Below are positions 1-64,000 of a DNA stretch of 64,000 nt, piece by piece (within the stretch, counting starts at the first letter, position 1; each line of letters opens with the position of its first letter). Both the position numbers and the translations under genes were made by a program. This DNA is from Epilithonimonas zeae (GTDB lineage Bacteria > Bacteroidota > Bacteroidia > Flavobacteriales > Weeksellaceae): positions 1 to 64,000 of the forward strand of contig NZ_FSRK01000001.1 in NCBI RefSeq assembly GCF_900141765.1, written 5' to 3'. The notes beneath the pieces are model-generated. The model worked only from the letters and a program-made list of their open reading frames with translations, did no database searches and had not been told where the DNA came from.

Positions 1-53
1 AAGCCCTCTAGCGCCGATGGTACTGCGAAAGCGGGAGAGTAGGTCGCCGCCAG
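1..53 (+). rRNA. rrf: 5S ribosomal RNA, 3' end (partial)
   Basis: The first bases match the conserved 3' half of bacterial 5S rRNA: the GCGCCGATGGTACTGC segment, the GCGGGAGAGTAGGTC segment and the closing GCCGCCAG. The 5' half lies outside the window. A strong terminator follows at once, so this is the end of an rRNA operon. The exact 3' base is uncertain by a few positions. Confidence 0.9.
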
Positions 54-61
54 TTTTTTTT

Positions 62-97
62 AAAGCTCATCAATTTATTTTGATGAGCTTTTTTTGT
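62..97 (+). terminator. rRNA operon terminator
   Basis: A perfect 12-bp stem (62-73 with 80-91, arms AAAGCTCATCAA and TTGATGAGCTTT) with a 6-base loop is followed by a T run. It lies 9 bases after the 5S end and closes the rRNA operon. Confidence 0.9.
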
Positions 98-325
98 TTT
101 AAAGCTTTAGTCTCTCTTTAACGAATCATATTCAATACTAAAAACCAGACTGTATGTATTCTGATGAGATTTTTTGTTTTATAAAAATGCCATAATACAA
201 CATTTAGAATTTGATTTGAATTAATTATAATTGGATTAATTCCAAATACACACAAATTCTCCTACTTATCTGTTAATCTTTTTATAAAAATGTTGTTTTC
301 ATTTTTTTTAAGTTCTTAATTAGAT

Positions 326-333
326 TATTTTTG
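326..333 (+). promoter_or_regulatory. Candidate -7 box (TATTTTTG) of the thioredoxin-fold lipoprotein gene
   Basis: The sequence matches the Bacteroidetes -7 consensus TAnnTTTG and lies 18 bases before the ATG at 352. No convincing -33 TTTG was found at the usual distance. The long AT-rich stretch 98-325 before it holds no gene that I can support. Confidence 0.5.
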
Positions 334-351
334 CACAAATTAATTTTTAAA

Positions 352-1851
352 ATGAAAAAATACTTATTTCTTCTTTTAATTGCTTTTATGGCAGTGTCTT
401 GCTCTAAGGTTAAAGTTGAAGGAAATATCAAAGGAGGTTCTCCTTTGGAAAGAATTGAATTTATAGAAGCTTCTGGTGTTGCTACTTTACCATTGATCAA
501 TCTTGGGGTTGATGATAAAGGAAACTTCAAAGGTGAGTTCAATGCGCCAAAAAATGGAATGTATGCGATGACTTACGCTGGGAAAATGAATTTCATTTAT
601 CTTAAAAAAGGTCAAACTTTAAAAGTTTCTGGTGAAGCTACATCATTTCCTGAAGTTTATAAAATTGAAGGTGATGCTAAGAAAAATAACGACTTCATTA
701 CAGAAACTCAAAAATATCTTCAGTCTTATAGTTCTAAATTGAATATGCAATTGCTTCAGAAAAAAGAAGCTGATTTCTTAACTGAAATTAAGAAGGTACA
801 TTCTGATCTTGAGAAAAATTTGGATGAGACGGCTGACAAAATCGGACCAGATAGTGATGTTGTTAAACTTAAAAAAGATGAGTTAACAACAAATATTTTA
901 ACTTTCTTGGTTCAATACGAATCTACTCACGGACAAACAATAGGAGATCCATCTTTCAAAGTTTCTAAAGTTTTTACAGATTATGAAAAATCTTTGACAA
1001 AGAACAATGACAGAATGGTAGAAAATCTTCCGGTTTATAGAAATTATCTTTTGAATAAAGTAGGACAGGATTTCCAAAACTTTGCAGTTAAGCAGAAAGA
1101 CAAAGACAATGTAAGTATGTCTACAATTTTTGCTAGATTTTTAGCGACTAACAAAGAGATGTCTCAGAAAACAAAAGATTATTTGTTGGCCTTTGTGATT
1201 GCTAAATTTGATCTTAATCCTTACACAAGTGAAGTAGAAAAAGTTCAGAAAGTCAGCGAAGAATATATCAAAGATTCTGAAGTTAAGAAAGATCTTAATT
1301 CTGCGATCAATGCTGTTTTTGGATTGAAGAAAGGAGAAGTTGCTCCAAAAGTTAATCTTGTAAAACTAGACGGAAAATCCGGAAATATAGAAACTAATGG
1401 TAAGCCAACTTTGGTGATGAGCTATGCGTCTTGGAATCCTTACATTGGACAATCTACAATCCCTGTTCTAAAAGAAGTGGTTAATTTCTACAAGGCTAAA
1501 GTTAACTTTGCTTTTGTAAATCTTGATGACACTAAAGAACAATTTACTAAAACAGCTAATGCAATGTTGAAAGGAATTCCTGGAACTAATTATTATGCTG
1601 AAGGAGGATTAGCTTCTGACTATGCTAAAAAATTCTTTATCTATGGATTCAAAATTCCTGGATTTTTCTTGATTGACAAAGACGGAAAAGTGGCTAGCCA
1701 AACTTTTTATAATCTTGGTGATGCTAAGTTTGTAGAAGAAATGAATAAAATTTCTGGTTTACAAGCACCATCTGTAAATCAAGGTGCACAATTACAAAAT
1801 GATCTGTTGCAAAAGGCTCCGGCAAATGCAGACTCTGCAGCAACAAAATAA
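352..1851 (+). CDS. Thioredoxin-fold lipoprotein lacking CXXC
   Basis: The protein has about 499 residues. It starts with a lipoprotein signal (basic MKK, hydrophobic stretch, lipobox ending AVSC), so it should be a membrane-anchored lipoprotein. Residues about 20-90 resemble the DUF4369-type beta domain of Bacteroidetes TlpA-like proteins, the middle is helical and charged, and residues about 340-475 resemble a TlpA/AhpC thioredoxin fold, with the closing cis-Pro region KIPGFFLIDKDGK. Where an active thioredoxin has WCxxC this one reads SWNPYIGQ, so it probably has no redox activity and may act as a chaperone or scaffold. A TTG 21 bases upstream keeps the frame open, but the ATG at 352 begins a normal signal peptide. 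The methyltransferase gene follows after 7 bases, so the two may be co-transcribed. Confidence 0.8.
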   Translation: MKKYLFLLLIAFMAVSCSKVKVEGNIKGGSPLERIEFIEASGVATLPLINLGVDDKGNFKGEFNAPKNGMYAMTYAGKMNFIYLKKGQTLKVSGEATSFPEVYKIEGDAKKNNDFITETQKYLQSYSSKLNMQLLQKKEADFLTEIKKVHSDLEKNLDETADKIGPDSDVVKLKKDELTTNILTFLVQYESTHGQTIGDPSFKVSKVFTDYEKSLTKNNDRMVENLPVYRNYLLNKVGQDFQNFAVKQKDKDNVSMSTIFARFLATNKEMSQKTKDYLLAFVIAKFDLNPYTSEVEKVQKVSEEYIKDSEVKKDLNSAINAVFGLKKGEVAPKVNLVKLDGKSGNIETNGKPTLVMSYASWNPYIGQSTIPVLKEVVNFYKAKVNFAFVNLDDTKEQFTKTANAMLKGIPGTNYYAEGGLASDYAKKFFIYGFKIPGFFLIDKDGKVASQTFYNLGDAKFVEEMNKISGLQAPSVNQGAQLQNDLLQKAPANADSAATK

Positions 1852-1858
1852 ATATTAG

Positions 1859-3265
1859 ATGAAGAGAAAAAAGAATCTTATTCTTGAAAATATCAAACTC
1901 CTTTCTGCAGGTGCGAAAGGAGTTTCTGTTGGTAAGACTGCAGAAGGAAAAACCGTTTTGGTTTCTGGAGCAGTTCCCGGAGATTTGGTGAATGTTAGAG
2001 TCAAGAAAGCGAAAAGTAATTATTACGAAGGCGAAGCTGTAGATATTTTAGAATATTCTGAAGATCGTGTTGAACCAAAGTGTATCCATTTCGGAACTTG
2101 TGGTGGTTGCAAATGGCAGAATATTGCCTATGAGAAACAACTTGATTTCAAACATAACGAAGTTGTAAATAATATTACAAGAATCGGAGGTGTTTCCGGA
2201 TTTGAAATTATTCCAATTTTGGGTTCAGAAGAGCAATATTTCTACAGAAACAAAATGGAGTTTTCTTTTTCCAATGCTCGTTGGTTGACTCAATATGAAA
2301 TTAGTTCAGAAGAAAATTTTGGTAATAGAGATGCACTGGGATTTCATATTCCAGGGATGTGGAGTAAGATTCTTGACTTGAAAGAATGTTTTTTGCAAGA
2401 AGATCCATCAAACCAAATTAGGTTAGCTGTAAAAAAATATGCAATTGAAAACGGCTTGGAATTTTATGATGTCAAAGCTCAGGAAGGTTTCTTGAGAACG
2501 TTGATGATGCGTCAGAATTCTAAAGGAGAATGGATGGTCCTTTTCCAATTATTTAAGGAAATGAAAGCCGAGAGAATCCAATTATTCGATTTTCTTTTAA
2601 GCCAATTCCCACAAATCAAAACGCTTGTATTTGCCATCAATCCAAAAGGAAATGACAGCATCTACGATTTGGATATCCAAACTTATTTTGGTGAAGGTTT
2701 TCTTTATGAAGAGATGGATGGATTGAAATTCAAAATCGGACCAAAATCTTTCTTCCAGACCAATTACCGTCAGGCTTTAGAACTTTACAGAAAAACATTG
2801 GAGTTTGCTGAATTAACTGGTGACCAAGTTGTATACGATCTTTATACAGGAACTGGAACAATTGCTCAATATGTGGCGAGAAATGCCAAACACGTTATTG
2901 GAATCGAAGCTGTACAAGAGGCTATTGATGCAGCTATAGAACACGCAGAACTGAATGGTCTTAACAATACGACTTTCTACGCTGGTGATATGAAAAATGT
3001 CTTCAATGATGAGTTTTTAGCCAATCATCCAAAAGCTGATGTTTTGATTACAGATCCACCAAGAGACGGCATGCACCAAAAAGTAGTAGAACAAATCCTG
3101 AAGTTAGCCCCAGAAAGAATCGTTTACGTAAGCTGTAATTCTGCAACACAAGCCAGAGATATTGCTTTGATGAAAGATGATTATGAATTGGTGAAAATTC
3201 TTCCGGTTGATATGTTTCCGCAAACACATCACGTAGAGAATATTGCTTTGTTAATCAAAAAATAA
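1859..3265 (+). CDS. rlmD: 23S rRNA (uracil-5-)-methyltransferase, RlmD/RumA type
   Basis: This SAM-dependent enzyme of the TrmA/RumA family makes 5-methyluridine in 23S rRNA. An N-terminal TRAM domain (about residues 5-65) is followed by the iron-sulfur cysteine set C75-x5-C81-x2-C84, with a further Cys near 177. The C-terminal Rossmann methyltransferase shows the SAM-binding motif DLYTGTGTIAQ near residue 325, the DPPRDG motif near 398 and the nucleophile region VYVSCNSAT near 425. The length of 468 residues is normal. Which uridine is modified (1939 or 747) cannot be told from sequence alone; the rlmD name follows usual practice in this phylum. DUF6452 and DUF6048 genes follow on the same strand, an arrangement common in flavobacteria. 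Confidence 0.88.
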   Translation: MKRKKNLILENIKLLSAGAKGVSVGKTAEGKTVLVSGAVPGDLVNVRVKKAKSNYYEGEAVDILEYSEDRVEPKCIHFGTCGGCKWQNIAYEKQLDFKHNEVVNNITRIGGVSGFEIIPILGSEEQYFYRNKMEFSFSNARWLTQYEISSEENFGNRDALGFHIPGMWSKILDLKECFLQEDPSNQIRLAVKKYAIENGLEFYDVKAQEGFLRTLMMRQNSKGEWMVLFQLFKEMKAERIQLFDFLLSQFPQIKTLVFAINPKGNDSIYDLDIQTYFGEGFLYEEMDGLKFKIGPKSFFQTNYRQALELYRKTLEFAELTGDQVVYDLYTGTGTIAQYVARNAKHVIGIEAVQEAIDAAIEHAELNGLNNTTFYAGDMKNVFNDEFLANHPKADVLITDPPRDGMHQKVVEQILKLAPERIVYVSCNSATQARDIALMKDDYELVKILPVDMFPQTHHVENIALLIKK

Positions 3266-3299
3266 GATTTAATTTTATTCTAAATTCTAACATCAGATA

Positions 3300-3782
3300 A
3301 TGAAGAATTTAATATTGTTTTTCGGATTTTTATTACTTCTCACCAGTTGTGGAGGAGATGATGATATCTGTCTGAGTGCTGATTCTACGCCAAGATTGAA
3401 ACTTAAATTTAAAAGTGCAGCCAATACGAGTAATCAATTGGTTAGAATTGATACACTTTACGTAGATGTAGATTATGGAAAAGCCGATTTAACCAATATC
3501 ATTACTGCCCAAGCCAATGTGGATTCTATTTTTGTTCCGATGCGAGTGGATGCTTCTCCTTATACTGATATTTATTTTAGAACAAGAAAAGAAGGGCCAA
3601 GAAGTAAGTTAAGGATTAACTATACGACAAAAGCCATTTATGTTTCTCCTGCGTGTGGTTATAAAATTAATTATGAAAACCTGAATGCCGAGCTTTTGGA
3701 AAGTAATCCTGTACAAAATGTCGAATCCAATCATACTTCATTAACTGATGAAACTAGAATCAATTTTTATCTTCGTTTTTAG
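3300..3782 (+). CDS. DUF6452 family lipoprotein
   Basis: This 160-residue protein has a lipoprotein signal ending LLLTSCGG and is probably anchored in the outer membrane. The mature part is a beta-rich domain that matches my memory of DUF6452: an early cysteine followed by TPRLKLKF, and a late cysteine in the segment YVSPACGYKINYE. Function is unknown. The start of the DUF6048 gene lies inside its last 35 bases in another frame, which suggests translational coupling. The two families usually occur side by side after an rlmD-type gene. Confidence 0.75.
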   Translation: MKNLILFFGFLLLLTSCGGDDDICLSADSTPRLKLKFKSAANTSNQLVRIDTLYVDVDYGKADLTNIITAQANVDSIFVPMRVDASPYTDIYFRTRKEGPRSKLRINYTTKAIYVSPACGYKINYENLNAELLESNPVQNVESNHTSLTDETRINFYLRF

Positions 3783-4416
3783 TCTGTTTTGTATTTCTAC
3801 TTTTTCTCAGAATAAAGCAGAAGAGAAAAAGTCAGATTCGATTAAATGGCAATATAAACCCAATCTTACAGTAGGCGTAGATGTACTGAATCTTGGAATT
3901 GGCTTCTTTAGCGATAGAAAATTATTTCAAGGCTATGTCTCGAGTAGGATCAACAAAAGAGTTCACGCTGTAATAGATTTAGGTTACGACAAAAACGTTT
4001 ATCAGAAGAATGGCTACGATGCTAAAGTTGATGGGATTTTTGCTAAAGTTGGAGGATATTATATGTTATCTATGGATTCTGAAAATGACCTGAATGGTTT
4101 CTATGCTGGCGGAAAATTGGCAGGTAGCTTCTATAATCAGGAATATATGGCAATTCCTGTAAAAGGTCTTAATAGTGAAGGTGTAACCATAGCTTTTGAT
4201 CCTTCCACGCAAAGCAGTTATTGGATAGAAGCAATGTTGGGCGCAAGGGTTCAGGTTTTTGAAAGCAACTTCTTCATAGATGTGAATTTACAGCCTCGAT
4301 ATTTAGCTTATACAACCAAACAAGATGAGATAGAACCAATGATTGTTCCTGGTTTTGGAAGAAGTTCAGGAAGTTTTACGATGGGATTTAGCTGGAGTTT
4401 AGCTTACAAATTTTAG
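3748..4416 (+). CDS. DUF6048 family outer-membrane beta-barrel-like protein
   Basis: This 222-residue protein has a cleavable signal peptide (KLESIFIFVFSLFCISTFSQ) and then alternating beta strands rich in Gly and aromatic residues, ending SFTMGFSWSLAYKF. That pattern is typical of small outer-membrane beta barrels. It matches DUF6048 by neighbourhood and general look; the function is unknown. The ATG at 3748 lies 35 bases inside the preceding DUF6452 gene and is the one that gives a signal peptide. A terminator follows at 4436. Confidence 0.75.
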   Translation: MKLESIFIFVFSLFCISTFSQNKAEEKKSDSIKWQYKPNLTVGVDVLNLGIGFFSDRKLFQGYVSSRINKRVHAVIDLGYDKNVYQKNGYDAKVDGIFAKVGGYYMLSMDSENDLNGFYAGGKLAGSFYNQEYMAIPVKGLNSEGVTIAFDPSTQSSYWIEAMLGARVQVFESNFFIDVNLQPRYLAYTTKQDEIEPMIVPGFGRSSGSFTMGFSWSLAYKF

Positions 4417-4435
4417 AACAATACAACCAATATAG

Positions 4436-4463
4436 AAGTCCGTAATTAAGCGGACTTTTTTTA
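4436..4463 (+). terminator. Terminator after the DUF6048 gene
   Basis: Stem AAGTCCG (4436-4442) pairs with CGGACTT (4451-4457) and is followed by a run of T. Confidence 0.75.
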
Positions 4464-4481
4464 TAGTTGAGTTGAATGTGT

Positions 4482-4585
4482 TTTTTTTGATTTGGGCAGC
4501 TATTTCCGTCTTCCGCTCCCAATCTTTTCACTCCACTTCGTTGCGTAAAAGGATTTCCGCTCAAGCCGGGCTGCAGATTCAACAT
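4482..4585. repeat. Dispersed flavobacterial intergenic repeat (single copy here)
   Basis: This stretch has much higher GC than its surroundings and the layout of an intergenic element I recognise from many flavobacterial genomes: GGGCAGC..., TTCCGCTCCCAATC, a short hairpin with CTTTT and AAAAG arms, then AAAAGGATTTCCGCT and CGGGCTGC. The outer GCAGC (about 4496-4500) can pair with GCTGC near the right end, so the whole element could fold. It lies between convergent genes (DUF6048 and sppA) and has no credible coding frame. It may belong to the Flavo-1 RNA class, but I cannot confirm that from memory. Confidence 0.55.
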
Positions 4586-4623
4586 CTAAACAACTTTGGA
4601 CTTTCAACTTAAATCATTAAAAC

Positions 4624-4663
4624 AAAAAAGCACAAAACCAATAAAGGCTTTGTGCTTTTTTTA
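4624..4663 (-). terminator. Terminator of sppA
   Basis: A 12-bp stem (AAAAAGCACAAA at 4625-4636 with TTTGTGCTTTTT at 4649-4660) lies 16 bases after the sppA stop. It has A and T runs on both sides and may work in both directions. Confidence 0.8.
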
Positions 4664-4678
4664 TATCGCATAGAAAGA

Positions 4679-6424
4679 TTAGTTAATCTTAATACTGAAA
4701 GGGCTTTCCATCATTACAGCAGATTTGGTATCAGGATCTGTGATGTGCTGGAAAATCTTGAAGTTCTCTTTCCCGATTTTGTTTTTAATCATTCTTGTAG
4801 AGAAATCTTCCTCAGTCTCAGCAGAAAATATTTGCTCGAATTTTGAAACTTTCGCCGGATAAGTAGCAACACCATAAGTTTTCAGATTGGCAGATTTTGC
4901 AGCAAAGTTAATCGCATCTTGCAAAGAACCCAGCTCATCTACCAAGCCAATTTGTTTCGCACGAACACCAGACCAAATTCTTCCTCCACCAATAGCATCT
5001 ATTTGTTCAAAAGATTTTTTTCTATTCAATGTTACAAAATGGACAAATCTCTGATAAGTCGCTTCTACACTTCTTGTCATTATATTCAACGTACCGGGAG
5101 TCAATCCATTGATGGCCGAAATCATATTAGAGTTGGCATTGGTAGAGACGACATCACTTCTGATTCCGTTTTTCTCAGCCAATTCTTTGAAATAAGGCAC
5201 CACTCCAAAAACTCCAATCGAGCCTGTTAAAGTATTAGGCTCAGAGAAAATTTTATCAGCGCCCATTGCAATATAGTAACCTCCGGAAGCTGCATAATCT
5301 CCAAAAGAAACTACAACAGGTTTTTTTCTTTTCAGTTGTTGCATTTCGAAAAGAATCTCGTCAGAAGCATTAGCACTTCCTCCAGGAGAATTGATTCTGA
5401 AAACTACCGCTTTTACATCATCATCTTTCTGAAGTTTCTTGATTTCTTTTACGAAGTTTTCAGAATAAATTCCGTCATAACCTTTTCCGTTATAGATAGC
5501 TCCAGATGCATAAAGAATTGCAATTTTTTTACCATTACTATCAGATTCTAATGATTGAGAATATTTGGCAAAAGAAATTTTATTGAGTTTCTTATCTGTA
5601 TTGATATTCAGTTTTTTCTTGATGATGTTATCGTATTCAGATTTTTGAATGAGTTGATCTGCTAATTTGTATTTTAGACTCAAATTCGGCAAATAACTAT
5701 AAAGACTATCTGTAATTGTATTGAGTTCAGCTACAGGAATGTTTCTAGAGTTAGCAATTTTAGTTGAAGTATTAGACCAAATATCATTCAATAATGTTGA
5801 TAATTGTTCTTTGTTTTCTGGAGAAATTTCATCTCTTAAAAATGGTTCAACTGCTGCCTTGAATTTCCCGTGACGAATTACCTGAATTCCGATTCCATAT
5901 TTTTCAGCAAAGTTTTTAAAGAAAGTCACTTCTGTAGAAAGACCTTTTAATTCTATTAATCCTGCCGGATTCAAGTAATATTTGTCAGCAACGGAACCAA
6001 GATAGTAAGCACCTTGAGAAACCGCGTTTCCATAAGCATAAACAAATTTGCCACTTTTTTTGAAATCCTTCAGTGCATTTCTGATATCGTCTAACTGAGT
6101 CATCCCAGCATTGATGTTATCCATTTCTAAACTGATTCCTTTTATTTTATCATCAGTTTTTGCATTTTCTATGGCTTTCAAAACATTATAAAGCAAAACC
6201 GGCGTTTCTTCTGTTTTGAATGCGAAAATTTCTTCCTGATCTTCAGAAGGACTATCAATTATTTTTGTTTTTAAATCAAGCGTCAGAACAGAATCTGATT
6301 TTACATCTGTACCGCCAGATAATGATGATAGAATAATGAATCCAATAAAAAACAGGAACAAACCTGCTGTTACAATGAAAATTGCAGTTAAATTTGCTAA
6401 AACTAATTTGAAAAAACTTTTCAT
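4679..6424 (-). CDS. sppA: Signal peptide peptidase SppA, long form
   Basis: This 581-residue membrane-bound serine protease of family S49 degrades signal peptides left in the membrane. One N-terminal transmembrane helix (about residues 8-32) precedes two tandem S49 domains, as in the 67-kDa enzyme. The catalytic Lys is expected in RHGKFKAAVEPF near residue 188. The nucleophile is Ser380 in YAASGGYYIAMGA, preceded by the oxyanion segment RINSPGGSANASDEI. The length is normal for the long form. It is divergent from folK, with only 22 bases between start codons, so the two promoters must overlap the starts of the genes. Confidence 0.93.
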   Translation of the reverse strand: MKSFFKLVLANLTAIFIVTAGLFLFFIGFIILSSLSGGTDVKSDSVLTLDLKTKIIDSPSEDQEEIFAFKTEETPVLLYNVLKAIENAKTDDKIKGISLEMDNINAGMTQLDDIRNALKDFKKSGKFVYAYGNAVSQGAYYLGSVADKYYLNPAGLIELKGLSTEVTFFKNFAEKYGIGIQVIRHGKFKAAVEPFLRDEISPENKEQLSTLLNDIWSNTSTKIANSRNIPVAELNTITDSLYSYLPNLSLKYKLADQLIQKSEYDNIIKKKLNINTDKKLNKISFAKYSQSLESDSNGKKIAILYASGAIYNGKGYDGIYSENFVKEIKKLQKDDDVKAVVFRINSPGGSANASDEILFEMQQLKRKKPVVVSFGDYAASGGYYIAMGADKIFSEPNTLTGSIGVFGVVPYFKELAEKNGIRSDVVSTNANSNMISAINGLTPGTLNIMTRSVEATYQRFVHFVTLNRKKSFEQIDAIGGGRIWSGVRAKQIGLVDELGSLQDAINFAAKSANLKTYGVATYPAKVSKFEQIFSAETEEDFSTRMIKNKIGKENFKIFQHITDPDTKSAVMMESPFSIKIN

Positions 6425-6446
6425 CTAATTATATTATTTGGTCTAT

Positions 6447-6863
6447 ATGTCGTACAATGATGTCATTTTGTTACTCGGAAGTAATATAAATAATCCGGAA
6501 AAAAACATCGAGATTGCTCTTGAAAAAATAGAAAATCAAGCGGGTGCAATATTAAATAAATCTGAATTAATAATAACAAAACCTGTAGAGTTTGAAAGTT
6601 ATAATAATTTTTGTAATATTGCAATTAAATTAAAAACACATTTTTCACCTATAAAACTACTTTCTGAGATGAAAGCTATCGAGAAGAGTATGGGTCGTGT
6701 AAGCGATTCTGCTGCTCTAGGAGCTTATCGGGATAGGATTATAGACATTGATATAATATTATATAACAATATAAAATTTATTTCGAAGCGGTTAATTATT
6801 CCTCATTACAAAAACCTCTATGAAAGAGACTTTGCCAAAAGGATTATTAACGAACTGAAGTAG
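6447..6863 (+). CDS. folK: 2-amino-4-hydroxy-6-hydroxymethyldihydropteridine pyrophosphokinase
   Basis: This 138-residue enzyme transfers pyrophosphate from ATP to 6-hydroxymethyl-7,8-dihydropterin in folate synthesis. Family marks are the N-terminal LLLGSNINNPEKNI, the GRVSD and YRDRIIDIDIILY segments (metal-binding DxD in IDIDI) and the substrate loop LIIPHYKNLYERDF. It is slightly short but intact. A TTG three codons upstream is possible, but the ATG at 6447 gives the usual start. The sequence TATTATTTG at 6431-6439 is one base longer than a TAnnTTTG box and may be its promoter. Confidence 0.9.
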   Translation: MSYNDVILLLGSNINNPEKNIEIALEKIENQAGAILNKSELIITKPVEFESYNNFCNIAIKLKTHFSPIKLLSEMKAIEKSMGRVSDSAALGAYRDRIIDIDIILYNNIKFISKRLIIPHYKNLYERDFAKRIINELK

Positions 6864-6884
6864 ATTTTTATAACACAGATGACT

Positions 6885-8303
6885 ATGAAGAAAAAACTAT
6901 TACTCTTCTTATTTTTACCATTTTTAGGTCTGGCACAGACTAATGACGGTAACACTAAGCCCGAAACTCAACCATTTAACAACAAAAGCCGACTTTTTAA
7001 AGATTGGTCTATCTCTGTTGGTGGAGGAGCATCCTTTATGACAAATTCGGATCTTACATCATTTTATGATGGAAAAATTAATTGGGGGTGGAACGGTTAT
7101 GTTAGTTTGGATAAACAAATTAGCCACACGTTCGGATTGTCCTTGATGTATACCAGAGGTCAGACAAAGCAAAAAGCTTATTTAAATGATGCAGCTGGAG
7201 TTGCAAGTGGTAATACAAAATTTGACCAAATTGCTTTGTTGGGAGACATCAACTTCTCAAACCTAATGAGAAGGACAGATAATAAGTCTCCATTCCGATG
7301 GGCTTTACATGGTTATGCCGGTATTGGTTTCACAGGATACAAAACCTTTTTGCAGGATAATGATAGGTTAAGCAAATGGCCTCTGTATATAGAGCAAAAA
7401 ATGAATATCGCAAGTTTCACTTACACTGGTGGAGTAGGATTGAAATATAATATTTCAAGATTACTTGATATAGAATTAAGAGCTCTGTATCTGATCAGCG
7501 GAGATGAGGAATTTGACGGTGGCGGATGGTCAAGAACAGATACAGGATATAACGAAATTAATGATACTTATTCAGATAATGCATGGTTATTTAATTTAGG
7601 TTTATCATTTAAATTAGGTAAACACAAAGATCATTTACGTTGGGTGGATCCTTTACAGGGAGCATATGCAAAAGCTGCAGCTTTGGAAGAACAGTTTAAA
7701 GATTTCAATGTTTGTGAAAAAGGAGATCAGGACAATGATGGAGTTTGTGACGATTGGGACAGACAATTGGATACGCCGGCTGGAGCAAGAGTTGATGGTG
7801 CTGGTGTTGCTTTAGATACTGATCTGGATGGCGTTATAGACCTCAATGACAAATGTGTCACTGTTCCTGGACCAATCCAAAATAATGGATGTCCTATAGA
7901 AAGTACACCTCAAGTTTTACCTACTAAAGAAGTAGCTATTGATGAGATTAATAAATATTTCAATGGAATTGAATTTGAATTGAATAAAGATGTTATAAGA
8001 CCTAAATCTTTCTCTGATCTTAATAATGCTGCTGATATTATAAAAACTTTAGGAGGTGATAGCAAGTTTATTGTAGTTGGAGCTACAGATAGTAGAGGTT
8101 CTATAGAATACAATAAAAAATTATCTCAGGCTAGAGCAAACGCAGTCTTGAATTACCTTGTAAATAAAGGTGTTTCTGCAAATGTACTTACTGCAGAAGG
8201 TAGAGGGAAAGAAGATTTGAAATATACAGAATGTGATCCGGCAACAAAATGCCCAGAATGGAAGAATGAAGCTAACAGAAGAGTATATTTCGTTGCAAAA
8301 TAA
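6885..8303 (+). CDS. OmpA-family outer-membrane protein (first of a tandem pair)
   Basis: This protein of about 472 residues has a signal peptide (MKKKLLLFLFLPFLGLAQ). An N-terminal beta-barrel domain (about 30-245) is followed by calcium-binding thrombospondin type 3-like repeats (DNDGVCDDWD and DTDLDGVIDLND), then an OmpA C-terminal peptidoglycan-binding domain (about 360-472) with FNGIEFELNKDVI and ATDSRGSIEYNKKLSQARA. It should tie the outer membrane to peptidoglycan. An ATG two codons earlier at 6879 is also in frame. A paralogue follows after 27 bases with the same domain order, so this is a recent or well-kept tandem duplication and probably one operon. Confidence 0.9.
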   Translation: MKKKLLLFLFLPFLGLAQTNDGNTKPETQPFNNKSRLFKDWSISVGGGASFMTNSDLTSFYDGKINWGWNGYVSLDKQISHTFGLSLMYTRGQTKQKAYLNDAAGVASGNTKFDQIALLGDINFSNLMRRTDNKSPFRWALHGYAGIGFTGYKTFLQDNDRLSKWPLYIEQKMNIASFTYTGGVGLKYNISRLLDIELRALYLISGDEEFDGGGWSRTDTGYNEINDTYSDNAWLFNLGLSFKLGKHKDHLRWVDPLQGAYAKAAALEEQFKDFNVCEKGDQDNDGVCDDWDRQLDTPAGARVDGAGVALDTDLDGVIDLNDKCVTVPGPIQNNGCPIESTPQVLPTKEVAIDEINKYFNGIEFELNKDVIRPKSFSDLNNAADIIKTLGGDSKFIVVGATDSRGSIEYNKKLSQARANAVLNYLVNKGVSANVLTAEGRGKEDLKYTECDPATKCPEWKNEANRRVYFVAK

Positions 8304-8330
8304 ATAAACTAGAAAAAAAACATTTAAAAT

Positions 8331-9764
8331 ATGAAACAAAATTTATTATCATTAGTAGCAATAGGATTATTGTTACCTATGAGTTTAGCAGGTCAGAAGG
8401 TATCGACAGATGCTAACTCTGGATCTCAGAATGTTTCTCCATTTACTCAAGCATCAAAAAGATTCAATGATTGGTCTATATCGGTTGGTGCAGGTGTACC
8501 TTTGATTCAGTCTGCGGATATGACCTCTATCAAAAACGGAAATGGTAAAAACCTTTTTGGATATTCTGCTTATATCAGTGTAGATAAAGCTATAACACAT
8601 GCCTTTGGTCTTAATCTACAGTATGACCGTGGAGAAACAAGACAAGGTCAAGTAAATACAAAGGATCATAAGCCTTTAGAAGGTAATTATCCAGCCGGTA
8701 GAACTCAGTATGATGCAATTTCAATCTTAGGAGACGTTAATTTTTCTAACCTCCTAAGAAGAGTAGATAACAAATCTCCTTTTAGATGGGCATTACATGG
8801 TTATGCAGGTATTGGTACTTTAGCATATAGATCTTATAGACAAGATCCAGGTCCTTATAACCAAACTCTTAATTTTGAATCTAAGCCTTTCAAAATAGGA
8901 TCATTATTCGGTCAGGCTGGAGCAGGTCTTAAATTTAAAATCAATAATAGATTTGACATTGAAGGAAGATTAATGTATGTTGTTACTGGTGATGATGAAT
9001 TTGATGGGGCTGGAGTTGGTCAAAATGGTTACAACTTGACAGAAGATCAAATTTCTGATAATTTCTTCAACGGAACTCTAGGTATTACCTTCAAACTTGG
9101 GAAACATGAATCTCACTTGATGTGGCATGATCCATTACAAGAAATCTATTACAAATTAGATGTTCTTAATGACAAAACTCAGGATCTTGAAGTTTGTAAA
9201 AAAGGAGATGTAGATAATGATGGTGTTTGTGACGATTGGGACAGACAGTTAGATACTCCAGCTGGAGCTAGAGTAGATGGGGCTGGTGTTGCATTGGATG
9301 TAGATTTAGATGGTGTTATCGATCTTTATGACAAATGTGTTACGGTTCCAGGACCAGTAGAAAATCAAGGTTGTCCTTATCCTTCTAATACAACTACAGG
9401 CGTTGTAACAGATGGGGAAAGAATTATGAAAGGAATTGAATTTGATTTGAATTCTGATAGAATCCTACCTTCTAATACACCAATTCTTACTCAAGCGATT
9501 AATTATATCAATGCTTCTAATTCTAATTTTAAAGTAATTGGAGGAACAGATACAAGATCATCTGATGAATATAACCAAAAGCTTTCTGAAAGAAGAGCTA
9601 ACAATGTGAAAGATTATCTAATCCAAAACGGTGCAGATAAAGCAAAATTGGAGGCTATCGGAAGAGGAGAAAAAGATCTTCTTTATCCAGAATGTGAACC
9701 AGCTGAAAAGTGCCCTGAATGGAAAAACAGAGCAAACAGAAGAGTATATTTTGAAGCTAAATAA
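8331..9764 (+). CDS. OmpA-family outer-membrane protein (second of a tandem pair)
   Basis: This 477-residue paralogue of the preceding gene has a signal peptide ending LAGQ, a beta-barrel domain, thrombospondin type 3-like repeats (DNDGVCDDWD, DVDLDGVIDLYD) and an OmpA C-terminal domain (MKGIEFDLNSDRI, GTDTRSSDEYNQKLSERRA). The segment around DWDRQLDTPAGARVDGAG is almost identical in the two proteins, while the barrels have diverged in their loops. The last 15 residues are also shared (KCPEWKNxANRRVYFxAK). A clear terminator follows, so it ends the transcript. Confidence 0.9.
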   Translation: MKQNLLSLVAIGLLLPMSLAGQKVSTDANSGSQNVSPFTQASKRFNDWSISVGAGVPLIQSADMTSIKNGNGKNLFGYSAYISVDKAITHAFGLNLQYDRGETRQGQVNTKDHKPLEGNYPAGRTQYDAISILGDVNFSNLLRRVDNKSPFRWALHGYAGIGTLAYRSYRQDPGPYNQTLNFESKPFKIGSLFGQAGAGLKFKINNRFDIEGRLMYVVTGDDEFDGAGVGQNGYNLTEDQISDNFFNGTLGITFKLGKHESHLMWHDPLQEIYYKLDVLNDKTQDLEVCKKGDVDNDGVCDDWDRQLDTPAGARVDGAGVALDVDLDGVIDLYDKCVTVPGPVENQGCPYPSNTTTGVVTDGERIMKGIEFDLNSDRILPSNTPILTQAINYINASNSNFKVIGGTDTRSSDEYNQKLSERRANNVKDYLIQNGADKAKLEAIGRGEKDLLYPECEPAEKCPEWKNRANRRVYFEAK

Positions 9765-9782
9765 AATAAATTTATATAAATT

Positions 9783-9818
9783 AAAACCGTTTCGTTTATT
9801 GCGAAACGGTTTTTTTAT
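9783..9818 (+). terminator. Terminator after the OmpA pair
   Basis: A perfect 12-bp stem (AAAACCGTTTCG at 9783-9794 with CGAAACGGTTTT at 9802-9813) has a 7-base loop and is followed by a T run. Confidence 0.9.
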
Positions 9819-9843
9819 GTTCAGGAATTGATTAAATTTACAA

Positions 9844-11745
9844 ATGCTTTCTTCTACAGAATCACAAGATAGACTTATTCATCAAACACTTAAACAATTT
9901 TGGGGGTTTGATGAGTTTAGGTCTTCTCAAAAAAATATTATTCTTTCCATTGTTAATGGTAAAGATACTTTGGCATTATTACCAACAGGTGGTGGGAAGT
10001 CGCTTTGTTATCAGTTGCCAGCCATTGTTTTACAAGGAACTTGTCTGGTTATTTCTCCACTTTTAGCATTGATGAGAGATCAAATCGATGCTTTGCAAGC
10101 TATAGGAATCGAAGCCGAATTACTGAGCTCAGATTTGGATGAATTCGAGGAAGAGTCTGTTTACAATCGATGCAAAGAGGGATTAATAAAAATTCTTTAT
10201 ATCTCACCTGAAAGATTACAAAATCAACTATTCTTAAGAAGTATCCAGGAGATTGAGGTTTCATTTATTGCGGTTGATGAGGCGCATTGTATTTCGGAAT
10301 GGGGCTCAGATTTTCGCCCGAGTTATCAGAATATCAAAAAATTCAGACAGGAATTCAAAAATGTGCCTTGTCTGGCTTTGACGGCTACTGCAACCAATCA
10401 AGTGGTTGATGAAATTGTATCTAAATTAGGATTGCATAACCCTCAGGTTTACAAACAAAGTTTCAAGCGAGAAAATCTAAATATTATTGTTGAAAATACT
10501 TCCAATAAGTACAGCAGGATTCTAGAATTCCTGAGACAAAATCCCTCTTCTGGAATCATCTATACAAGAACCAGGAAAGAAGCGGAAGAATTAACTTATT
10601 TCCTTAAAAATAACAAATTCCAAAACGCAGATTTTTTCCACGCCGGATTATCTTCAATTGAAAAAGAAAAACTTCAGAAAAAATGGATTAGCAGCCAGTT
10701 TCACGTTTTGGTTTCCACCAACGCTTTCGGAATGGGGATCGACAAAGATAATGTACGATTTGTAATTCATTTGTCACCTTCTTCCACAATTGAAAATTAT
10801 TACCAGGAAATTGGTCGAGCTGGACGAAATGGAGAAGAAGCTTTAACATTAATGCTTTGGAACGAACAGGAATTGACGAACATCGATAATACATTTAAAA
10901 ATCAAATTCCTAACAAAACCGAATACGAGAAAATATTGACTTATCTCTATTCAATTTTTCAAATTGGAGATAACGATTGGCCGGAGAAAACCTTCCAGCT
11001 TGACCTCAACAGAATCAAGAATCTGACGAAATTATCGTTAGCGAAAATCAAAAATATTCTGACGTTTCTGAACAATCAAGAACTGATTTATTATAAAAAT
11101 AATATCTCAGCTTCCACAATTCAGAGTTTTGTTCAGTCGGATGAATTAGAGCAATTGGCTTCTTCGGATGCTTATTTTATAGAGTTGTTGTTTAGGAATT
11201 TGCCGGGATTATCGATTCAGAAAGTACATTTCAGTGATTTGGCTTTTTGCAAAAAAAACGGAATGGACATTCAGAACTTCAAACAAAAACTTTTGCAGTT
11301 ACAGAAAGCTGGACATCTGGAATATCTCGACGGAAGCCAGCATTCTATCAGGTTTTTAAAACCTAGAAATGACCGGCATTTGTTTGGAGAGTATTGGTCA
11401 CTTTTCCATAATATTCAGAAAAATAAACTGAGGAAATGGGAAGAAAACAAGTTCTTCATTCAAGATCCCGATTTTTGTAAAATGAAACTCATTCTAAGTT
11501 ATTTCGGAGAACGAGATGCGGAAAATTGTGGTAAATGTTCGGTTTGCAGAAAGAGAACCAACTCCAAGAGAACTTTGTCTTATGATATCTCTCAGCAATT
11601 GTCGAACCGACCAATGTCTTTGGACGAAGTGGCAGCAAACCTCAATTTTTATTCAAAAGAATCTATTTCAGAAACCTTGATTTTTCTTTTGGATATCGGA
11701 AAAGTCAAGATGTTGAACTACAAAACTTATATGTTAAATAATTAG
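9844..11745 (+). CDS. recQ: RecQ-family ATP-dependent DNA helicase
   Basis: This 633-residue 3'-5' DNA helicase acts in recombination and repair. It shows the RecQ motif 0 region (FWGFDEFRSSQ), Walker A LLPTGGGKS (GGGKS at 49-53), the DEAH box VDEAHCISEWGSDFRPSY, motif III LALTATA, motif V TNAFGMGIDKDNVRFVIH and motif VI YYQEIGRAGRNG. A C-terminal zinc-binding cysteine set ends ENCGKCSVC. The winged helix is present but there is no obvious HRDC domain, so it is the shorter of the two RecQ types usual in this phylum. It starts 26 bases after the OmpA terminator. fmt and a NUDIX gene follow closely. Confidence 0.93.
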   Translation: MLSSTESQDRLIHQTLKQFWGFDEFRSSQKNIILSIVNGKDTLALLPTGGGKSLCYQLPAIVLQGTCLVISPLLALMRDQIDALQAIGIEAELLSSDLDEFEEESVYNRCKEGLIKILYISPERLQNQLFLRSIQEIEVSFIAVDEAHCISEWGSDFRPSYQNIKKFRQEFKNVPCLALTATATNQVVDEIVSKLGLHNPQVYKQSFKRENLNIIVENTSNKYSRILEFLRQNPSSGIIYTRTRKEAEELTYFLKNNKFQNADFFHAGLSSIEKEKLQKKWISSQFHVLVSTNAFGMGIDKDNVRFVIHLSPSSTIENYYQEIGRAGRNGEEALTLMLWNEQELTNIDNTFKNQIPNKTEYEKILTYLYSIFQIGDNDWPEKTFQLDLNRIKNLTKLSLAKIKNILTFLNNQELIYYKNNISASTIQSFVQSDELEQLASSDAYFIELLFRNLPGLSIQKVHFSDLAFCKKNGMDIQNFKQKLLQLQKAGHLEYLDGSQHSIRFLKPRNDRHLFGEYWSLFHNIQKNKLRKWEENKFFIQDPDFCKMKLILSYFGERDAENCGKCSVCRKRTNSKRTLSYDISQQLSNRPMSLDEVAANLNFYSKESISETLIFLLDIGKVKMLNYKTYMLNN

Positions 11746-11787
11746 ATTCAATCATTTATCAACTATCAATCATCAATTATAAAATCA

Positions 11788-12738
11788 ATGCAGACGAAAT
11801 CCCTTAATGTCGTTTTTTTCGGTACTCCCGATTTTGCAAAGGCTTCTCTGGAAGCGATATTCAAATCTCATCATAAAGTTGTAGGCGTTGTAACAGCAGC
11901 AGACAAAGCCAGCGGAAGAGGAATGAAACTCACACCTTCGCCAGTGAAAGTTTTCGCAGAAGAAAATAACTTCAACCTTTTCCAGCCGGAAAAACTCAGA
12001 AATGCAGAATTTTTAGAAGCAATCAAAAATCTGAATGCCGATGTTTTTGTAGTTGTGGCTTTCAGGATGATGCCTCAGGTTTTGTTTTCGATTCCGAGAT
12101 TGGGAACATTCAATCTGCACGGCTCTTTATTACCTGATTATCGTGGAGCCGCTCCAATTAATTATGCGGTCATCAATGGCGAAACCAAGTCGGGTGTAAC
12201 TACATTTTTCATCAATGAAAAAATTGATGAAGGCAATATTCTTCTCCAAGCAGAAACCGAAGTTTTACCGGAAGATAACGCCGGAACTTTACACGATAAA
12301 TTAATGGTGATTGGTGCTGATTTGATTATTGAAACCTTGAACGGATTAGCAGAAAACTCAATCACGGAAAAACCTCAGCCCCAAAAAGAAAATCCAAAAA
12401 CGGCTTATAAAATATTTAAAGAAAATTTAAAAATCGATTGGAATCAAAGTTCTGAAACGATTCATAATTTCGTGAGAGGAATGTCGCCTTATCCAACAGC
12501 TTTCACAATTTTGAAAATCGGAGAAGAAGAAAAATCACTTAAAATCTTCAAAGGACATTTTGAATTAGAATCACATTCAAAAGAAGCTGGAGATTTTGAC
12601 ATTTCTAAAAACGAGTTCAAATTCTATACAAAAGACGGTATTTATTATCCGGAAGATGTTCAAATACAAGGGAAGAAAAGAATGGCGGTAAAGGATTTCC
12701 TTAATGGAATTCAGAATTTTGAGGATTATAAATCTTAG
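11788..12738 (+). CDS. fmt: Methionyl-tRNA formyltransferase
   Basis: This 316-residue enzyme formylates Met-tRNAfMet from 10-formyltetrahydrofolate before translation starts. The N-terminal formyltransferase domain has the start VVFFGTPDFAKASLEAI and the catalytic region FNLHGSLLPDYRGAAPINYAVINGE with the Asn and His expected for this family, then the Asp in EKIDEGNIL. A C-terminal OB-like domain follows from about residue 205. Length is normal. The gap before it (11746-11787) carries the short reiterated sequence CAATCATCAATTAT that is also found before the thioesterase gene at 32666. Confidence 0.95.
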   Translation: MQTKSLNVVFFGTPDFAKASLEAIFKSHHKVVGVVTAADKASGRGMKLTPSPVKVFAEENNFNLFQPEKLRNAEFLEAIKNLNADVFVVVAFRMMPQVLFSIPRLGTFNLHGSLLPDYRGAAPINYAVINGETKSGVTTFFINEKIDEGNILLQAETEVLPEDNAGTLHDKLMVIGADLIIETLNGLAENSITEKPQPQKENPKTAYKIFKENLKIDWNQSSETIHNFVRGMSPYPTAFTILKIGEEEKSLKIFKGHFELESHSKEAGDFDISKNEFKFYTKDGIYYPEDVQIQGKKRMAVKDFLNGIQNFEDYKS

Positions 12739-12774
12739 ACAAAAAGAAAATAGACGAATAGATAATAGATTTCA

Positions 12775-13356
12775 ATGGAGAATAACAAAGTCAAGATTTT
12801 AAAAACCGAAATCCTATCCGATAATTGGTACACTTTGAACAAAGTGACTTTCGAATATCTGAAGAAAAATGGAACGCTGGAAACCCAAAGCAGAGAAGCT
12901 TATGACCGTGGAAATGGTGCAACAATTTTACTTTACAACAAAGAATCGAAAACTGTCATTCTCACGAGGCAATTTCGTTTGCCGACTTACATCAATGGAA
13001 ACGAGGACGGAATGATGATAGAAGCTTGCGCCGGACTTTTGGATAAAGATAATCCTGAAGACTGTATCAAAAGAGAGACAGAAGAGGAATTGGGTTATGA
13101 GATTTCTGACATCAAAAAAGTGTTCGAAGTTTATATGTCGCCAGGTTCTGTGACGGAAATTCTTTATTTTTTCATTGCGGAATATTCCAAATCGATGAAG
13201 ATCAATGATGGTGGCGGACTGGAAGAAGAGCAGGAAGAAATAGAAGTTTTGGAACTCAATATAGATAAAGCTCTTGAAATGATTGACTCGGGAGAAATCA
13301 AAGATGCGAAAACGATTATGCTTCTTCAGCACGTGAGACTCAAAAATATTCTATAG
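12775..13356 (+). CDS. NUDIX hydrolase, NudK-like
   Basis: This 193-residue NUDIX hydrolase resembles GDP-mannose/ADP-ribose pyrophosphatases of the NudK type. The NUDIX box is visible as GLLDKDNPEDCIKRETEEEL at about residues 87-106, with the general form Gx5Ex7REUxEExGU slightly relaxed. The upstream segment RQFRLPTYING and the downstream MSPGSVTEILYFFIAEY also fit NudK. The substrate cannot be fixed from sequence. It lies 36 bases after fmt on the same strand. Confidence 0.85.
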   Translation: MENNKVKILKTEILSDNWYTLNKVTFEYLKKNGTLETQSREAYDRGNGATILLYNKESKTVILTRQFRLPTYINGNEDGMMIEACAGLLDKDNPEDCIKRETEEELGYEISDIKKVFEVYMSPGSVTEILYFFIAEYSKSMKINDGGGLEEEQEEIEVLELNIDKALEMIDSGEIKDAKTIMLLQHVRLKNIL

Positions 13357-13388
13357 ATTTAAAATCAATTCAATTATAAAAATTTAAA

Positions 13389-14219
13389 ATGAAAAAATTA
13401 TTTTTCGGATTAATGTTCGCATCCAGTCTTGTGTTTTCTCAGGATTTGAAAGTGATGACTTACAACATCCGATTGTCATTAGAAAGCGATAAAGAAAACT
13501 CCTGGGACAACAGAAAAGAAGATGCTTTGGCATTGATGTCTTATTATCATCCGGATTATTTTGGTGTTCAGGAAGCAGTTCCTCAGCAAATGACTGACAT
13601 CAAAACCAGTTTGAAAGATTACGATTACGTGGGCGTTGGAAGAGATGACGGGAAAAATCAAGGTGAATATTCTGCTATTTTCTATGACAAAAACAAATTG
13701 GAAGTTCTGAAATCCGGAACTTTCTGGTTGAGTGAGACGCCAGAAAAACCTTCGAAAGGTTGGGACGCGGCTTACAACAGAGTTTGTACTTATGCATTTT
13801 TCAAAATCAAGAAAACAGGAAAACAATTCTTGGCGATGAACCTACATTTTGACCACGTTGGCGATGTTGCCAGAGTGAATTCTGTGAAGTTGATTCTTGA
13901 AAAGATCAAAGAACTTAACCCGAAAAATCTTCCATTGACCTTGACTGGGGATTTCAACTTAACAGACGATTCTGAACCGATTAAAATTATTTCTAAGTCT
14001 TTGGACAATGTTTATTACCATTCCAAAAAACCACATTATGGACCGAAAGGAACGTTCACGGCTTTTGATATCAACACCGTTCCGAAGGAAAGGATTGATT
14101 ATATTTTTGTAAAAGGTTTTGATGTGTTGTCCAACAGAACAATTAATGACAGACGCGAAAATTTGCTTTATCCGTCTGACCATTTTCCGATTTTGGCGGA
14201 GATTAGTTTTAAGAAATAG
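13389..14219 (+). CDS. Secreted endonuclease/exonuclease/phosphatase-family protein
   Basis: This 276-residue protein has a signal peptide ending SLVFSQ. The fold marks are LKVMTYNIRLSLE at the start, the metal-binding Glu in FGVQEAVPQQ, the NLHFDHVG segment, the TGDFNLTDDS segment and the closing DYIFVKG...PSDHFPILAEI. The catalytic residues of the DNase I-like superfamily are all present. Substrates in the family include nucleic acids, sphingomyelin and phosphoinositides, so a specific activity is not assigned. It ends the recQ-fmt-NUDIX run; a terminator follows. Confidence 0.88.
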   Translation: MKKLFFGLMFASSLVFSQDLKVMTYNIRLSLESDKENSWDNRKEDALALMSYYHPDYFGVQEAVPQQMTDIKTSLKDYDYVGVGRDDGKNQGEYSAIFYDKNKLEVLKSGTFWLSETPEKPSKGWDAAYNRVCTYAFFKIKKTGKQFLAMNLHFDHVGDVARVNSVKLILEKIKELNPKNLPLTLTGDFNLTDDSEPIKIISKSLDNVYYHSKKPHYGPKGTFTAFDINTVPKERIDYIFVKGFDVLSNRTINDRRENLLYPSDHFPILAEISFKK

Positions 14220-14230
14220 TCACAAATAAA

Positions 14231-14260
14231 AAATCCTCTTGTTGAAAGAGGATTTTGTTT
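14231..14260 (+). terminator. Terminator after the EEP-family gene
   Basis: A 10-bp stem (AAATCCTCTT at 14231-14240 with AAGAGGATTT at 14246-14255) is followed by T-rich sequence. Confidence 0.8.
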
Positions 14261-14266
14261 TTTGTT

Positions 14267-14332
14267 GTCTCGCAAATCAAGCAGATTTTGCAGATTCATT
14301 TTAACATCTGCTTAATCTGCTTGATTTTTTTT
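14267..14332. repeat. Large intergenic inverted repeat, TCTCGCA family copy 1
   Basis: The element starts TTGTCTCGCAAATCAAGC. Its AAATCAAGCAGATT arm (14274-14287) pairs perfectly with AATCTGCTTGATTT further right, with smaller GCAGAT/ATCTGC pairings inside. A related element starts with nearly the same bases at 44557. It lies at the 3' ends of two convergent genes and may also serve as the bglX terminator. Confidence 0.6.
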
Positions 14333-14345
14333 AATTATAAGGAAA

Positions 14346-16568
14346 CTACTTTTCCCAAACAATCTTTTTTACCATCACATCGCTCGAATTAGTTCCAACC
14401 ATTATTTCAAATTCTCCTGCTTCCCAATCATATTTCAGTTCGTCATCATAGAATTTCAAATCTTCCGGCGTCAATTTGAAAGTAACCGTTTTGTTTTCGC
14501 CTTTTTTTAAGAATATCTTTTGGAAACCTTTCAGCTCTTTCACAGGTCTTACTACTTTTCCAAACAAATCTCGGATATATAACTGAACAACTTCTTCACC
14601 ATCAAAATTTCCTGTATTGGCAACATTAACATTAATCGTTAAAGTTTGATTTCCTTTAAGATTTTCAGAACTCAGGTTAAAGTTTGAATACTTGAAATCG
14701 GTATAACTTAATCCAAATCCAAAAGGAAATTTCGGGTCGTTATCCAAATCAATATAAGCGGAAACATAGTTTCTATCCGTGGATTTTTCGGCTGGTCTTC
14801 CAGTGTTGTAATGGTTGTAATAAACTGGGATTTGACCTTCTGTTCTTGGAAAAGTCATTGGCAGTTTTCCACTTGGATTTACATTTCCAAATAAAATATC
14901 CGCGATAGAGTTTCCAGCTTCTGTTCCCAACCACCAGCTGTAAACGATGGTTGAAATATTATCCGCTGCCCAATCAAAAACCAAAGGTCTTCCGGCATTA
15001 ATCATTAATACAATTGGTTTTCCGGTTTTGGCAATTTCTTTCAATAAGTCTTCCTGAACACCTGAAAAATGAATATTGCTTCTGCTTTTTGCTTCGCCAC
15101 TCATAGCGTGTCCTTCGCCAAGCGTCATTATCACGACATCTGCTTTTTTCGCCGTTTCGATGGCTTCTGCAAACATCGATTTGTCTTCGTCGTTTTCATT
15201 GCAGCCTTTTGCGTAAAGTAAGGTTGAGTTTTTGTCTAACTGATTTTTGATTCCATCAAATTGAGTCACGATTCTCTGCGCATCATCCTTGAAAGGAACA
15301 GACCAGAATCCGTGCATCGCAACCGCATCTTTTCCGAATGGACCAATCAAAGCAACTGTTTTTGTAGATTTTGAAAGTGGAAGAAGTTTCTTTTCATTCT
15401 TCAGAAGAACAACACTTTTTGCGCCGAATTCTCTTCCAAATTTTCTGTTCTCAAGATTATTGGTCTGCTGCTTTTGTCTGTCATTGTTAATAAATCTGTA
15501 TGGGTCATCAAATAATCCCATTTCAAATTTTTTAATCAAAATTCTTCTTACCGCATCATCCACGAACTTGATATCCACTTTTCCTTCTTTCACTAGTTTC
15601 GGAAGCTGTTCCATATAGATTCGGCTTTCCATATCCATATCGCTTCCAGCAAGAATCGCTCTTTCTCCGGCTTCGGCATTGTCTTTTGCATAGCCGTGTT
15701 TTATCATTTCTCCAATACTTCCCCAATCCGAAACTACGAAACCTTTGAAGTTCCATTTATCTTTTAATAAATCTCTCAGGATATATTTGTTAGCCGTTGC
15801 AGGAATTCCATTAATATCATTAAATGAATTCATAAAGGTTGCAACGCCAGCTTCAGCAGCTGCTTTGAAAGGAGGTAAATAAGTTTCGTTCAATTGTCTC
15901 AAACTCATATCCACAGAGTTGTAATCTCTTCCGCCAACTGCTGCGCCGTAAGCTGCGAAATGTTTGGCGCAAGCCATTATCGCATCAATATTTCCTAAAC
16001 CTTTTCCCTGAAAACCTTTGATTCTCGCCAATCCAATTTTTGTTCCGAGGTAAGTATCTTCGCCGGAACCTTCCATTACACGTCCCCATCTTGGGTCTCT
16101 TGCGATATCCACCATTGGCGCAAATGTCCAGTGAATTCCGTAGGCAGAAGCTTCAATAGCTGCAATTCTTTCAGATTTTTCTATCATTTCCAAATCCCAG
16201 CTTGCTGCCTGGCCAAGGTTGATAGGGAATGTCGTTCGGAAACCGTGAATCACGTCTTGTCCGAAGAGTAATGGAATTTTCAATCTGGATTCTAAAGCTA
16301 ATTTTTGGAACGCTCTAGTTTCTTCTGCGCCAGTTACATTGAGCATAGAACCTACTTTTCCTTCTTTTATTTCTTCCAGAACTTTTTTGGAGTTAGAGTT
16401 TTGTGGCCCTGTCGCATATTCGAAGCCGCTGTATTGAACGAGCTGACCAGCTTTTTCTTCCAGAGTCATTTTGGAAATTAATTCATTGACTTTTTGGTCA
16501 ATGCTTTTCTGTGCTGAAATGCTAATCGCAAAGGTCAGAAATAGGAAGGAAAGGAAATGTTTTTTCAT
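14346..16568 (-). CDS. bglX: Periplasmic beta-glucosidase, glycoside hydrolase family 3
   Basis: This 740-residue enzyme removes beta-linked glucose from the ends of oligosaccharides. It has a signal peptide (MKKHFLSFLFLTFAISISAQ) and should work in the periplasm. The N-terminal GH3 TIM barrel shows LLFGQDVIHGFRTTFPI, DPRWGRVMEGSGEDTYL and the nucleophile Asp in GFVVSDWGSIGEM near residue 282. The second GH3 domain follows (LIGPFGKDAVAMHGFW, then the ...LGEGHAMSGEAKSRS loop). A C-terminal fibronectin III-like domain closes the protein (EVVQLYIRDLFGKVVRPVKEL). Order and length match E. coli BglX. A perfect AAAACGTTTT palindrome lies 4 bases before the start codon. Confidence 0.92.
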   Translation of the reverse strand: MKKHFLSFLFLTFAISISAQKSIDQKVNELISKMTLEEKAGQLVQYSGFEYATGPQNSNSKKVLEEIKEGKVGSMLNVTGAEETRAFQKLALESRLKIPLLFGQDVIHGFRTTFPINLGQAASWDLEMIEKSERIAAIEASAYGIHWTFAPMVDIARDPRWGRVMEGSGEDTYLGTKIGLARIKGFQGKGLGNIDAIMACAKHFAAYGAAVGGRDYNSVDMSLRQLNETYLPPFKAAAEAGVATFMNSFNDINGIPATANKYILRDLLKDKWNFKGFVVSDWGSIGEMIKHGYAKDNAEAGERAILAGSDMDMESRIYMEQLPKLVKEGKVDIKFVDDAVRRILIKKFEMGLFDDPYRFINNDRQKQQTNNLENRKFGREFGAKSVVLLKNEKKLLPLSKSTKTVALIGPFGKDAVAMHGFWSVPFKDDAQRIVTQFDGIKNQLDKNSTLLYAKGCNENDEDKSMFAEAIETAKKADVVIMTLGEGHAMSGEAKSRSNIHFSGVQEDLLKEIAKTGKPIVLMINAGRPLVFDWAADNISTIVYSWWLGTEAGNSIADILFGNVNPSGKLPMTFPRTEGQIPVYYNHYNTGRPAEKSTDRNYVSAYIDLDNDPKFPFGFGLSYTDFKYSNFNLSSENLKGNQTLTINVNVANTGNFDGEEVVQLYIRDLFGKVVRPVKELKGFQKIFLKKGENKTVTFKLTPEDLKFYDDELKYDWEAGEFEIMVGTNSSDVMVKKIVWEK

Positions 16569-16571
16569 TAG

Positions 16572-16581
16572 AAAACGTTTT
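16572..16581. promoter_or_regulatory. Candidate operator of bglX (AAAACGTTTT palindrome)
   Basis: A perfect 10-bp palindrome with a central CG sits directly upstream of the bglX start. Half sites of this kind are typical of LacI-family repressors, which often control sugar-hydrolase genes. No such regulator is encoded nearby, so this remains an inference. Confidence 0.35.
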
Positions 16582-16650
16582 GTCTCTTTTTGAGAAATTA
16601 ATATCGTAAAAATAATATTAATTTCAATAATAATAATATTTAAAATAAAA

Positions 16651-16682
16651 AAGCTGTTTTTACCAAAAGGTGAAAACAGCTT
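16651..16682 (-). terminator. Terminator of the M43 protease gene
   Basis: A 10-bp stem (AAGCTGTTTT at 16651-16660 with AAAACAGCTT at 16673-16682), extended by weaker pairs, lies 20 bases after the protease stop. Read on the minus strand it is followed by a T-rich run. Confidence 0.85.
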
Positions 16683-16702
16683 GGAAATAATTAAATAGTT
16701 AG

Positions 16703-17677
16703 TTAGTATACTCTTAAACCAGATCTAGCTCCACTGGAAGTCAATACAGATTGAGATCTTGCTTTCTGACCGGCAGAGAACATAAACATCGCAGCATCAT
16801 CCACGTAATCCATATAATTCATAAACATTACAGATCTGGATGTTCCGCTGCAAGTGTTATATAATGGATAGGTTGGTTTTCCATAATTGGCACCAGTTTG
16901 TGTCGGTGTATCAGCAACTTGGTCATTTCCACAAGATGCATCGCCCCAGATATGTCTTAAGTTAAGGTAATGTCCAACTTCGTGTGTTGCGGTTCTTCCA
17001 AGATTATAAGGCGCTGTAGTACCAGTTTTTCCAAAATAGGGCGCTGCGATTACAACACCATCGTTCCAAAGTCCTGCAGATTCTGGAAATGTCGCATATC
17101 CAAGAATTCCACCCATATTTCCAACAACCCAAAGGTTGAAATAATTAGCTGGGCTTGTTGCGTCGATTCCGCCTGATGATGATTTTTTCATAGCATCATT
17201 AGTGCCCCATTTTGTTTTAGTGGTAGCTTTTCTTACGGTTTTTACAAGATGAAATCTCACCTGAGTATCGCCTGCTTTAACACCTGAAAATTCTGTCGGG
17301 ATTTTAGTCGCATCCGTATTAGTTCCCGCAAAATCAGCATTAAGAATAGCAATCTGTTCAGCAATTCTCGCATCAGAAATATTTTCTGCAGATGACTTGT
17401 ACAATATATTAACTACAACCGGAATATCTACGGAACCATCTGCTAAAACCTTTCCCGAAGTAATAAAAGATTGAAGTCCTGCTTCTATATTAGCGTATCT
17501 TGCTCTCGCACTGGCATCTGTACTTAGTAATTGTTGTCTGATTTCTTCAGAAGGACAAGACCTTCTTGCGGCTACGGTAGTTGTAGAATTTTCCTCTGCT
17601 AAAGTTTCGGTTTCAGAGTTTTGAGTACAGGCAGTCAATGTAATGGCTGTAGCTAGGTAAAAAAAAGTTTTCTTCAT
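16703..17677 (-). CDS. Zinc metalloprotease, family M43 (cytophagalysin/pappalysin-like) lipoprotein
   Basis: This 324-residue protein begins with a lipoprotein signal (lipobox LTACTQ). The catalytic domain carries the extended metzincin zinc motif HEVGHYLNLRHIWGD starting at His232, which matches HExxHxxxxxHxxGD of family M43. The Met-turn is the MNYMDY segment near residue 285. It cleaves proteins outside the cytoplasm; the target is unknown. There is no C-terminal T9SS sorting domain, so anchoring as a lipoprotein is the likely way to the surface. It is divergent from the M1 aminopeptidase gene and has its own promoter and terminator. Confidence 0.9.
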   Translation of the reverse strand: MKKTFFYLATAITLTACTQNSETETLAEENSTTTVAARRSCPSEEIRQQLLSTDASARARYANIEAGLQSFITSGKVLADGSVDIPVVVNILYKSSAENISDARIAEQIAILNADFAGTNTDATKIPTEFSGVKAGDTQVRFHLVKTVRKATTKTKWGTNDAMKKSSSGGIDATSPANYFNLWVVGNMGGILGYATFPESAGLWNDGVVIAAPYFGKTGTTAPYNLGRTATHEVGHYLNLRHIWGDASCGNDQVADTPTQTGANYGKPTYPLYNTCSGTSRSVMFMNYMDYVDDAAMFMFSAGQKARSQSVLTSSGARSGLRVY

Positions 17678-17702
17678 AGGATTATATTTTTAAAATTTCA
17701 AT

Positions 17703-17710
17703 CAAATGTA
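17703..17710 (-). promoter_or_regulatory. -7 box (TACATTTG) of the M43 protease gene
   Basis: Read on the minus strand the sequence is TACATTTG, a full match to TAnnTTTG, 25 bases before the ATG at 17677. No clear -33 element is visible. Confidence 0.55.
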
Positions 17711-17880
17711 TGTATTTTTTACATTTATTTATGGTTTGTTTTAAAAAATATTTAACAATTAATTAAATGTGTTGGATAATATTTAATTAATCGTTTGTTT
17801 GAATTGATTTTATTTGCTGAAAGTGAGATGCTTTTAATTTTTTCTGGAATTCCGAAAATTATCTTTTCATTTTAAATTTT

Positions 17881-17888
17881 TATTTTTG
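17881..17888 (+). promoter_or_regulatory. -7 box (TATTTTTG) of the M1 aminopeptidase gene
   Basis: A full match to TAnnTTTG lies 18 bases before the ATG at 17907, the usual distance for a short leader in this phylum. Confidence 0.6.
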
Positions 17889-17906
17889 ATTTCTAATTGT
17901 TAAAAA

Positions 17907-19766
17907 ATGAACAAACTATTATTGGGATTGATGTTGATAGGCACTACAATGTCTGCACAGGAATTGTATATGCCGAGAAACATTAAGAAAGCTTATACCA
18001 ACGGAACACGTGATATTTCTGGAAAGCCGGGCAGAAACTATTGGCAAAACAAAGGGGTTTATGATGTGAATGTTAAAGTGGATGCAAAAACCAAGATTGT
18101 TTCTGGTTCCGAGGTGATTCAGTATTCCAATAATAGTCCGGATGAATTGAAAATCTTAGCGATTAGATTTGTGAATAATATGACCAAACCACAATCTGCA
18201 AGAGCTGGCTATGCTTCGAAAGATGCTTTGACGGATGGTTTGAAAATTAAATCTTTCTACATCAACGGAGAAAAATATAATATCAATAGTGATAACTGGT
18301 CAACTGTTGAGGCCGTGAAATTAATAAAACCATTGGCTTCAAAATCTAATACAGAAATCAAAATCGAGTGGGAATATCCATTAGCTAAAGAAAGTGGAAG
18401 AGAAGGGCAAATAGACCCAGAGACTTTTTATGTAGCCTATTCTTTCCCGAGAGTGTCGGTTTATGATGACTATAACGGTTGGGATATGTTGCAGCATAAC
18501 GGCAGACAGGAGTTTTATAATGATTTCAATGATTACTCTTTTTCTATTTCTGCGCCTAAGAATTTTGTGGTTTGGTCAACGGGGGATTTTCTGAACCCTG
18601 AAGACGTACTTCAACCCGAATATCTGAAACGTTTCAAAGAGTCTTTAAAGTCGGATAAAATCATCCACGTTGCAAATGCCGAAGAAATGAAATCGGGAAA
18701 AGTGACGAAACAAAATGAATGGAATGTCTGGAAATTCAAAGCCAATCATATTGTTGATTTTTGTTTTGCATTGAGCAATCATTACGTTTGGGATGCATCG
18801 AGTGTTCAATTAAAAACCAAAAGAGCAAGTGTGCAATCGGCTTACAATGCCGGCGCGAAAGATTTTGAACAATACACGGGCTGGATGCGCTATAACCTGA
18901 AATGGTTTACCGACAACTGGCCTGGTGTAGAATATCCTTTTCCTGTGATGACGGCCATCCAAGGTTACGCCGATATGGAATATCCAATGATGATAAATGA
19001 CACCAGTATCCCAGATGATTTGCAGGATGCGAGACTGACGGCTGACCACGAGATTGCGCACACCTATTTTCCTTTTTATATGGGAATCAACGAAACCCGA
19101 TATGCTTATATGGATGAAGGTTGGGCGACTATGCTGGAATATCTGATCGGAATTGATGAAAATGGAAAAGAAGCAGCGGATAAATTTATGAAGAACTTCC
19201 GTGTGAAGCGTTGGATTAATGATGCTTCTACGGAACAGGATCAACCGATTATTACGCTAAGCTCACAACTTTCTGGTGCAGGTTATGGGAACAATGCTTA
19301 TGTAAAATCAGCATTGTCTTATTTGGCTTTGAAGGATTATTTGGGTGATGACTTGTTCAAGAAGGCGCTTCATCATTATATGGATAATTGGAATGGAAAG
19401 CATCCAATCCCGTGGGATTATTTTAATTCTATGAATACAGGTACTGGTAAAAACCTGAATTGGTTCTTCAATAATTGGTTTTATACGAATAATTATATCG
19501 ATTTGAAAATCAATTCTATTTCTCAGGAAAAGAATCAGATGGTTTTAACGGTTGATAATGTTGGTGGATTTGCGATTCCGTTTGATGTTGTTTTGACTTA
19601 TGAAGATGGAACAACGGAAAAAGGCCATTTTACGCCAGTTGTTTGGGAGAAAGACCAGAAATCTACCAGTCTGAATATTCCGGTTAAGAAGAAAATAAAA
19701 TCTGTGAATCTGGATGGCGGGATTTTTATGGATTATACGCCGGATGATAATTTGAAGAGTCTTTAA
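17907..19766 (+). CDS. M1 family metallopeptidase (aminopeptidase)
   Basis: This 619-residue protein has a signal peptide (MNKLLLGLMLIGTTMSAQ). The N-terminal beta domain is followed by the gluzincin catalytic domain with zinc motif HEIAH at His381-His385 and the third ligand Glu in YAYMDEGWATMLEYL, 18 residues further. The exopeptidase motif of classical aminopeptidase N (GAMEN) is not obvious; instead GYADMEYPMMI stands in the matching place, as is common in Bacteroidetes M1 proteins. It should trim peptides in the periplasm. The lipoprotein gene 27 bases downstream may be in the same transcript. Confidence 0.9.
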   Translation: MNKLLLGLMLIGTTMSAQELYMPRNIKKAYTNGTRDISGKPGRNYWQNKGVYDVNVKVDAKTKIVSGSEVIQYSNNSPDELKILAIRFVNNMTKPQSARAGYASKDALTDGLKIKSFYINGEKYNINSDNWSTVEAVKLIKPLASKSNTEIKIEWEYPLAKESGREGQIDPETFYVAYSFPRVSVYDDYNGWDMLQHNGRQEFYNDFNDYSFSISAPKNFVVWSTGDFLNPEDVLQPEYLKRFKESLKSDKIIHVANAEEMKSGKVTKQNEWNVWKFKANHIVDFCFALSNHYVWDASSVQLKTKRASVQSAYNAGAKDFEQYTGWMRYNLKWFTDNWPGVEYPFPVMTAIQGYADMEYPMMINDTSIPDDLQDARLTADHEIAHTYFPFYMGINETRYAYMDEGWATMLEYLIGIDENGKEAADKFMKNFRVKRWINDASTEQDQPIITLSSQLSGAGYGNNAYVKSALSYLALKDYLGDDLFKKALHHYMDNWNGKHPIPWDYFNSMNTGTGKNLNWFFNNWFYTNNYIDLKINSISQEKNQMVLTVDNVGGFAIPFDVVLTYEDGTTEKGHFTPVVWEKDQKSTSLNIPVKKKIKSVNLDGGIFMDYTPDDNLKSL

Positions 19767-19792
19767 TTTTAGTTTTACAAAAGAGATTTTGT

Positions 19793-20746
19793 ATGAAAAA
19801 TATTAGTCTTTTATTGATGTTGCTATTCTTTTCGTCCTGCGTTTCACAAAAGAATAAAACCATTCAGCAAAATATTCTGACGTTGAAGGACAGCTATTGT
19901 AAAGCGCCTTTGCAATACAATTATTCTCAGAAAATCCCATCATACAATTCTGATTCTATTATTAATGCCAATCAGAAACTCAAGAATTATTTTTCCGACC
20001 AAAGTATTTTGATTCTTAATGCTTTGGAAAGTATTGATGAAGCAGAGAAAATCATCGATTTGAAAAAAGATTCGACATTAAAATCTCAACTGAGAGTTGT
20101 ACAGTTGAAAACTAAAATTAATAGTAAAATCAGTATTGCATTGACGGAGTTAGATGCTGTAGCAGCGGAATTTGACTGCGAAGGTGAAAGGGTTGCCCAG
20201 ATGGCCAATTATGTAGATAATATGAATGACAACCGAAATAATAAATTGATACTTTTTTCTATTATTACTGGTGCAGTAACCTCTGTTGCAGGAGGTGTTA
20301 TCAAGGATAATGGTGTAGAAAACGCAGTGAATATTGGTGGAGGTTTGTTGGGGGCGGGACTTGGTTTAGCAACTTTTAATCCTAAAGGTAAAAAAGTAGA
20401 ATTCATCCACGGGCGAAATCTCCTGCGTGATATTTGGGAACAAAAGTTACTGTCCAAGAATTTTCCGCCTTTCATCTGGTATATGTACACCGAGAAGAAG
20501 TTTACCGGAAACCGGGAACATTCTATCATCGAGAATATGAAGCAAAGGTGGATTCAGTACCAGTTTGACAGCGATGAGAATACCGCCAATCAATCTGTGA
20601 ATTTTGGAAACGGGGGACTTTATCGTTCATCCGACTTACATAATCGCGCATCGATGCTGAATCAAATGCAGTCTGCCACAAGAACTATTAATCAGAATAT
20701 TAATTATCTTCTGCTGGATTTGGATAAGGTGATTTCGGATTCTTAG
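19793..20746 (+). CDS. Lipoprotein with a glycine-zipper-like segment, unknown function
   Basis: This 317-residue protein has a lipoprotein signal (LLFFSSCVSQ). Residues about 50-140 are charged and helical. Near residues 155-200 a Gly/Ala-rich stretch (GAVTSVAGGVIKD and GGGLLGAGLGLATF) resembles a glycine zipper that could lie on or in a membrane. The C-terminal third is hydrophilic. I do not recognise the family. It follows the M1 gene by 27 bases. Confidence 0.7.
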   Translation: MKNISLLLMLLFFSSCVSQKNKTIQQNILTLKDSYCKAPLQYNYSQKIPSYNSDSIINANQKLKNYFSDQSILILNALESIDEAEKIIDLKKDSTLKSQLRVVQLKTKINSKISIALTELDAVAAEFDCEGERVAQMANYVDNMNDNRNNKLILFSIITGAVTSVAGGVIKDNGVENAVNIGGGLLGAGLGLATFNPKGKKVEFIHGRNLLRDIWEQKLLSKNFPPFIWYMYTEKKFTGNREHSIIENMKQRWIQYQFDSDENTANQSVNFGNGGLYRSSDLHNRASMLNQMQSATRTINQNINYLLLDLDKVISDS

Positions 20747-20801
20747 TCAACTTTAATTATAGAAAACTTCTTTGTGGTGGGGATAATTCTTTAATAAATG
20801 A

Positions 20802-20809
20802 TAGATTTG
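20802..20809 (+). promoter_or_regulatory. -7 box (TAGATTTG) of the FKBP gene
   Basis: A full match to TAnnTTTG, followed by C as is common, lies 34 bases before the ATG at 20843. Confidence 0.5.
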
Positions 20810-20842
20810 CAGCCATTAATTCGTTAATCATAAAATTATAAA

Positions 20843-21553
20843 ATGAAAAGACAGACTATCGCATTGTTTTGCATAGCAACCCTTAGTATTATTTCTTGTG
20901 CTAAGGAAGGAGATAAAAAAGATGACAGCAAATATACCGACGAGCAAAAAGCCTCTTATTACATAGGAATGAGCATCGCTCAAAATATGAAACAGGAAGG
21001 TTTCAAAGTAGATGCAGAACTTTTGGCTCAAGGTATCAAAGAGGAAATGGACAGCACGAAGAAAAAGATGTTGCCAGCTGAAGAGATGAACAGCTTTATG
21101 CAAGATTTTATGATGAAGCAACATCAAAAAAAGCAGTCAGAAGCAGGATTACAGTCCAATGATAATAAGAAAAAAGGTCTGGAGTTTTTGGCTAAAAATA
21201 AAACCAACCCAAAAGTGAAAACTACTGCTTCTGGTTTACAGTATGAGGTTTTGCAGGAAGGTGATGGTAAAACAAAACCGAAAGCAACCGATATAGTACA
21301 GGTAAAATATACCGGAAAATTATTGAACGGAACCGTCTTCGACTCAACCGACAAAAATGGAGGTGCGCCAGCAGATATTAATTTGGGCGCTGTTATCCCA
21401 GGATGGACAGAAGGAATCCAGTTGATGAGCAAAGGATCTAAGTACAGATTTTATATTCCTTCCGATTTAGCTTACGGAGATCAAGGAGCTGGAGGCGCAA
21501 TTCCGGGAGGTTCTACTATTATATTTGATATAGAATTGGTGGGTGTGAAATAA
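20843..21553 (+). CDS. FKBP-type peptidyl-prolyl cis-trans isomerase lipoprotein
   Basis: This 236-residue lipoprotein (lipobox IISCAK) speeds prolyl isomerisation in proteins outside the cytoplasm. Residues about 30-105 form the FKBP N-terminal dimerisation domain (DEQKASYYIGMSIAQNMK), as in FkpA/Mip. The FKBP catalytic domain covers about 125-236 and has VQVKYTGKLLNGTVFDST, the core Trp region LGAVIPGWTEGIQLM, and YRFYIPSDLAYGDQGAGG. All active-site aromatic residues expected for FKBP are present. It has its own promoter and terminator. Confidence 0.93.
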   Translation: MKRQTIALFCIATLSIISCAKEGDKKDDSKYTDEQKASYYIGMSIAQNMKQEGFKVDAELLAQGIKEEMDSTKKKMLPAEEMNSFMQDFMMKQHQKKQSEAGLQSNDNKKKGLEFLAKNKTNPKVKTTASGLQYEVLQEGDGKTKPKATDIVQVKYTGKLLNGTVFDSTDKNGGAPADINLGAVIPGWTEGIQLMSKGSKYRFYIPSDLAYGDQGAGGAIPGGSTIIFDIELVGVK

Positions 21554-21577
21554 AGCCAGTTAGTTTAATAAAATTCA

Positions 21578-21607
21578 AAAACCTCAGCTATTTCGGCTGA
21601 GGTTTTC
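21578..21607 (+). terminator. Terminator of the FKBP gene
   Basis: A perfect 11-bp stem (AAAACCTCAGC at 21578-21588 with GCTGAGGTTTT at 21596-21606) stands 24 bases after the stop and before the convergent gene. Confidence 0.85.
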
Positions 21608-21630
21608 TTGTCTTATTACAAATAATATCT

Positions 21631-22809
21631 TTAAAAAATATTATATCCTAAAATAAAAGAAACTCTGCTAAGCTTCGCACTCCAATAGCCTCTTTCGTAT
21701 AATTCTTTGCTGGTAGAAACTTTCAGCTCACCACTGAATTTATTCTTGTACTTATAACCGATTCCAAAATTCAAATATGTACTTTTTGTGTCATAATAAG
21801 AACCACCATTCAAATAGCCAGGTTTGAGGCTGGTGTAGGTCATGAGTGCATCTTTGGTCATATAAATATTGGTCACTATTCCGGCATTGATGAAAATTTT
21901 TGACTTGTCGCTGAGAAACATATAATGTCTCAGTCCAATTTCCAAGTCTAGCATATCAAAACTTGTAGCGAACTTATACGTTCCATCCTTGGAAACACTT
22001 TCATTTTTATATCTGTAATATGTTGGTTCTGCAATTATAGACCATTTGTTTTTGTTAAACGGCAAAACTAACTCAGCTTCCAGACCAATTGTATAGCCTG
22101 TTTTATCAGAAAAATCTACATCTTGATAAAAACTGTGAAGGTCAACATTTAGTTTATTAAAACTTACACCCATCCGAAAGCTTAAATTAAAATCTAACTT
22201 ATTATTTTTTGTTTCATTTTTTTCTCCGTTATATTGTTGGAAAAAATCAACAAGATAACTTTTTTCATATTTAATTTTCCGGGTTTTTTCTCCAGTTAAA
22301 CTTACTAGTTGGTCAATATATTCTGTATTCTCAGCAATTTTATATGTGTCTCCGCCAGGATTATATTTTTTATAGACCAATGGTATGATTTCTCCATTTT
22401 CCGTTGAATAGAAATATTGTTCAATATTCTTGTTTCTATACTGATAGAGTTTAAGCTTTCCACTAGTCAATTGGTTCAAGAAAATGGTTCGTTCTTCCCA
22501 GATTGGATTTGGAAGATATGATAAATCATTCATGTTATTAGAAGAGACATCTATTTTGCCCGTATATTTAACAAATTTAAAATAGTTCGGAACTGAAAAT
22601 TCTTTTATATTAATCAGTTGACCTGTCTTTTGCTCGTCATTTTCTCCGGATTTGTAAATGAAAGTATCAGGATTTTCCAACCAGTCTAGATTTTTTATAT
22701 AAACATCTTTTTGCTGGCCGCTTTGAGTGATGATGTAACCTTTTTCAAATTTGATTTGACTATTTGCTATAAATGATAGCAAAATACACAAGAGGTAGTG
22801 AATTTTCAT
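21631..22809 (-). CDS. Outer-membrane beta-barrel-like protein, unknown function
   Basis: From the ATG at 22809 the protein has about 392 residues and starts with a good signal peptide (MKIHYLLCILLSFIANSQ). The frame stays open for 29 more codons upstream, but that extension would cross the clpB terminator and hide the signal peptide, so the shorter start is chosen. The first half is a soluble beta domain (FEKGYIITQSGQQKDVYIKN). The second half has alternating beta strands ending VSFILGYNIF, with a terminal aromatic residue typical of outer-membrane barrels. I do not recognise a specific family. Confidence 0.72.
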   Translation of the reverse strand: MKIHYLLCILLSFIANSQIKFEKGYIITQSGQQKDVYIKNLDWLENPDTFIYKSGENDEQKTGQLINIKEFSVPNYFKFVKYTGKIDVSSNNMNDLSYLPNPIWEERTIFLNQLTSGKLKLYQYRNKNIEQYFYSTENGEIIPLVYKKYNPGGDTYKIAENTEYIDQLVSLTGEKTRKIKYEKSYLVDFFQQYNGEKNETKNNKLDFNLSFRMGVSFNKLNVDLHSFYQDVDFSDKTGYTIGLEAELVLPFNKNKWSIIAEPTYYRYKNESVSKDGTYKFATSFDMLDLEIGLRHYMFLSDKSKIFINAGIVTNIYMTKDALMTYTSLKPGYLNGGSYYDTKSTYLNFGIGYKYKNKFSGELKVSTSKELYERGYWSAKLSRVSFILGYNIF

Positions 22810-22875
22810 TGAATCATTAATTTTGACGCAAATTAAAATTAATTTTTCAAAATAAGACGATGATTTATTCCTGAA

Positions 22876-22915
22876 TAAAAAAATCCTTTTTAGCATTGCT
22901 AAAAAGGATTTTTTT
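22876..22915 (-). terminator. Terminator of clpB
   Basis: A stem of about 14 bp (AAATCCTTTTTAGC at 22881-22894 with GCTAAAAAGGATTT) with a 3-base loop lies 39 bases after the clpB stop. The minus strand continues with a T run. Confidence 0.9.
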
Positions 22916-22949
22916 AAAATAGTATTTAATATGAAGAAAAATTTAACTC

Positions 22950-25541
22950 TTATTCCACCGGTCTGAAAACCAAACCTGTCTCCTCGAAATAATCCAGCGT
23001 AATTCTGTCGCCGTCATTCACGGTTCCAGCGAGGATTTCTTTCGATAATTTATTCAAAACTTCCTGCTGAATCACTCTTTTCAAAGGTCTTGCTCCGAAA
23101 ACTGGGTCATAACCTTTGTTGGTCAGATAATCCAAAGCATCTTGTGTTGCGGTCAAAATAATATTTCTTTTCAGCAACAAATCATTGAAACCTCTCAATT
23201 GATACTGAACGATTTTCCCGATTTCTTTTTTTCTTAAAGGCTGGAACAAAACGGTTTCATCAATTCTGTTCAGGAATTCCGGACGTAAAGTTTGTTTCAA
23301 CAAATCAAAAACTTCAATTTTCGTTTTATCAACAATTTCATCCTGATTTTCCTCTGTAATATTTTCAAAATTTTCCTGAATGATATGCGAGCCGAGATTC
23401 GATGTCATAATGATAATTGAGTTTTTGAAATTTACCACACGACCTTTGTTATCCGTCAAACGACCGTCATCCAAGACTTGAAGTAATGTATTGAAAACAT
23501 CAGGATGCGCTTTTTCAATTTCGTCCAAAAGTACCACGGAATAAGGTCTTCTTCTCACGGCTTCCGTCAATTGTCCGCCTTCATCATAACCCACATATCC
23601 CGGAGGCGCACCAACTAATCTCGAAACTGAATGACGTTCCTGATATTCACTCATATCGATTCTCGTCATATTGTTTTCGTCGTCGAATAAAAACTCGGCC
23701 AAAGCCTTTGCCAGCTCTGTCTTACCAACTCCGGTTGTTCCTAAGAATAAGAAACTTCCGATTGGTTTTTTCTCATCGCTCAAGCCTGCTCTGTTTCTTC
23801 TGATTGCATCTGCAACCGCTTCAATCGCTTCTTCCTGACCGACAACTCTGTGGTGAAGTTCTGTTTCCAGATGTAATAATTTTTCTCTTTCAGATTGAAG
23901 TAGTTTTGTAACAGGAATTCCCGTCCATTTTCCAATCACTTCTGATATATTATCTGCGGTTACTTCTTCCTTAATCAATTCATTTTGATGATTTTGCATC
24001 TCAAGCTCGAGTTTCTGCAAAGCATCTTCTTTTTCTTTAATTTTCCCGTATTGGATTTCCGCAACTTTTGCGTAATCTCCTGCTCTTGACGCTCTTTCTG
24101 CTTCAAGTTTCAGAGATTCTATATCTTTTTTGATGGACGTTAAATCCTCAGATTTTTGTTTTTCTTTCAGCCATTTAGCGTTTATTTCATTTCTCTGTTC
24201 AGAAATTTTCGAAATATCTTCTTTTAAATGGTCGATTTTGGTTTGACTTCCTTCTCTTGAAATAGCCGCCAACTCAATTTCCATCTGCATCAATTTTCTG
24301 TCGAGAACATCCAGTTCTTCAGGTTTTGAATTGATTTCCATTCTCAATTTTGCAGAAGCTTCATCAATTAAGTCAATTGCTTTATCCGGTAAAAATCGGT
24401 CAGAAATATATCGTTGAGACATTTCCACAGCTGCAATAATCGCCTCGTCTTTGATTCTTACTTTGTGATGCGCTTCGTATTTATCTTTAATTCCACGAAG
24501 AATAGAAATCGCAGATTCTGTATCAGGTTCTTCCACCATTACTTTCTGGAAACGTCTTTCTAAGGCTTTATCTTTTTCGAAATATTTTTGATATTCATTC
24601 AAAGTGGTTGCACCGATCGCTCTTAATTCTCCTCTTGCCAAAGCGGGTTTCAAAATATTTGCAGCATCCATCGCGCCTTCACCACCTCCGGCTCCAACTA
24701 ACGTATGAATTTCGTCAATGAAAAGAATAATTTGTCCTTCCGATTTGATGACCTCATTAACAACAGATTTCAATCGCTCTTCAAACTCACCTTTGTATTT
24801 TGCACCGGCAATCAGAGCACCCATATCTAAGGAGTACAAAGTTTTATCCTGCAAATTTTCAGGAACGTCTCCATTGATAATTCTGTGCGCAATTCCTTCT
24901 GCAATAGCGGTTTTACCAACTCCAGGTTCACCAATCAGAATTGGATTATTTTTAGTTCTTCTTGAAAGAATCTGCAAAACCCTTCTGATTTCTTCATCAC
25001 GCCCGATTACTGGGTCAAGTTTTCCTTCTGCAGCAAGTTCGTTGAAGTTTTTAGCATATTTATTTAAGGATTGATACGTTTCTTCTGAACTTGCAGAAGT
25101 CGCTTTCGAGCCTTTTCTTAATTCTTTAATTCCTCCTTCCAAAAGACTTTTGGTCACGCCCATATCTTTCAACATTTTAGAAACTTCAGAATTTGTTTCT
25201 AAAAGTGATAACCAAAGATGTTCAATAGTCACGAATTCATCGCCCATTTTTTTGGCGATGTTAGGCGCGTCAAGCAAAACTTTGTTTGCTGATTGTGAAA
25301 GATAAATATTTCCGCCTTGTACTTTCGGAAGTCTTTCAAGACTTTCACGGTTGCGCTCTCTTACCAAAGTGGCATCTGCTTCAGATTTTTTGAGTAAGAA
25401 AGGCGATATATTTTCATCGACCTGAAAAATTCCTTCAAGTAAATGTTGAGGTTCTATTTGCTGATTGCCAAATTCCATTGCGACTTGCTGGGCAGCCTGG
25501 ATGGCTTCTTGTGATTTTACTGTATATTGATTTAGATTCAT
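22950..25541 (-). CDS. clpB: ATP-dependent protein disaggregase ClpB
   Basis: This 863-residue AAA+ chaperone rescues aggregated proteins with the DnaK system in the cytoplasm. The order is: Clp N-terminal domain (1-145), first AAA+ module with Walker A GEPGVGKT near 205 and Walker B ILFIDEIHTLVGAG, a long coiled-coil M domain (about 410-530) that marks ClpB among the Hsp100 proteins, and the second AAA+ module with Walker A GTTGVGKT near 607 and the sensor region NRIDETVLF. It ends with a D2-small domain. Length is normal. No CIRCE element or TAnnTTTG box is evident upstream. Confidence 0.96.
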   Translation of the reverse strand: MNLNQYTVKSQEAIQAAQQVAMEFGNQQIEPQHLLEGIFQVDENISPFLLKKSEADATLVRERNRESLERLPKVQGGNIYLSQSANKVLLDAPNIAKKMGDEFVTIEHLWLSLLETNSEVSKMLKDMGVTKSLLEGGIKELRKGSKATSASSEETYQSLNKYAKNFNELAAEGKLDPVIGRDEEIRRVLQILSRRTKNNPILIGEPGVGKTAIAEGIAHRIINGDVPENLQDKTLYSLDMGALIAGAKYKGEFEERLKSVVNEVIKSEGQIILFIDEIHTLVGAGGGEGAMDAANILKPALARGELRAIGATTLNEYQKYFEKDKALERRFQKVMVEEPDTESAISILRGIKDKYEAHHKVRIKDEAIIAAVEMSQRYISDRFLPDKAIDLIDEASAKLRMEINSKPEELDVLDRKLMQMEIELAAISREGSQTKIDHLKEDISKISEQRNEINAKWLKEKQKSEDLTSIKKDIESLKLEAERASRAGDYAKVAEIQYGKIKEKEDALQKLELEMQNHQNELIKEEVTADNISEVIGKWTGIPVTKLLQSEREKLLHLETELHHRVVGQEEAIEAVADAIRRNRAGLSDEKKPIGSFLFLGTTGVGKTELAKALAEFLFDDENNMTRIDMSEYQERHSVSRLVGAPPGYVGYDEGGQLTEAVRRRPYSVVLLDEIEKAHPDVFNTLLQVLDDGRLTDNKGRVVNFKNSIIIMTSNLGSHIIQENFENITEENQDEIVDKTKIEVFDLLKQTLRPEFLNRIDETVLFQPLRKKEIGKIVQYQLRGFNDLLLKRNIILTATQDALDYLTNKGYDPVFGARPLKRVIQQEVLNKLSKEILAGTVNDGDRITLDYFEETGLVFRPVE

Positions 25542-26025
25542 AATATTTTTGGATTAAATGATTTAAAAATTAAAAGATTAATGATTGAAAAACTTGTATC
25601 AAATTCCATTCAATTTTAGATTTTGAAACTATGATTTTTGTTTTTTTAAAAGCATTAAGAAAATAAATTTTTAAGGTTTAACTTCTTAATGCTTCATCAA
25701 TCATTTAATTCTGAAACCTTAATCACAAAAAGTATTCTATTGTTGAATTTTTAAAATTATCAGACGAAATTTCCGAATAATTAAATTTAAAGCTAATTCG
25801 AAAAGACAAAATTTCCGAAAATGTAAAAATTTGATAAAAAATCATTGTCAATTTGTAATGAAAATTATTTTAAATACTATTAAGAAGTATTTTCAAGTTT
25901 CTTTGGAATCTCAACACACTGAAATAAACTATTTAGATTCCTCCGGAATGACAAAGTGGATGTTGGGTTTTATTATGATAATTAGAAAGAGAATTCAAAT
26001 AATTTTAATTCGGGATTTTTATTTA
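25542..26025. other. AT-rich divergent intergenic region without a supported gene
   Basis: The 510 bases between clpB and the TPR/AraC gene hold no ORF with a credible start, composition or homology. At about 25937-25958 the sequence GATTCCTCCGGAATGACAAA stands out by its GC content and looks like a fragment of a dispersed intergenic repeat I have seen in flavobacterial genomes. Only the promoter of the downstream gene is otherwise visible. Confidence 0.5.
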
Positions 26026-26033
26026 TAAATTTG
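26026..26033 (+). promoter_or_regulatory. -7 box (TAAATTTG) of the TPR/AraC regulator gene
   Basis: A full match to TAnnTTTG ends 18 bases before the TTG start at 26052. Its distance supports that unusual start codon. Confidence 0.5.
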
Positions 26034-26051
26034 AGTGAATAAAATCTGAAT

Positions 26052-27623
26052 TTGAATCGCTTTATCTTAATTTTCTTCGCTGCTTTTACTGCTTCGTTTT
26101 GGTTTGGTCAAAATCAAAATCAGGAAGACTTGGCTGGTTCAGAGACTTTGGATAAAAGTAAAATTTCGCCGGAACAAATCGTCGAGCAAAGTATCAAAAA
26201 GCTTGAACAACCAATTTCCGAAGAAGAAAAATATGAAGTTCGGATGAAAATGGCAGATGCTTATCTGAAAATAAAAAAACCAGATTTTGCAAAATCAACA
26301 GAGATGCTTTTCAAAGCGAAGGAAATTGCTGAGAAGTTGGATGATACCAAGTTGAAGGCAAAAATCTACGGTTCAATCGCCAATCAATATTCCTTTCTGA
26401 ATTTCCCTGAAAAAATAAAACCTTACCTCGACTTATCAAAACTAGAAGTTGATAAACTTCCGAATGGCTACGAAAAGAATTATCTGACGGCAAGATTGTA
26501 CATAGAATATGGAAATCTGGAAGCCGATAAAGAGAATTTTATTGTGGCGAGAAAAGATTATCAAAGAGCTTTGAAGTTTCTTGGAAATATAGGGAACCCC
26601 AATAAAAAAAATATTTTCCAATTTCGAAGAGCGTTTTATAATATGGGTGTTTCGTATGCTTATCTCAAACAAAATGATTCGGCGGAATATTTTCTTAACA
26701 AAGCTTTGGCAATCCATGATAATGAAAATAAAGAGTTTAAGTATTTTATCTACAATAATTTGGCTAAGGTTTATGCTGATAAAAATGAAAATCAGCGAGC
26801 AATCGATTCCTTGGAAGTTGTGTTGAAAGAAGATGCTTTCAAAGACAATAGATTGCGGGCTGATATGTACAAAAAGCTGATTGCTTCTTACAAAGCTTTG
26901 AATAATAAAGAAAAATACATCGAATATTCTGAGAAGCTTTTGGAACTGGAGTCTGATGTGAAGGATAATAATCTGAAAGCCATCAACACCGCAGTTTCTG
27001 AAGAGCAAAAAAATCTTTTGGAAAAGATATCCGATAAAGAAGGACATAATAATCTTTTACTAATCAGTTGTGGATTTTTGGTTGTCGTTGGAGGGATTTC
27101 TATTTTCTTCATCAATCAAAAAAGAAAGAAAGAGAAATTGATTTATCAGAATTTTATTTCGAATCTTGAAAAGCAGGAAGTAAAGGAAACTTCAGAACCG
27201 AAAGCAATTGTTCAGCCCGAAATTGAAGAAAAGGAAAAAGTTTCGTTTTCCGTTCCAAGTTCTGCAGAAACTATGATTCTCGATAAATTAGAAAAGTTTG
27301 AGGAATCTGCCAAGTTTACCAATTCCAAACTGACGGTTGCGAGTCTGGCGGTAATGTTCAAGACCAATCCAACTTATCTTTCCGAAACCATCAAGAAACA
27401 CAAAGAGAAAAACTTCAATAATTATCTGAACGAGCTTCGTATCAATTATATCTGCAAGCAGATTAACGAACGTCCGGAATTCCTTAATTACAAAATAAGT
27501 TATCTCGCAGAAGAAGCTGGTTTTTCTTCACATAGTTCCTTTACAACTGTTTTCAAAAACATAACCGGAATTTCTCCATCAGCTTTTTTGAGAGAAGCGG
27601 AGAAGAAACATAAAAATATTTAA
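26052..27623 (+). CDS. Membrane-bound TPR protein with a C-terminal AraC-type DNA-binding domain
   Basis: This 523-residue protein has an N-terminal signal or anchor (MNRFILIFFAAFTASFWFGQ), several tetratricopeptide repeats over about residues 50-330, one transmembrane helix near 337-357 (LLLISCGFLVVVGGISIFF), and a cytoplasmic AraC/XylS helix-turn-helix domain at about 410-520 (AEEAGFSSHSSFTTVFKNITGISPSAF). It probably senses something outside the cytoplasm through the TPR part and binds DNA inside. The start is read as TTG: no in-frame ATG precedes the signal peptide and a stop codon lies just upstream. The T9SS cargo gene 178 bases downstream is a possible target. The family is common in Chryseobacterium. 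Confidence 0.88.
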   Translation: MNRFILIFFAAFTASFWFGQNQNQEDLAGSETLDKSKISPEQIVEQSIKKLEQPISEEEKYEVRMKMADAYLKIKKPDFAKSTEMLFKAKEIAEKLDDTKLKAKIYGSIANQYSFLNFPEKIKPYLDLSKLEVDKLPNGYEKNYLTARLYIEYGNLEADKENFIVARKDYQRALKFLGNIGNPNKKNIFQFRRAFYNMGVSYAYLKQNDSAEYFLNKALAIHDNENKEFKYFIYNNLAKVYADKNENQRAIDSLEVVLKEDAFKDNRLRADMYKKLIASYKALNNKEKYIEYSEKLLELESDVKDNNLKAINTAVSEEQKNLLEKISDKEGHNNLLLISCGFLVVVGGISIFFINQKRKKEKLIYQNFISNLEKQEVKETSEPKAIVQPEIEEKEKVSFSVPSSAETMILDKLEKFEESAKFTNSKLTVASLAVMFKTNPTYLSETIKKHKEKNFNNYLNELRINYICKQINERPEFLNYKISYLAEEAGFSSHSSFTTVFKNITGISPSAFLREAEKKHKNI

Positions 27624-27801
27624 TCTTTTATTTATCAGTGGTTTAAAGCTAATTTTTGTATTTTAAAATATGATATTTCGAAAGTGTAATGCTATTTTTT
27701 GATTCTTAAAGTATATACATTTACTTCATCAATGAGATAAAATATTTTTCTGATTGATGTGATTATATCAATGTATTTTAAAAAATCTTAAAAAATTAAT
27801 T

Positions 27802-28749
27802 ATGAAGAAAATTGTATTTTTTTTATCTGCGCTAGGTTCTATTTTTTCCTATTCGCAAAACCTGGGTTACGGAAATTCTGTTTCCAAATCATTATCCGGA
27901 GAAGTTAAAACTCAAACTAAATTAGCGGCAAAAGCAGAAACTTGTAATACGGTTGTTATTAATGATACCGAAGAGCAAAACGGTGTTTTCATCATCGGAA
28001 ATGGCGGACAAAAAGCAGCTGTTGATATTCCACTCGAAGCTAATCAGACCATTAAAATCAATAGTATAGTAGTGACTTTGGCGAGTAAACTTCCGCCAAC
28101 TTTTGTGAATTTCATCTTTTACGATAATACTCTTTCTACGCCGGAAGACCCGGAAGATCCAAGAAGAAATGTCCCAAATCAGCAGATTTTACAAATTACT
28201 GATAGTACAATCGAATCCTATGAAGATGTTGGATACGAACCTTTGCACGAGTTTGTCGTAAGAAAAGTAAAAGTAAAGTTAGCGAATCCAATTTTGTTAA
28301 ACGGAACAATGTCTGATGGTAGAATCTGGATGAGTACAAAATCTGATGCCAATGCTTGGGCTACAACTGCACATTACGAAACTGGTGAAGGCGTGGTTGG
28401 GGAAAGTCTGGCAATGGGCGGAAACACATTTGATTGGTTTCAACTTCTTAATCAAGAGTGTTTATATGAGCTTGAAGCTGAATGTGGTATCCTGAATGTT
28501 TCTGATGCTGATTTCAATTCTAAAATAAGCATTTATCCTAATCCGACTCAGGATTATTTCGAATTTAAAGGCTTAAGCGGAACCAAAATCGTATCGACGA
28601 ATATCTACTCAAGCAACGGAAGTCTTGTGAAAACAATCAATTCCAATGAATCTAAAGTTGATGTAAGTCATCTGAAAAGCGGCGTTTATATCGTTCAAAC
28701 GATAACGGCTAACGGAAATACATTTACGAATAAATTGATTAAAAAATAA
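27802..28749 (+). CDS. Secreted protein with T9SS type A sorting domain
   Basis: This 315-residue protein has a signal peptide ending FSYSQ. The central part (about 45-225) is a beta-rich domain without a family that I recognise. The last 75 residues form a type IX secretion sorting domain: ISIYPNPTQDYFEF, the central strands, LKSGVYIVQTI and the terminal KLIKK. It is therefore exported across the outer membrane and fixed to the cell surface or released. The acidic segment TPEDPEDPRRNVPNQQ may bind calcium. It follows the TPR/AraC regulator. Confidence 0.85.
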   Translation: MKKIVFFLSALGSIFSYSQNLGYGNSVSKSLSGEVKTQTKLAAKAETCNTVVINDTEEQNGVFIIGNGGQKAAVDIPLEANQTIKINSIVVTLASKLPPTFVNFIFYDNTLSTPEDPEDPRRNVPNQQILQITDSTIESYEDVGYEPLHEFVVRKVKVKLANPILLNGTMSDGRIWMSTKSDANAWATTAHYETGEGVVGESLAMGGNTFDWFQLLNQECLYELEAECGILNVSDADFNSKISIYPNPTQDYFEFKGLSGTKIVSTNIYSSNGSLVKTINSNESKVDVSHLKSGVYIVQTITANGNTFTNKLIKK

Positions 28750-28777
28750 ATTCATATTTTAAATTATTACGACAGGA

Positions 28778-28806
28778 AGTCAGGAATTTTGCTCCTGGCT
28801 TTTTTG
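28778..28806 (+). terminator. Terminator after the T9SS cargo gene
   Basis: An 8-bp stem (AGTCAGGA at 28778-28785 with TCCTGGCT at 28793-28800, one G-T pair) is followed by T6. Confidence 0.75.
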
Positions 28807-28957
28807 TTTTTTAATATTTGTCATGTATTAACTAATTTCGTTTATTTTGAAGGCAATCTTTAATTTAATAATGTTTTTATTGTTAAATAATTCTTTTTTG
28901 CGGGATTAAATTGTTGGTTTTCATATAAAATTCATAATTTGCACAAAATAATTTAAT

Positions 28958-31639
28958 ATGAAGAAATATCTATTATTGTCTGCAATTGCTTTGCCTCTTT
29001 TGGGTTATTCGCAATGGACTAAGGTGTCTCAAGTTTCCGACAGGCAGAAAGTTAACGAAAGTGTTGCTTATCTGGCTAAGAAAAACTTGTTTAGTTTAGA
29101 TCAACAGAAATTACAGAGTTTACTTAGCCCTGTAAATAATAAATTTTCCGGAAAGCAAGGTGTAGTGATTACTATCCCGAATTCTGAAGGAAAATTAGAG
29201 CGATTTAAAATTTGGGAGTATTCTAATATGGCTGAGGATCTTCAGGCAAAATTTTCTGACATTAAATCATACGTTGGAACAAGTTTGGACGACGCATCTG
29301 CTTATTTGAGATTTAGTCTTTCTCCGCAAGGGCTATCCTCAATCATAGTTCGTTCCGGCCATTCCGAATATATTGAACCTCTAACTGCAGATCATAAAAC
29401 ATATGTTGTTTTTGATTCTAGTCAGAAGAAAAAAAATGTTAATGAAGATGAACCGTTTGAGTGTACTGTTAAAGATGCAGGATCAACTGCGGAAGAAACA
29501 CCAAATGTTTCTAATAAAGCTGCTGGAACTAATGTTTTTAGGTTGGCATTATCTTGTACCGGCGAATATGCTCAGTACCATTTGGATAAAGCTGGAATTC
29601 CTTCTACAGCAACCGATGCTGAGAAAAAAGCCGTTGTATTGGCTGCTCTTAATGCTACTGCAACAAGACTAAACGCCCTTTTTGAAAAAGATTTGTCTTT
29701 GCATTATAATCTGATTTCTCAAACAGAATCACTAATATTTCTAAATGCAAATACTGATCCTTATTCTAGTGGAGGAGGGCCAGATACGGCGAACAGTGGT
29801 ATCAATTCCACTTTAGGAACTGGCGCTGCCTCTTTGTATGATCTTGGGCATCTTGTTGATAAAAAAGATGCTAATGGTGCGGCATATCTTGGCGTTATTT
29901 GTGGCTCTAGTTTAAAAGCTGGTGGATGGACATCACATAACCTTCCGGAAGGAGCAACTTTTGATATTGATTATGTTGCTCACGAGATGGGACATCAGAT
30001 GGGAGCCGGGCATACTTACACTTTTTATAGTAGTCAGTTAGATCAGCGAGTAGAGCCGGGAAGTGGAAGTACTGTAATGGCTTATACTGGCATCACCGGA
30101 AATCTAGATGTTCAGTATAACTCACACGATAATTTCCATTATAATAGTCTCAACCAGATTAAAAATAAAATCAACGGTGTCTCTTGTGGAACAAATGTAC
30201 CATATGCATTACCAGCTCCAACAGTAGATGCTGGAAATGATTACACTATTCCGGCATCTACACCATTTGTTGTAAAAGCTACAACTACCGATGCTAGTAC
30301 GACTGGTTATACCTACAGTTTTGAACAAACCGATCAGGCTGCAACAGCTCAAATCGGAACAAATAGTATTGCTTATTTGGCAAAACCTTCCGGACCAAAT
30401 TTCAGAGCATTACCTCCAACAGCTAATCCGTATAGATATTTCCCTGATTTTAATACAGTTTTAGCTGGAGTGTATACAACAAGATGGGAATCTGTTTCTA
30501 GTGTTGCGAGAACGCTTAATTTTGGAGTGGTATTACGAAATAACAATCCATTGGAACCTAATATTGCGAGAGATGCAATGGCAGTTACTGTTAATGCAGC
30601 TTCTGGACCATTTAAAGTTACAGCGCCAACATTTGGTCAATCATTAACGTCCGGAGGAAGTTTTACTGTAACTTGGGATGTAGCAAATACAAATGTTGCA
30701 CCTGTGAATACTACTACTGTTAATCTAAAGATTTCTAAAGACGGAGGAAAAACTTTTGTTTCATTATTGGATAATACACCTAATGATGGAACTGAAACGG
30801 TAACAATACCAAGTGATTTCTCAGCTACGAATGCTTATATTTTAGTAGAAGCAGTTAATAATATTTATTATGCCGTAAGCCCAAGCTTTGTAATTGATTA
30901 TAGCGTGGCGGGTGAAGAGTGTAATACTTATACATACAGTGGGGCACCGGTAAATATCAAAGATGGACCTGGCGGATCCGCAATAGCATCTCCAAAGGTA
31001 GAAGCTCCATTATCAATCACTGATACAGGAGTAATTACAAAAATCAGTGTGACACCAAATATTACTCATCCTAACGCAGCAAATTTATCTTTTGGAATAG
31101 AAAGTCCAGTTGGTACAACAGCATTATTAATGGATCATCAGTGTAGTTCTCGTTCAGGGATTACGGCCAAATTTACTGATGCTGCAACAACAATTACTTG
31201 TGCGTCTCCAGTTACAGGTAATGCAAAACCTTTTCAGCCATTAAATGTTTTTGTAGGGCATAATGCAGAAGGAACTTGGAAATTATTTGCATCAGATAAT
31301 ACGCCTGGAAATGTTGGAGTTATCAATTCTTGGGCTTTAGAAGTTTGTACAAGAGATGCTCAGGTTCTTGCTGTTAACGAAAATGCTTTCAATGCTAATA
31401 ATATCAAAGTTTATCCAAACCCTTCAAGTGGAAACTTCTTTATCAAGTCAAAAGATCTAGGAAGCAATGCAAATGTGGCAATCTATGATATGAATGGTAG
31501 AGTAGTTCATACTTCAGGATTCAATGCGGCAACGGGTGAATCTACTAATGAGTTCAATGTTAATTTGACAAAAGGAGTTTACCTATTGAAAGTAACTTCT
31601 TCTAAAGCGAATTATACTCAGAAATTAATTGTTAAATAA
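28958..31639 (+). CDS. Secreted reprolysin-like metalloprotease with P domain and T9SS sorting domain
   Basis: This 893-residue protein has a signal peptide ending LLGYSQ and a propeptide of about 170 residues. The metzincin domain carries HEMGHQMGAGH at His342, matching HExxHxxGxxH of M12B-type peptidases, with the Met-turn STVMAY about 35 residues later. Next come an Ig-like region, a proprotein-convertase P domain (about 660-810; NLSFGIESPVGTTALLM, GTWKLFASDNTPG) and a T9SS sorting domain (IKVYPNPSSGNFFI to KLIVK). It should be an extracellular protease. Promoter: TAATTTGC at 28935-28942 is one base short of the consensus. A terminator follows. Confidence 0.92.
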   Translation: MKKYLLLSAIALPLLGYSQWTKVSQVSDRQKVNESVAYLAKKNLFSLDQQKLQSLLSPVNNKFSGKQGVVITIPNSEGKLERFKIWEYSNMAEDLQAKFSDIKSYVGTSLDDASAYLRFSLSPQGLSSIIVRSGHSEYIEPLTADHKTYVVFDSSQKKKNVNEDEPFECTVKDAGSTAEETPNVSNKAAGTNVFRLALSCTGEYAQYHLDKAGIPSTATDAEKKAVVLAALNATATRLNALFEKDLSLHYNLISQTESLIFLNANTDPYSSGGGPDTANSGINSTLGTGAASLYDLGHLVDKKDANGAAYLGVICGSSLKAGGWTSHNLPEGATFDIDYVAHEMGHQMGAGHTYTFYSSQLDQRVEPGSGSTVMAYTGITGNLDVQYNSHDNFHYNSLNQIKNKINGVSCGTNVPYALPAPTVDAGNDYTIPASTPFVVKATTTDASTTGYTYSFEQTDQAATAQIGTNSIAYLAKPSGPNFRALPPTANPYRYFPDFNTVLAGVYTTRWESVSSVARTLNFGVVLRNNNPLEPNIARDAMAVTVNAASGPFKVTAPTFGQSLTSGGSFTVTWDVANTNVAPVNTTTVNLKISKDGGKTFVSLLDNTPNDGTETVTIPSDFSATNAYILVEAVNNIYYAVSPSFVIDYSVAGEECNTYTYSGAPVNIKDGPGGSAIASPKVEAPLSITDTGVITKISVTPNITHPNAANLSFGIESPVGTTALLMDHQCSSRSGITAKFTDAATTITCASPVTGNAKPFQPLNVFVGHNAEGTWKLFASDNTPGNVGVINSWALEVCTRDAQVLAVNENAFNANNIKVYPNPSSGNFFIKSKDLGSNANVAIYDMNGRVVHTSGFNAATGESTNEFNVNLTKGVYLLKVTSSKANYTQKLIVK

Positions 31640-31661
31640 TTCCAATTTATTTAAAAATTTT

Positions 31662-31688
31662 AAAGCCGATCAGCAATGGTCGGCTTTT
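31662..31688 (+). terminator. Terminator after the metalloprotease gene
   Basis: Stem AAAGCCGA (31662-31669) pairs with TCGGCTTT (31680-31687), extended by two weaker pairs, and leads into T-rich sequence. Confidence 0.8.
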
Positions 31689-31764
31689 GTTATTTCTAGA
31701 ATAGAAATTTCTTCGATGCTTTCAATAAAATATATTAAATTGCTGATATCAAAAAAGTAAAACT

Positions 31765-32556
31765 ATGTATTCACAAATAGAGATAGATTCCCAATTCGAT
31801 GGAAAACTGCAACTGATTTATCTGAACCAGCCCGATAGTTATAACAGCCTTACCGAAGTTATGCTTAGAGAATTGCGAAATGCGGTTCACAAATTCAGTA
31901 ATGATGATAACGTAAGATGTGTTGCCATTGCTGGAAAAGGAAAGGCGTTTTGTGCCGGACAAAATTTAAAAGAAGCTTTAGGTTTTGATGAAGATGACAG
32001 AACCATCCAGAGATTTGTTATCGAATATTATAATCCTTTGGTTCTCGAAATTGTTAAATGTAAAAAACCAGTCATTGCTTTAGTTAATGGACCGGCTGTT
32101 GGAGCAGGAGCAATGTTGGCTTCAATTTGTGATTTTACTCTAGCAACAGAAAGTTCTTATTTCTCTTTTGCTTTTGCGAATATTGGTTTAATTCCTGATA
32201 CCGCGGGAACTTATTATTTGCCCAAATTAGTAGGAAGACAATTAGCTAGTTATTTATCTTTCACAGGGAAAAAAGTTCCTGCTACAGAAGCTAAGAAAAT
32301 AGGTTTGGTTGCTGATGTTTTTGCAGATTCAGAATTTGTAGAAAAATCAATGGAAGTTCTGACACAGCTTTCCCACGCGGCAACAACAGCACTTTATCTA
32401 ACTAAAAAAGCTTTTAATAAATCATATAACTTTACGCTTAACGAACAATTAGATTACGAATCCATCATTCAGCAAGATGCAGCAGAAACCGAAGATTTCA
32501 AAGAAGGTGTTGACGCTTTCATCGAAAAACGTTTGCCCAATTACAAAGGAAAATAA
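31765..32556 (+). CDS. paaG: Enoyl-CoA hydratase/isomerase family protein, PaaG-like
   Basis: This 263-residue crotonase-fold protein resembles PaaG, the isomerase that turns ring-1,2-epoxyphenylacetyl-CoA into its oxepin form in phenylacetate breakdown. Family marks are the CoA-binding GKGKAFCAGQNLKE, the oxyanion-hole segment VNGPAVGAGAMLASICDFTLA, and NIGLIPDTAGTYYLPKLVG. The Asp in PDTAGT fits isomerase rather than hydratase forms. The thioesterase gene downstream supports the phenylacetate assignment, but the other paa genes are not in the window. No signal peptide, so cytoplasmic. Confidence 0.8.
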   Translation: MYSQIEIDSQFDGKLQLIYLNQPDSYNSLTEVMLRELRNAVHKFSNDDNVRCVAIAGKGKAFCAGQNLKEALGFDEDDRTIQRFVIEYYNPLVLEIVKCKKPVIALVNGPAVGAGAMLASICDFTLATESSYFSFAFANIGLIPDTAGTYYLPKLVGRQLASYLSFTGKKVPATEAKKIGLVADVFADSEFVEKSMEVLTQLSHAATTALYLTKKAFNKSYNFTLNEQLDYESIIQQDAAETEDFKEGVDAFIEKRLPNYKGK

Positions 32557-32665
32557 GAAGAAAAGTTGGAGAATGGTAACGTTTGAGAGTACCAGCATTG
32601 AGTATTATTTTGTTTAAACATCTATCATCCATCAACTATCATTTAACAATCATCAATTATCATTT

Positions 32666-33079
32666 ATGAATGCTCGCGAAACGGCAGAATATATGTTTGA
32701 GAAAGATTTGTTTTCTCAATGGCTCGGAATTGAATTGACCGAAATCAAGGATAATTATTGCCTTATAAAAATGCCCATAAAACCAGAAATGATTAATGGA
32801 CTCGGGACGGTTCACGGCGGCGTAACATTTGCTTTTGCAGATTCGGCGTTGGCGTTTTCTTCCAACAATAGCGGTGAAGCTGCGGTGGCGCTCAATTGTT
32901 ATATTAATTTCACAAAAGCTGCAAAAAACGGTGATGTTTTAACTGCAGAAAGTATTCTTTTGAACAACACTAGAAAAACGGCTATTTATGATATTACAAT
33001 CAAGAATCAGAATGATGAGGTTATAGCAGGATTTCGAGGGACAGTTTATAAGATTGGAAAGAAGATTATAGACCTTTAA
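32666..33079 (+). CDS. paaI: Hotdog-fold acyl-CoA thioesterase, PaaI-like
   Basis: This 137-residue hotdog thioesterase resembles PaaI, which releases CoA from dead-end phenylacetate intermediates. The signature is GLGTVHGGVTFAFADSALAF with the conserved HGG and the catalytic Asp, then ALNCYINFTKAAKNGDVLTAES. Length is normal. It follows the PaaG-like gene after 109 bases that contain the reiterated CAATCATCAATTAT sequence. The pair looks like a fragment of a phenylacetate module whose other genes are elsewhere. Confidence 0.82.
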   Translation: MNARETAEYMFEKDLFSQWLGIELTEIKDNYCLIKMPIKPEMINGLGTVHGGVTFAFADSALAFSSNNSGEAAVALNCYINFTKAAKNGDVLTAESILLNNTRKTAIYDITIKNQNDEVIAGFRGTVYKIGKKIIDL

Positions 33080-33189
33080 AATATATTCCGACCTGTTCGA
33101 AAATTTAAAATGATATTGATCTAAATGATTAATATCGTTTTTGTTTTGAATTTTATTAACATTTTTTAAGAAATATTTAAGAATTTATT

Positions 33190-33197
33190 TATTTTTG
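33190..33197 (+). promoter_or_regulatory. -7 box (TATTTTTG) of the giant subtilisin gene
   Basis: A full match to TAnnTTTG, 14 bases before the ATG at 33212. It is preceded by an AT-rich stretch. Confidence 0.55.
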
Positions 33198-33211
33198 GGA
33201 AATTTTTTAAA

Positions 33212-36200
33212 ATGAAAAAACTAAATAACCAATTTCTCTTAATATGCTTATTATTTAGTATAAGTATATTTTCCCAAGATCAACAAAGCATCAGGCGGAT
33301 TCAGCAATCTACAAAAGTTGATTATTTAAAATCTTTCTCCGACAATCAAAGAAAGAAATTTGACCTCAGTTTTAATTTGGCTAATTCCCTGGCAGATCAT
33401 AACAATTGGCGTAAAATTATAATTACAGATTCTACGTATTCCCGATTAGTAGGTGTCACCAAAGATTTGAAGCCCATCTATTACATGACAGAAAACCGGA
33501 ATGCTGGAATAACTTCACGTGCCGATAGACTCTATAGCGGTGGTAGTTTAGGAATTTCTATACAAGGCGAAGGGATGCTTGCTGGTGTTTGGGATGCTGG
33601 AAGTCCATTATTAACGCACGAGCTTTTTTCTAACAGAATTTCTTTGAGTGATAATTCTCCTTATCTGCATCCTCACGCATCACACGTTGCAGGAACCATC
33701 ATTGGGACAGATGCTGTGCAAAATGGTAATGCAAGAGGAATGGCTTTTAAAGGTAGCGCAAATGCTTACGATTGGGATAATGACGTAGCAGAGGTTGCCA
33801 ATGCTGCCGCAAATGGACTTTTGATTTCCAATCACTCTTATGGCTATAATCCATATTATTATGGCGTAGAAAAGTTTGGGAAATATGATGATGATTCAAA
33901 AGCTTTTGACGAAATTCATTTTAATGCACCTTACTACCAAATGGTTTGTGCCGCCGGGAATTCCAGAATTTATGGCGTTAATACAGGGAAGAATGGCTTT
34001 GACCTTATAACAGGACATGCGCTTAGTAAAAACGTTATTACTGTTGCAGCTGTGCAAGAAGTTTTAAATTATACTAATGCATCCTCTGTGATAATGTCAG
34101 ATTTTAGTAGTTGGGGACCTTCGGATGATGGACGTATTAAGCCGGATATTTCAGCTAAAGGTGTTCACACATTTTCTGCAGTTAATTATGCTAACAATTC
34201 TTATGAGTATTACGATGGGACTTCTATGGCTTCTCCTAGTGTTGCCGGAACATTACTTTTGTTGCAGCAGTATTATAATCAACTGAATAATAATTATATG
34301 AAAGCATCGAGTCTTAAAGGCTTGATGATTCACTCTGCTGATGAGGCAGGCGTTGCTCCGGGGCCGGATTACAAGTTTGGTTGGGGATTAATCAATGCTG
34401 AAAAAGCTGCAACTATTATAAAGAATAAAAATCTTTTTTCCAAAATAGAAGAGAGTTCCTTGGCTAATGGTGAAACAAAAGAGATCATTTTAAATAGTGA
34501 TGGTATTAATCCGTTAGTGGTTACATTAGCCTGGACAGATCCTGTAGGCGATTTGCCATCTAATACCATAGATGATCCGACGCCAAATTTGGTCAACGAT
34601 TTGGATATTATTCTTTCAAGAGATGGGACAGAATATTTTCCATGGAAATTAGATCCTTCGGCTGTCAATTCAGCAGCTACAAGAGGTGTTAACAATCTTG
34701 ATAATGTTGAGAAAATTGAGATTGATACACCAGTAGCAGGAACTTATTTGTTGACAATTAAACATAAAGGAAGTTTGGTTAATCAGTCCCAGAATTACTC
34801 ACTCATCGCTTCAGGCATTGTTACTAAGGATTTCTGGTTCAATACAACTCAGAATAATATCAAATTATGTAAAACCAGTACCGATAACATTACAATTGAT
34901 TTTGACTTCCATACAAAAAATGGATTTTCAAATAATGTGATTTTCTCTGTATTGAATTTACCTAATGGCTTGTCAGCTAATTTTAGTCCGGTTAGTTTAT
35001 CTGCAGAAGGAAACTTTACCCTTAATATATTAGGGATTTCAAGTTTGCAAAAAGGTAAATATAACATTATTGTAAAAGGACAAAGTGGAACAGATACTTT
35101 TGAGTATCCGATAAGCTTTATAATCTATGATAGTAATGTTTCTGTTCCTAATTTGCTGACGCCAACCAATAATAATCTTTCAGTCAATTATAATAATACT
35201 GAATTCACTTGGTCATCCGATTCTAATTCTGAATCTTATCTTTTAGAAATTTCGAAAGACTCTAATTTTTCTGTTAAAGAAAGCTATACAGTATCCACTA
35301 ATAGATACTCCAAGAATTTAAGTATTGGAACCAAATATTATTGGAGAGTAAAGGGAATTAATGAATGTGGTGAAAGTTCTTTTTCTGTAGTCAATAGTTT
35401 TAATACTTATTGCGATCCGCCTCAATATTTACAATTGGTAAGTGCGGGAACCTCATCTCTTACTGTGAGTTGGAGCAGCAACTCCTCATCTGGAAAATGG
35501 GAAATAGAATCTGTACCAGCAGGGACAACACCAACTGGTACTGGAAATATTGTTACGTCTTCTCCATATATAATAACTAACTTGATTAAGAATACTTGTT
35601 ATGATGTATATGTCAGAATCGTTTGTGGAGATGAAGGAAGTTACTCACCTTGGATAAAAGGAAGTAATTTCTGCACTACTGCAGATTATTGTGGTGGCGA
35701 TCATTTCTACGATTCAGGAGGTGCTTACGGCAATTATCCGCCTGGAGAGAGCCTTATTAAAGCAATTTATCCGGAGAATGCTGGGGACAGGGTTGTAGCA
35801 ACTTTTAATAAATTCAATGTAGAAAGCTGCTGTTCATATTTTACAATATACGATGGCCCGAATGCTGGTGGCTCTATCCTATTTTCCGGAACAAATATGC
35901 AGCTGCCTTATACGTTTAGGTCTTCTCATCCTACGGGAGCTTTATCTTTTAGTTTTTATGCTTACGGAAATGGAGGAGAAGGCTGGGATGCGACTATAAG
36001 CTGTGAGCCAAAACCGGCCTGTCCTACTGTACCTAAAAATATTCTGTTGACTAATTCACAACCTAGTTTAATTACTTTTAGCTGGGAAGATACTTCTAAT
36101 GCAACACAATGGCAGGTAGAAGTGGTTCCAGCTGGTTCGATCCCTACAGGTGTTGGCGAGAATATTTCACAAAAATCATTTACAAAATCAGGTTTATCTA

Positions 36201-39200
36201 CTAATACTTGTTACGATGTTTATGTAAGATCAATTTGCGCCACTGGATTCTCAGACTGGTCTAATCCTGAAAGACTATGCACATCTCCGGATTATTGTGC
36301 GGGAGATCATTTTTATGACTCAGGTGGTCCAAATGGAAATTATAAAGATAATGAGAATTGGACAAAAACCATCTATCCAGCAATTGCAGGAAATAGGGTT
36401 AGAGCGGTCTTTAATGAGTTTGCTTTAGAATCGTGCTGTGACAGATTGATTATTTACAATGGACCTGATAAAAACTCACCTGTATTATTTAACAGCGGAA
36501 GCATGTCGGACTTGCCTGCTGCATTCAGATCTACTCATACTTCAGGTGCATTAACATTTACTTTTACCTCTGATGGAAGTTCTGTAAAATCTGGCTGGGA
36601 CGCAGAGATCTTCTGTGAACCAATCCCTGCATGTGCAGAATATCCAAAATCTATAACATTGCAAACCGCTGCATTGAATAGTCTTAGAGTTAATTGGACA
36701 GACAATTCCAATGCAACACAGTGGGAAATAGAAGCTGTAAAAGACGGGAATAATCCTACAGGCCAAGGAGTGATAGTTTCAACAAAACCTTATACTGTTA
36801 CCGGATTAGATTCCAATAGTATTTATAGAATTTATATCAGGTCTCTATGTTCTGCCGGAACTTCGGAATGGAGTAGTTCTCCCAAGTTTGCAACCTTAGC
36901 AGATTATTGCGGCGGCGATCATTTTTATGATTCTGGAGGATTTTCGGGTGGTTATTCAAATAATTATGAGAGTTATACCAAAACCATCTATCCATCAAAA
37001 AATGGCGATAGGGTAAAAGCTATTTTTGATTTGTTTGATATTAATCAGTACGATCAATTTACAGTTTATAATGGATCTAATGCTTATGGCAGTCAGACTT
37101 TGTACAGCAGTTATGGTAACTTAACTCCGCCGGGAACTTTGGTTTCTACAGATATTTTAACAGGAGCCTTAACATTCTATTTTTATACATCTGGTAATAC
37201 TAATAATAGATCTGGTTGGGATGCAAGAATTGTTTGTGAACCAATGCCAGCGTGTCCCAATGCTCCTGGAGAAATTACATTACAATCTTCCACATTGAAT
37301 ACAATGACCATTAACTGGCCGGAAAATTCCAATGCTACACAGTGGGAAATAGAAGTGGTAAAAGATGGTAATTCTCCGACAGGTGCCGGAACAATTATTT
37401 CGAGCCATCCATATACTATTACAGGTCTTCAAAGTAATACTTGTTATAAAGTTTACATCCGATCCATTTGTTCTGGAGGTAACTCTACTTGGACTGTGTC
37501 TAAGTTGTTCTGTACTCAAGGTGATTATTGTGGTGGTGATCATTTCTATGATTCAGGAGGTGCATTAAGTGGCTATCCTACAACCTACGAATATTTTACC
37601 AAGACGATTTATCCAACAGGAAATGGTAATAGAGTGAAGGCTGTTTTTGAAATGTTTGATATCAATCAATACGATTCATTTACTGTATATAATGGAACTA
37701 ATACATATAGTGATAATGTTCTATATAGTTATAATTATGGTAATTCAGCACCTCCAACTACAATTTCTTCGACAGATATCAACACAGGAGCGTTAACATT
37801 CTATTTTTCAACTTCTGGAAATAATAGCAATAAGGCAGGTTGGGATGCTAAAATTATTTGTGAGCCAATGCCAGCTTGTCCTAATCCTCCAACTTATATT
37901 AATCTTCAGAATTCAGGACTTAATACTTTGACATTTAACTGGACAGATAATTCCAATGCAAACCAATGGGAAGTAGAAGCTGTAAAAGATGGTGATGTCC
38001 CTACCGGAATTGGGACAATCGTTTCTTCTCGTACTTATACCATCTCGGGACTTATTAGAAATACTTGCTACAAAGTTTACATCAGATCTGTATGTGCTGG
38101 TGGAAAATCAGAATGGGGCGTGTCTAAATTAGTTTGTACGCAAGCTGATTATTGTGCGGGAGATCATTTTTATGATTTAGGAGGAAGATTAAGTAATTAT
38201 CCAAATAATGAGTATTTAACTAAAACTATTTATCCGTCAGGGACTGGAAATAGAGTAAAAGCTATTTTCGATTTATTCGATATTCATCAATATGACCAAT
38301 TTATGGTTTACGATGGTCCATATTCATATGGTAACACAATTTTATACAATAGTTATAATAATTCAACTCTGCCAGGAACATTAGTTTCGACAGATCCTTC
38401 TGGTGCGCTGACTTTTGTTTTTAATCCAACTTATTCTAACAATAATCAAAAGGCAGGCTGGGATGCTCAAATAATTTGTGAGCCATTGCCACCTTGTGCA
38501 AGAAAACCAACTTTGATTACGTTGGAACGTTCAACATCAAATTCTTTAAATGTTAATTGGACAGAAAATTCCAATGCAACACAGTGGGAGATAGAAATTG
38601 TTAAGTTCGGGCAAACTCCGACTGGCCAAGGAACTCTAGTTAATGCAAAATCATATTTAATTTCTAATTTATTAGAAGATACCTGTTATGATGTCTATGT
38701 AAGATCAATATGTACTGTTGGTAATTCCGAATGGACAAAATCATCAATAGCTTTCTGTACAACACCAAATTATTGTGGTGATCATTTCTACGATTCTGGT
38801 GGTACAAATGGAAATTATAAAGACAATGAAAATTGGATTAAGACCATCTATCCAATGTCTGCGGGCAAACTTGTAAGTGCAAAGTTTACGCTTTTCAACC
38901 TAGAAAGCTGCTGCGATCGATTGACGATTTATAATGGGCCAGATATATTATCTCCAATTTTGTTTTCTTCTGGGTCAATGCAAAGCCTTCCACAGACATA
39001 TAAGTCCTCACATTATTCTGGAGCTTTGACATTCAGGTTTACTTCAGACTCTAGTTCAACTTATCCTGGTTGGGATGCTTTGATTAATTGTGATGAGAAT
39101 CTTTCTGTAGAATATAGTGATAAGGAAAATATCAAGATTTTCCCTAATCCGGTAACAACAGGAATTCTGAATATCGATTCGCCAGTTGAAATTAAAAAGT

Positions 39201-39358
39201 TTGAAATATTTGATGCGAGTTCAAAAATGATTATTCAGAAAATGATATCTGATAAAAATTTAAAAATTGATATTGCTCATATTGCCTCAGGAAGCTATGT
39301 AATAAGGCTGACAGATCGCAATTCAGAAATTCATACTTTTAAAATCATCAAAAAATAA
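33212..39358 (+). CDS. Giant S8 subtilisin-like protease with six FN3-CUB pairs and a T9SS sorting domain
   Basis: The 2048-residue protein has a signal peptide ending SIFSQ. The S8 domain holds the full triad: Asp128 in GVWDAGSP, His158 in HPHASHVAGT and Ser338 in YDGTSMASPSVAG. A pre-peptidase-like beta domain and an Ig-like segment follow (to about 730). Then six tandem units of about 205 residues each hold a fibronectin type III domain and a CUB domain. The CUB domains start with YCxGDHFYDSGG near residues 827, 1028, 1232, 1440, 1647 and 1854 and carry paired cysteines. From about 1967 a T9SS sorting domain ends the protein (IKIFPNPVTTGILNI, IASGSYVIRL, KIIKK). It should be a surface or secreted adhesive protease. 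The units are similar enough for recombination to change their number. Confidence 0.93.
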   Translation: MKKLNNQFLLICLLFSISIFSQDQQSIRRIQQSTKVDYLKSFSDNQRKKFDLSFNLANSLADHNNWRKIIITDSTYSRLVGVTKDLKPIYYMTENRNAGITSRADRLYSGGSLGISIQGEGMLAGVWDAGSPLLTHELFSNRISLSDNSPYLHPHASHVAGTIIGTDAVQNGNARGMAFKGSANAYDWDNDVAEVANAAANGLLISNHSYGYNPYYYGVEKFGKYDDDSKAFDEIHFNAPYYQMVCAAGNSRIYGVNTGKNGFDLITGHALSKNVITVAAVQEVLNYTNASSVIMSDFSSWGPSDDGRIKPDISAKGVHTFSAVNYANNSYEYYDGTSMASPSVAGTLLLLQQYYNQLNNNYMKASSLKGLMIHSADEAGVAPGPDYKFGWGLINAEKAATIIKNKNLFSKIEESSLANGETKEIILNSDGINPLVVTLAWTDPVGDLPSNTIDDPTPNLVNDLDIILSRDGTEYFPWKLDPSAVNSAATRGVNNLDNVEKIEIDTPVAGTYLLTIKHKGSLVNQSQNYSLIASGIVTKDFWFNTTQNNIKLCKTSTDNITIDFDFHTKNGFSNNVIFSVLNLPNGLSANFSPVSLSAEGNFTLNILGISSLQKGKYNIIVKGQSGTDTFEYPISFIIYDSNVSVPNLLTPTNNNLSVNYNNTEFTWSSDSNSESYLLEISKDSNFSVKESYTVSTNRYSKNLSIGTKYYWRVKGINECGESSFSVVNSFNTYCDPPQYLQLVSAGTSSLTVSWSSNSSSGKWEIESVPAGTTPTGTGNIVTSSPYIITNLIKNTCYDVYVRIVCGDEGSYSPWIKGSNFCTTADYCGGDHFYDSGGAYGNYPPGESLIKAIYPENAGDRVVATFNKFNVESCCSYFTIYDGPNAGGSILFSGTNMQLPYTFRSSHPTGALSFSFYAYGNGGEGWDATISCEPKPACPTVPKNILLTNSQPSLITFSWEDTSNATQWQVEVVPAGSIPTGVGENISQKSFTKSGLSTNTCYDVYVRSICATGFSDWSNPERLCTSPDYCAGDHFYDSGGPNGNYKDNENWTKTIYPAIAGNRVRAVFNEFALESCCDRLIIYNGPDKNSPVLFNSGSMSDLPAAFRSTHTSGALTFTFTSDGSSVKSGWDAEIFCEPIPACAEYPKSITLQTAALNSLRVNWTDNSNATQWEIEAVKDGNNPTGQGVIVSTKPYTVTGLDSNSIYRIYIRSLCSAGTSEWSSSPKFATLADYCGGDHFYDSGGFSGGYSNNYESYTKTIYPSKNGDRVKAIFDLFDINQYDQFTVYNGSNAYGSQTLYSSYGNLTPPGTLVSTDILTGALTFYFYTSGNTNNRSGWDARIVCEPMPACPNAPGEITLQSSTLNTMTINWPENSNATQWEIEVVKDGNSPTGAGTIISSHPYTITGLQSNTCYKVYIRSICSGGNSTWTVSKLFCTQGDYCGGDHFYDSGGALSGYPTTYEYFTKTIYPTGNGNRVKAVFEMFDINQYDSFTVYNGTNTYSDNVLYSYNYGNSAPPTTISSTDINTGALTFYFSTSGNNSNKAGWDAKIICEPMPACPNPPTYINLQNSGLNTLTFNWTDNSNANQWEVEAVKDGDVPTGIGTIVSSRTYTISGLIRNTCYKVYIRSVCAGGKSEWGVSKLVCTQADYCAGDHFYDLGGRLSNYPNNEYLTKTIYPSGTGNRVKAIFDLFDIHQYDQFMVYDGPYSYGNTILYNSYNNSTLPGTLVSTDPSGALTFVFNPTYSNNNQKAGWDAQIICEPLPPCARKPTLITLERSTSNSLNVNWTENSNATQWEIEIVKFGQTPTGQGTLVNAKSYLISNLLEDTCYDVYVRSICTVGNSEWTKSSIAFCTTPNYCGDHFYDSGGTNGNYKDNENWIKTIYPMSAGKLVSAKFTLFNLESCCDRLTIYNGPDILSPILFSSGSMQSLPQTYKSSHYSGALTFRFTSDSSSTYPGWDALINCDENLSVEYSDKENIKIFPNPVTTGILNIDSPVEIKKFEIFDASSKMIIQKMISDKNLKIDIAHIASGSYVIRLTDRNSEIHTFKIIKK

Positions 39359-39363
39359 TTTAT

Positions 39364-39392
39364 AAAAGGGAACTTGCTTGTTCCCTTTTTTA
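39364..39392 (+). terminator. Terminator of the giant subtilisin gene
   Basis: A perfect 10-bp stem (AAAAGGGAAC at 39364-39373 with GTTCCCTTTT at 39380-39389) is followed by T5. Confidence 0.9.
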
Positions 39393-39415
39393 TTTCAAAA
39401 AACTTCAAAATTTAT

Positions 39416-39445
39416 TTTGAAGTTTTAAAATAAATTATAACTTTG
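39416..39445 (+). promoter_or_regulatory. Promoter of the envelope operon (TTTG, 18 bp, TAACTTTG)
   Basis: The -33 TTTG (39416-39419) and the -7 TAACTTTG (39438-39445) are both full matches at the right spacing. The -7 box overlaps the left arm of a palindrome (39440-39455), so a bound regulator would block it. Confidence 0.7.
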
Positions 39446-39455
39446 TAATTCAAAG
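39440..39455. promoter_or_regulatory. Candidate operator, copy 1 (ACTTTGTAATTCAAAG)
   Basis: The inverted repeat CTTTG-N5-CAAAG, in full AACTTTG-N5-CAAAGTT, covers the -7 box of the operon's first gene. A second copy with 15 of 16 identical bases stands at 40953-40968 just after the winged-helix regulator gene. Confidence 0.6.
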
Positions 39456-39463
39456 TTCTTTTT

Positions 39464-40081
39464 ATGGAATCAAAAAATTACCAAGATGAATTAGCGCATA
39501 TCCGTCAGATGATGGAACGCAGTTCAAGATTTATTTCATTGAGCGGTTTGTCCGGTGTTGTCGCAGGAATTGTTGCGTTGCTGGGCTCTATTTATGTTTA
39601 TTTTATTTTCCAGAGAGAGGGAATCGATTACTTTGACGGTGAAAGAAATATCTATACACCAGCTTTGGCTCAAGAACTATTCTTTGTTGCTTTGGTAATT
39701 TTAGTCTTGGCAATTTCCAGTGGTTATATTTTTACAGCCAGAAAGAGTAAAAAGAAAAATCTGAAAGTTTGGGATTCCATTACGAAAAAACTGTTGCTCA
39801 ATTTTGCAATTCCATTAATTGCAGGTGGTTTTTTTTGCGTCGCACTTTGGTATCATCATTATTTTCCTTTAATTGCGCCGTCAATGCTTATCTTTTATGG
39901 ATTAGCTTTGATTAATGCTGAAAGATACACATTAAGCGATGTCAAATATCTTGGGATTTGCGAAGTAGTTTTAGGAATTATAGCTTTATTTTGGCTGGGA
40001 TGGGGATTGGTATTTTGGGCAATAGGATTTGGATTTTTACATATTTTTTATGGGATTTTGATGTATAGAAAATATGATTGA
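39464..40081 (+). CDS. Multi-pass membrane protein, unknown function
   Basis: This 205-residue protein begins with a short cytoplasmic segment (ESKNYQDELAHIRQMMERSS) and then has five or six hydrophobic helices (first near residues 25-48). I do not recognise a named family, but proteins of this kind often precede a small winged-helix regulator in flavobacteria. It is the first gene of a run of eight genes on the same strand. The start is set by the promoter and by the conserved hydrophilic N terminus. Confidence 0.75.
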   Translation: MESKNYQDELAHIRQMMERSSRFISLSGLSGVVAGIVALLGSIYVYFIFQREGIDYFDGERNIYTPALAQELFFVALVILVLAISSGYIFTARKSKKKNLKVWDSITKKLLLNFAIPLIAGGFFCVALWYHHYFPLIAPSMLIFYGLALINAERYTLSDVKYLGICEVVLGIIALFWLGWGLVFWAIGFGFLHIFYGILMYRKYD

Positions 40082-40102
40082 TTCTATTTTATAATAAAAA
40101 TT

Positions 40103-40633
40103 ATGTGGATGTTTTTTTCTCTGATACTATTTTTATTATTAGGATTTATTACTCTTATATTATTATCTATTTATCATTTAACAAGGGAAAAAATATTTAT
40201 AAAACTTTCTGTCGGAATTTGGATTGTGGTTGGCTCATTTGCTATTGTTGCAATTCTTTCTAATTTTTTATATAGCACAAAAATAGATAAGGAGGATTTT
40301 TATGGAACATACATTGTTGATAGAAAATTTTTTAAAGGAAGTAATGCTGACTGGCAATACAATCATTATAGATTCGAAATCACAAAAGATGATGATTTGA
40401 ATCTATATATTACCAATGAAAGCAAAGTATTAAAGATTTATAAAAGAAAAATTCAATTTATAGAAGGAGGAGTAAGTCCACATTTGAAAATCATTAATGA
40501 AAATCCAAATTTCATTTTAGAAACAGAGCCAACACTATATAGAAACTCTCGGGATTTTTATTTAGTTTTTAAAACTAAACCTTATTCGAATATGTTTTTC
40601 AAAAAAGGAGAATGGCAGCCAATTAATAATTAG
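40103..40633 (+). CDS. Small membrane protein with a C-terminal soluble domain, unknown function
   Basis: This 176-residue protein has two N-terminal transmembrane helices (about 1-25 and 35-58) and then a hydrophilic beta-rich domain of about 115 residues starting near DKEDFYGTYIVDRKFF. The phrase 'FYGTYIVDR' resembles the opening of small lipocalin-like beta domains in other Bacteroidetes proteins, but this is weak. It lies 21 bases after the previous gene and 5 bases before the regulator gene, so it is very likely in the operon. The G+C content is lower than that of its neighbours. Confidence 0.65.
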   Translation: MWMFFSLILFLLLGFITLILLSIYHLTREKIFIKLSVGIWIVVGSFAIVAILSNFLYSTKIDKEDFYGTYIVDRKFFKGSNADWQYNHYRFEITKDDDLNLYITNESKVLKIYKRKIQFIEGGVSPHLKIINENPNFILETEPTLYRNSRDFYLVFKTKPYSNMFFKKGEWQPINN

Positions 40634-40638
40634 AAGAA

Positions 40639-40929
40639 ATGTTAAACATTAATCAACTCAACAAAGAATTCGAAAGCCGTGTAAGATTGGGCATTATGTC
40701 CGTTCTTATGGTCAACGACTGGGTTGATTTTACTGAAATGAAAAATTTGCTGAATGCCACCGACGGAAACTTGGCAAGTCATAGTTCCGCTCTCGAAAAA
40801 GCTGAATATATAGAAATCAAAAAAGAATTTGTGGGTAAAAAACCGAGAACATCTTACCGTGTCACACAAAAAGGGAGAGATGCGTTCACAGAACATATTA
40901 ATAATCTGGAAAAATTGTTGGGACGATAA
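40639..40929 (+). CDS. Winged-helix transcriptional regulator (PF13601-like, MarR/PadR-related)
   Basis: This 96-residue protein consists of one winged helix-turn-helix: FESRVRLGIMSVLMVNDWVDF, the recognition helix region TDGNLASHSSALEKAEYIEI and the wing KKPRTSYRVTQKGRDAF. Proteins of this type bind palindromic DNA as dimers. It lies inside the envelope operon, and near-identical palindromes occur at the operon promoter (39440) and directly after this gene (40953). Autoregulation is therefore a plausible inference. No metal-binding or ligand-binding cysteines are present. Confidence 0.88.
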   Translation: MLNINQLNKEFESRVRLGIMSVLMVNDWVDFTEMKNLLNATDGNLASHSSALEKAEYIEIKKEFVGKKPRTSYRVTQKGRDAFTEHINNLEKLLGR

Positions 40930-40952
40930 CTCTCAATTTTTTTTGAAAATTT

Positions 40953-40968
40953 ACTTTGTGATTCAAAG
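40953..40968. promoter_or_regulatory. Candidate operator, copy 2 (ACTTTGTGATTCAAAG)
   Basis: This differs in one base from copy 1 at 39440-39455 and keeps the CTTTG-N5-CAAAG symmetry. It lies 20 bases before the phosphoesterase start. The left arm, TTACTTTG, is close to a -7 box. Confidence 0.6.
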
Positions 40969-40988
40969 AACTTTACAATTAATTAAAA

Positions 40989-41825
40989 ATGAATCGTAGA
41001 AAATTTATAACCAAATCATTACTCGCAACAGCAGGATTATCATTATTCTATAGTTGGCAAATTGAACCGTTTATGTTGGAGTTTGTTCACCAAGATTTAC
41101 CAATCAAAAATCTCCCATCTAATCTTCATAATAAAGTTCTGATGCAGATTTCAGATTTGCACGTCGGTAATCGTTTCGATTGGAATTTCTTGATTGACTC
41201 TTTTAAAAAAGCCAAAACTTACAAACCAGATTTTGTCGTTTACACCGGCGATTTTGTCTGTTGGGAAGATAATGCTGAACAATTTGAACAACTGAAAATC
41301 GTAATGAAAGAAGCCGTTCTTGGAACATTAGGAACAACGGCAATTCTAGGCAATCACGATTACGGTGCAGAATGGAGAGAAGAATATGTTGCAGATGAGG
41401 TTTCAAAAATATTAACTGACTCCAAGATTCAAGTTCTTCGGGATGAGAAAGTGAATTTATCGGGACTTAATATCTATGGTTTCGAAGAATTGTGGGGAAC
41501 CAATTTTCATCCTGAGAAATTAACAAAAACCATTAATCCGGAAGAAGCTAATCTCGTCCTTTGCCACAATCCCGACGTTTGCGATTTGGATGTCTGGAAC
41601 AATTATCAAGGTTGGATTCTCTCTGGACATACACACGGCGGACAGGCGAAACCGCCATTTCTTCCGCCATTAATTTTACCAGTTAAAAACAGAAAATATA
41701 TCTCCGGAATCATCGATTTGGAAGATGGCAGAATGCTTTACATCAATCGTGCTTTGGGACATTCTTATCAGGTCAGATTCAATTGCAGACCGGAAATCAC
41801 ACTTTTCACTTTGAAATCTATTTAA
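40989..41825 (+). CDS. Calcineurin-like metallophosphoesterase, YkuE-like, with Tat-type leader
   Basis: This 278-residue phosphoesterase begins MNRRKFITKSLLATAGLS, which fits a twin-arginine (Tat) leader or anchor. The metal-binding motifs of the family appear in order: ISDLHVGNRF, VYTGDFVCW, LGNHDYG, LVLCHNPD and LSGHTHGGQ. Proteins close to YkuE act on the periplasmic side, some on lipid A precursors or phospholipids, but the substrate here is unknown. It is the fourth gene of the envelope operon and has its own candidate operator upstream. Confidence 0.9.
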   Translation: MNRRKFITKSLLATAGLSLFYSWQIEPFMLEFVHQDLPIKNLPSNLHNKVLMQISDLHVGNRFDWNFLIDSFKKAKTYKPDFVVYTGDFVCWEDNAEQFEQLKIVMKEAVLGTLGTTAILGNHDYGAEWREEYVADEVSKILTDSKIQVLRDEKVNLSGLNIYGFEELWGTNFHPEKLTKTINPEEANLVLCHNPDVCDLDVWNNYQGWILSGHTHGGQAKPPFLPPLILPVKNRKYISGIIDLEDGRMLYINRALGHSYQVRFNCRPEITLFTLKSI

Positions 41826-41843
41826 TATTAAAATCAACACATT

Positions 41844-42140
41844 ATGGAAAATTTTAAAATTCTAAACCTTGGGAAATCCCTTTTCTGGCTCTCATTTATA
41901 TTGGGGAACATTTGTCTTTTTGGTTACATTTTTTCTGGCGATGAAGGTTTTGCAATCGGAGGTTACTTGCTTTTGATTTTTGGAACTATTATTAATCTGC
42001 TCGCATTTTTCGGATTGATGATGTATGGATTAATGAACCCAAATTATAAAAGCGAATCCATCAAATCTGCTATGATTCTACTCATTAATATTCCTTTTGC
42101 TATTCTCTATTTCTTCATCGGAACCTCAATTTTAAAATAA
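41844..42140 (+). CDS. Small three-helix membrane protein, unknown function
   Basis: This 98-residue protein has three predicted transmembrane helices (about 12-30, 38-62 and 73-95) and almost no loops. I do not recognise the family. It is 18 bases after the phosphoesterase gene and 5 bases before the Coq4-like gene, and so in the same operon. Confidence 0.7.
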   Translation: MENFKILNLGKSLFWLSFILGNICLFGYIFSGDEGFAIGGYLLLIFGTIINLLAFFGLMMYGLMNPNYKSESIKSAMILLINIPFAILYFFIGTSILK

Positions 42141-42145
42141 AAATT

Positions 42146-42631
42146 ATGAAAAAAATACGCATTCAATTTTTGCTGTTTGTTTACGACAATACGCAAAAGT
42201 TATATAGAAAATATTTTAAGAAAAAGAAAAGGCAATGGGCGTTTTCCCAACAGCAATTATTGTCTTTTGAAGAAGATACGCTTGGAAGAAAACTTGGCGA
42301 ATTCTATAAAAAGTACGGTTTTACAATGATTCCAAAGATGGAAAATCACGATGTTCATCATTTGCTCACGGATTGTGGAACCAAGTTCGAAGAAGAAATT
42401 GCAATGCAGTTTTTGCTTTTAGGAAACGGCAAAATGAACGCTCATCTCCTTGCGGCAATATTTTTAGGAAGCCTCATTCTTCCAGAATATTTCAGGATTT
42501 ATATGCAGGCTTACAGGAAAGGAAAACGTATGAGACCTTTTTATCATTGGGATTTTGAGGAATTACTTTTTCAGAATTTCGAAAATGTGAAAGATTTTAT
42601 TAACCAAAGAGAAACAGTGGTTTTGTACTGA
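42146..42631 (+). CDS. Coq4-like family protein
   Basis: This 161-residue protein carries the metal-binding signature of Coq4, HDxxHx11E, exactly: His68-Asp69, His72 and Glu84. The surrounding helices, including the GxxxxxG-like LLLGNGKMNAHL and PEYFRIYMQAYRKGKR, also fit the bacterial Coq4-like group. In eukaryotes Coq4 is a scaffold and C1 decarboxylase/hydroxylase factor for ubiquinone. Flavobacteria normally make menaquinone, so a different lipid or quinone role is likely here. No signal peptide; the basic N terminus may lie on the membrane. It sits in an operon of membrane proteins. Confidence 0.82.
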   Translation: MKKIRIQFLLFVYDNTQKLYRKYFKKKKRQWAFSQQQLLSFEEDTLGRKLGEFYKKYGFTMIPKMENHDVHHLLTDCGTKFEEEIAMQFLLLGNGKMNAHLLAAIFLGSLILPEYFRIYMQAYRKGKRMRPFYHWDFEELLFQNFENVKDFINQRETVVLY

Positions 42632-42660
42632 TTTAATTCAAATAATAAAACATCATAATT

Positions 42661-44055
42661 ATGAAAAAACATCATTTGATTTTCATCACAGTTTTGGCAG
42701 TTATCATTCTCTTTTACAAAGAATATATTGCGCTCAATCTAGGAATTTTCGGGATTTTTCTAAGTATCTTAACTTACATTCAAACTAAACCAGAATTCAA
42801 AAGACGAACTTTTCTAACTCTTTTTGTAACCTCCATTTTTTCATCATTAGCTTTTGCTTGGTTTGGCGATGCTATTTCGTTTGCTGCAGTTTTTGTGTCA
42901 TTATTTTTATTGAGGTTCAAAGGAACTTATCCGAAACTAAAACCATTTCTATATATTGAAGTTCTATTGTTGAATCTCTTCACATTCTTGGGAAGAGTTT
43001 TCAACATAGAGCAATGGTACGAAAAGCCGAAAGAAGGCAAAAGCTTTGGGAAAAAACTTATCACTTTTATTTTGATTCCTGCATTTTTTGTGACCATTTT
43101 CTTTTTTATTTATGCTTTTGGAAGCGACCATTTTGCGAATCTGTTCAGAGATTCCGAACTAGAGTTTCAACCCTTGACTTTTATAGTTTTAGCAATTATC
43201 GGATTTTACATTGGTTTTATTTTCTGGAATTTCGGAGTGGAAAGATTCATCTTCAAACAAAACAGATTCTTGAATGACAATTTTTCTGGCTTAGTCAAAA
43301 TTCAAAGACCCACATTTTCTTTCCTCGATATCGATTCCGAAAGAACGAGCGGATTGATTTCCTTTTCTGCGCTTAACGTTCTGCTTTTGATTTTCATTGC
43401 GACTTACAATTATGAACAGTTTTTCGAAGCTACAAAGTCTGCTGACGGATTGAGTGCTGAAACACACGAACGTGTTAATGCTGTGATAATGTCTATTATA
43501 ATGGCAATTCTCGTGATTTTATTTTATTTCAAAAAAGGATTTAATTTCGATGACAAAGCAAAATCACTTAAGATTTCTGCAAAAGTATGGATAGTTCTTA
43601 ATGCGGTTTTGGTAATCTCGGCTTCTCTTAAAAATTCAGAATATATCATCAATTATGGTTTGACTTACAAACGTTTGGGCGTTTATGCTTTTTTGGCGAT
43701 GGCTTTGATAGGATTGATTTTCACATTCATCAAAATCCAGAAAAAGAAGACCAATGCTTTCCTTTTTAACAAAATGTTTTGGGCTTGTTATGGCTTGATT
43801 TTGGTTTGCAGTTACGTCAATTGGGGGTGGATTATCACGTCCAACAATATCAAAAGAAAGGATTTTGCGGAAAACTATCACTTGGTTTCCATCAATTATA
43901 ACGAACAAATTTTGTTGGATTATGCCGAGAAAACCAAAAACTCCGAAATGAAAAATCAACTTAAGGAAAGAATAGAATCTTATCAAAAAGAAACATTTCT
44001 CTCAAAAATTTTATATTATGAAACAATTAATATCAAAAAACCTAAAAGTAAATAG
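42661..44055 (+). CDS. DUF4173/DUF4153-like multi-pass membrane protein
   Basis: This 464-residue protein has about ten to twelve transmembrane helices and a hydrophilic C-terminal tail. The segment RTSGLISFSALNVLLLIFIA and the following helices match my memory of the DUF4173 (DUF4153-related) membrane domain. Function is not known; in many bacteria it stands next to a small winged-helix regulator, as it does in this operon. Its last 38 bases overlap the next gene, which suggests coupled translation. Confidence 0.8.
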   Translation: MKKHHLIFITVLAVIILFYKEYIALNLGIFGIFLSILTYIQTKPEFKRRTFLTLFVTSIFSSLAFAWFGDAISFAAVFVSLFLLRFKGTYPKLKPFLYIEVLLLNLFTFLGRVFNIEQWYEKPKEGKSFGKKLITFILIPAFFVTIFFFIYAFGSDHFANLFRDSELEFQPLTFIVLAIIGFYIGFIFWNFGVERFIFKQNRFLNDNFSGLVKIQRPTFSFLDIDSERTSGLISFSALNVLLLIFIATYNYEQFFEATKSADGLSAETHERVNAVIMSIIMAILVILFYFKKGFNFDDKAKSLKISAKVWIVLNAVLVISASLKNSEYIINYGLTYKRLGVYAFLAMALIGLIFTFIKIQKKKTNAFLFNKMFWACYGLILVCSYVNWGWIITSNNIKRKDFAENYHLVSINYNEQILLDYAEKTKNSEMKNQLKERIESYQKETFLSKILYYETINIKKPKSK

Positions 44056-44515
44056 TTTAAAATATTTGGCATTAATTCCACTGTTTTTGATTGCCTGTAA
44101 AAAAGAACCGGAAATCAAAGAACAAAAAGTAGATACTGTTACCACTATTGAAAAACCAGTTGATTCACTTTCGACCATTTTGAAAACGGAAAAAGAATCG
44201 AATCAAAATATCGTCACAGTCGACGCCTCAAAAATGCCAATCCGATTGAATCTCGAAATCAAAAACCCAGATGACCAACTGATTTTAAAATTAGAAAATC
44301 TCAATCAACCAAAAATCAAAGGTTATTTGAAAACCGAAAAACCAATGAATCTGAGATTCAATCAAATCAGAATGCCAGACAATACTTTTGACGGACCATT
44401 CGGACCAACCATTGAATATGACACCAAACAAAAAGGAGAATATTGGCTGATATTAGCTAAAAGCAATATGGCAGAAGGAACGCCGGTTGGTAAGTTTTTT
44501 GTCAAAATTGAATAA
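44018..44515 (+). CDS. Lipoprotein, unknown function
   Basis: This 165-residue protein has a somewhat long N terminus and then a lipoprotein signal (YLALIPLFLIACKK). The mature part is hydrophilic, first low in complexity and then a compact beta domain (about 70-165) ending GEYWLILAKSNMAEGTPVGKFFVKIE. I do not recognise the family. Its start lies 38 bases inside the DUF4173 gene. It is the last gene of the operon and is followed by a terminator. Confidence 0.75.
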   Translation: MKQLISKNLKVNSLKYLALIPLFLIACKKEPEIKEQKVDTVTTIEKPVDSLSTILKTEKESNQNIVTVDASKMPIRLNLEIKNPDDQLILKLENLNQPKIKGYLKTEKPMNLRFNQIRMPDNTFDGPFGPTIEYDTKQKGEYWLILAKSNMAEGTPVGKFFVKIE

Positions 44516-44520
44516 AATAA

Positions 44521-44549
44521 AAAAGAATCTCAATCGAGATTCTTTTTTC
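44521..44549 (+). terminator. Terminator of the envelope operon
   Basis: A perfect 11-bp stem (AAAAGAATCTC at 44521-44531 with GAGATTCTTTT at 44536-44546) has a 4-base loop and ends in T6. Confidence 0.9.
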
Positions 44550-44556
44550 GTTTAAT

Positions 44557-44637
44557 TGTCTCGCAGATTAAGCAAATTTTCCAGAATTTATATATAAGTT
44601 TATCTGCATGATCTATAAAATCTGCGAGATTTTATGA
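44557..44637. repeat. Large intergenic inverted repeat, TCTCGCA family copy 2
   Basis: The outer arms TCTCGCAGATT (44559-44569) and AATCTGCGAGA (about 44620-44631) are perfect complements. The first bases, TTGTCTCGCA, and the following AGCAnATTTTnCAGA pattern match copy 1 at 14267. Like copy 1 it lies between convergent genes at a 3' end. Confidence 0.6.
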
Positions 44638-44640
44638 TTT

Positions 44641-45048
44641 TTAAATCAAACTTTTAATTGCTAATTTGTAACCTTTCATTCCAAATCCGGAAATAACCGC
44701 ATCGCAACTTTCCGCAGTCACAGATTTTTTTCGGAATTCCTCACGTTTGTAAATGTTGCTGATGTGAACTTCAACTTTAGGTTTATTGATATTTTTAAGA
44801 CAATCTGATATGGCGTAAGAATAATGGGTAAAAGCACCAGGATTAATAATTACAGCTTCGAAATCATCTTCCTGTAAACGGTTAATCAATTCGCCTTCTA
44901 TATTGGATTGATAATACGTAATTTCGGCAGAAGGGAATTCATTTTTTAATTCATTCAGATAATCTTCCATAGAAACAGAGCCGTAGATTTCCGGTTCACG
45001 TGTTCCAAGTAAGTTGAGATTAGGTCCGTTGATGATTAGGATTTTCAT
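44641..45048 (-). CDS. aroQ: 3-dehydroquinate dehydratase, type II
   Basis: This 135-residue enzyme converts 3-dehydroquinate into 3-dehydroshikimate in the shikimate pathway. The family marks are IINGPNLNLLGTREPEIYG at the start with the catalytic Tyr, the NPGAFTHYSYAISDCL segment, and EVHISNIYKREEFRKKS with the catalytic His. The length is close to the usual 140-150. The sequence TACTTTTA (45068-45075 on the minus strand) is one base from a -7 box. Confidence 0.95.
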   Translation of the reverse strand: MKILIINGPNLNLLGTREPEIYGSVSMEDYLNELKNEFPSAEITYYQSNIEGELINRLQEDDFEAVIINPGAFTHYSYAISDCLKNINKPKVEVHISNIYKREEFRKKSVTAESCDAVISGFGMKGYKLAIKSLI

Positions 45049-45074
45049 TGCTTTTCAATAATTAATGTAAAAGT

Positions 45075-45106
45075 AAAAAATCCCCAGAAATTTCTGAGGA
45101 TTTTTT
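45075..45106 (-). terminator. Terminator after the coiled-coil lipoprotein gene
   Basis: The sequence is a near-perfect palindrome around CAGAAATTTCTG with AATCC/GGATT outer arms and A and T runs on its sides. It lies 27 bases after the stop at 45133. Confidence 0.8.
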
Positions 45107-45132
45107 GAAATATAGTGTGTGATTTGGTGTAA

Positions 45133-45735
45133 TTATTTATTCAAAAGATTGTTAAGACTTTGCTTTGCCTTATCAATTTCTTCATTCGCTGATTTCTTCG
45201 TTTCTTCAGCAGACTTTTTGAAATCTTCTTTGGTTTTATTGGCAGAAGCTTTTACATCAGCAACCGTTTTTTTAGTTTCATCTGTAATCTTCGTTTTTTC
45301 AGCATTTAGCTTATTTTTAACCTCCGTAGTTTTGTTTTCTACAGCATTGGTAACCGTTCCGCTGATGATGCTGTCAGAACCCTTCACCACATTTCCAATC
45401 GCTTCAGAAGCCGTTGCTCCTAATGCTTGGGTAGAAGTTGTCAGATAATTTTCGTACTCAGGTTTTACAGTTCCGCCTTTTGCAACATAAGTATTTTTAC
45501 TTTCTACATATTTTTGCTGTGCTGCCTCTAATTCTTTTTTAGCCGCTTCTATTTTTACTGGGTCATTAGTTGCCAAAGCCGCTTCGTAGTTTTTCTGAGC
45601 GCTAGATAGTGCTAAAGCTGCATCTTCATAAGATTGGGTAAAATCTATCTTTGTTGTAGAATCATCATTTTTTTTACAACTGTTAGCTGTCATCACAATA
45701 CCTGCTAGAGCCAGTGTTAAAAGTGTTTTTTTCAT
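45133..45735 (-). CDS. Helical coiled-coil lipoprotein, unknown function
   Basis: This 200-residue lipoprotein (lipobox ANSCKK) is almost wholly helical. Residues about 35-90 form one Ala/Glu/Lys-rich coiled coil and residues 130-200 a second with repeated KxxADVKxSAxKTKEDFKKS-like steps, similar to apolipoprotein or LEA-like helices. A shorter Ala/Gly segment lies between them (ALGATASEAIGNVV). It starts 3 bases after the stop of the upstream membrane protein gene, so the two form an operon. Confidence 0.78.
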   Translation of the reverse strand: MKKTLLTLALAGIVMTANSCKKNDDSTTKIDFTQSYEDAALALSSAQKNYEAALATNDPVKIEAAKKELEAAQQKYVESKNTYVAKGGTVKPEYENYLTTSTQALGATASEAIGNVVKGSDSIISGTVTNAVENKTTEVKNKLNAEKTKITDETKKTVADVKASANKTKEDFKKSAEETKKSANEEIDKAKQSLNNLLNK

Positions 45736-45738
45736 TTG

Positions 45739-46356
45739 TTAATTGTTCTTTATTTGTTGAATTAATTTTTGCAACTCTTGGTCTTCATCAGACAGAGAAA
45801 TGTCTCCATTCAATCTTTTTATTTCTAATGTATTGATTTGCTTTGCCAAATTAAGGTAAGCCAGATATTTTTCTAAAATCAGGACTTTCTTTTCTGATGT
45901 TACATTACTTGCATTAGCGCTTTTTACAAAAGTTTGCAGATTGTCGTTACACAAAATGTATGCCTGAAATGCATTTGACAAAAAATAATCACTTACAAGC
46001 GAATTTGTTTCCAGATTACTATAGAGTTTTGGAATTTCCATCGGGGCATACTGAATAATTTCCGAAATATCAGCTCCTTTTTTGGCAGCGTTCAAATACA
46101 TTCCTTGGGTTTTCATTTCACTATTTTCCAATGAAAGATTGGTTGCATCCAAAACTTTAACCAGATTTTTCTTTTGATTAATGTCTGACAAAATTGTATT
46201 AAGACTTAACGCAATAAAGAAACCTATAAATGTTGAAATTAAAGAAATGAAGAATTCGAAACTTCTGGTTTTTCTTGCCCTTAATTCATCAAATAGTTTT
46301 GAGTTGATAAGAAATAAAGTCAGTATGACTAAGCCGATAGCAATAATAATATACAT
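45739..46356 (-). CDS. Membrane protein with a long periplasmic helical domain, unknown function
   Basis: This 205-residue protein has two N-terminal transmembrane helices (about 2-17 and 33-55) and then a helical soluble domain of about 150 residues. I do not recognise the family. The ATG at 46356 follows a -7 box closely, giving a leader of about 8 bases. The lipoprotein gene starts 3 bases after its stop, so the two products probably act together in the envelope. Confidence 0.75.
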   Translation of the reverse strand: MYIIIAIGLVILTLFLINSKLFDELRARKTRSFEFFISLISTFIGFFIALSLNTILSDINQKKNLVKVLDATNLSLENSEMKTQGMYLNAAKKGADISEIIQYAPMEIPKLYSNLETNSLVSDYFLSNAFQAYILCNDNLQTFVKSANASNVTSEKKVLILEKYLAYLNLAKQINTLEIKRLNGDISLSDEDQELQKLIQQIKNN

Positions 46357-46370
46357 ATGTATTTTTTTGC

Positions 46371-46378
46371 CAAAGGTA
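46371..46378 (-). promoter_or_regulatory. -7 box (TACCTTTG) of the membrane protein/lipoprotein operon
   Basis: Read on the minus strand this is TACCTTTG followed by G, a full match to TAnnTTTG, 14 bases before the ATG. Confidence 0.6.
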
Positions 46379-46463
46379 AGAATCTCTATAATTAATCAAA
46401 ATAAAAATAGACAAACGAGCAGATTGTATAGATAAAAAGGATTTGGATTAATTATCATAATAG

Positions 46464-46495
46464 AAAAAACCTTCAGAAATTTCTGAAGGTTTTTT
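46464..46495 (-). terminator. Terminator after tRNA-Glu copy 1
   Basis: A 32-base perfect palindrome centred on CAGAAATTTCTG, with CCTT/AAGG and A6/T6 flanks, starts 4 bases beyond the 3' end of the tRNA. Confidence 0.88.
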
Positions 46496-46498
46496 AAG

Positions 46499-46570
46499 TA
46501 GCCCGTAGGGGAATCGAACCCCTCTTACCAGGATGAAAACCTGAGGTCCTAACCGATAGACGAACGGGCC
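46499..46570 (-). tRNA. tRNA-Glu (anticodon TTC), copy 1
   Basis: The minus strand folds into a full cloverleaf: acceptor GGCCCGT with ACGGGCT (G1-T72 wobble), D arm, anticodon stem TCAGG/CCTGG with loop TTTTCAT (TTC anticodon, A37), and T arm AGGGG-TTCGATT-CCCCT. CCA is not encoded. The 72 bases are identical to copy 2 at 46676-46747. Its own promoter is not evident between the two copies. Confidence 0.95.
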
Positions 46571-46639
46571 TAGTTAATTTTTCTTTTTGTTTATCTGTAC
46601 CATTCTAAATGAAAAACACAGACTTTAAATGTTTAAAAA

Positions 46640-46672
46640 AAATACCTCCAGAAAAATTAGGGAAGGTATTTT
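46640..46672 (-). terminator. Weak terminator between the two tRNA-Glu copies
   Basis: Stem AAATACCT (46640-46647) pairs with AGGTATTT (46664-46671) around a 16-base loop and is followed by T-rich sequence on the minus strand. The big loop makes it weaker than the other terminators, so some read-through to copy 1 is likely. Confidence 0.6.
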
Positions 46673-46675
46673 AAG

Positions 46676-46747
46676 TAGCCCGTAGGGGAATCGAACCCCT
46701 CTTACCAGGATGAAAACCTGAGGTCCTAACCGATAGACGAACGGGCC
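46676..46747 (-). tRNA. tRNA-Glu (anticodon TTC), copy 2
   Basis: This is identical to copy 1 over all 72 bases. Only 10 bases separate its 5' end from the rpsT stop codon, so it is probably processed from the rpsT transcript. Confidence 0.95.
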
Positions 46748-46757
46748 AAGCTTTATA

Positions 46758-47012
46758 TTAAGCTAAACCGTTTACGTGTTTAGTTAATTTACTTTTTAAG
46801 TTAGAAGCTTTATTCTTATGAATAATATTCTTCTTTGCTAATTTATCCAATAAAGAGATAACTTTAGGTAACTGCTCAACTGCTGCTGCCTTGTTTTCTT
46901 CGTTTCTCAACGCTTTCAAAGCTGTTCTTGCAGTTTTGTGGTAGTATCTGTTACGAAGTCTTCTTACTTCGTTTTGTCTAATTCTCTTTAATGCTGATTT
47001 ATGATTTGCCAT
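46758..47012 (-). CDS. rpsT: 30S ribosomal protein S20
   Basis: This 84-residue primary 16S rRNA-binding protein starts [15 protein letters not shown] and is a very basic helical protein with the usual TARTALKAL segment and C-terminal [16 protein letters not shown]. The open frame goes 7 codons upstream, but the ATG at 47012 matches the family start and sits 18 bases behind a strong promoter. tRNA-Glu copy 2 follows 10 bases after its stop. Confidence 0.96.
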
Positions 47013-47030
47013 ATCGTTCAAATGTGGGTG

Positions 47031-47061
47031 CAAAGATAAAAACTATTTTTTAATTTGCAAA
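47031..47061 (-). promoter_or_regulatory. Promoter P1 of rpsT (TTTG, 19 bp, TATCTTTG)
   Basis: On the minus strand the -33 TTTG (47058-47061) and the -7 TATCTTTG (47031-47038) are separated by exactly 19 bases. This is one of the best promoter matches in the window. Confidence 0.75.
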
Positions 47062-47166
47062 CTTTTTTTAAAATTTAATTTTATTTTGCTTAGAAGTTAT
47101 TGTGATTTAAAAACCGTTTTTGAATGATTAAGATTGGGTATCTTTCTCTTCTCCTCTAAGGCGGTG

Positions 47167-47196
47167 CAAAAGTATAGATATTTTTTAAAATTCAAA
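47167..47196 (-). promoter_or_regulatory. Second promoter upstream of rpsT (TTTG, 18 bp, TACTTTTG)
   Basis: The -33 TTTG (47193-47196) and -7 TACTTTTG (47167-47174) on the minus strand are full matches. It would add a leader of about 145 bases to the rpsT message, or drive a small RNA. No ORF lies between it and rpsT. Confidence 0.6.
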
Positions 47197-47242
47197 ATAT
47201 TTTTTTAGATGTTTTTTTAAAATCGTGATTTTCAGATAAAAA

Positions 47243-47275
47243 AAAATGAAAGCTATTCAAAATAACTTTCATTTT
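47243..47275 (-). terminator. Terminator after tRNA-Glu copy 3
   Basis: Stem AAAATGAAAG (47243-47252) pairs with CTTTCATTTT (47266-47275). It starts 13 bases beyond the 3' end of the tRNA and is followed by T-rich sequence on the minus strand. Confidence 0.75.
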
Positions 47276-47287
47276 AATTTTCAAATG

Positions 47288-47359
47288 TAGCCTATAGGGG
47301 AATCGAACCGCTGTTGCAAGAAAGAAAATCTTGAGTCCTAACCACTAGACGAATAGGCC
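47288..47359 (-). tRNA. Divergent tRNA-Glu (anticodon TTC), copy 3
   Basis: The minus strand folds as a cloverleaf with acceptor GGCCTAT/ATAGGCT and anticodon stem CAAGA/TCTTG with loop TTTTCTT (TTC). Compared with copies 1 and 2, paired changes in the acceptor and anticodon stems keep the pairing. Two features are odd: base 37 is T instead of the purine nearly always found there, and the T stem AGCGG/CCCCT has a C-C mismatch. It could be a decaying gene or a specialised tRNA. It has a good promoter and a terminator of its own. Confidence 0.8.
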
Positions 47360-47374
47360 ATTCCTTTTACGGTA

Positions 47375-47408
47375 TGCAAAAGTAGAGAAACTCTCTACTT
47401 TTTGCAAA
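47375..47408 (-). promoter_or_regulatory. Inverted repeat joining the amidase 3' end and the tRNA-Glu copy 3 promoter
   Basis: On the minus strand AAAAGTAGAGA and TCTCTACTTTT form an 11-bp stem with a 3-base loop, 12 bases after the amidase stop. The right arm contains TACTTTTG (47377-47384), a -7 box, with TTTG (47405-47408) at -33 and 20 bases between. So one structure may both end the amidase message and start the tRNA. Confidence 0.55.
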
Positions 47409-47418
47409 TCGTTTTTAT

Positions 47419-48702
47419 CTATTTCAATTTTTTCTCGATGACAGTATTGGAGATCCCTTTACTTTCCAAATCTTTCTGAGCTTTTACAGCATCTTCAAGA
47501 GTTCTGTACTTACCATTAGTATAATAGAAAATACCATTCTCTTTATTTCTTACAATATCTGGAAGAGCCCTTAATATATTAGATTTAGAATCTAACTTAT
47601 CTTTTCCGGCATATACTTCTATAGTATAGTAACCCATTCCTAAAGCTTGATTTGGAACAAAACTGATGGCCATAGAATTTCTAAATCCGGCATCTCTGGC
47701 TGTCTTCAGATTGGTGTCTTTTACCGAAGCATAGTTTGTTGTTCCGTAATAATACTTGTAGAATTCACCTTCTTTAATAGGTAAAATGTATTTTAAACCT
47801 TTCAGAGCTGGGTCATCTTCTGTATATCTGGACGGCGTGCTCATCAATAATATTCTGAAGTCGTTTTTCAAAGGCTGTTCTACAGGTTTTTCAGGCTCCG
47901 GTTCTTTTACGTTTCTATCCACGAGTTTTTTATAACTTGTAATAGCATTGAAGATACTTTCTGCAATGGCTTGCTGTCCGTCTTCTGTGGAAATATAATG
48001 AGCGTCTTCATAATTGTTAACAAATCCGGTTTCTATAAGTATAGATGGCATCGCATTCATTCTTAAAACGTGTAAGTTTTCTTGTTTTACACCACGAGAC
48101 ATTCTTTTATCTTTTTTTACAAAATTCTCTTCAACCAAGCCACCAATGATAAGACTTGCCTCAAGATATTTGCTTTGCTGAATTTTAAGGGCAATTAAGG
48201 ATTCCGGAGAACTTGGATTATAGGATGCGAAGTTTTCTCTATCTTTTTCATCTAAGAAAATCACATCATTTTCTGCTTTTGCAACATCCAGATTCGCTTT
48301 GTTTTGATTAGGACCTTGGACAAAGGTTTCTGTTCCTTGCGCTGTAGCACTTTTGCTCGGCGATGAGTTGACATGAACTGATATGAAAAGGTCAGCTTTG
48401 CTTCTGTTAGCAAGCGTTGTTCTGGTAGTTAAAGAAGGATATTCGTCTATTTTTCTGGTATAGATGACTTTGTAATCCTTATTTTTCTCTAACATTTTTC
48501 CCAATTTCAAAACGATTCCCAGAGTTACGTTTTTCTCTTGAACAGAACCAATGTCACTATATGTTCTGTTAGCGCCAATGTCGCTTCCACCGTGTCCAGC
48601 ATCCAGAACAATGGTGAATTTTTTTTGTGAATAAATACTGCTAAAACCGATAAAAAATGTTAACAGAAAGAAAATTTTATTATAAAATTTGAAGCTGGTC
48701 AT
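47419..48702 (-). CDS. N-acetylmuramoyl-L-alanine amidase, AmiC type
   Basis: This 427-residue enzyme cuts the bond between N-acetylmuramic acid and L-alanine in peptidoglycan. A signal peptide (ending FSSIYSQ) is followed by an Amidase_3 domain (about 28-265) with the zinc ligand in VLDAGHGGSDIG, a Glu, the ligand in FISVHVNSSP and the catalytic Glu in SILIETGFVNN. The C-terminal region (about 285-427) holds segments similar to SPOR-like repeats (KTARDAGFRNSMAISFV; YRTLEDAVKAQKDLESKG), which bind denuded glycan. It is divergent from lptD, with 42 bases between starts. Confidence 0.92.
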   Translation of the reverse strand: MTSFKFYNKIFFLLTFFIGFSSIYSQKKFTIVLDAGHGGSDIGANRTYSDIGSVQEKNVTLGIVLKLGKMLEKNKDYKVIYTRKIDEYPSLTTRTTLANRSKADLFISVHVNSSPSKSATAQGTETFVQGPNQNKANLDVAKAENDVIFLDEKDRENFASYNPSSPESLIALKIQQSKYLEASLIIGGLVEENFVKKDKRMSRGVKQENLHVLRMNAMPSILIETGFVNNYEDAHYISTEDGQQAIAESIFNAITSYKKLVDRNVKEPEPEKPVEQPLKNDFRILLMSTPSRYTEDDPALKGLKYILPIKEGEFYKYYYGTTNYASVKDTNLKTARDAGFRNSMAISFVPNQALGMGYYTIEVYAGKDKLDSKSNILRALPDIVRNKENGIFYYTNGKYRTLEDAVKAQKDLESKGISNTVIEKKLK

Positions 48703-48744
48703 TTTAATCTTTAAAATTTAATTAATTTTGAACCCAATTTCAGA

Positions 48745-51372
48745 ATGACTGCATTGGCTCGAAGTATTTTCAAAAGTATATTACTAATTTTAAATATCCT
48801 AATTTTTAACAATATTTTATCACAAACTGTGCCTAAAAATGTTGATGAAAAAAGCGGTATTCGTGACTCTATAAATATAACCAAAGATTCCTTAGGTGTA
48901 AAGAAAAAAGATACGATTCTTCCTAAAGAAGAGTTGGAAGGTATCGTAAAAATGAAGGCTGAAAAGCGAAATACTTCTTCCATTACCAACAAGCAAACCT
49001 CTCTTTATAAGAATGCTCAGATTATCTATCAGGATATGCAAATCGATGCAGATTACATCAGATTCGAATGGGAAACCGGGAAAATCTATGCAAGAGGAGA
49101 GCAGGATGAAAAAGGCAAGATTATAAAACCGGCCATTGCAACACAAGCGGGTAAAAAATATGAATACAACGAGGTAATTTACAATATCAAAACCAAACAA
49201 GCCATCGCTTTCAATGCCAGAACAGAAGAGAGTGAAGGTGTTATTGTGGCGCAAAAAACCAAGAAGTATAATGACTCTGTTTTTGTAATGAGCAGAGGAA
49301 TGTACACAACGGATGAATATTTTCTGAAGAAAAAAGATTCTTTGCCGGATTATCATATGTCTGCCCGTATCATCAAACTTTTGAAAGGTAAAAACAGTTC
49401 ACAGATTGTAACTGGCCCCATCCAAATGTACATAGAACAAGTTCCCACGCCTTTGATTATGCCGTTTGCTATTCTTCCTTTTTCAGATAAAAGATCCGCG
49501 GGTATTTTGATTCCAAGTTTTGGAGAAAGGCAGGACGTTGGTTTCTTCCTGAATGGTTTGGGATATTACCAACCTATTGGCGATCACTTTGATTTGAAAA
49601 TTCTTTCAGATTTATACACCAAAGGAAGCTGGAATTTGAAGCCGGAACTTAATTATCTTAAAAAATACCGCTACTCTGGAAATTTCGCGGCGGATTACGG
49701 TTATACGGTTCGTGGAATCAAAGGTTTGGATGATTATTCTAAAACAAGAACTTTCAGAATCGCTTGGCGACATTCTCAGGATTCTAAAGCTAACCCATAT
49801 TTCACATTCAACGCCAGTGTGGATGTTGTAAGCAGTAGTGCTTTTTATACTAATACAGTTAATAACAATTATATTTTCAATGGTAATGTTCTGAATACAA
49901 CCCAGACTTCCAGAGTGAATGTTACTAAAAGATTTCTGAACCTTCCGATTACAATTAGTGCAAGTATGGCTTACAACCAGAACTTTGCTACGAAACTTAC
50001 TGATTTGCGTTTGCCGGATATGACGATTGCAGTTAATCAGTTCTATCTTTTCAAACCAAAAACAGGTGTTAGAACCGGATTGCTGGAAAACATCAACGTG
50101 AATACAGGTTTTGCATTGAGTAATTATGTAACAACTACAGAAGATAAGCTTTTCAAACAGGAAATGTGGAAAGACCTGAAAACGGGCGCAAAAAACAATA
50201 TCTCACTTTCTACAAACACAACATTAGCCAAATATTTTACATTTACTTTATCGGCTAATGCAGATAATGTTTTAACGACAAAGACTCTGGAAAAAAAATA
50301 CAATCCATTGACCAACTTGGTGGAGGATAATTATAAAAGTAATGTTAGTGGTTATACCACATTCTCTACAAGTGCAAGTTTGCAGACGGTTTTGTATGGT
50401 CAGAAAAACTTTAACAAAAACTCTCCGATTGTTGCTATTCGTCATATGATAACGCCAAGTATGAGCTTTTCCTATTCTCCGGATTTTGGTGAGAGAAGCT
50501 GGGGTTATTATAAGAATTATTCTAATGCCAGAGGAGAAATGACGCCTTATTCTATCTTCGAAGGTGGGATTTATGGTGCACCCTCTTCCGGACTTCAGCA
50601 AACTATGGGTTTCAATGTCTCAAATAATTTGGAGATGAAAGTGAAGTCCAAAACAGACTCTACCGGAGTGAAAAAAGTGAAGATTTTTGAAAATCTTAAT
50701 ATTTCCGGAGGGTATAACTTTGCGGCAGAAAAATACAAATGGTCGGTTTTCAGTGTTAGTGCGCAGTCGTCATTCTTTAATAATAAATTGAATGTCAACT
50801 CCAGTATGACGATTGAACCTTATGAAATTGTATTTACCGAAGGAAGTGACGTTGGCGTAAGAACAGAAAATTTTGGACATTTCAGTTTACAAGGAATTAA
50901 TGTTCAATTATCTTACCCGATGAGTGAAGCCATTTTTGGTAAGAAGGAAGAAGGCTCCAAAAAGTACAAAAAGAAAGGAGAAATACGGAACGAGAATTAT
51001 TTCTTTGATGATGATAATTACTCCCACTATTCTCCAACCTGGACACTGAATGTGAATGCCAATTATGCTTACACAAGAGGTCTTTCCCGTTTAGGTACCA
51101 AAGTTGCATCGCTTGGTTTGGATGGTAGTATAAAGCTGACACCTTATTGGAATATCAACGGAAGTACAAACTATGATATAGAAAGGAAAGAGCTGGGGTA
51201 CACAAGACTTGGGTTTTCCAGAGATCAGCGTAGTTTTACCATAACATTCAACTGGGTGCCTTTTGGGCAGTATAAAGTCTATGATTTCTTTATCGGAATC
51301 AAAGCCAATATCCTGAAAGATGCGGTGAAATATAAAGAAAGAAGTTTCACACAACCTAACAGTACTTTTTAA
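48745..51372 (+). CDS. lptD: Outer-membrane LPS-assembly protein LptD (Bacteroidetes type)
   Basis: This 875-residue protein inserts lipopolysaccharide into the outer leaflet of the outer membrane. A signal peptide (ending NNILSQ) and a low-complexity segment precede an OstA-like beta-jellyroll (about 90-220; AQIIYQDMQIDADYIRFE) that takes LPS from LptA. A large beta barrel fills the rest and shows the typical junction PTPLIMPFAILPFSDKRSAG. The closing strand ends near residue 860. The length fits this phylum. ridA follows; the amiC-lptD-ridA order is common in flavobacteria. Confidence 0.88.
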   Translation: MTALARSIFKSILLILNILIFNNILSQTVPKNVDEKSGIRDSINITKDSLGVKKKDTILPKEELEGIVKMKAEKRNTSSITNKQTSLYKNAQIIYQDMQIDADYIRFEWETGKIYARGEQDEKGKIIKPAIATQAGKKYEYNEVIYNIKTKQAIAFNARTEESEGVIVAQKTKKYNDSVFVMSRGMYTTDEYFLKKKDSLPDYHMSARIIKLLKGKNSSQIVTGPIQMYIEQVPTPLIMPFAILPFSDKRSAGILIPSFGERQDVGFFLNGLGYYQPIGDHFDLKILSDLYTKGSWNLKPELNYLKKYRYSGNFAADYGYTVRGIKGLDDYSKTRTFRIAWRHSQDSKANPYFTFNASVDVVSSSAFYTNTVNNNYIFNGNVLNTTQTSRVNVTKRFLNLPITISASMAYNQNFATKLTDLRLPDMTIAVNQFYLFKPKTGVRTGLLENINVNTGFALSNYVTTTEDKLFKQEMWKDLKTGAKNNISLSTNTTLAKYFTFTLSANADNVLTTKTLEKKYNPLTNLVEDNYKSNVSGYTTFSTSASLQTVLYGQKNFNKNSPIVAIRHMITPSMSFSYSPDFGERSWGYYKNYSNARGEMTPYSIFEGGIYGAPSSGLQQTMGFNVSNNLEMKVKSKTDSTGVKKVKIFENLNISGGYNFAAEKYKWSVFSVSAQSSFFNNKLNVNSSMTIEPYEIVFTEGSDVGVRTENFGHFSLQGINVQLSYPMSEAIFGKKEEGSKKYKKKGEIRNENYFFDDDNYSHYSPTWTLNVNANYAYTRGLSRLGTKVASLGLDGSIKLTPYWNINGSTNYDIERKELGYTRLGFSRDQRSFTITFNWVPFGQYKVYDFFIGIKANILKDAVKYKERSFTQPNSTF

Positions 51373-51477
51373 AAACGAAAAATAAAAACCGAAGTTAGAA
51401 GAGTAGCATTTGCAAATTATTTAATCATAATCAGGAAATCTTATCACCTCTGGCTTCCAACTTCCATCTAATTTATA

Positions 51478-51485
51478 TAGTTTTG
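51478..51485 (+). promoter_or_regulatory. -7 box (TAGTTTTG) of ridA
   Basis: A full match to TAnnTTTG lies 19 bases before the ridA ATG. The 105 bases between it and the lptD stop hold no other signal that I can support. Confidence 0.55.
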
Positions 51486-51504
51486 TAAAAATTTAACTCT
51501 CGAA

Positions 51505-51885
51505 ATGAAAACAATCATTCATACATCAGACGCTCCGGCTGCTATCGGACCTTATTCGCAAGCAACTTTAGTCAACGGAACCTTGTATATCTCTGGTCAG
51601 ATTCCTGTAGATCCGGAAACTGGAAAGTTGGTAGAAGGTATTGATAAGGAAACACATCAGGTGATGAAAAACCTGAAAGCTATTTTAACAGCCGCTGATA
51701 TGAATTTTGATAATGCTGTAAAAGCTTCTATCTTCCTTAAAAATATGGATGATTTTGCAGTAGTGAATGAGATCTATGCTTCCTATTTTAATAACGATCA
51801 ATTTCCGGCGAGAGAAACCGTGCAGGTGTCTTGCCTTCCCAAAAATGTGGATGTAGAAATCTCTATGATTGCTTACAAGGACTAG
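51505..51885 (+). CDS. ridA: RidA family 2-iminobutanoate/2-iminopropanoate deaminase
   Basis: This 126-residue enzyme hydrolyses reactive imines or enamines made by PLP-dependent dehydratases. Marks of the YjgF/YER057c/UK114 family are APAAIGPYSQATLVNGTLYISGQIP, the active-site Arg in FPARETVQVSCLPKNVDVEI, and the final EISMIAYK. Length is normal. The next gene starts on the very next base after the stop codon, so translation is probably coupled. Confidence 0.95.
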   Translation: MKTIIHTSDAPAAIGPYSQATLVNGTLYISGQIPVDPETGKLVEGIDKETHQVMKNLKAILTAADMNFDNAVKASIFLKNMDDFAVVNEIYASYFNNDQFPARETVQVSCLPKNVDVEISMIAYKD

Positions 51886-52350
51886 ATGAACTTTCTTAGG
51901 AATACATTAGGTGTTTTGGCTGGTCTTACGGTAGCCGCTCTCATTATCACACTTGGGGTAAAGATAGACTCCTCGTGGATCACCTATAAGCAGTTTGCAC
52001 CTTTTAGTCATTGGGAATTGCTCTTGCAGTCTGTCCAAGGCAAAGATTCTTTCTATATAGCACTGTTGTTTTTTGGTGGATTGGGCGTGACCTTCGGTGG
52101 AGTAGTAACCGCAATGATTGTGAAATATGCCAAAGTAGCTTATGCCATTTTGATAGGTTTTATCATGCTATTCATTGCGATGTTGGATATTATCATATAT
52201 CCTTACCATCCTGTCTTCTACAAGATATCCATCTTCCTGATTTTCTTCCCATTCTCGTGGATCGGCGGGAAAATAACAGAAGTCATCTCCAACAGACGGA
52301 AAAAAAGAGCCAAACAATTACAACTGAAAAATCAAAAACCACAAGCTTAA
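51886..52350 (+). CDS. Small multi-pass membrane protein, unknown function
   Basis: This 154-residue protein has four hydrophobic helices (about 7-25, 55-78, 83-102 and 105-127) and a basic tail (SNRRKKRAKQLQLKNQKPQA). I do not recognise the family. The ATG starts on the base after the ridA stop. Its stop codon lies in the loop of the terminator hairpin, so no other gene belongs to this transcript. Confidence 0.75.
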   Translation: MNFLRNTLGVLAGLTVAALIITLGVKIDSSWITYKQFAPFSHWELLLQSVQGKDSFYIALLFFGGLGVTFGGVVTAMIVKYAKVAYAILIGFIMLFIAMLDIIIYPYHPVFYKISIFLIFFPFSWIGGKITEVISNRRKKRAKQLQLKNQKPQA

Positions 52351-52366
52351 GTTTGTGGTTTTTTGT
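52334..52366 (+). terminator. Terminator of the ridA operon, overlapping the last codons
   Basis: An 11-bp stem (AAAAACCACAA at 52334-52344 with TTGTGGTTTTT at 52353-52363) holds the stop codon in its loop and runs into T6. Confidence 0.88.
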
Positions 52367-52452
52367 TTTAACTAATTTGCAGCTTGTTATTTAGACTGGT
52401 GTTAAAGCAACATAGCTGTTCATAATAATATCAACAAAATAAAGAAGCAGAG

Positions 52453-52788
52453 CTACAAACTATTAATAGAAATAGTTTTCTTACAATTGGCTAAAGTTCC
52501 GTAGGAGCGACCTGTTAAAAAAGTAGGAGAACCAAAAGAATTCATTGGTAAGCCTTTATCAATTATAGGATAGGTTAATAAAAAGATAACCAATCCTATA
52601 AATAGTGGAACCGATCCTGTGAAAATAGTAGGTTCGCTTAGCAAAATAATAGGCTCTCTTGCTAAATACTTAGCCGGGCCTACAAGAGTTATAAGCACGT
52701 CTTTCAAATTGGTACGCTAGCCTACTAAATCCATAGGCTCGCTTACTGAAATGATAGGCTTGCCTATAATATTCATAGGCGAACAGCT
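52453..52788 (-). repeat. Array of sixteen degenerate 21-bp units in exact phase
   Basis: The 336 bases divide into exactly 16 units of 21 bp with no insertions or deletions between units. Read on the minus strand the best-kept units approach GTAAGCGAGCCTATNATTTTA, with AGCCTAT as the core (plus-strand ATAGGCT). Outer units towards 52453 are more degenerate. In one minus frame the units translate as heptads like LSEPTIF, in another as FSKRAYG, but each of the three minus frames is broken by stops. The array lies between two terminators (52334-52366 and 52859-52888), so it does not seem to be part of a neighbouring message. Its function is unknown. Confidence 0.85.
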
Positions 52789-52858
52789 TTAAGTTGATTC
52801 CTAACCTGAAAGTTTCTCCAATATATATTCTAAGATGCTAATGTAAAGTAAATGCCAT

Positions 52859-52888
52859 AAAAAATCCGCCTTGAAAATTCAAAGCGGG
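52859..52888 (-). terminator. Terminator of the frameshifted gene
   Basis: On the minus strand CCGCTTTG pairs with CAAGGCGG (one G-T pair), with a 6-base loop, and is followed by T6. It lies about 22 bases after the restored stop at 52910. Confidence 0.8.
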
Positions 52889-52909
52889 CTTATGGGATTA
52901 ATAATAAAA

Positions 52910-53390
52910 CTATTCAGATGGTGGTGCGTCGGCTGTTTTACTTTTATTAGTAAATCGGCTATTCCAGCTATCCACATCGCGCATCGCAAGATCCAGCGCA
53001 GCATCATTTTCTCGGGAGAGTTGCAGGTTTTTTGTAACGGTCTGTAAGCGCCATTATATCTGCAGAAGCCCCTAGCTGAATCTCCTCAAAAGTTTCAAGA
53101 TTCTGCAGAATAGCTATTCTGCCCCCTTCCAGATTGCCGTAATAATCCAGCAGTGCAGCGAGTTCTTCGGGACTGTCGCTTCTGCCCAGAGCGTCAGGAA
53201 ATTGTGTGGCAATACGAGAGATTAGTCGTGCGTAGCCTTCTCTGCCCTCTGCCATTGTTCGCATGCCAGGTTTCTCGTCATCCGTAAGATTGATTTTGTA
53301 AGGATTAATTGGTGTAAGGGAACTAGTAATGGTTGCGGTGTAGGTATCCGTAACGGCTTTTGCCGGGATACTAAGAATAAATTTTCTCAT
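52910..53390 (-). pseudogene. Small conserved-looking protein gene, broken by a homopolymer frameshift
   Basis: The uninterrupted frame from the ATG at 53390 gives 128 residues and ends at 53004 with the odd tail KKPATLPRK. A run of six T (53028-53033; A on the coding strand) follows the codons for LTDRY. With five bases instead of six the frame continues as NLQLSRENDAALDLAMRDVD and ends with a terminal APPSE and a stop at 52910, giving about 159 residues. The restored tail has normal charge pattern and ends just before the terminator, which supports a real single-base insertion or a sequencing error. I do not recognise the protein; it has no signal peptide and is rich in helices (EELAALLDYYGNLEGGRIAI). 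Confidence 0.75.
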
Positions 53391-53545
53391 CTTTTGTGTT
53401 GTTTTTAATTAAAAATTGAATTTCATTAATGAGATAAAATTAAAATAAATATTGATATATCGGCAAATAATATCTGGTAAAATTAAAAATTCATTAAATT
53501 TTTATCAAAATGCGTTTTTCCGTACTTTTTTATTGTGAGAATTTT

Positions 53546-53562
53546 TTACATTAGTAATGTAA
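53546..53562. promoter_or_regulatory. Candidate operator: 17-bp perfect palindrome
   Basis: TTACATTAGTAATGTAA is an inverted repeat of 8-bp arms around one base, 20 bases before the JAMM lipoprotein start. It lies in the 192-base divergent region 53391-53582 between the frameshifted gene and the lipoprotein gene. No TAnnTTTG box was found in this region. Confidence 0.5.
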
Positions 53563-53582
53563 TAAAAAAATAAAAAACACTT

Positions 53583-55076
53583 ATGAGAAAAAACTATTTA
53601 ATGTGGTTTGTAATTCTTACATTCCTCATCATTGGTTGTAGAAATGACAATTTCAACGCTAACGAAACCAGCAACAATCAACAAGCTTTAAAATTCCGGG
53701 TTGTGCCAAAATCCAGTATCCCCGGGGTTATCAATGAACTGCAGGCGAAGACAGCCAACTTCATTGTTAGCCTGAAAGCATCATCTGCCAGTGGAAAATC
53801 AGAGACCATCTTTGGGGAGGTCAAGACAGATTTCGTCGTTGAGACTACTAACAATGGAAGTATCTATTATAATTTCCCGGTGGTGCCTGCAGACAGTACA
53901 CCGGATATTTATAATTTGGAAGTCAAAGTTTCTGATGGGACTTATACCTCGAAAATTGTAAGATATTCTCCATCGGAAGACTGGCTTACAAATGATCCTA
54001 ACGATTTTTTGTTCTTTTCGGGAAACATCAGCACCTATACTTTGGACGGAACCCAACAAACCAACATGTCTATGGTAAATGGCAGTGGTGGGTGCTCAGG
54101 TAATCCTGGTGGCGGTGGCGGCCCTAGCGGCCCAGGCGGTACAAACGGTCCTGGTGATACTGGTGGAGGTGGCGGTGGGAACTGGCCGAATACTGGGGAT
54201 ACCGGTGGGCCAACTGGTGGTACCGGCGGAAATGGCTGCGGAGTCTATCAGCTTTCCCATTATACATACTCTCAGAATCCTGTTACGGGAGAGCGATACA
54301 TCACCGGTGAGGTATGGATCAACCTATGTGGTGAGACACAGCATGTTTTTTATGGTGGATCCAACAAGGGTAACTGCAATGGTGTGGGATCTGGTACGGT
54401 GAGTATTCCTTTGTTGAATGATCCATGTACGAAGATAAAAGCAAAATTTGCTGATACAAAATTTAAAGCAAAATATGATAATATAAACAAGCCAGATGTC
54501 TTTGGTTTAGATCACGAGAAAGGTACTTTTGAAAGATATCCACCAAAAAATAGTGGTTTGCAGCCTTCATTTGTAGATATTGAAAATAAGATAGGCACTA
54601 CCGATATGAGTTTACCTGACGATAAAAGTGGCGTTTCGGGATTGATGCATTCTCATCAAGATGAAGATGCTAATGGAAATCATCCGATAAAAATCTTTTC
54701 ACCAACAGATGTAAGGACTTTTATTAATATTCTCATGCCGCAAGCAAGTAGTTACACGGGAAGCTACATGAATGCGTACTCGATAGTTACAACTTCTGGC
54801 GGAAATTATATGCTGCAATATACTAAAGCTACTTGGCCGGGTTCTATTAATTATGAAACAAAAGAAAAATGGCAGACCTGGTATAAAGATGAATATCGAA
54901 AATTAATTAATGACGAAAAATTAACTCAAGCTAATGTTGAGAAAATATTCACACAATTTATAAAAGAAGTTACAAAAATTGATGGGCTGGAAGTATATAA
55001 AGTGACCGAAACATCTTCTGCGAAATTAGAATACAATGGCGCTGACCAGCCTGTAAAATCAACTCCTTGCCCATAA
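53583..55076 (+). CDS. Lipoprotein with Gly-rich linker and C-terminal JAMM-like metallopeptidase domain
   Basis: This 497-residue lipoprotein (lipobox LIIGCRN) has an N-terminal beta domain (about 30-160), a Gly/Pro/Asn-rich linker of about 55 residues (166-220) bounded by cysteines (GGCSG and NGCG), and a C-terminal domain from about 280. The latter shows PDVFGLDHEKGTFERYPP, then GLMHSHQDED with His356 and His358, and FSPTDVRTF with Ser373 and Asp376. Together these fit the JAMM/MPN signature HxH-xn-SxxD; the catalytic Glu is probably in the HEKGTFE segment. Similar C-terminal domains occur at the ends of several large flavobacterial surface proteins. The linker region is much richer in GC than its surroundings. 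Substrate unknown. A DUF6705 gene follows at once. Confidence 0.8.
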   Translation: MRKNYLMWFVILTFLIIGCRNDNFNANETSNNQQALKFRVVPKSSIPGVINELQAKTANFIVSLKASSASGKSETIFGEVKTDFVVETTNNGSIYYNFPVVPADSTPDIYNLEVKVSDGTYTSKIVRYSPSEDWLTNDPNDFLFFSGNISTYTLDGTQQTNMSMVNGSGGCSGNPGGGGGPSGPGGTNGPGDTGGGGGGNWPNTGDTGGPTGGTGGNGCGVYQLSHYTYSQNPVTGERYITGEVWINLCGETQHVFYGGSNKGNCNGVGSGTVSIPLLNDPCTKIKAKFADTKFKAKYDNINKPDVFGLDHEKGTFERYPPKNSGLQPSFVDIENKIGTTDMSLPDDKSGVSGLMHSHQDEDANGNHPIKIFSPTDVRTFINILMPQASSYTGSYMNAYSIVTTSGGNYMLQYTKATWPGSINYETKEKWQTWYKDEYRKLINDEKLTQANVEKIFTQFIKEVTKIDGLEVYKVTETSSAKLEYNGADQPVKSTPCP

Positions 55077-55093
55077 AATTAAATTATATAATT

Positions 55094-55660
55094 ATGAAAA
55101 AAATAATCTTATTAATTATAGTCAACATATTTCTGTCCTGTAACGCACAGGAATATCCATTAAGAACTTACGGAATAGAATTTCCAAAGGATTCTTATTT
55201 GAAAGACACCACCAATGAACTTTCACAATATGAAGGCGTATGGAAAGCAACTTGGAGCAATAAAACTATTTTTATTACTCTAAAAAAAATTAAATACTAT
55301 AAAGATTTTCTAGACTCTCGTGCCTATTATGCCGATATTTTAATAGGAAAGTTTAAAGTGTCGGATAATAATGGAAATATTTTATTTGATAATACCAATA
55401 TAATCGATGATAAAGCAAAAATAAAAGGCACTAATTTTGGGAAATCAGATAATAAATATTCACTATTTTATATAGATAGAGATTTATGTGGTATAACAGG
55501 AGATATTATTATCAACTTTATAGATTCTGCAAAAACAAAGCTGCAATGGATTTATTCCAAAGATACCAACTGGATAGATACAGATTGTTTCTATTATGAT
55601 AAGCCTGCCTCTGAAAGACCAGATCCGTTGCCTTATAATATAATTTTCACTAAGCAATAA
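55094..55660 (+). CDS. DUF6705 family lipoprotein
   Basis: This protein of about 188 residues has a lipoprotein signal (NIFLSCNAQ) and then matches my memory of DUF6705 closely: EYPLRTYGIEFPKDSYLKDT, YEGVWKATWSNKTIFITLKK, YADILIGKFKVSDNNGNILF and the final PASERPDPLPYNIIFTK. Families like this often occur in several copies in a flavobacterial genome. Function is unknown. The open frame reaches back to 55067, inside the JAMM gene, but the ATG at 55094 gives the normal lipoprotein start. Its place behind a toxin-like surface peptidase makes an immunity or partner role possible. Confidence 0.82.
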   Translation: MKKIILLIIVNIFLSCNAQEYPLRTYGIEFPKDSYLKDTTNELSQYEGVWKATWSNKTIFITLKKIKYYKDFLDSRAYYADILIGKFKVSDNNGNILFDNTNIIDDKAKIKGTNFGKSDNKYSLFYIDRDLCGITGDIIINFIDSAKTKLQWIYSKDTNWIDTDCFYYDKPASERPDPLPYNIIFTKQ

Positions 55661-55664
55661 TTAA

Positions 55665-55692
55665 AAAGCCTCAGAAATGGGGGCTTTATTTT
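55665..55692 (+). terminator. Weak terminator after the DUF6705 gene
   Basis: Stem AAAGCCTC pairs with GGGGCTTT around a short loop and is followed by TATTTTG. The T run is interrupted, so read-through into the M23 gene is likely. Confidence 0.5.
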
Positions 55693-55697
55693 GAAGA

Positions 55698-56525
55698 ATG
55701 AGAAAATTAATTTGGGCGATAATTATTTTAAAAAATAGTTTTCTATTTTCGCAAGCACCTAATCTTAAAATTTATTACCAGAAGAAGAATGATACCATTA
55801 CACTTTTGATGGATAATCAAGATTCTCTTCCATATTCAATTGAGTTTTTTGGACAACCAAAGGTTGAGAATATGAGGTCGATAGGCGAGCATTTCAAAAA
55901 TCGGTATGTGATTGAAGAGAATACATCCAAATTAAGGTTAGCTCAATTTGTTCCTCTAGATATCCATAAGCCTTCCAGCTTTAAAAAAATACCTGAATTC
56001 AAGTTGACGCCAGGCAATAATTGGAAAGATGCTGATGAAGATTATATTTATGATCTACCTTATGCTAAAGGAAGAATGTTTGCAGTAGTGCAGGGATATA
56101 ATGGGGGATATTCTCATAAAAATCAAAATGCCCTTGATTTTGAAATGCCGGAAGGAACTGAAGTTCTGGCAGCGAGAGAAGGTGTTGTAATTTTGCTTAA
56201 GCAAGATAGTAATACAGGATGTGACAATGAAGCTTGTGCTAAAGATGCTAATTTTATAATTATCTTACATTCTGATGGAACAATGGCCTCTTATGTACAC
56301 TTGCAATTTAATAGTTTAAATGTAAAAAAGGGTGATAAAGTAAAAAAAGGACAAGTGATAGCCTTAAGTGGTAATACCGGATGGAGCACGGGTCCACATT
56401 TACATTTTAATTGCTCTGTGCTTAACCCCCAAAAATATAGAAGTCTTAGAACATTGTTTCGTATTAATGATGGGCATAAAGCAGAATATCTAATACAAGG
56501 GGTTAATTATAGAAAAAATTATTAA
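55698..56525 (+). CDS. M23 family metallopeptidase
   Basis: This 275-residue protein has a signal peptide (ending NSFLFSQ) and a C-terminal M23 (LytM-like) domain at about 130-250. Zinc ligands lie in YSHKNQNALDFEMPEG (His and Asp), in the ASYVHL segment and in STGPHLHFN. The N-terminal 120 residues are a beta domain. M23 enzymes usually cut peptidoglycan cross-bridges or Gly-rich peptides. It starts 37 bases after the DUF6705 stop, so the three genes may form one cassette. A link with the Gly-rich linker of the JAMM protein is tempting but unproven. Confidence 0.9.
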   Translation: MRKLIWAIIILKNSFLFSQAPNLKIYYQKKNDTITLLMDNQDSLPYSIEFFGQPKVENMRSIGEHFKNRYVIEENTSKLRLAQFVPLDIHKPSSFKKIPEFKLTPGNNWKDADEDYIYDLPYAKGRMFAVVQGYNGGYSHKNQNALDFEMPEGTEVLAAREGVVILLKQDSNTGCDNEACAKDANFIIILHSDGTMASYVHLQFNSLNVKKGDKVKKGQVIALSGNTGWSTGPHLHFNCSVLNPQKYRSLRTLFRINDGHKAEYLIQGVNYRKNY

Positions 56526-56535
56526 TTAATAAGAG

Positions 56536-56565
56536 AAAACCACAAGCCTAGACTTGCGGTTTTTC
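56536..56565 (+). terminator. Terminator after the M23 gene
   Basis: An 11-bp stem with one mismatch (AAAACCACAAG at 56536-56546 with CTTGCGGTTTT at 56553-56563) is followed by T5. It lies 10 bases after the stop and before the convergent asnB. Confidence 0.78.
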
Positions 56566-56598
56566 GGTGTAGTTAGTATAGTTAGTTTTAATAAATTC

Positions 56599-58260
56599 CT
56601 AATAAGCTGTCTCGTGCACTTTTACCGCTCTTCCGCTTGGGTCGTTAGCATTTTTAAAAGCTTCATCCCATTCCAAAGCAACAGGCGTAGAACAAGCTAC
56701 AGAAGGGACAGAAGGAACACAACTTGCAGCGGAATCACTTGGGAAATGACTTTCGAAGATGGTTCTGTATCTGTATTCTTCTTTGCTCATCGGAACGTTA
56801 ATCGGGAATCTGAATTTCGCATTCGCCATCATTTCGTCTGTCACTTCATCTTCTGCTACTTGTTTCAAAGTATCAATCCAGGAATAACCAACACCATCAC
56901 TGAACTGCTCTTTTTGTCTCCAGGCAATACTTTCGGGTAAAATATCTTCAAAAGCTTTTCTCAGAACCCATTTTTCCATTCTTTCGGGTGTTACCATTTT
57001 ATCTTTTGGATTGATGGTCATCGCTACATCCATAAATTCTTTGTCAAGGAAAGGAACTCTACCTTCAATTCCCCAAGCCATTAGAGATTTGTTGGCTCTT
57101 AAGCAATCATAAAGGTGAAGTTTTCCTAATTTTCTTACGGTTTCCTCGTGGAAAGCTTGAGCAGATGGTGCTTTGTGGAAATACAAGTAACCGCCAAACA
57201 ATTCGTCTGAACCTTCTCCGGAAAGTACCATTTTGATTCCCATCGATTTGATGACTCTTGCCAAAAGATACATTGGAGTAGAAGCTCTGATAGTCGTTAC
57301 GTCATAAGTTTCCAAATGATAAATCACATCTTTTATCGCATCCAAACCTTCCTGAACGGTATATTTAATTTCGTGATGAACAGAACCGATATGATCTGCT
57401 GCTTTTCTAGCCGCTGCCAAATCGGGAGAACCTTCCAAACCTACAGCAAAACTGTGTAATCTTGGATACCAAGCTTCCTGAGTGTCACCACTTTCTATTC
57501 TTTGTCTTGCAAATTTTGCAGTTACAGCCGCGATGATAGAAGAATCCAGACCACCAGAAAGTAAAACACCATAAGGAACATCGCTCATCAGTTGTCTGTG
57601 AACTGCTTCTTCTAATCCTTTTCTGATGGCTGCGATATCGGTTTCGTTATCTTTTACATTCTCGAAGTCTGCCCAGTCTCTTTTGTACCATTGCTGTAAT
57701 TCCTGCCCATCTTTGCTATAAAGAAAATGACCTGGCAGGAATTCTTCTATTTTATTACAAACACCTTCTAAGGACTTCAATTCTGAAGCGACGTAGAAAC
57801 TTCCGTTTTTGTCCCAACCCATATATAAAGGAACAATTCCCATATGGTCTCTTCCTATTAGGTAAGCGTCATTTTCTTCATCATATAGGGCGAAAGCGAA
57901 AATTCCGTTCAGTTTTTCTAAGAACTTTTTTCCGTCTCTTCTGTATAAAGCCAAAATAACTTCACAATCAGACTGAGTCAAAAATTCGTAATCTGGAAAT
58001 TCTGATCTCAATTCCTGATGATTATATATCTCGCCGTTAACTGCTAATGCAACTTTTTTATCTTTTGTAAATAATGGTTGTTTGCCAGAAGTAGGATCTA
58101 CAATTGCCAGTCTCTCATGGGAGAAAATCACATTGTCGTGCTGGTAGATTCCTGACCAATCCGGACCACGGTGTCTAATTTTTTTAGACATTTCTAATAT
58201 TTGAGGTCTTATAACTTCATTCTTTTGTTTTGTATCAAATACACATACAATTCCGCACAT
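56599..58260 (-). CDS. asnB: Asparagine synthase B (glutamine-hydrolysing)
   Basis: This 553-residue enzyme makes asparagine from aspartate, ATP and glutamine. The N-terminal class II glutaminase starts MCGIVCVFD with the nucleophile Cys2 and contains HRGPDWSG and SHERLAIVDPTSGKQP. The synthetase domain has the pyrophosphate loop LLSGGLDSSIIAA near residue 233 and the SGEGSDELFGGY segment. The length matches E. coli AsnB. It has a -7 box at 58303 and is convergent with the M23 gene. Confidence 0.96.
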   Translation of the reverse strand: MCGIVCVFDTKQKNEVIRPQILEMSKKIRHRGPDWSGIYQHDNVIFSHERLAIVDPTSGKQPLFTKDKKVALAVNGEIYNHQELRSEFPDYEFLTQSDCEVILALYRRDGKKFLEKLNGIFAFALYDEENDAYLIGRDHMGIVPLYMGWDKNGSFYVASELKSLEGVCNKIEEFLPGHFLYSKDGQELQQWYKRDWADFENVKDNETDIAAIRKGLEEAVHRQLMSDVPYGVLLSGGLDSSIIAAVTAKFARQRIESGDTQEAWYPRLHSFAVGLEGSPDLAAARKAADHIGSVHHEIKYTVQEGLDAIKDVIYHLETYDVTTIRASTPMYLLARVIKSMGIKMVLSGEGSDELFGGYLYFHKAPSAQAFHEETVRKLGKLHLYDCLRANKSLMAWGIEGRVPFLDKEFMDVAMTINPKDKMVTPERMEKWVLRKAFEDILPESIAWRQKEQFSDGVGYSWIDTLKQVAEDEVTDEMMANAKFRFPINVPMSKEEYRYRTIFESHFPSDSAASCVPSVPSVACSTPVALEWDEAFKNANDPSGRAVKVHETAY

Positions 58261-58302
58261 CTTTTATAATATTTATTTCGGTTTTTAATTAAAATTATAT
58301 TG

Positions 58303-58310
58303 CAAAAGTA
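58303..58310 (-). promoter_or_regulatory. -7 box (TACTTTTG) of asnB
   Basis: On the minus strand the sequence TACTTTTGC is a full match, 43 bases before the ATG. It overlaps by two bases a plus-strand TATATTTG box (58309-58316), so two start sites would stand back to back. Confidence 0.55.
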
Positions 58311-58612
58311 TATTTGCTGATTTAAAATTAAAACTATTTTTTTATTTAGGTTTAAATATTTCTCATTTATTTTTGTTTTTAGGATGTTTTTTCGCTTTTT
58401 TTTAAATAATCTTAGAGTTCTGATTGATTTTTTATTTAATACATTACTGTTATTTCGAATTGACAGATTTGAGTTGATAAAAATATATAATATGTATAAG
58501 TAAGTTTATATTTTTATTTAATTTAATTTAATATTAAAATATAATTAATTTTCTGAAATAAAGTTTTCTTTTTTTATTGGAAATTGTAAAAATTGTACGA
58601 TTTTTGTACCGA

Positions 58613-58700
58613 AAATTGTATTGTAGATGCAGCGATGCATTTATAATTTTTTTCATCATTTGTGTTTTTGCCCTCTTATTCATAGTAAGAGGGTTTTTTA
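58613..58700 (+). ncRNA. Candidate small RNA between asnB and purA
   Basis: A strong terminator (CCCTCTTA at 58671-58678 with TAAGAGGG at 58686-58693, then T6) stands upstream of the purA promoter, and no gene on the plus strand precedes it. A hairpin with arms TAGATGCA and TGCATTTA lies at about 58624-58644. A promoter-like TTG (58577-58579) and GATTTTTG (58599-58606; one mismatch) with 19 bases between lie at the right distance to start an RNA of about 88 bases. The AT-rich part 58317-58576 holds nothing else that I can support. Confidence 0.45.
58671..58699 (+). terminator. Terminator upstream of the purA promoter
   Basis: A perfect 8-bp stem with a 7-base loop and T6 tail. It cannot belong to asnB, which runs the other way, nor to purA, whose promoter is downstream. 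Confidence 0.82.
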
Positions 58701-58711
58701 TTTTCTTTGAT

Positions 58712-58742
58712 TTTGCTAAGCCATATATATAGTATAACTTTG
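58712..58742 (+). promoter_or_regulatory. Promoter of purA (TTTG, 19 bp, TAACTTTG)
   Basis: The -33 TTTG (58712-58715) and -7 TAACTTTG (58735-58742) are full matches with exactly 19 bases between, and the ATG follows 26 bases later. Confidence 0.78.
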
Positions 58743-58768
58743 TAAATAATCTAAAAAAAGTAAAAAAT

Positions 58769-60055
58769 ATGTCAACTTACGTAGTTGTAGGTCTCCAGTA
58801 TGGAGATGAAGGGAAAGGAAAAATAACGGATGTTTTATCAGCCAAATCAGACTATGTAGTCCGTTTCCAGGGTGGTGATAATGCTGGCCATACCGTCTAT
58901 GTTGGAGAAGAAAAATTTGTCCTGCATCTTTTGCCTTCAGGCGTTTTGCAGTGTAAAGGAAAGTGTATCATTGCTAACGGTGTGGTTGTAAACCCAAAAG
59001 CTTTCATTAAAGAAATCGAGCAGATAGAGAGCAAAGGCTTGAAAACGAATCACGTTTTCATCAGTAGAAGAGCACACGTGATAATGCCTTATCACATTTT
59101 ACTAGATACTTATAGAGAAGAAGAACAAGGCGGAACCCAAATTGGGACTACCAAAAAAGGAATTGGTCCTTGTTATGAAGATAAAATCGCAAGAGTTGGG
59201 ATCAGAATGATTGATCTTTTGAATCCCGAAGTTCTAAGAGAAAAAATCGAGAAAAATTTAAAAGTAAAGAATTCCCTTTTTGAAAAATATTTCGAAAAGC
59301 CAGGTTTGGATGTTGAAGAAATTTATCAGGAGTTTCTAGCTTTGGGAGAAAGACTGAAAGATAGAATTGTTGATACGGAATTAGAAATCAATGAAGCGAT
59401 CCAGGACGGTAAAAATATTTTGTTTGAAGGTGCTCAAGCTTTGATGTTGGATATCGATTTCGGAACTTATCCATTCGTAACTTCATCTTCACCTTCTACA
59501 GGTGGTGTTTGTACAGGCGCAGGTGTTCCTCCAACAGCATTGCAAAATCTAATTGGAGTGGCTAAAGCTTACACAACAAGAGTTGGCAATGGACCTTTCC
59601 CATCAGAATTAGATAATGAATTAGGAGAGAAAATCAGACAAATTGGTTTTGAGTTTGGCGCTACAACAGGAAGACCAAGAAGAACAGGTTGGTTGGATCT
59701 GGTTTCTCTTAAGCACGCTTGTATGATTAACGGAATTAATAATTTGGTAATTACCAAGTTGGACGTTCTTACAGGAATTCATCCTTTGAAAATCGCTACG
59801 AAATATAAAACAGAAGACGGGAAAATTATCGATTACTTTACTTCTTCTACAACTAAATTATATGATTACGAACCAATCTATGAAGAATTGGAAGGTTGGG
59901 ACGAAGATATTACCAATGCTAGAACATACGATGAGCTTCCTGCAAATGCAAAAAAATACATCGAGTTTATAGAGGAACATTTGGGAATTAATGTTTATTT
60001 GGTTTCGGTAGGGCCAGAACGTTCTCAGAATATTATTAGAAAAGAATTATTTTAA
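58769..60055 (+). CDS. purA: Adenylosuccinate synthetase
   Basis: This 428-residue GTP-dependent enzyme joins IMP and aspartate in the first step from IMP to AMP. The signature is VVVGLQYGDEGKGKITDVLS at the start, GGDNAGHTV, the IGTTKKGIGPCYEDK loop and the FEFGATTGRPRRTGWLDLV segment that binds IMP and GTP. Length and domain order are normal. It stands alone with its own promoter and terminator. Confidence 0.97.
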   Translation: MSTYVVVGLQYGDEGKGKITDVLSAKSDYVVRFQGGDNAGHTVYVGEEKFVLHLLPSGVLQCKGKCIIANGVVVNPKAFIKEIEQIESKGLKTNHVFISRRAHVIMPYHILLDTYREEEQGGTQIGTTKKGIGPCYEDKIARVGIRMIDLLNPEVLREKIEKNLKVKNSLFEKYFEKPGLDVEEIYQEFLALGERLKDRIVDTELEINEAIQDGKNILFEGAQALMLDIDFGTYPFVTSSSPSTGGVCTGAGVPPTALQNLIGVAKAYTTRVGNGPFPSELDNELGEKIRQIGFEFGATTGRPRRTGWLDLVSLKHACMINGINNLVITKLDVLTGIHPLKIATKYKTEDGKIIDYFTSSTTKLYDYEPIYEELEGWDEDITNARTYDELPANAKKYIEFIEEHLGINVYLVSVGPERSQNIIRKELF

Positions 60056-60078
60056 ATATATTTCTTCAATATAAACAC

Positions 60079-60109
60079 AAAACCGGAATAGTAATTATTC
60101 CGGTTTTTT
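60079..60109 (+). terminator. Terminator of purA
   Basis: A perfect 12-bp stem (AAAACCGGAATA at 60079-60090 with TATTCCGGTTTT at 60096-60107) ends in T6. Confidence 0.92.
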
Positions 60110-60345
60110 ATCATTTGTGTTTAGAAAAGAAATATTAATACTTCTAATCAAGTCTGAAAATCGTAGTTATTTTCAAACATTTGTGTTTTTTTTCTGTGTT
60201 TTATAGTGCAATAATATAGCTTCTATAATTCAGTGGAAAATATTTGACCAATAATTGTTCGCCCACATATACTCATGGTATTTATAATTATTAATAATTT
60301 GGTTAATTGTTTAATAATCAGATATCTTTATTTGTAAATAAAATT

Positions 60346-61275
60346 TTAGAAATTGTTTATAATATAAAGATTAATGTCTGTTTCTGTACTCAAATCCAGC
60401 TTTCTACGGATGCGATACTTCTTATTTTCGATTGCTTTTACTGTAGAGTTGGTTGCGATAGCAATCTCTTTGGTGCTAAGATTCAACTTTAGTAATGCAC
60501 ATATTTCCAATTCGGATGAAATAAGGTTTGGTGTAGCACCTAAAATATTATCAAAAAAATCTGGAAACTGAGATTTGAAATAAGTAATGAATAATGAATT
60601 CTTACTCATCGCCAATTCATACAATTCTCCGGAAAAATTAATTTTATCTGTTTTCTGAATCATAGCATTCAGTTTTTCCTTTTCTATATAATATTTTACA
60701 AGGAATCGTTCTTTTCTGTAGATGAAATACATCCCGACGAAGGTGCAAAAAGAAATTTCTATGATTTTATAGATTCTAACATACCATTCTTCTATAGGAG
60801 AAAGATTCTGATCGTAGAATCTACTTAGATAATAATCAGTAGTAACATTAATTAAAAACCAAAGTAGATAGGATAAAATCAAAAAGAATATAATCCATCG
60901 GTCTCTGATATAATCGAAGAAAAAGGCTACTGCAATGGTTAAAGAAACATACGATAAATAGTTCATACAGCCTTCTCCTGAAATGGTGTCGAAATAAAAA
61001 ATCATTATTCCTAAGAAAAAGAAAAGTAACATCAGAAGTTTTGGATTGAACCTGATTCTGTCCGGCCAAAACAATGTGCCTAACATAAAAATAGTAAAGC
61101 TTCCAAAAATTATACAATTCACAGGACGAAAAAGAAGGATGTTAATAACCACATTGCACAATAAAAGGAAAACCAAAACAAATGTATAAACATCGAACAG
61201 GATACTTTTTTCGTATTCCATTTCATTTTTTGCAAGGTCTCTTTTTTTAGCTAATATAGAAGCTATATAGTTCAT
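60346..61275 (-). CDS. Membrane-bound LuxR-type transcriptional regulator
   Basis: This 309-residue protein has six or seven transmembrane helices (about residues 25-200), a short linker with some coiled-coil character (VKYYIEKEKLNAMIQK) and a C-terminal LuxR/FixJ helix-turn-helix at about 245-300 (SSELEICALLKLNLSTKEIAIATNSTVKAIENKKYRIRRKL). No histidine kinase or receiver domain is present, so it is a one-component membrane sensor. It lies divergent from a lipoprotein gene; the 213 bases between them carry a perfect 15-bp palindrome. The 236 bases downstream of purA (60110-60345) hold two copies of CATTTGTGTTT and no gene that I can support. Confidence 0.85.
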   Translation of the reverse strand: MNYIASILAKKRDLAKNEMEYEKSILFDVYTFVLVFLLLCNVVINILLFRPVNCIIFGSFTIFMLGTLFWPDRIRFNPKLLMLLFFFLGIMIFYFDTISGEGCMNYLSYVSLTIAVAFFFDYIRDRWIIFFLILSYLLWFLINVTTDYYLSRFYDQNLSPIEEWYVRIYKIIEISFCTFVGMYFIYRKERFLVKYYIEKEKLNAMIQKTDKINFSGELYELAMSKNSLFITYFKSQFPDFFDNILGATPNLISSELEICALLKLNLSTKEIAIATNSTVKAIENKKYRIRRKLDLSTETDINLYIINNF

Positions 61276-61460
61276 AATTCTTTGTAGGCTTTATGATTTT
61301 AAATAGACTTTTAATATAAAATTCAGTGTGATATTAAAGTTGGAATCAAATTTATGCAGAAAATTTATAACATTTAAACTCCTGATAATAAATATAATTA
61401 ACAATTTTTAACAATTTATAATCTATTTTGGAATCATAATTGAAATTGGTTTAATTGTAA

Positions 61461-61475
61461 TTCACAATTTGTGAA
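61461..61475. promoter_or_regulatory. Candidate operator: 15-bp perfect palindrome
   Basis: TTCACAATTTGTGAA has 7-bp arms around one base and ends 13 bases before the ATG of the lipoprotein gene. It lies in the divergent region shared with the membrane-bound LuxR-type regulator, which is the natural candidate to bind it. Confidence 0.5.
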
Positions 61476-61488
61476 AAAATAAAAAGTT

Positions 61489-62037
61489 ATGAAAAATTTA
61501 TTTTTAACAGGAGCGAGTATAATTTTATTGTTATCATCTTGTAATAAAGATGAAAAAGTACAAGCTGCTTCTTTGGAGCAACAAAAGTTGGATTATCAAG
61601 CTAGACAGATTGATATTGAAAAACAAAAGTTGGCCATAGAGAAAGAAAAAATCAATTTCGAAAGACAAAAAGATAGCCTCAATAAAGTGGAAGAGGAGAA
61701 AGAAGCAGAGAGAAAAGCTGAAGCTAATCGTGTTGCCAGAAAAAGTTCCAGAAGGAGTAGCTCTTCATCTTCATCAGGAAGCGTGGCTTCTAATTCTTCG
61801 TCTTCAGGCTCCTCAGGTTCCTCAAGTTCAGCTGGAACTACAGCGACTCAGAAAAAAGGCTGGAGTAGTGCGGCGAAAGGTACGGTTATTGGTACGGTTG
61901 GTGGAGCGGCAGCTGGAGCCATTATTTCTAAGAAAAATCCTGGTTTGGGAGCCGTAATTGGTGGTGTAGCAGGTGGTGCAACTGGTTATACAATTGGTAG
62001 AGCCAATGATAGAAAAACCGGGCGAGTACAGAAGTAA
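61489..62037 (+). CDS. Lipoprotein with coiled coil, Ser-rich linker and glycine zipper
   Basis: This 182-residue lipoprotein (lipobox LLSSCNK) has a coiled coil rich in Gln/Lys/Glu (about 28-85), a Ser/Gly-rich linker (about 86-118) and a C-terminal glycine-zipper segment (about 128-170) with GTVIGTVGGAAAGAII and GAVIGGVAGGATGYTIG. Glycine-zipper domains of this sort insert into or line the outer membrane. The overall order is seen in stress-related envelope lipoproteins. Function is not known. It is divergent from the LuxR-type regulator. Confidence 0.78.
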   Translation: MKNLFLTGASIILLLSSCNKDEKVQAASLEQQKLDYQARQIDIEKQKLAIEKEKINFERQKDSLNKVEEEKEAERKAEANRVARKSSRRSSSSSSSGSVASNSSSSGSSGSSSSAGTTATQKKGWSSAAKGTVIGTVGGAAAGAIISKKNPGLGAVIGGVAGGATGYTIGRANDRKTGRVQK

Positions 62038-62064
62038 ATTTTCTTCATATATATTTTAACACGG

Positions 62065-62099
62065 AAAGATTGCTTATTTTTGGTAAGCAATCTTTTTTA
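62065..62099 (+). terminator. Terminator of the glycine-zipper lipoprotein gene
   Basis: A perfect 12-bp stem (AAAGATTGCTTA at 62065-62076 with TAAGCAATCTTT at 62084-62095) is followed by T3. The next start codon, at 62099, touches its end. Confidence 0.88.
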
Positions 62100-63727
62100 T
62101 GCTTATAATTCTCAAAACTGTTCTCATATTTCTCTTTATCAATTTTGGTAATGGAATTATTGTGGGTAAACTTCTAAAAATCAAAAATGAGAGTTTTACA
62201 ATCATTTCTCTTTTAGGGATTCTAAGCGTTACCTTTTTACAAACAATTCTGGCTTTTTTCTTGCCATTGAATTTTTATATAGAAATTACATTTTTAATTT
62301 CTGGAGTTTTTGGAATGATATTATTTTTAAAAGAGAAAGATTTTACCCAGTTTGAGTTTAGGAAGAATATCGACTTTTGGTTTTATTTTTTTATAATATT
62401 AATTCTTTTTGTTGCATCCTTTTCGCCTTATTTATATGATCATTACAGTTATTATGTTCCAACTGTTACGTTTCTCAAAGAAGTTGGCTTTGTAAAAGGA
62501 ATTTCAAATATAGATTTATTATTGGGTCAATCATCGTTTTGGCACGTTTATCAAGCTGGATTTTCAAATTTAACTGATGAGTTTTTAAGAATTAATGTTT
62601 ATTTACTACTCTTATTTTTGATTTATATTTATGAAAGAAGGCAGTGGGTTCTGTTTCTGTTTATTCCATTTTTCTTAATTTTTATTCAGCAGCCAAGCCC
62701 GGATTTACCAACCTTTATAATTTCTTTAATTGTTCTGAATGAATTATTAATTAACTCGGACAGAAAAGTACTTTTATACATTTCAATATTTGTATTTTGT
62801 ATAAAGCCAACAATGTTTTGGTTACCATTGCTGATTGTTTTAGAAAGTATTTACCAAAGAAATTTCAAATTTCAAATGTTGATTCCAATTTTGGCTTTTG
62901 GAAGTTTATTTGTTTTCAAAAATATCTGGCTTTTCGGATTTCCTGTTTTTCCTGTTTCAGCTTTTGATTTTAATTTGTCTTGGAAGCCGAGTGAGGAGAT
63001 TTTGACTTACTCTTCACAAATCGGATTGATGAAATCTTATGATATGCATTATTCTTATCAGCAGATTCTGGGATTTAATCTTTGGGAAAGAATTTATCAT
63101 TGGTTTACAATTGGATTGAAATCAATTTTAAATTTCGGAATTGTTTTGAGTGTAATAATCTTAGGATTTTTAGCATTTAGAAGAAAAGATAAATTTTACT
63201 TTTTACTTTTCATTTTCATTTGTGTTTTATTGAAGTTTATTTTTATAATTGTCTTCTCAGCACAATATCGATTTTTTATTGATATTTATTTAGTTGTGTT
63301 GTTTCTGATTTTTAAAAATATTTCAGAACAGAAATCTATTTTTACAACTGTCATTACTTCAGTTTTTGTATCAGTGATTTTTATATTCCCGGGATTTATT
63401 CAAAAATTCAATGTAGGGAAAAAGATGTCGGGTTTTAATTGGTATCAGCTTTATAAACCAAAAGAGAATAATTTGATTAATATCAATTCAGAATATAAGA
63501 TTGGGAATTTAAACTTTTATGTTCCTAAATACCCTTTTCAGAAAGAGTTTTTTCCTTGGCTTAATATTTATGATTTGAAGCTTTATGATTATTACGGGAT
63601 TTTTCCACAATATCTTGGTAAAGATGTGAGGAATGGATTCTTGCAAAGAAAATTGACAAAAGAAGAAAAAATCCAATTAAAGGAAATCATTTCCGAAACC
63701 GAGAAGTACAATCCAAAAGTCCCTTAA
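62099..63727 (+). CDS. Large multi-pass membrane protein, possibly GT-C/LIC_10190-like
   Basis: This 542-residue protein has about twelve transmembrane helices. The first loop after the third helix holds SFSPYLYDHYSYYVPTVTFLKEVGFVKGI and WHVYQAGFSN, with Asp and His residues placed as in GT-C type glycosyltransferases and the LIC_10190 family of membrane proteins. A hydrophilic domain of about 90 residues closes the protein. A sugar-transfer role is therefore possible but not shown. The start codon lies at the edge of the preceding terminator, leaving no room for a leader unless transcription reads through, so the true start could be a later ATG or the promoter could lie upstream. Confidence 0.65.
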   Translation: MLIILKTVLIFLFINFGNGIIVGKLLKIKNESFTIISLLGILSVTFLQTILAFFLPLNFYIEITFLISGVFGMILFLKEKDFTQFEFRKNIDFWFYFFIILILFVASFSPYLYDHYSYYVPTVTFLKEVGFVKGISNIDLLLGQSSFWHVYQAGFSNLTDEFLRINVYLLLLFLIYIYERRQWVLFLFIPFFLIFIQQPSPDLPTFIISLIVLNELLINSDRKVLLYISIFVFCIKPTMFWLPLLIVLESIYQRNFKFQMLIPILAFGSLFVFKNIWLFGFPVFPVSAFDFNLSWKPSEEILTYSSQIGLMKSYDMHYSYQQILGFNLWERIYHWFTIGLKSILNFGIVLSVIILGFLAFRRKDKFYFLLFIFICVLLKFIFIIVFSAQYRFFIDIYLVVLFLIFKNISEQKSIFTTVITSVFVSVIFIFPGFIQKFNVGKKMSGFNWYQLYKPKENNLININSEYKIGNLNFYVPKYPFQKEFFPWLNIYDLKLYDYYGIFPQYLGKDVRNGFLQRKLTKEEKIQLKEIISETEKYNPKVP

Positions 63728-63735
63728 AATTTCTT

Positions 63736-63743
63736 TATCTTTG
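63736..63743 (+). promoter_or_regulatory. -7 box (TATCTTTG) of ruvB
   Basis: A full match to TAnnTTTG lies 63 bases before the ruvB ATG. No -33 element is evident. Confidence 0.5.
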
Positions 63744-63806
63744 AATACCATTAAACCGAATTCAATTTCTGGTTTAATTTTTCATTTTAATTATTAATTC
63801 AAAGCA

Positions 63807-64000
63807 ATGCCCGATTTTTTACATCCCGATAAATACAATTATTCTGATGACGATTTGATTCAGGAAGAAAAAATCCGACCGCAGAGTTTCAGAGATTTTG
63901 CGGGGCAAAGAAAAACGCTTGATAACCTGGAAGTTTTCGTGGCAGCAGCTAAAAATCGTGGAAGTGCTTTGGACCATGTTCTTTTGCACGGTCCACCGGG
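63807..64000 (+). CDS. ruvB: Holliday junction branch migration helicase RuvB (5' part)
   Basis: The first 64 residues are in the window. They read [19 protein letters not shown], then the RuvB hallmark [20 protein letters not shown], and VLLHGPPG, which is the start of the Walker A motif and is cut by the window end. The protein drives branch migration with RuvA in recombination. Confidence 0.93.

Follow-up and report, generated by a model that had tools for sequence, protein, structure and literature searches.

A gene-linked array of phased 21-bp palindromes in Bacteroidota as putative DNA half of a two-part chromosomal module

In the stretch of DNA analysed here, comprising positions 1 to 64,000 of contig NZ_FSRK01000001.1 from Epilithonimonas zeae and referred to as the window, a region between two terminators holds a series of strongly diverged tandem repeats that have remained in exact 21-bp phase, which raises the question of what kind of element they constitute. 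The original prediction, derived for positions 52453-52788, offered two answers, namely a decayed gene of a heptad-repeat protein in which only the phase is left, or an array of sites serving a protein-binding or structural role on the DNA.

Structure and extent of the array

The periodicity of the region is evident from its autocorrelation, where the fraction of matching bases between 52453 and 52788 amounts to 0.46 at a lag of 21 and to 0.48 at a lag of 63. In 2000 dinucleotide shuffles, the corresponding value at lag 21 is 0.27 ± 0.024 and the highest value found at any lag between 5 and 69 in any of the shuffles is 0.40, which confirms the expected peak. The array counts 13 units, each precisely 21 bp long (52516-52788, not assigned to either strand), which are composed of an imperfect 14-bp palindrome with the core RTAGGYNNRCYTAY, written out as RTAGGCNNGCYTAY, and a 7-bp A-rich spacer. 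When scored against the core, these units match at 9-14 of 14 positions, whereas the 'units' at 52453, 52474 and 52495 reach 7, 8 and 8, near the level of random 14-mers of the window (6.3 ± 1.5). Since these first three also fall into a dispersed REP-like repeat, the exact phase of the repeats stands and their proposed number of 16 is reduced to 13. The array is eroded, and Tandem Repeats Finder (TRF) detects its best-kept pieces only (52622-52668 and 52716-52780). The motif ATAGGCT, previously proposed as core, turned out to be one half of the palindrome. The palindrome itself had been missed, as had the gene linked to the array and the REP-like nature of the first part of the region.

The REP-like sequence at 52435-52524 on the plus strand is a decayed pair of dispersed repeats (core CTCCGTAGGAGCGACCTGTTAATAGAA) and not part of the array. 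When the region 52380-52860 was used as query against 59 genomes, 19 gave a match, 17 of which (all except G000, the genome of the window, and G005) match solely inside query positions 56-158. Repeats of this type are found throughout the genus (in the window, L004-L021 and L025), with arrays of ~51 bp in L025. The GTAGG of the decayed pair is located exactly 21 bp from the GTAGG of the first true unit. At two loci (L006 and L020), the gene beside the REP-like repeats presumably encodes a Y1-type transposase.

Both predicted terminators were recovered, one at 52334-52363 on the plus strand, which belongs to the convergent neighbour gene (51886-52350), and the second at 52866-52887 on the minus strand. 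The statement that the region contains no coding frame holds over the array as a whole; a single minus-strand ORF of 84 codons spans 52453-52707, and since the unit is palindromic, the peptide V-G-x-P-T is read on both strands. A CRISPR array was rejected, as units of 21 bp with a 7-bp A/T-rich spacer contrast with repeats of 24-48 bp separated by unique spacers. Searches of Rfam gave four sub-threshold matches at 52300-52392 and none over the array.

The minus-strand terminator separates the array from a gene on the same strand (53004-53390) for a ~160-aa protein, of which it encodes about the first 120 residues. Owing to a break in the frame towards the C-terminus, the rest of the protein is matched in another frame at 52919-53035 on the minus strand (profile positions 120-158, E 2.3e-11). 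The counterpart of this gene in G005 is unbroken and encodes 160 aa, and the corresponding array is 84% identical to that of the window, minus one whole unit and one further base. With its gene frameshifted and its array eroded, the copy in the window is thus probably decaying.

A gene family and its arrays in other genomes

Of 23 genomes from the genus, eight contain a DNA pattern of two neighbouring units with at most three mismatches, compared to two for a reversed control pattern. An exact and slightly wider pattern, run over 84,980 species, returned 16 stretches in nine genomes, all from Bacteroidota (Flavobacterium branchiophilum, F. aquariorum, Epilithonimonas mollis, Taibaiella soli and five metagenome-assembled genomes (MAGs)). 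At six array loci (the window, L050, L052, L064, L068 and L074), the adjoining gene belongs to one family of ~160-aa proteins and the array is always located 3' of it. Beside the gene-linked array of F. branchiophilum, a gene at 2503-3063 of L074 looks like a Cas4-type nuclease.

Among the nine genomes picked by the array pattern alone, seven hold the close-type gene and two, both MAGs, do not; as five of these seven had supplied seeds for profile A1, the independent cases are Taibaiella soli with three copies and a MAG of the Chitinophagales with four. A search led by the protein found G074 and G428, with an array 3' of the gene in both. Within the genus, profile A1 detects the close-type gene in 5 of 23 genomes and a remnant in a sixth (G008). 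Its weak matches in G010 and G016, which we take to be ribosomal protein L17, were dropped. In the set of 395 genomes of the order, the close-type gene is present in three (G000, G005 and G428), all of which are among the eight with the array pattern. Of the five other genomes with the pattern, G255 and G022 hold distant family members, and G018 and G268 contain single matches that may be due to chance, with no array found by TRF.

In 395 sampled genomes of the phylum, profile A2 (15 sequences) identifies family members in 16 and profile A4 (13 distant members) in 31, in both cases including the genome of the window. As the copy of the window is not reported by A4, the latter number counts this profile and not the whole family. 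Profile A4 also revealed two further family genes in the genome of the window (G000:C2:693462-693935, which is unbroken, and G000:C1:1773370-1773828). Profile comparison connects both halves of the family with a probability of 95.4 and an E-value of 2e-8.

The family matches no established domain in the scans applied. Neither Pfam (eight members) nor NCBIfam (six members) gave a hit, and for the first two members scanned, no family of Pfam, NCBIfam or PHROGs claims them. A single member has a sub-threshold Pfam match to PF22738 (NACHT N-terminal helical domain 7, NNH7), scoring 17.9 bits where the cut-off is 27, as well as three weak matches in PHROGs, none of which claims it. In the same sets of members, there was no match to a ParB, ribbon-helix-helix or helix-turn-helix centromere-binding fold (Pfam and NCBIfam), to a Y1 (HUH) transposase (Pfam, eight members) or to a type III toxin family (Pfam, NCBIfam or PADLOC). 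Profile searches of the PDB returned alpha-actinin, occludin and others with a best E-value of 0.009, which look like generic helix matches, and AlphaFold2, run on the four rows of alignment A3, produced a poor model (pLDDT 42); the protein is predicted, at low confidence only, to be helical. Of 38 family proteins, 34 have a pI below 6, two are at 6.3 and two are basic. As regards a ParA, ParM or TubZ NTPase encoded nearby, BLAST comparison of the neighbours within flanks of ~1.5 kb defines syntenic groups and one upstream protein type recurring in six loci, with no partner common to all.

Outside of Bacteroidota, a homologue annotated as hypothetical protein (WP_100922920.1) is encoded on plasmid pTs417 of the gammaproteobacterium Ca. 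Thiodictyon syntrophicum (L133, 2914-3381), with 32% identity and an E-value of 2e-5. It has no clear array, since 9 of 100 shuffles reach its score, and a search with this protein as query returned its own record only. The other family members reside on chromosomal contigs. An origin from phage or plasmid was rejected, as the searches were empty save for this one plasmid homologue.

We quantified the association between gene and array in a blind scan for periods, in which the flanks of 68 gene copies (up to 700 bp on each side; the fragment L177 at a contig end was left out) were matched to themselves at lags of 10-49 and compared to 100 dinucleotide shuffles. On the 3' side, 48 of the 68 flanks are significant, with none of the 100 shuffles reaching their score. 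The best lag is 21 in 20 copies, 22 in one, 42 in 16, 43 in six and 44 in three, with lags of 20 and 24 found once each, and thus falls on 21, 22, 42, 43 or 44 in 46 of the 48. The third family gene of the genome of the window (L164) is significant, but at a lag of 24. The 5' side is significant in 14 copies, eight of them at the same set of lags, and in six of these eight (Chit1-4, L172 and L173) the signal reflects an array upstream of the gene. A phased array is therefore found within 700 bp of 52 of the 68 copies (46 on the 3' and six on the 5' side), and 16 fail. The 22 copies failing on the 3' side include the six with an upstream array, some whose array appears diverged by eye (e.g. L162) and others seemingly without array (L152, L153, L159, L163, L170 and the plasmid-borne L133).

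A 3' array is found in 12 of 16 close copies, in 17 of 22 copies from profile A2 and in 17 of the remaining 30 (29 from profile A4 and one from tblastn). Since the close copies include seeds derived from arrays, they provide no test, and the result is carried by the other 52, of which 34 have the array on the 3' side. The 68 copies include near-duplicates (L115/L116, L131/L132, L157/L158, L147/L148 and L164/L166) and are thus not independent. By TRF, periods of 21-22 bp or multiples thereof are present in 14 of 22 distant loci and in none of 19 control loci, which are mostly REP-like loci of the genus and include one with a period-50 repeat. In a control within the window, three 3' flanks of 47 genes are significant, two of which are the two sides of the array described here; the third, a lag-43 signal at 27623, was rejected, as no array is discernible by eye. 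Wherever a close copy has its array on the 3' side (12 of 12 cases), an intrinsic terminator, identified by eye, separates gene and array.

From one family member to the next, the arrays differ in sequence, while the period of two (or four) helical turns is retained. Several related arrays alternate units of 21 and 22 bp. In L069 and L072, the extra base turns the palindrome into an odd one of 15 bp (GTAGGTAGTACCTAC in L072) and leaves the 7-bp spacer unchanged, and in T. soli it seemingly resides in the spacer. As this mixture breaks any reading frame, it is the palindrome and not a peptide that is kept. The flanks of distant members contain arrays of other palindromes, such as GACTGAAGTC, GGTGTTTAACACC, TACCCTCCGAGGGTA and GCGACTCCGAGTCGC, and another palindrome array (GAGTCTAGGAGACT) occurs in the genome of the window itself. 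Arrays of the TAGG type contain between 7 and 28 units. In Chit3 and Chit4 (L107 and L108), a near-perfect 21-bp array (GAAGTAGTTCAAAACATCAAA), which is not clearly palindromic, is located upstream of a divergent family gene. Variant arrays of ATAGGTGCTCCTAT in 21-bp steps were observed at two positions of G465, a genome of the same order (C1:176899-177038 and C7:82127-82246), for which a profile search found no A1-type gene. Downstream of the arrays of L119 and L130, both in G255, are paralogous genes with 69% identity over 120 aa, which by eye we take to encode helix-turn-helix regulators.

Genomes with the gene often hold additional arrays of the same type whose nearest ORFs include no family gene: E. 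mollis has three of them, F. branchiophilum two, G005, G011 and F. aquariorum one each and G428 one more. These extra arrays suggest an action in trans. In the genus, four genomes have a TAGG array and no close-type gene (G019, G021, G022 and G008, which retains the gene remnant). An array occupies one common spacer in five genomes (G005, G009, G011, G019 and G022), whose bounding genes presumably encode a thiolase and an MFS transporter.

Half-sites, cognate pairs and alternative explanations

Upon folding on their best period, 24 of 38 arrays show a palindromic consensus at p < 0.05. This includes 13 of 22 distant arrays, none of which was chosen by a DNA pattern; the other nine are not significantly palindromic and neither are the GAAGTAGTTCAAAACATCAAA units of Chit3 and Chit4. 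Within 27 TAGG-type arrays comprising 321 units, which had been selected by a consensus containing both arms, we find no positive covariation between the arms (p 0.29-1.0). An apparent covariation of pair 6-9 in the pooled arrays vanishes upon shuffling within arrays (201 observed versus 210.7 expected) and thus reflects a difference in composition between arrays, and at pairs 5-10 and 7-8 complementary combinations are fewer than in the shuffles. Mismatches of the G-T type do not outnumber those of the A-C type, either on the gene strand of nine gene-linked arrays (47 versus 44) or on the strand with the A-rich spacer of 29 arrays (159 versus 188). The arms in TAGG-type arrays thus behave as independent half-sites and not as paired stems.

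These properties bear on the possibility that the array acts as RNA, either in the form of small hairpins in series, to which the family protein would bind as in a type III toxin-antitoxin pair, or as a 3' stabilizer of the transcript. Such a role, which we regard as unlikely, would account for the adjoining ~160-aa gene and for the four Chit copies with the array 5' of the gene, as is the case in type III systems. Hairpins of either RNA or single-stranded DNA predict both covariation and a G-T bias, whereas half-sites in a duplex predict neither, and the data thus argue against RNA hairpins. The preservation of the helical period of 21/22 bp despite changing sequence, the terminator between gene and array, the arrays elsewhere that have no neighbouring family gene, the array of the window being free of Rfam matches and the missing toxin family among the members scanned speak against it as well.

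Similarly unlikely appears a role in the control of transcription, in which a bank of operators would titrate the family protein or regulate nearby genes. The dyad sites are of operator size and arrays without adjoining family gene could define a regulon. However, the arrays are mostly located 3' of genes and, of the 22 array loci for which both neighbours were called, L073 alone is placed between divergent genes; the neighbours of the family gene are, syntenic groups aside, not conserved across species.

The proposal that the palindromes are mobile or selfish, with the family protein spreading or amplifying the array as in REP sequences and their RAYT transposases, would be compatible with a gene accompanied by linked and unlinked palindromes and with its patchy distribution. 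A turnover of units is apparent in L050 and L051, where higher-order repeats of 63 bp, equivalent to three units, are found within 21-bp arrays as trace of unit duplication. Yet, no transposase family was matched by eight members in Pfam, the palindromes form phased arrays instead of dispersed singles, and the persistence of an array in one common spacer across five genomes is at odds with mobility, so that we consider this proposal quite improbable.

Neutral satellite DNA generated by slippage, with a gene adjoining by accident, would explain the visible duplication of units and the loss of one whole unit in G005, but is very hard to reconcile with the 46 of 68 gene copies that agree in both the set of periods and the side of their array and with the control genes of the window, which do not. 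Finally, the decayed heptad-repeat gene, although 21 bp equal seven codons and an ORF of 70-160 codons overlaps the array at 13 of 25 loci, is refuted by the frame-breaking 22-bp units in otherwise well-kept arrays. The related copies, which were proposed to be checked for open frames, also speak against it, as at 12 of the 25 loci they contain no ORF of at least 70 codons over the array and at the other 13 contain them on either strand, and so does the palindrome itself, since four of the six frames are free of a fixed stop when its codons alone are considered.

Protein identity correlates with array similarity (Mantel rho 0.27, p ≤ 0.0005), as calculated over 50 of the 68 copies; the remaining 18 were set aside for want of a clear array or because their protein is shorter than 120 aa. 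On average, array similarity reaches 0.17 at protein identities below 25%, 0.37 at 50-70% and 0.70 above 90%, the last from two pairs. Joint vertical descent of gene and array would be expected to explain part of this correlation. For 15 pairs within the same genome with less than 45% protein identity, the array similarity averages 0.21 (0.00 to 0.42) compared to a background of 0.17, with the highest value (0.42, at 17% protein identity) found for L167/L173. Array decay revealed no clear difference between genomes with and without the gene: of six positions, on average 3.3 are paired in the window and 3.4 and 3.5 in G005 with its unbroken gene, compared to 3.4-4.2 in G008, G019, G021 and G022 and the same range in G009 and G011.

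A putative two-part module and its relation to known systems

Our results are best explained by a two-part module, with the array as DNA half and the gene at 53004-53390 on the minus strand as protein half, in which the family protein, or a partner, would bind to the phased palindromes in a centromere- or iteron-like manner. We assign to this reading a probability of about 0.6. It corresponds to the second of the two initial proposals, the putative protein-binding or structural array, which gains support from the linkage to a protein family and from the tests against hairpin pairing. From the observed linkage, period, symmetry and arm independence, we infer the identity of the binder, its assembly and its role in the cell. 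Each palindrome would be occupied by a dimer, either of the family protein itself or of a partner that it needs. With about ten sites in a row, all located on one face of the helix, the bound dimers might form a nucleoprotein filament or cluster, which could mark, anchor or condense its part of the chromosome. The most likely role would thus be that of a structural or anchoring chromosomal site, like a centromere or an array of iterons, and the module may possibly be kept by selfish co-evolution. The arrays without a nearby family gene would constitute further sites for one protein. In view of the acidic pI and the missing DNA-binding domain, the binder might be another protein and, considering also the poor structural model, the family protein may act together with a partner.

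A gene-linked array of 21-bp palindromes in Bacteroidota is not described in the parts of the open full-text literature consulted, which contain nothing similar, in agreement with the initial statement that no described element fits. The consulted part of the survey 'Satellites in the prokaryote world' (PMC6749651) lists a satellite family of Flavobacterium psychrophilum and holds nothing on a gene-linked array. A small gene of unknown family that is usually found beside its own array suggests an undescribed module, through which protein and DNA would form a structure of a new kind on the bacterial chromosome. We consider it an even bet that the module represents a widespread new class in Bacteroidota, consisting of a ~160-aa helical protein and a cognate array of about ten palindromes at a spacing of two helical turns, whose fast-diversifying sites, fixed spacing and non-cross-reacting pairs within a genome would be as expected for a centromere-like or selfish satellite system. 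The family, which profile A4 detects in 31 of the 395 phylum genomes, would gain a first functional handle in form of a likely DNA target beside the gene. As the arrays vary in sequence and keep their period, a new code of DNA recognition could be learned from the natural protein-array pairs, which are already at hand, and those pairs that are orthogonal could be used to tag chromosomes. Should the module be centromere- or satellite-like, it would become testable whether rapidly evolving binding arrays, comparable to the satellite DNA of eukaryotes, exist on bacterial chromosomes.

Several known systems share features with the proposed module. Type III toxin-antitoxin systems likewise combine the gene of a small protein with an adjoining repeat array and a terminator, but in the module the order is usually reversed, the repeat is shorter, no toxin family is matched and there is no sign of RNA pairing. 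In enterobacteria, MatP, a protein of similar size, carries a ribbon-helix-helix fold and acts on matS, chromosomal palindromes that are likewise similar in size to those found here. The matS sites occur singly, at scattered positions of the terminus, instead of being arranged in tandem, and the family described here matches no known domain.

The REP/RAYT (TnpA-REP) systems contain palindromic intergenic repeats, some with a GTAG tag (PMC3733652, as far as consulted). They resemble the module in that palindromic intergenic repeats reside in cis and trans of one gene. In contrast, the family protein shows no transposase domain, its sites form phased 21-bp arrays compared to dispersed units of 20-40 bp, and the unit is not tied to GTAG.

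The closest correspondence is found in the centromeres of plasmids, where a small protein gene is similarly located beside a tandem array of short sites. The period of sopC is 43 bp, and some of the arrays described here have periods of 42-44 bp. According to the consulted part of a published account (PMC5016525), plasmid centromeres such as sopC of F, parC of R1 and pSK41, parS of pSM19035 and tubC consist of tandem short sites, some of them inverted repeats, that bind protein dimers in register. As in the partition systems of the ParABS types I-III, centromere-like tandem repeats accompany the gene (on the 3' side in 46 of 68 copies and on the 5' side in six), with the family protein as putative binder. 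The module differs from these systems in residing on chromosomes, save for one plasmid homologue, in showing no match to ParB, ribbon-helix-helix or helix-turn-helix proteins, in having no neighbour family shared across all species and in the location of the array, which is usually found 3' past the terminator of the gene and not upstream of an operon. Even with none of their defining families matched, the module would thus work most like the plasmid centromeres and their binding proteins.
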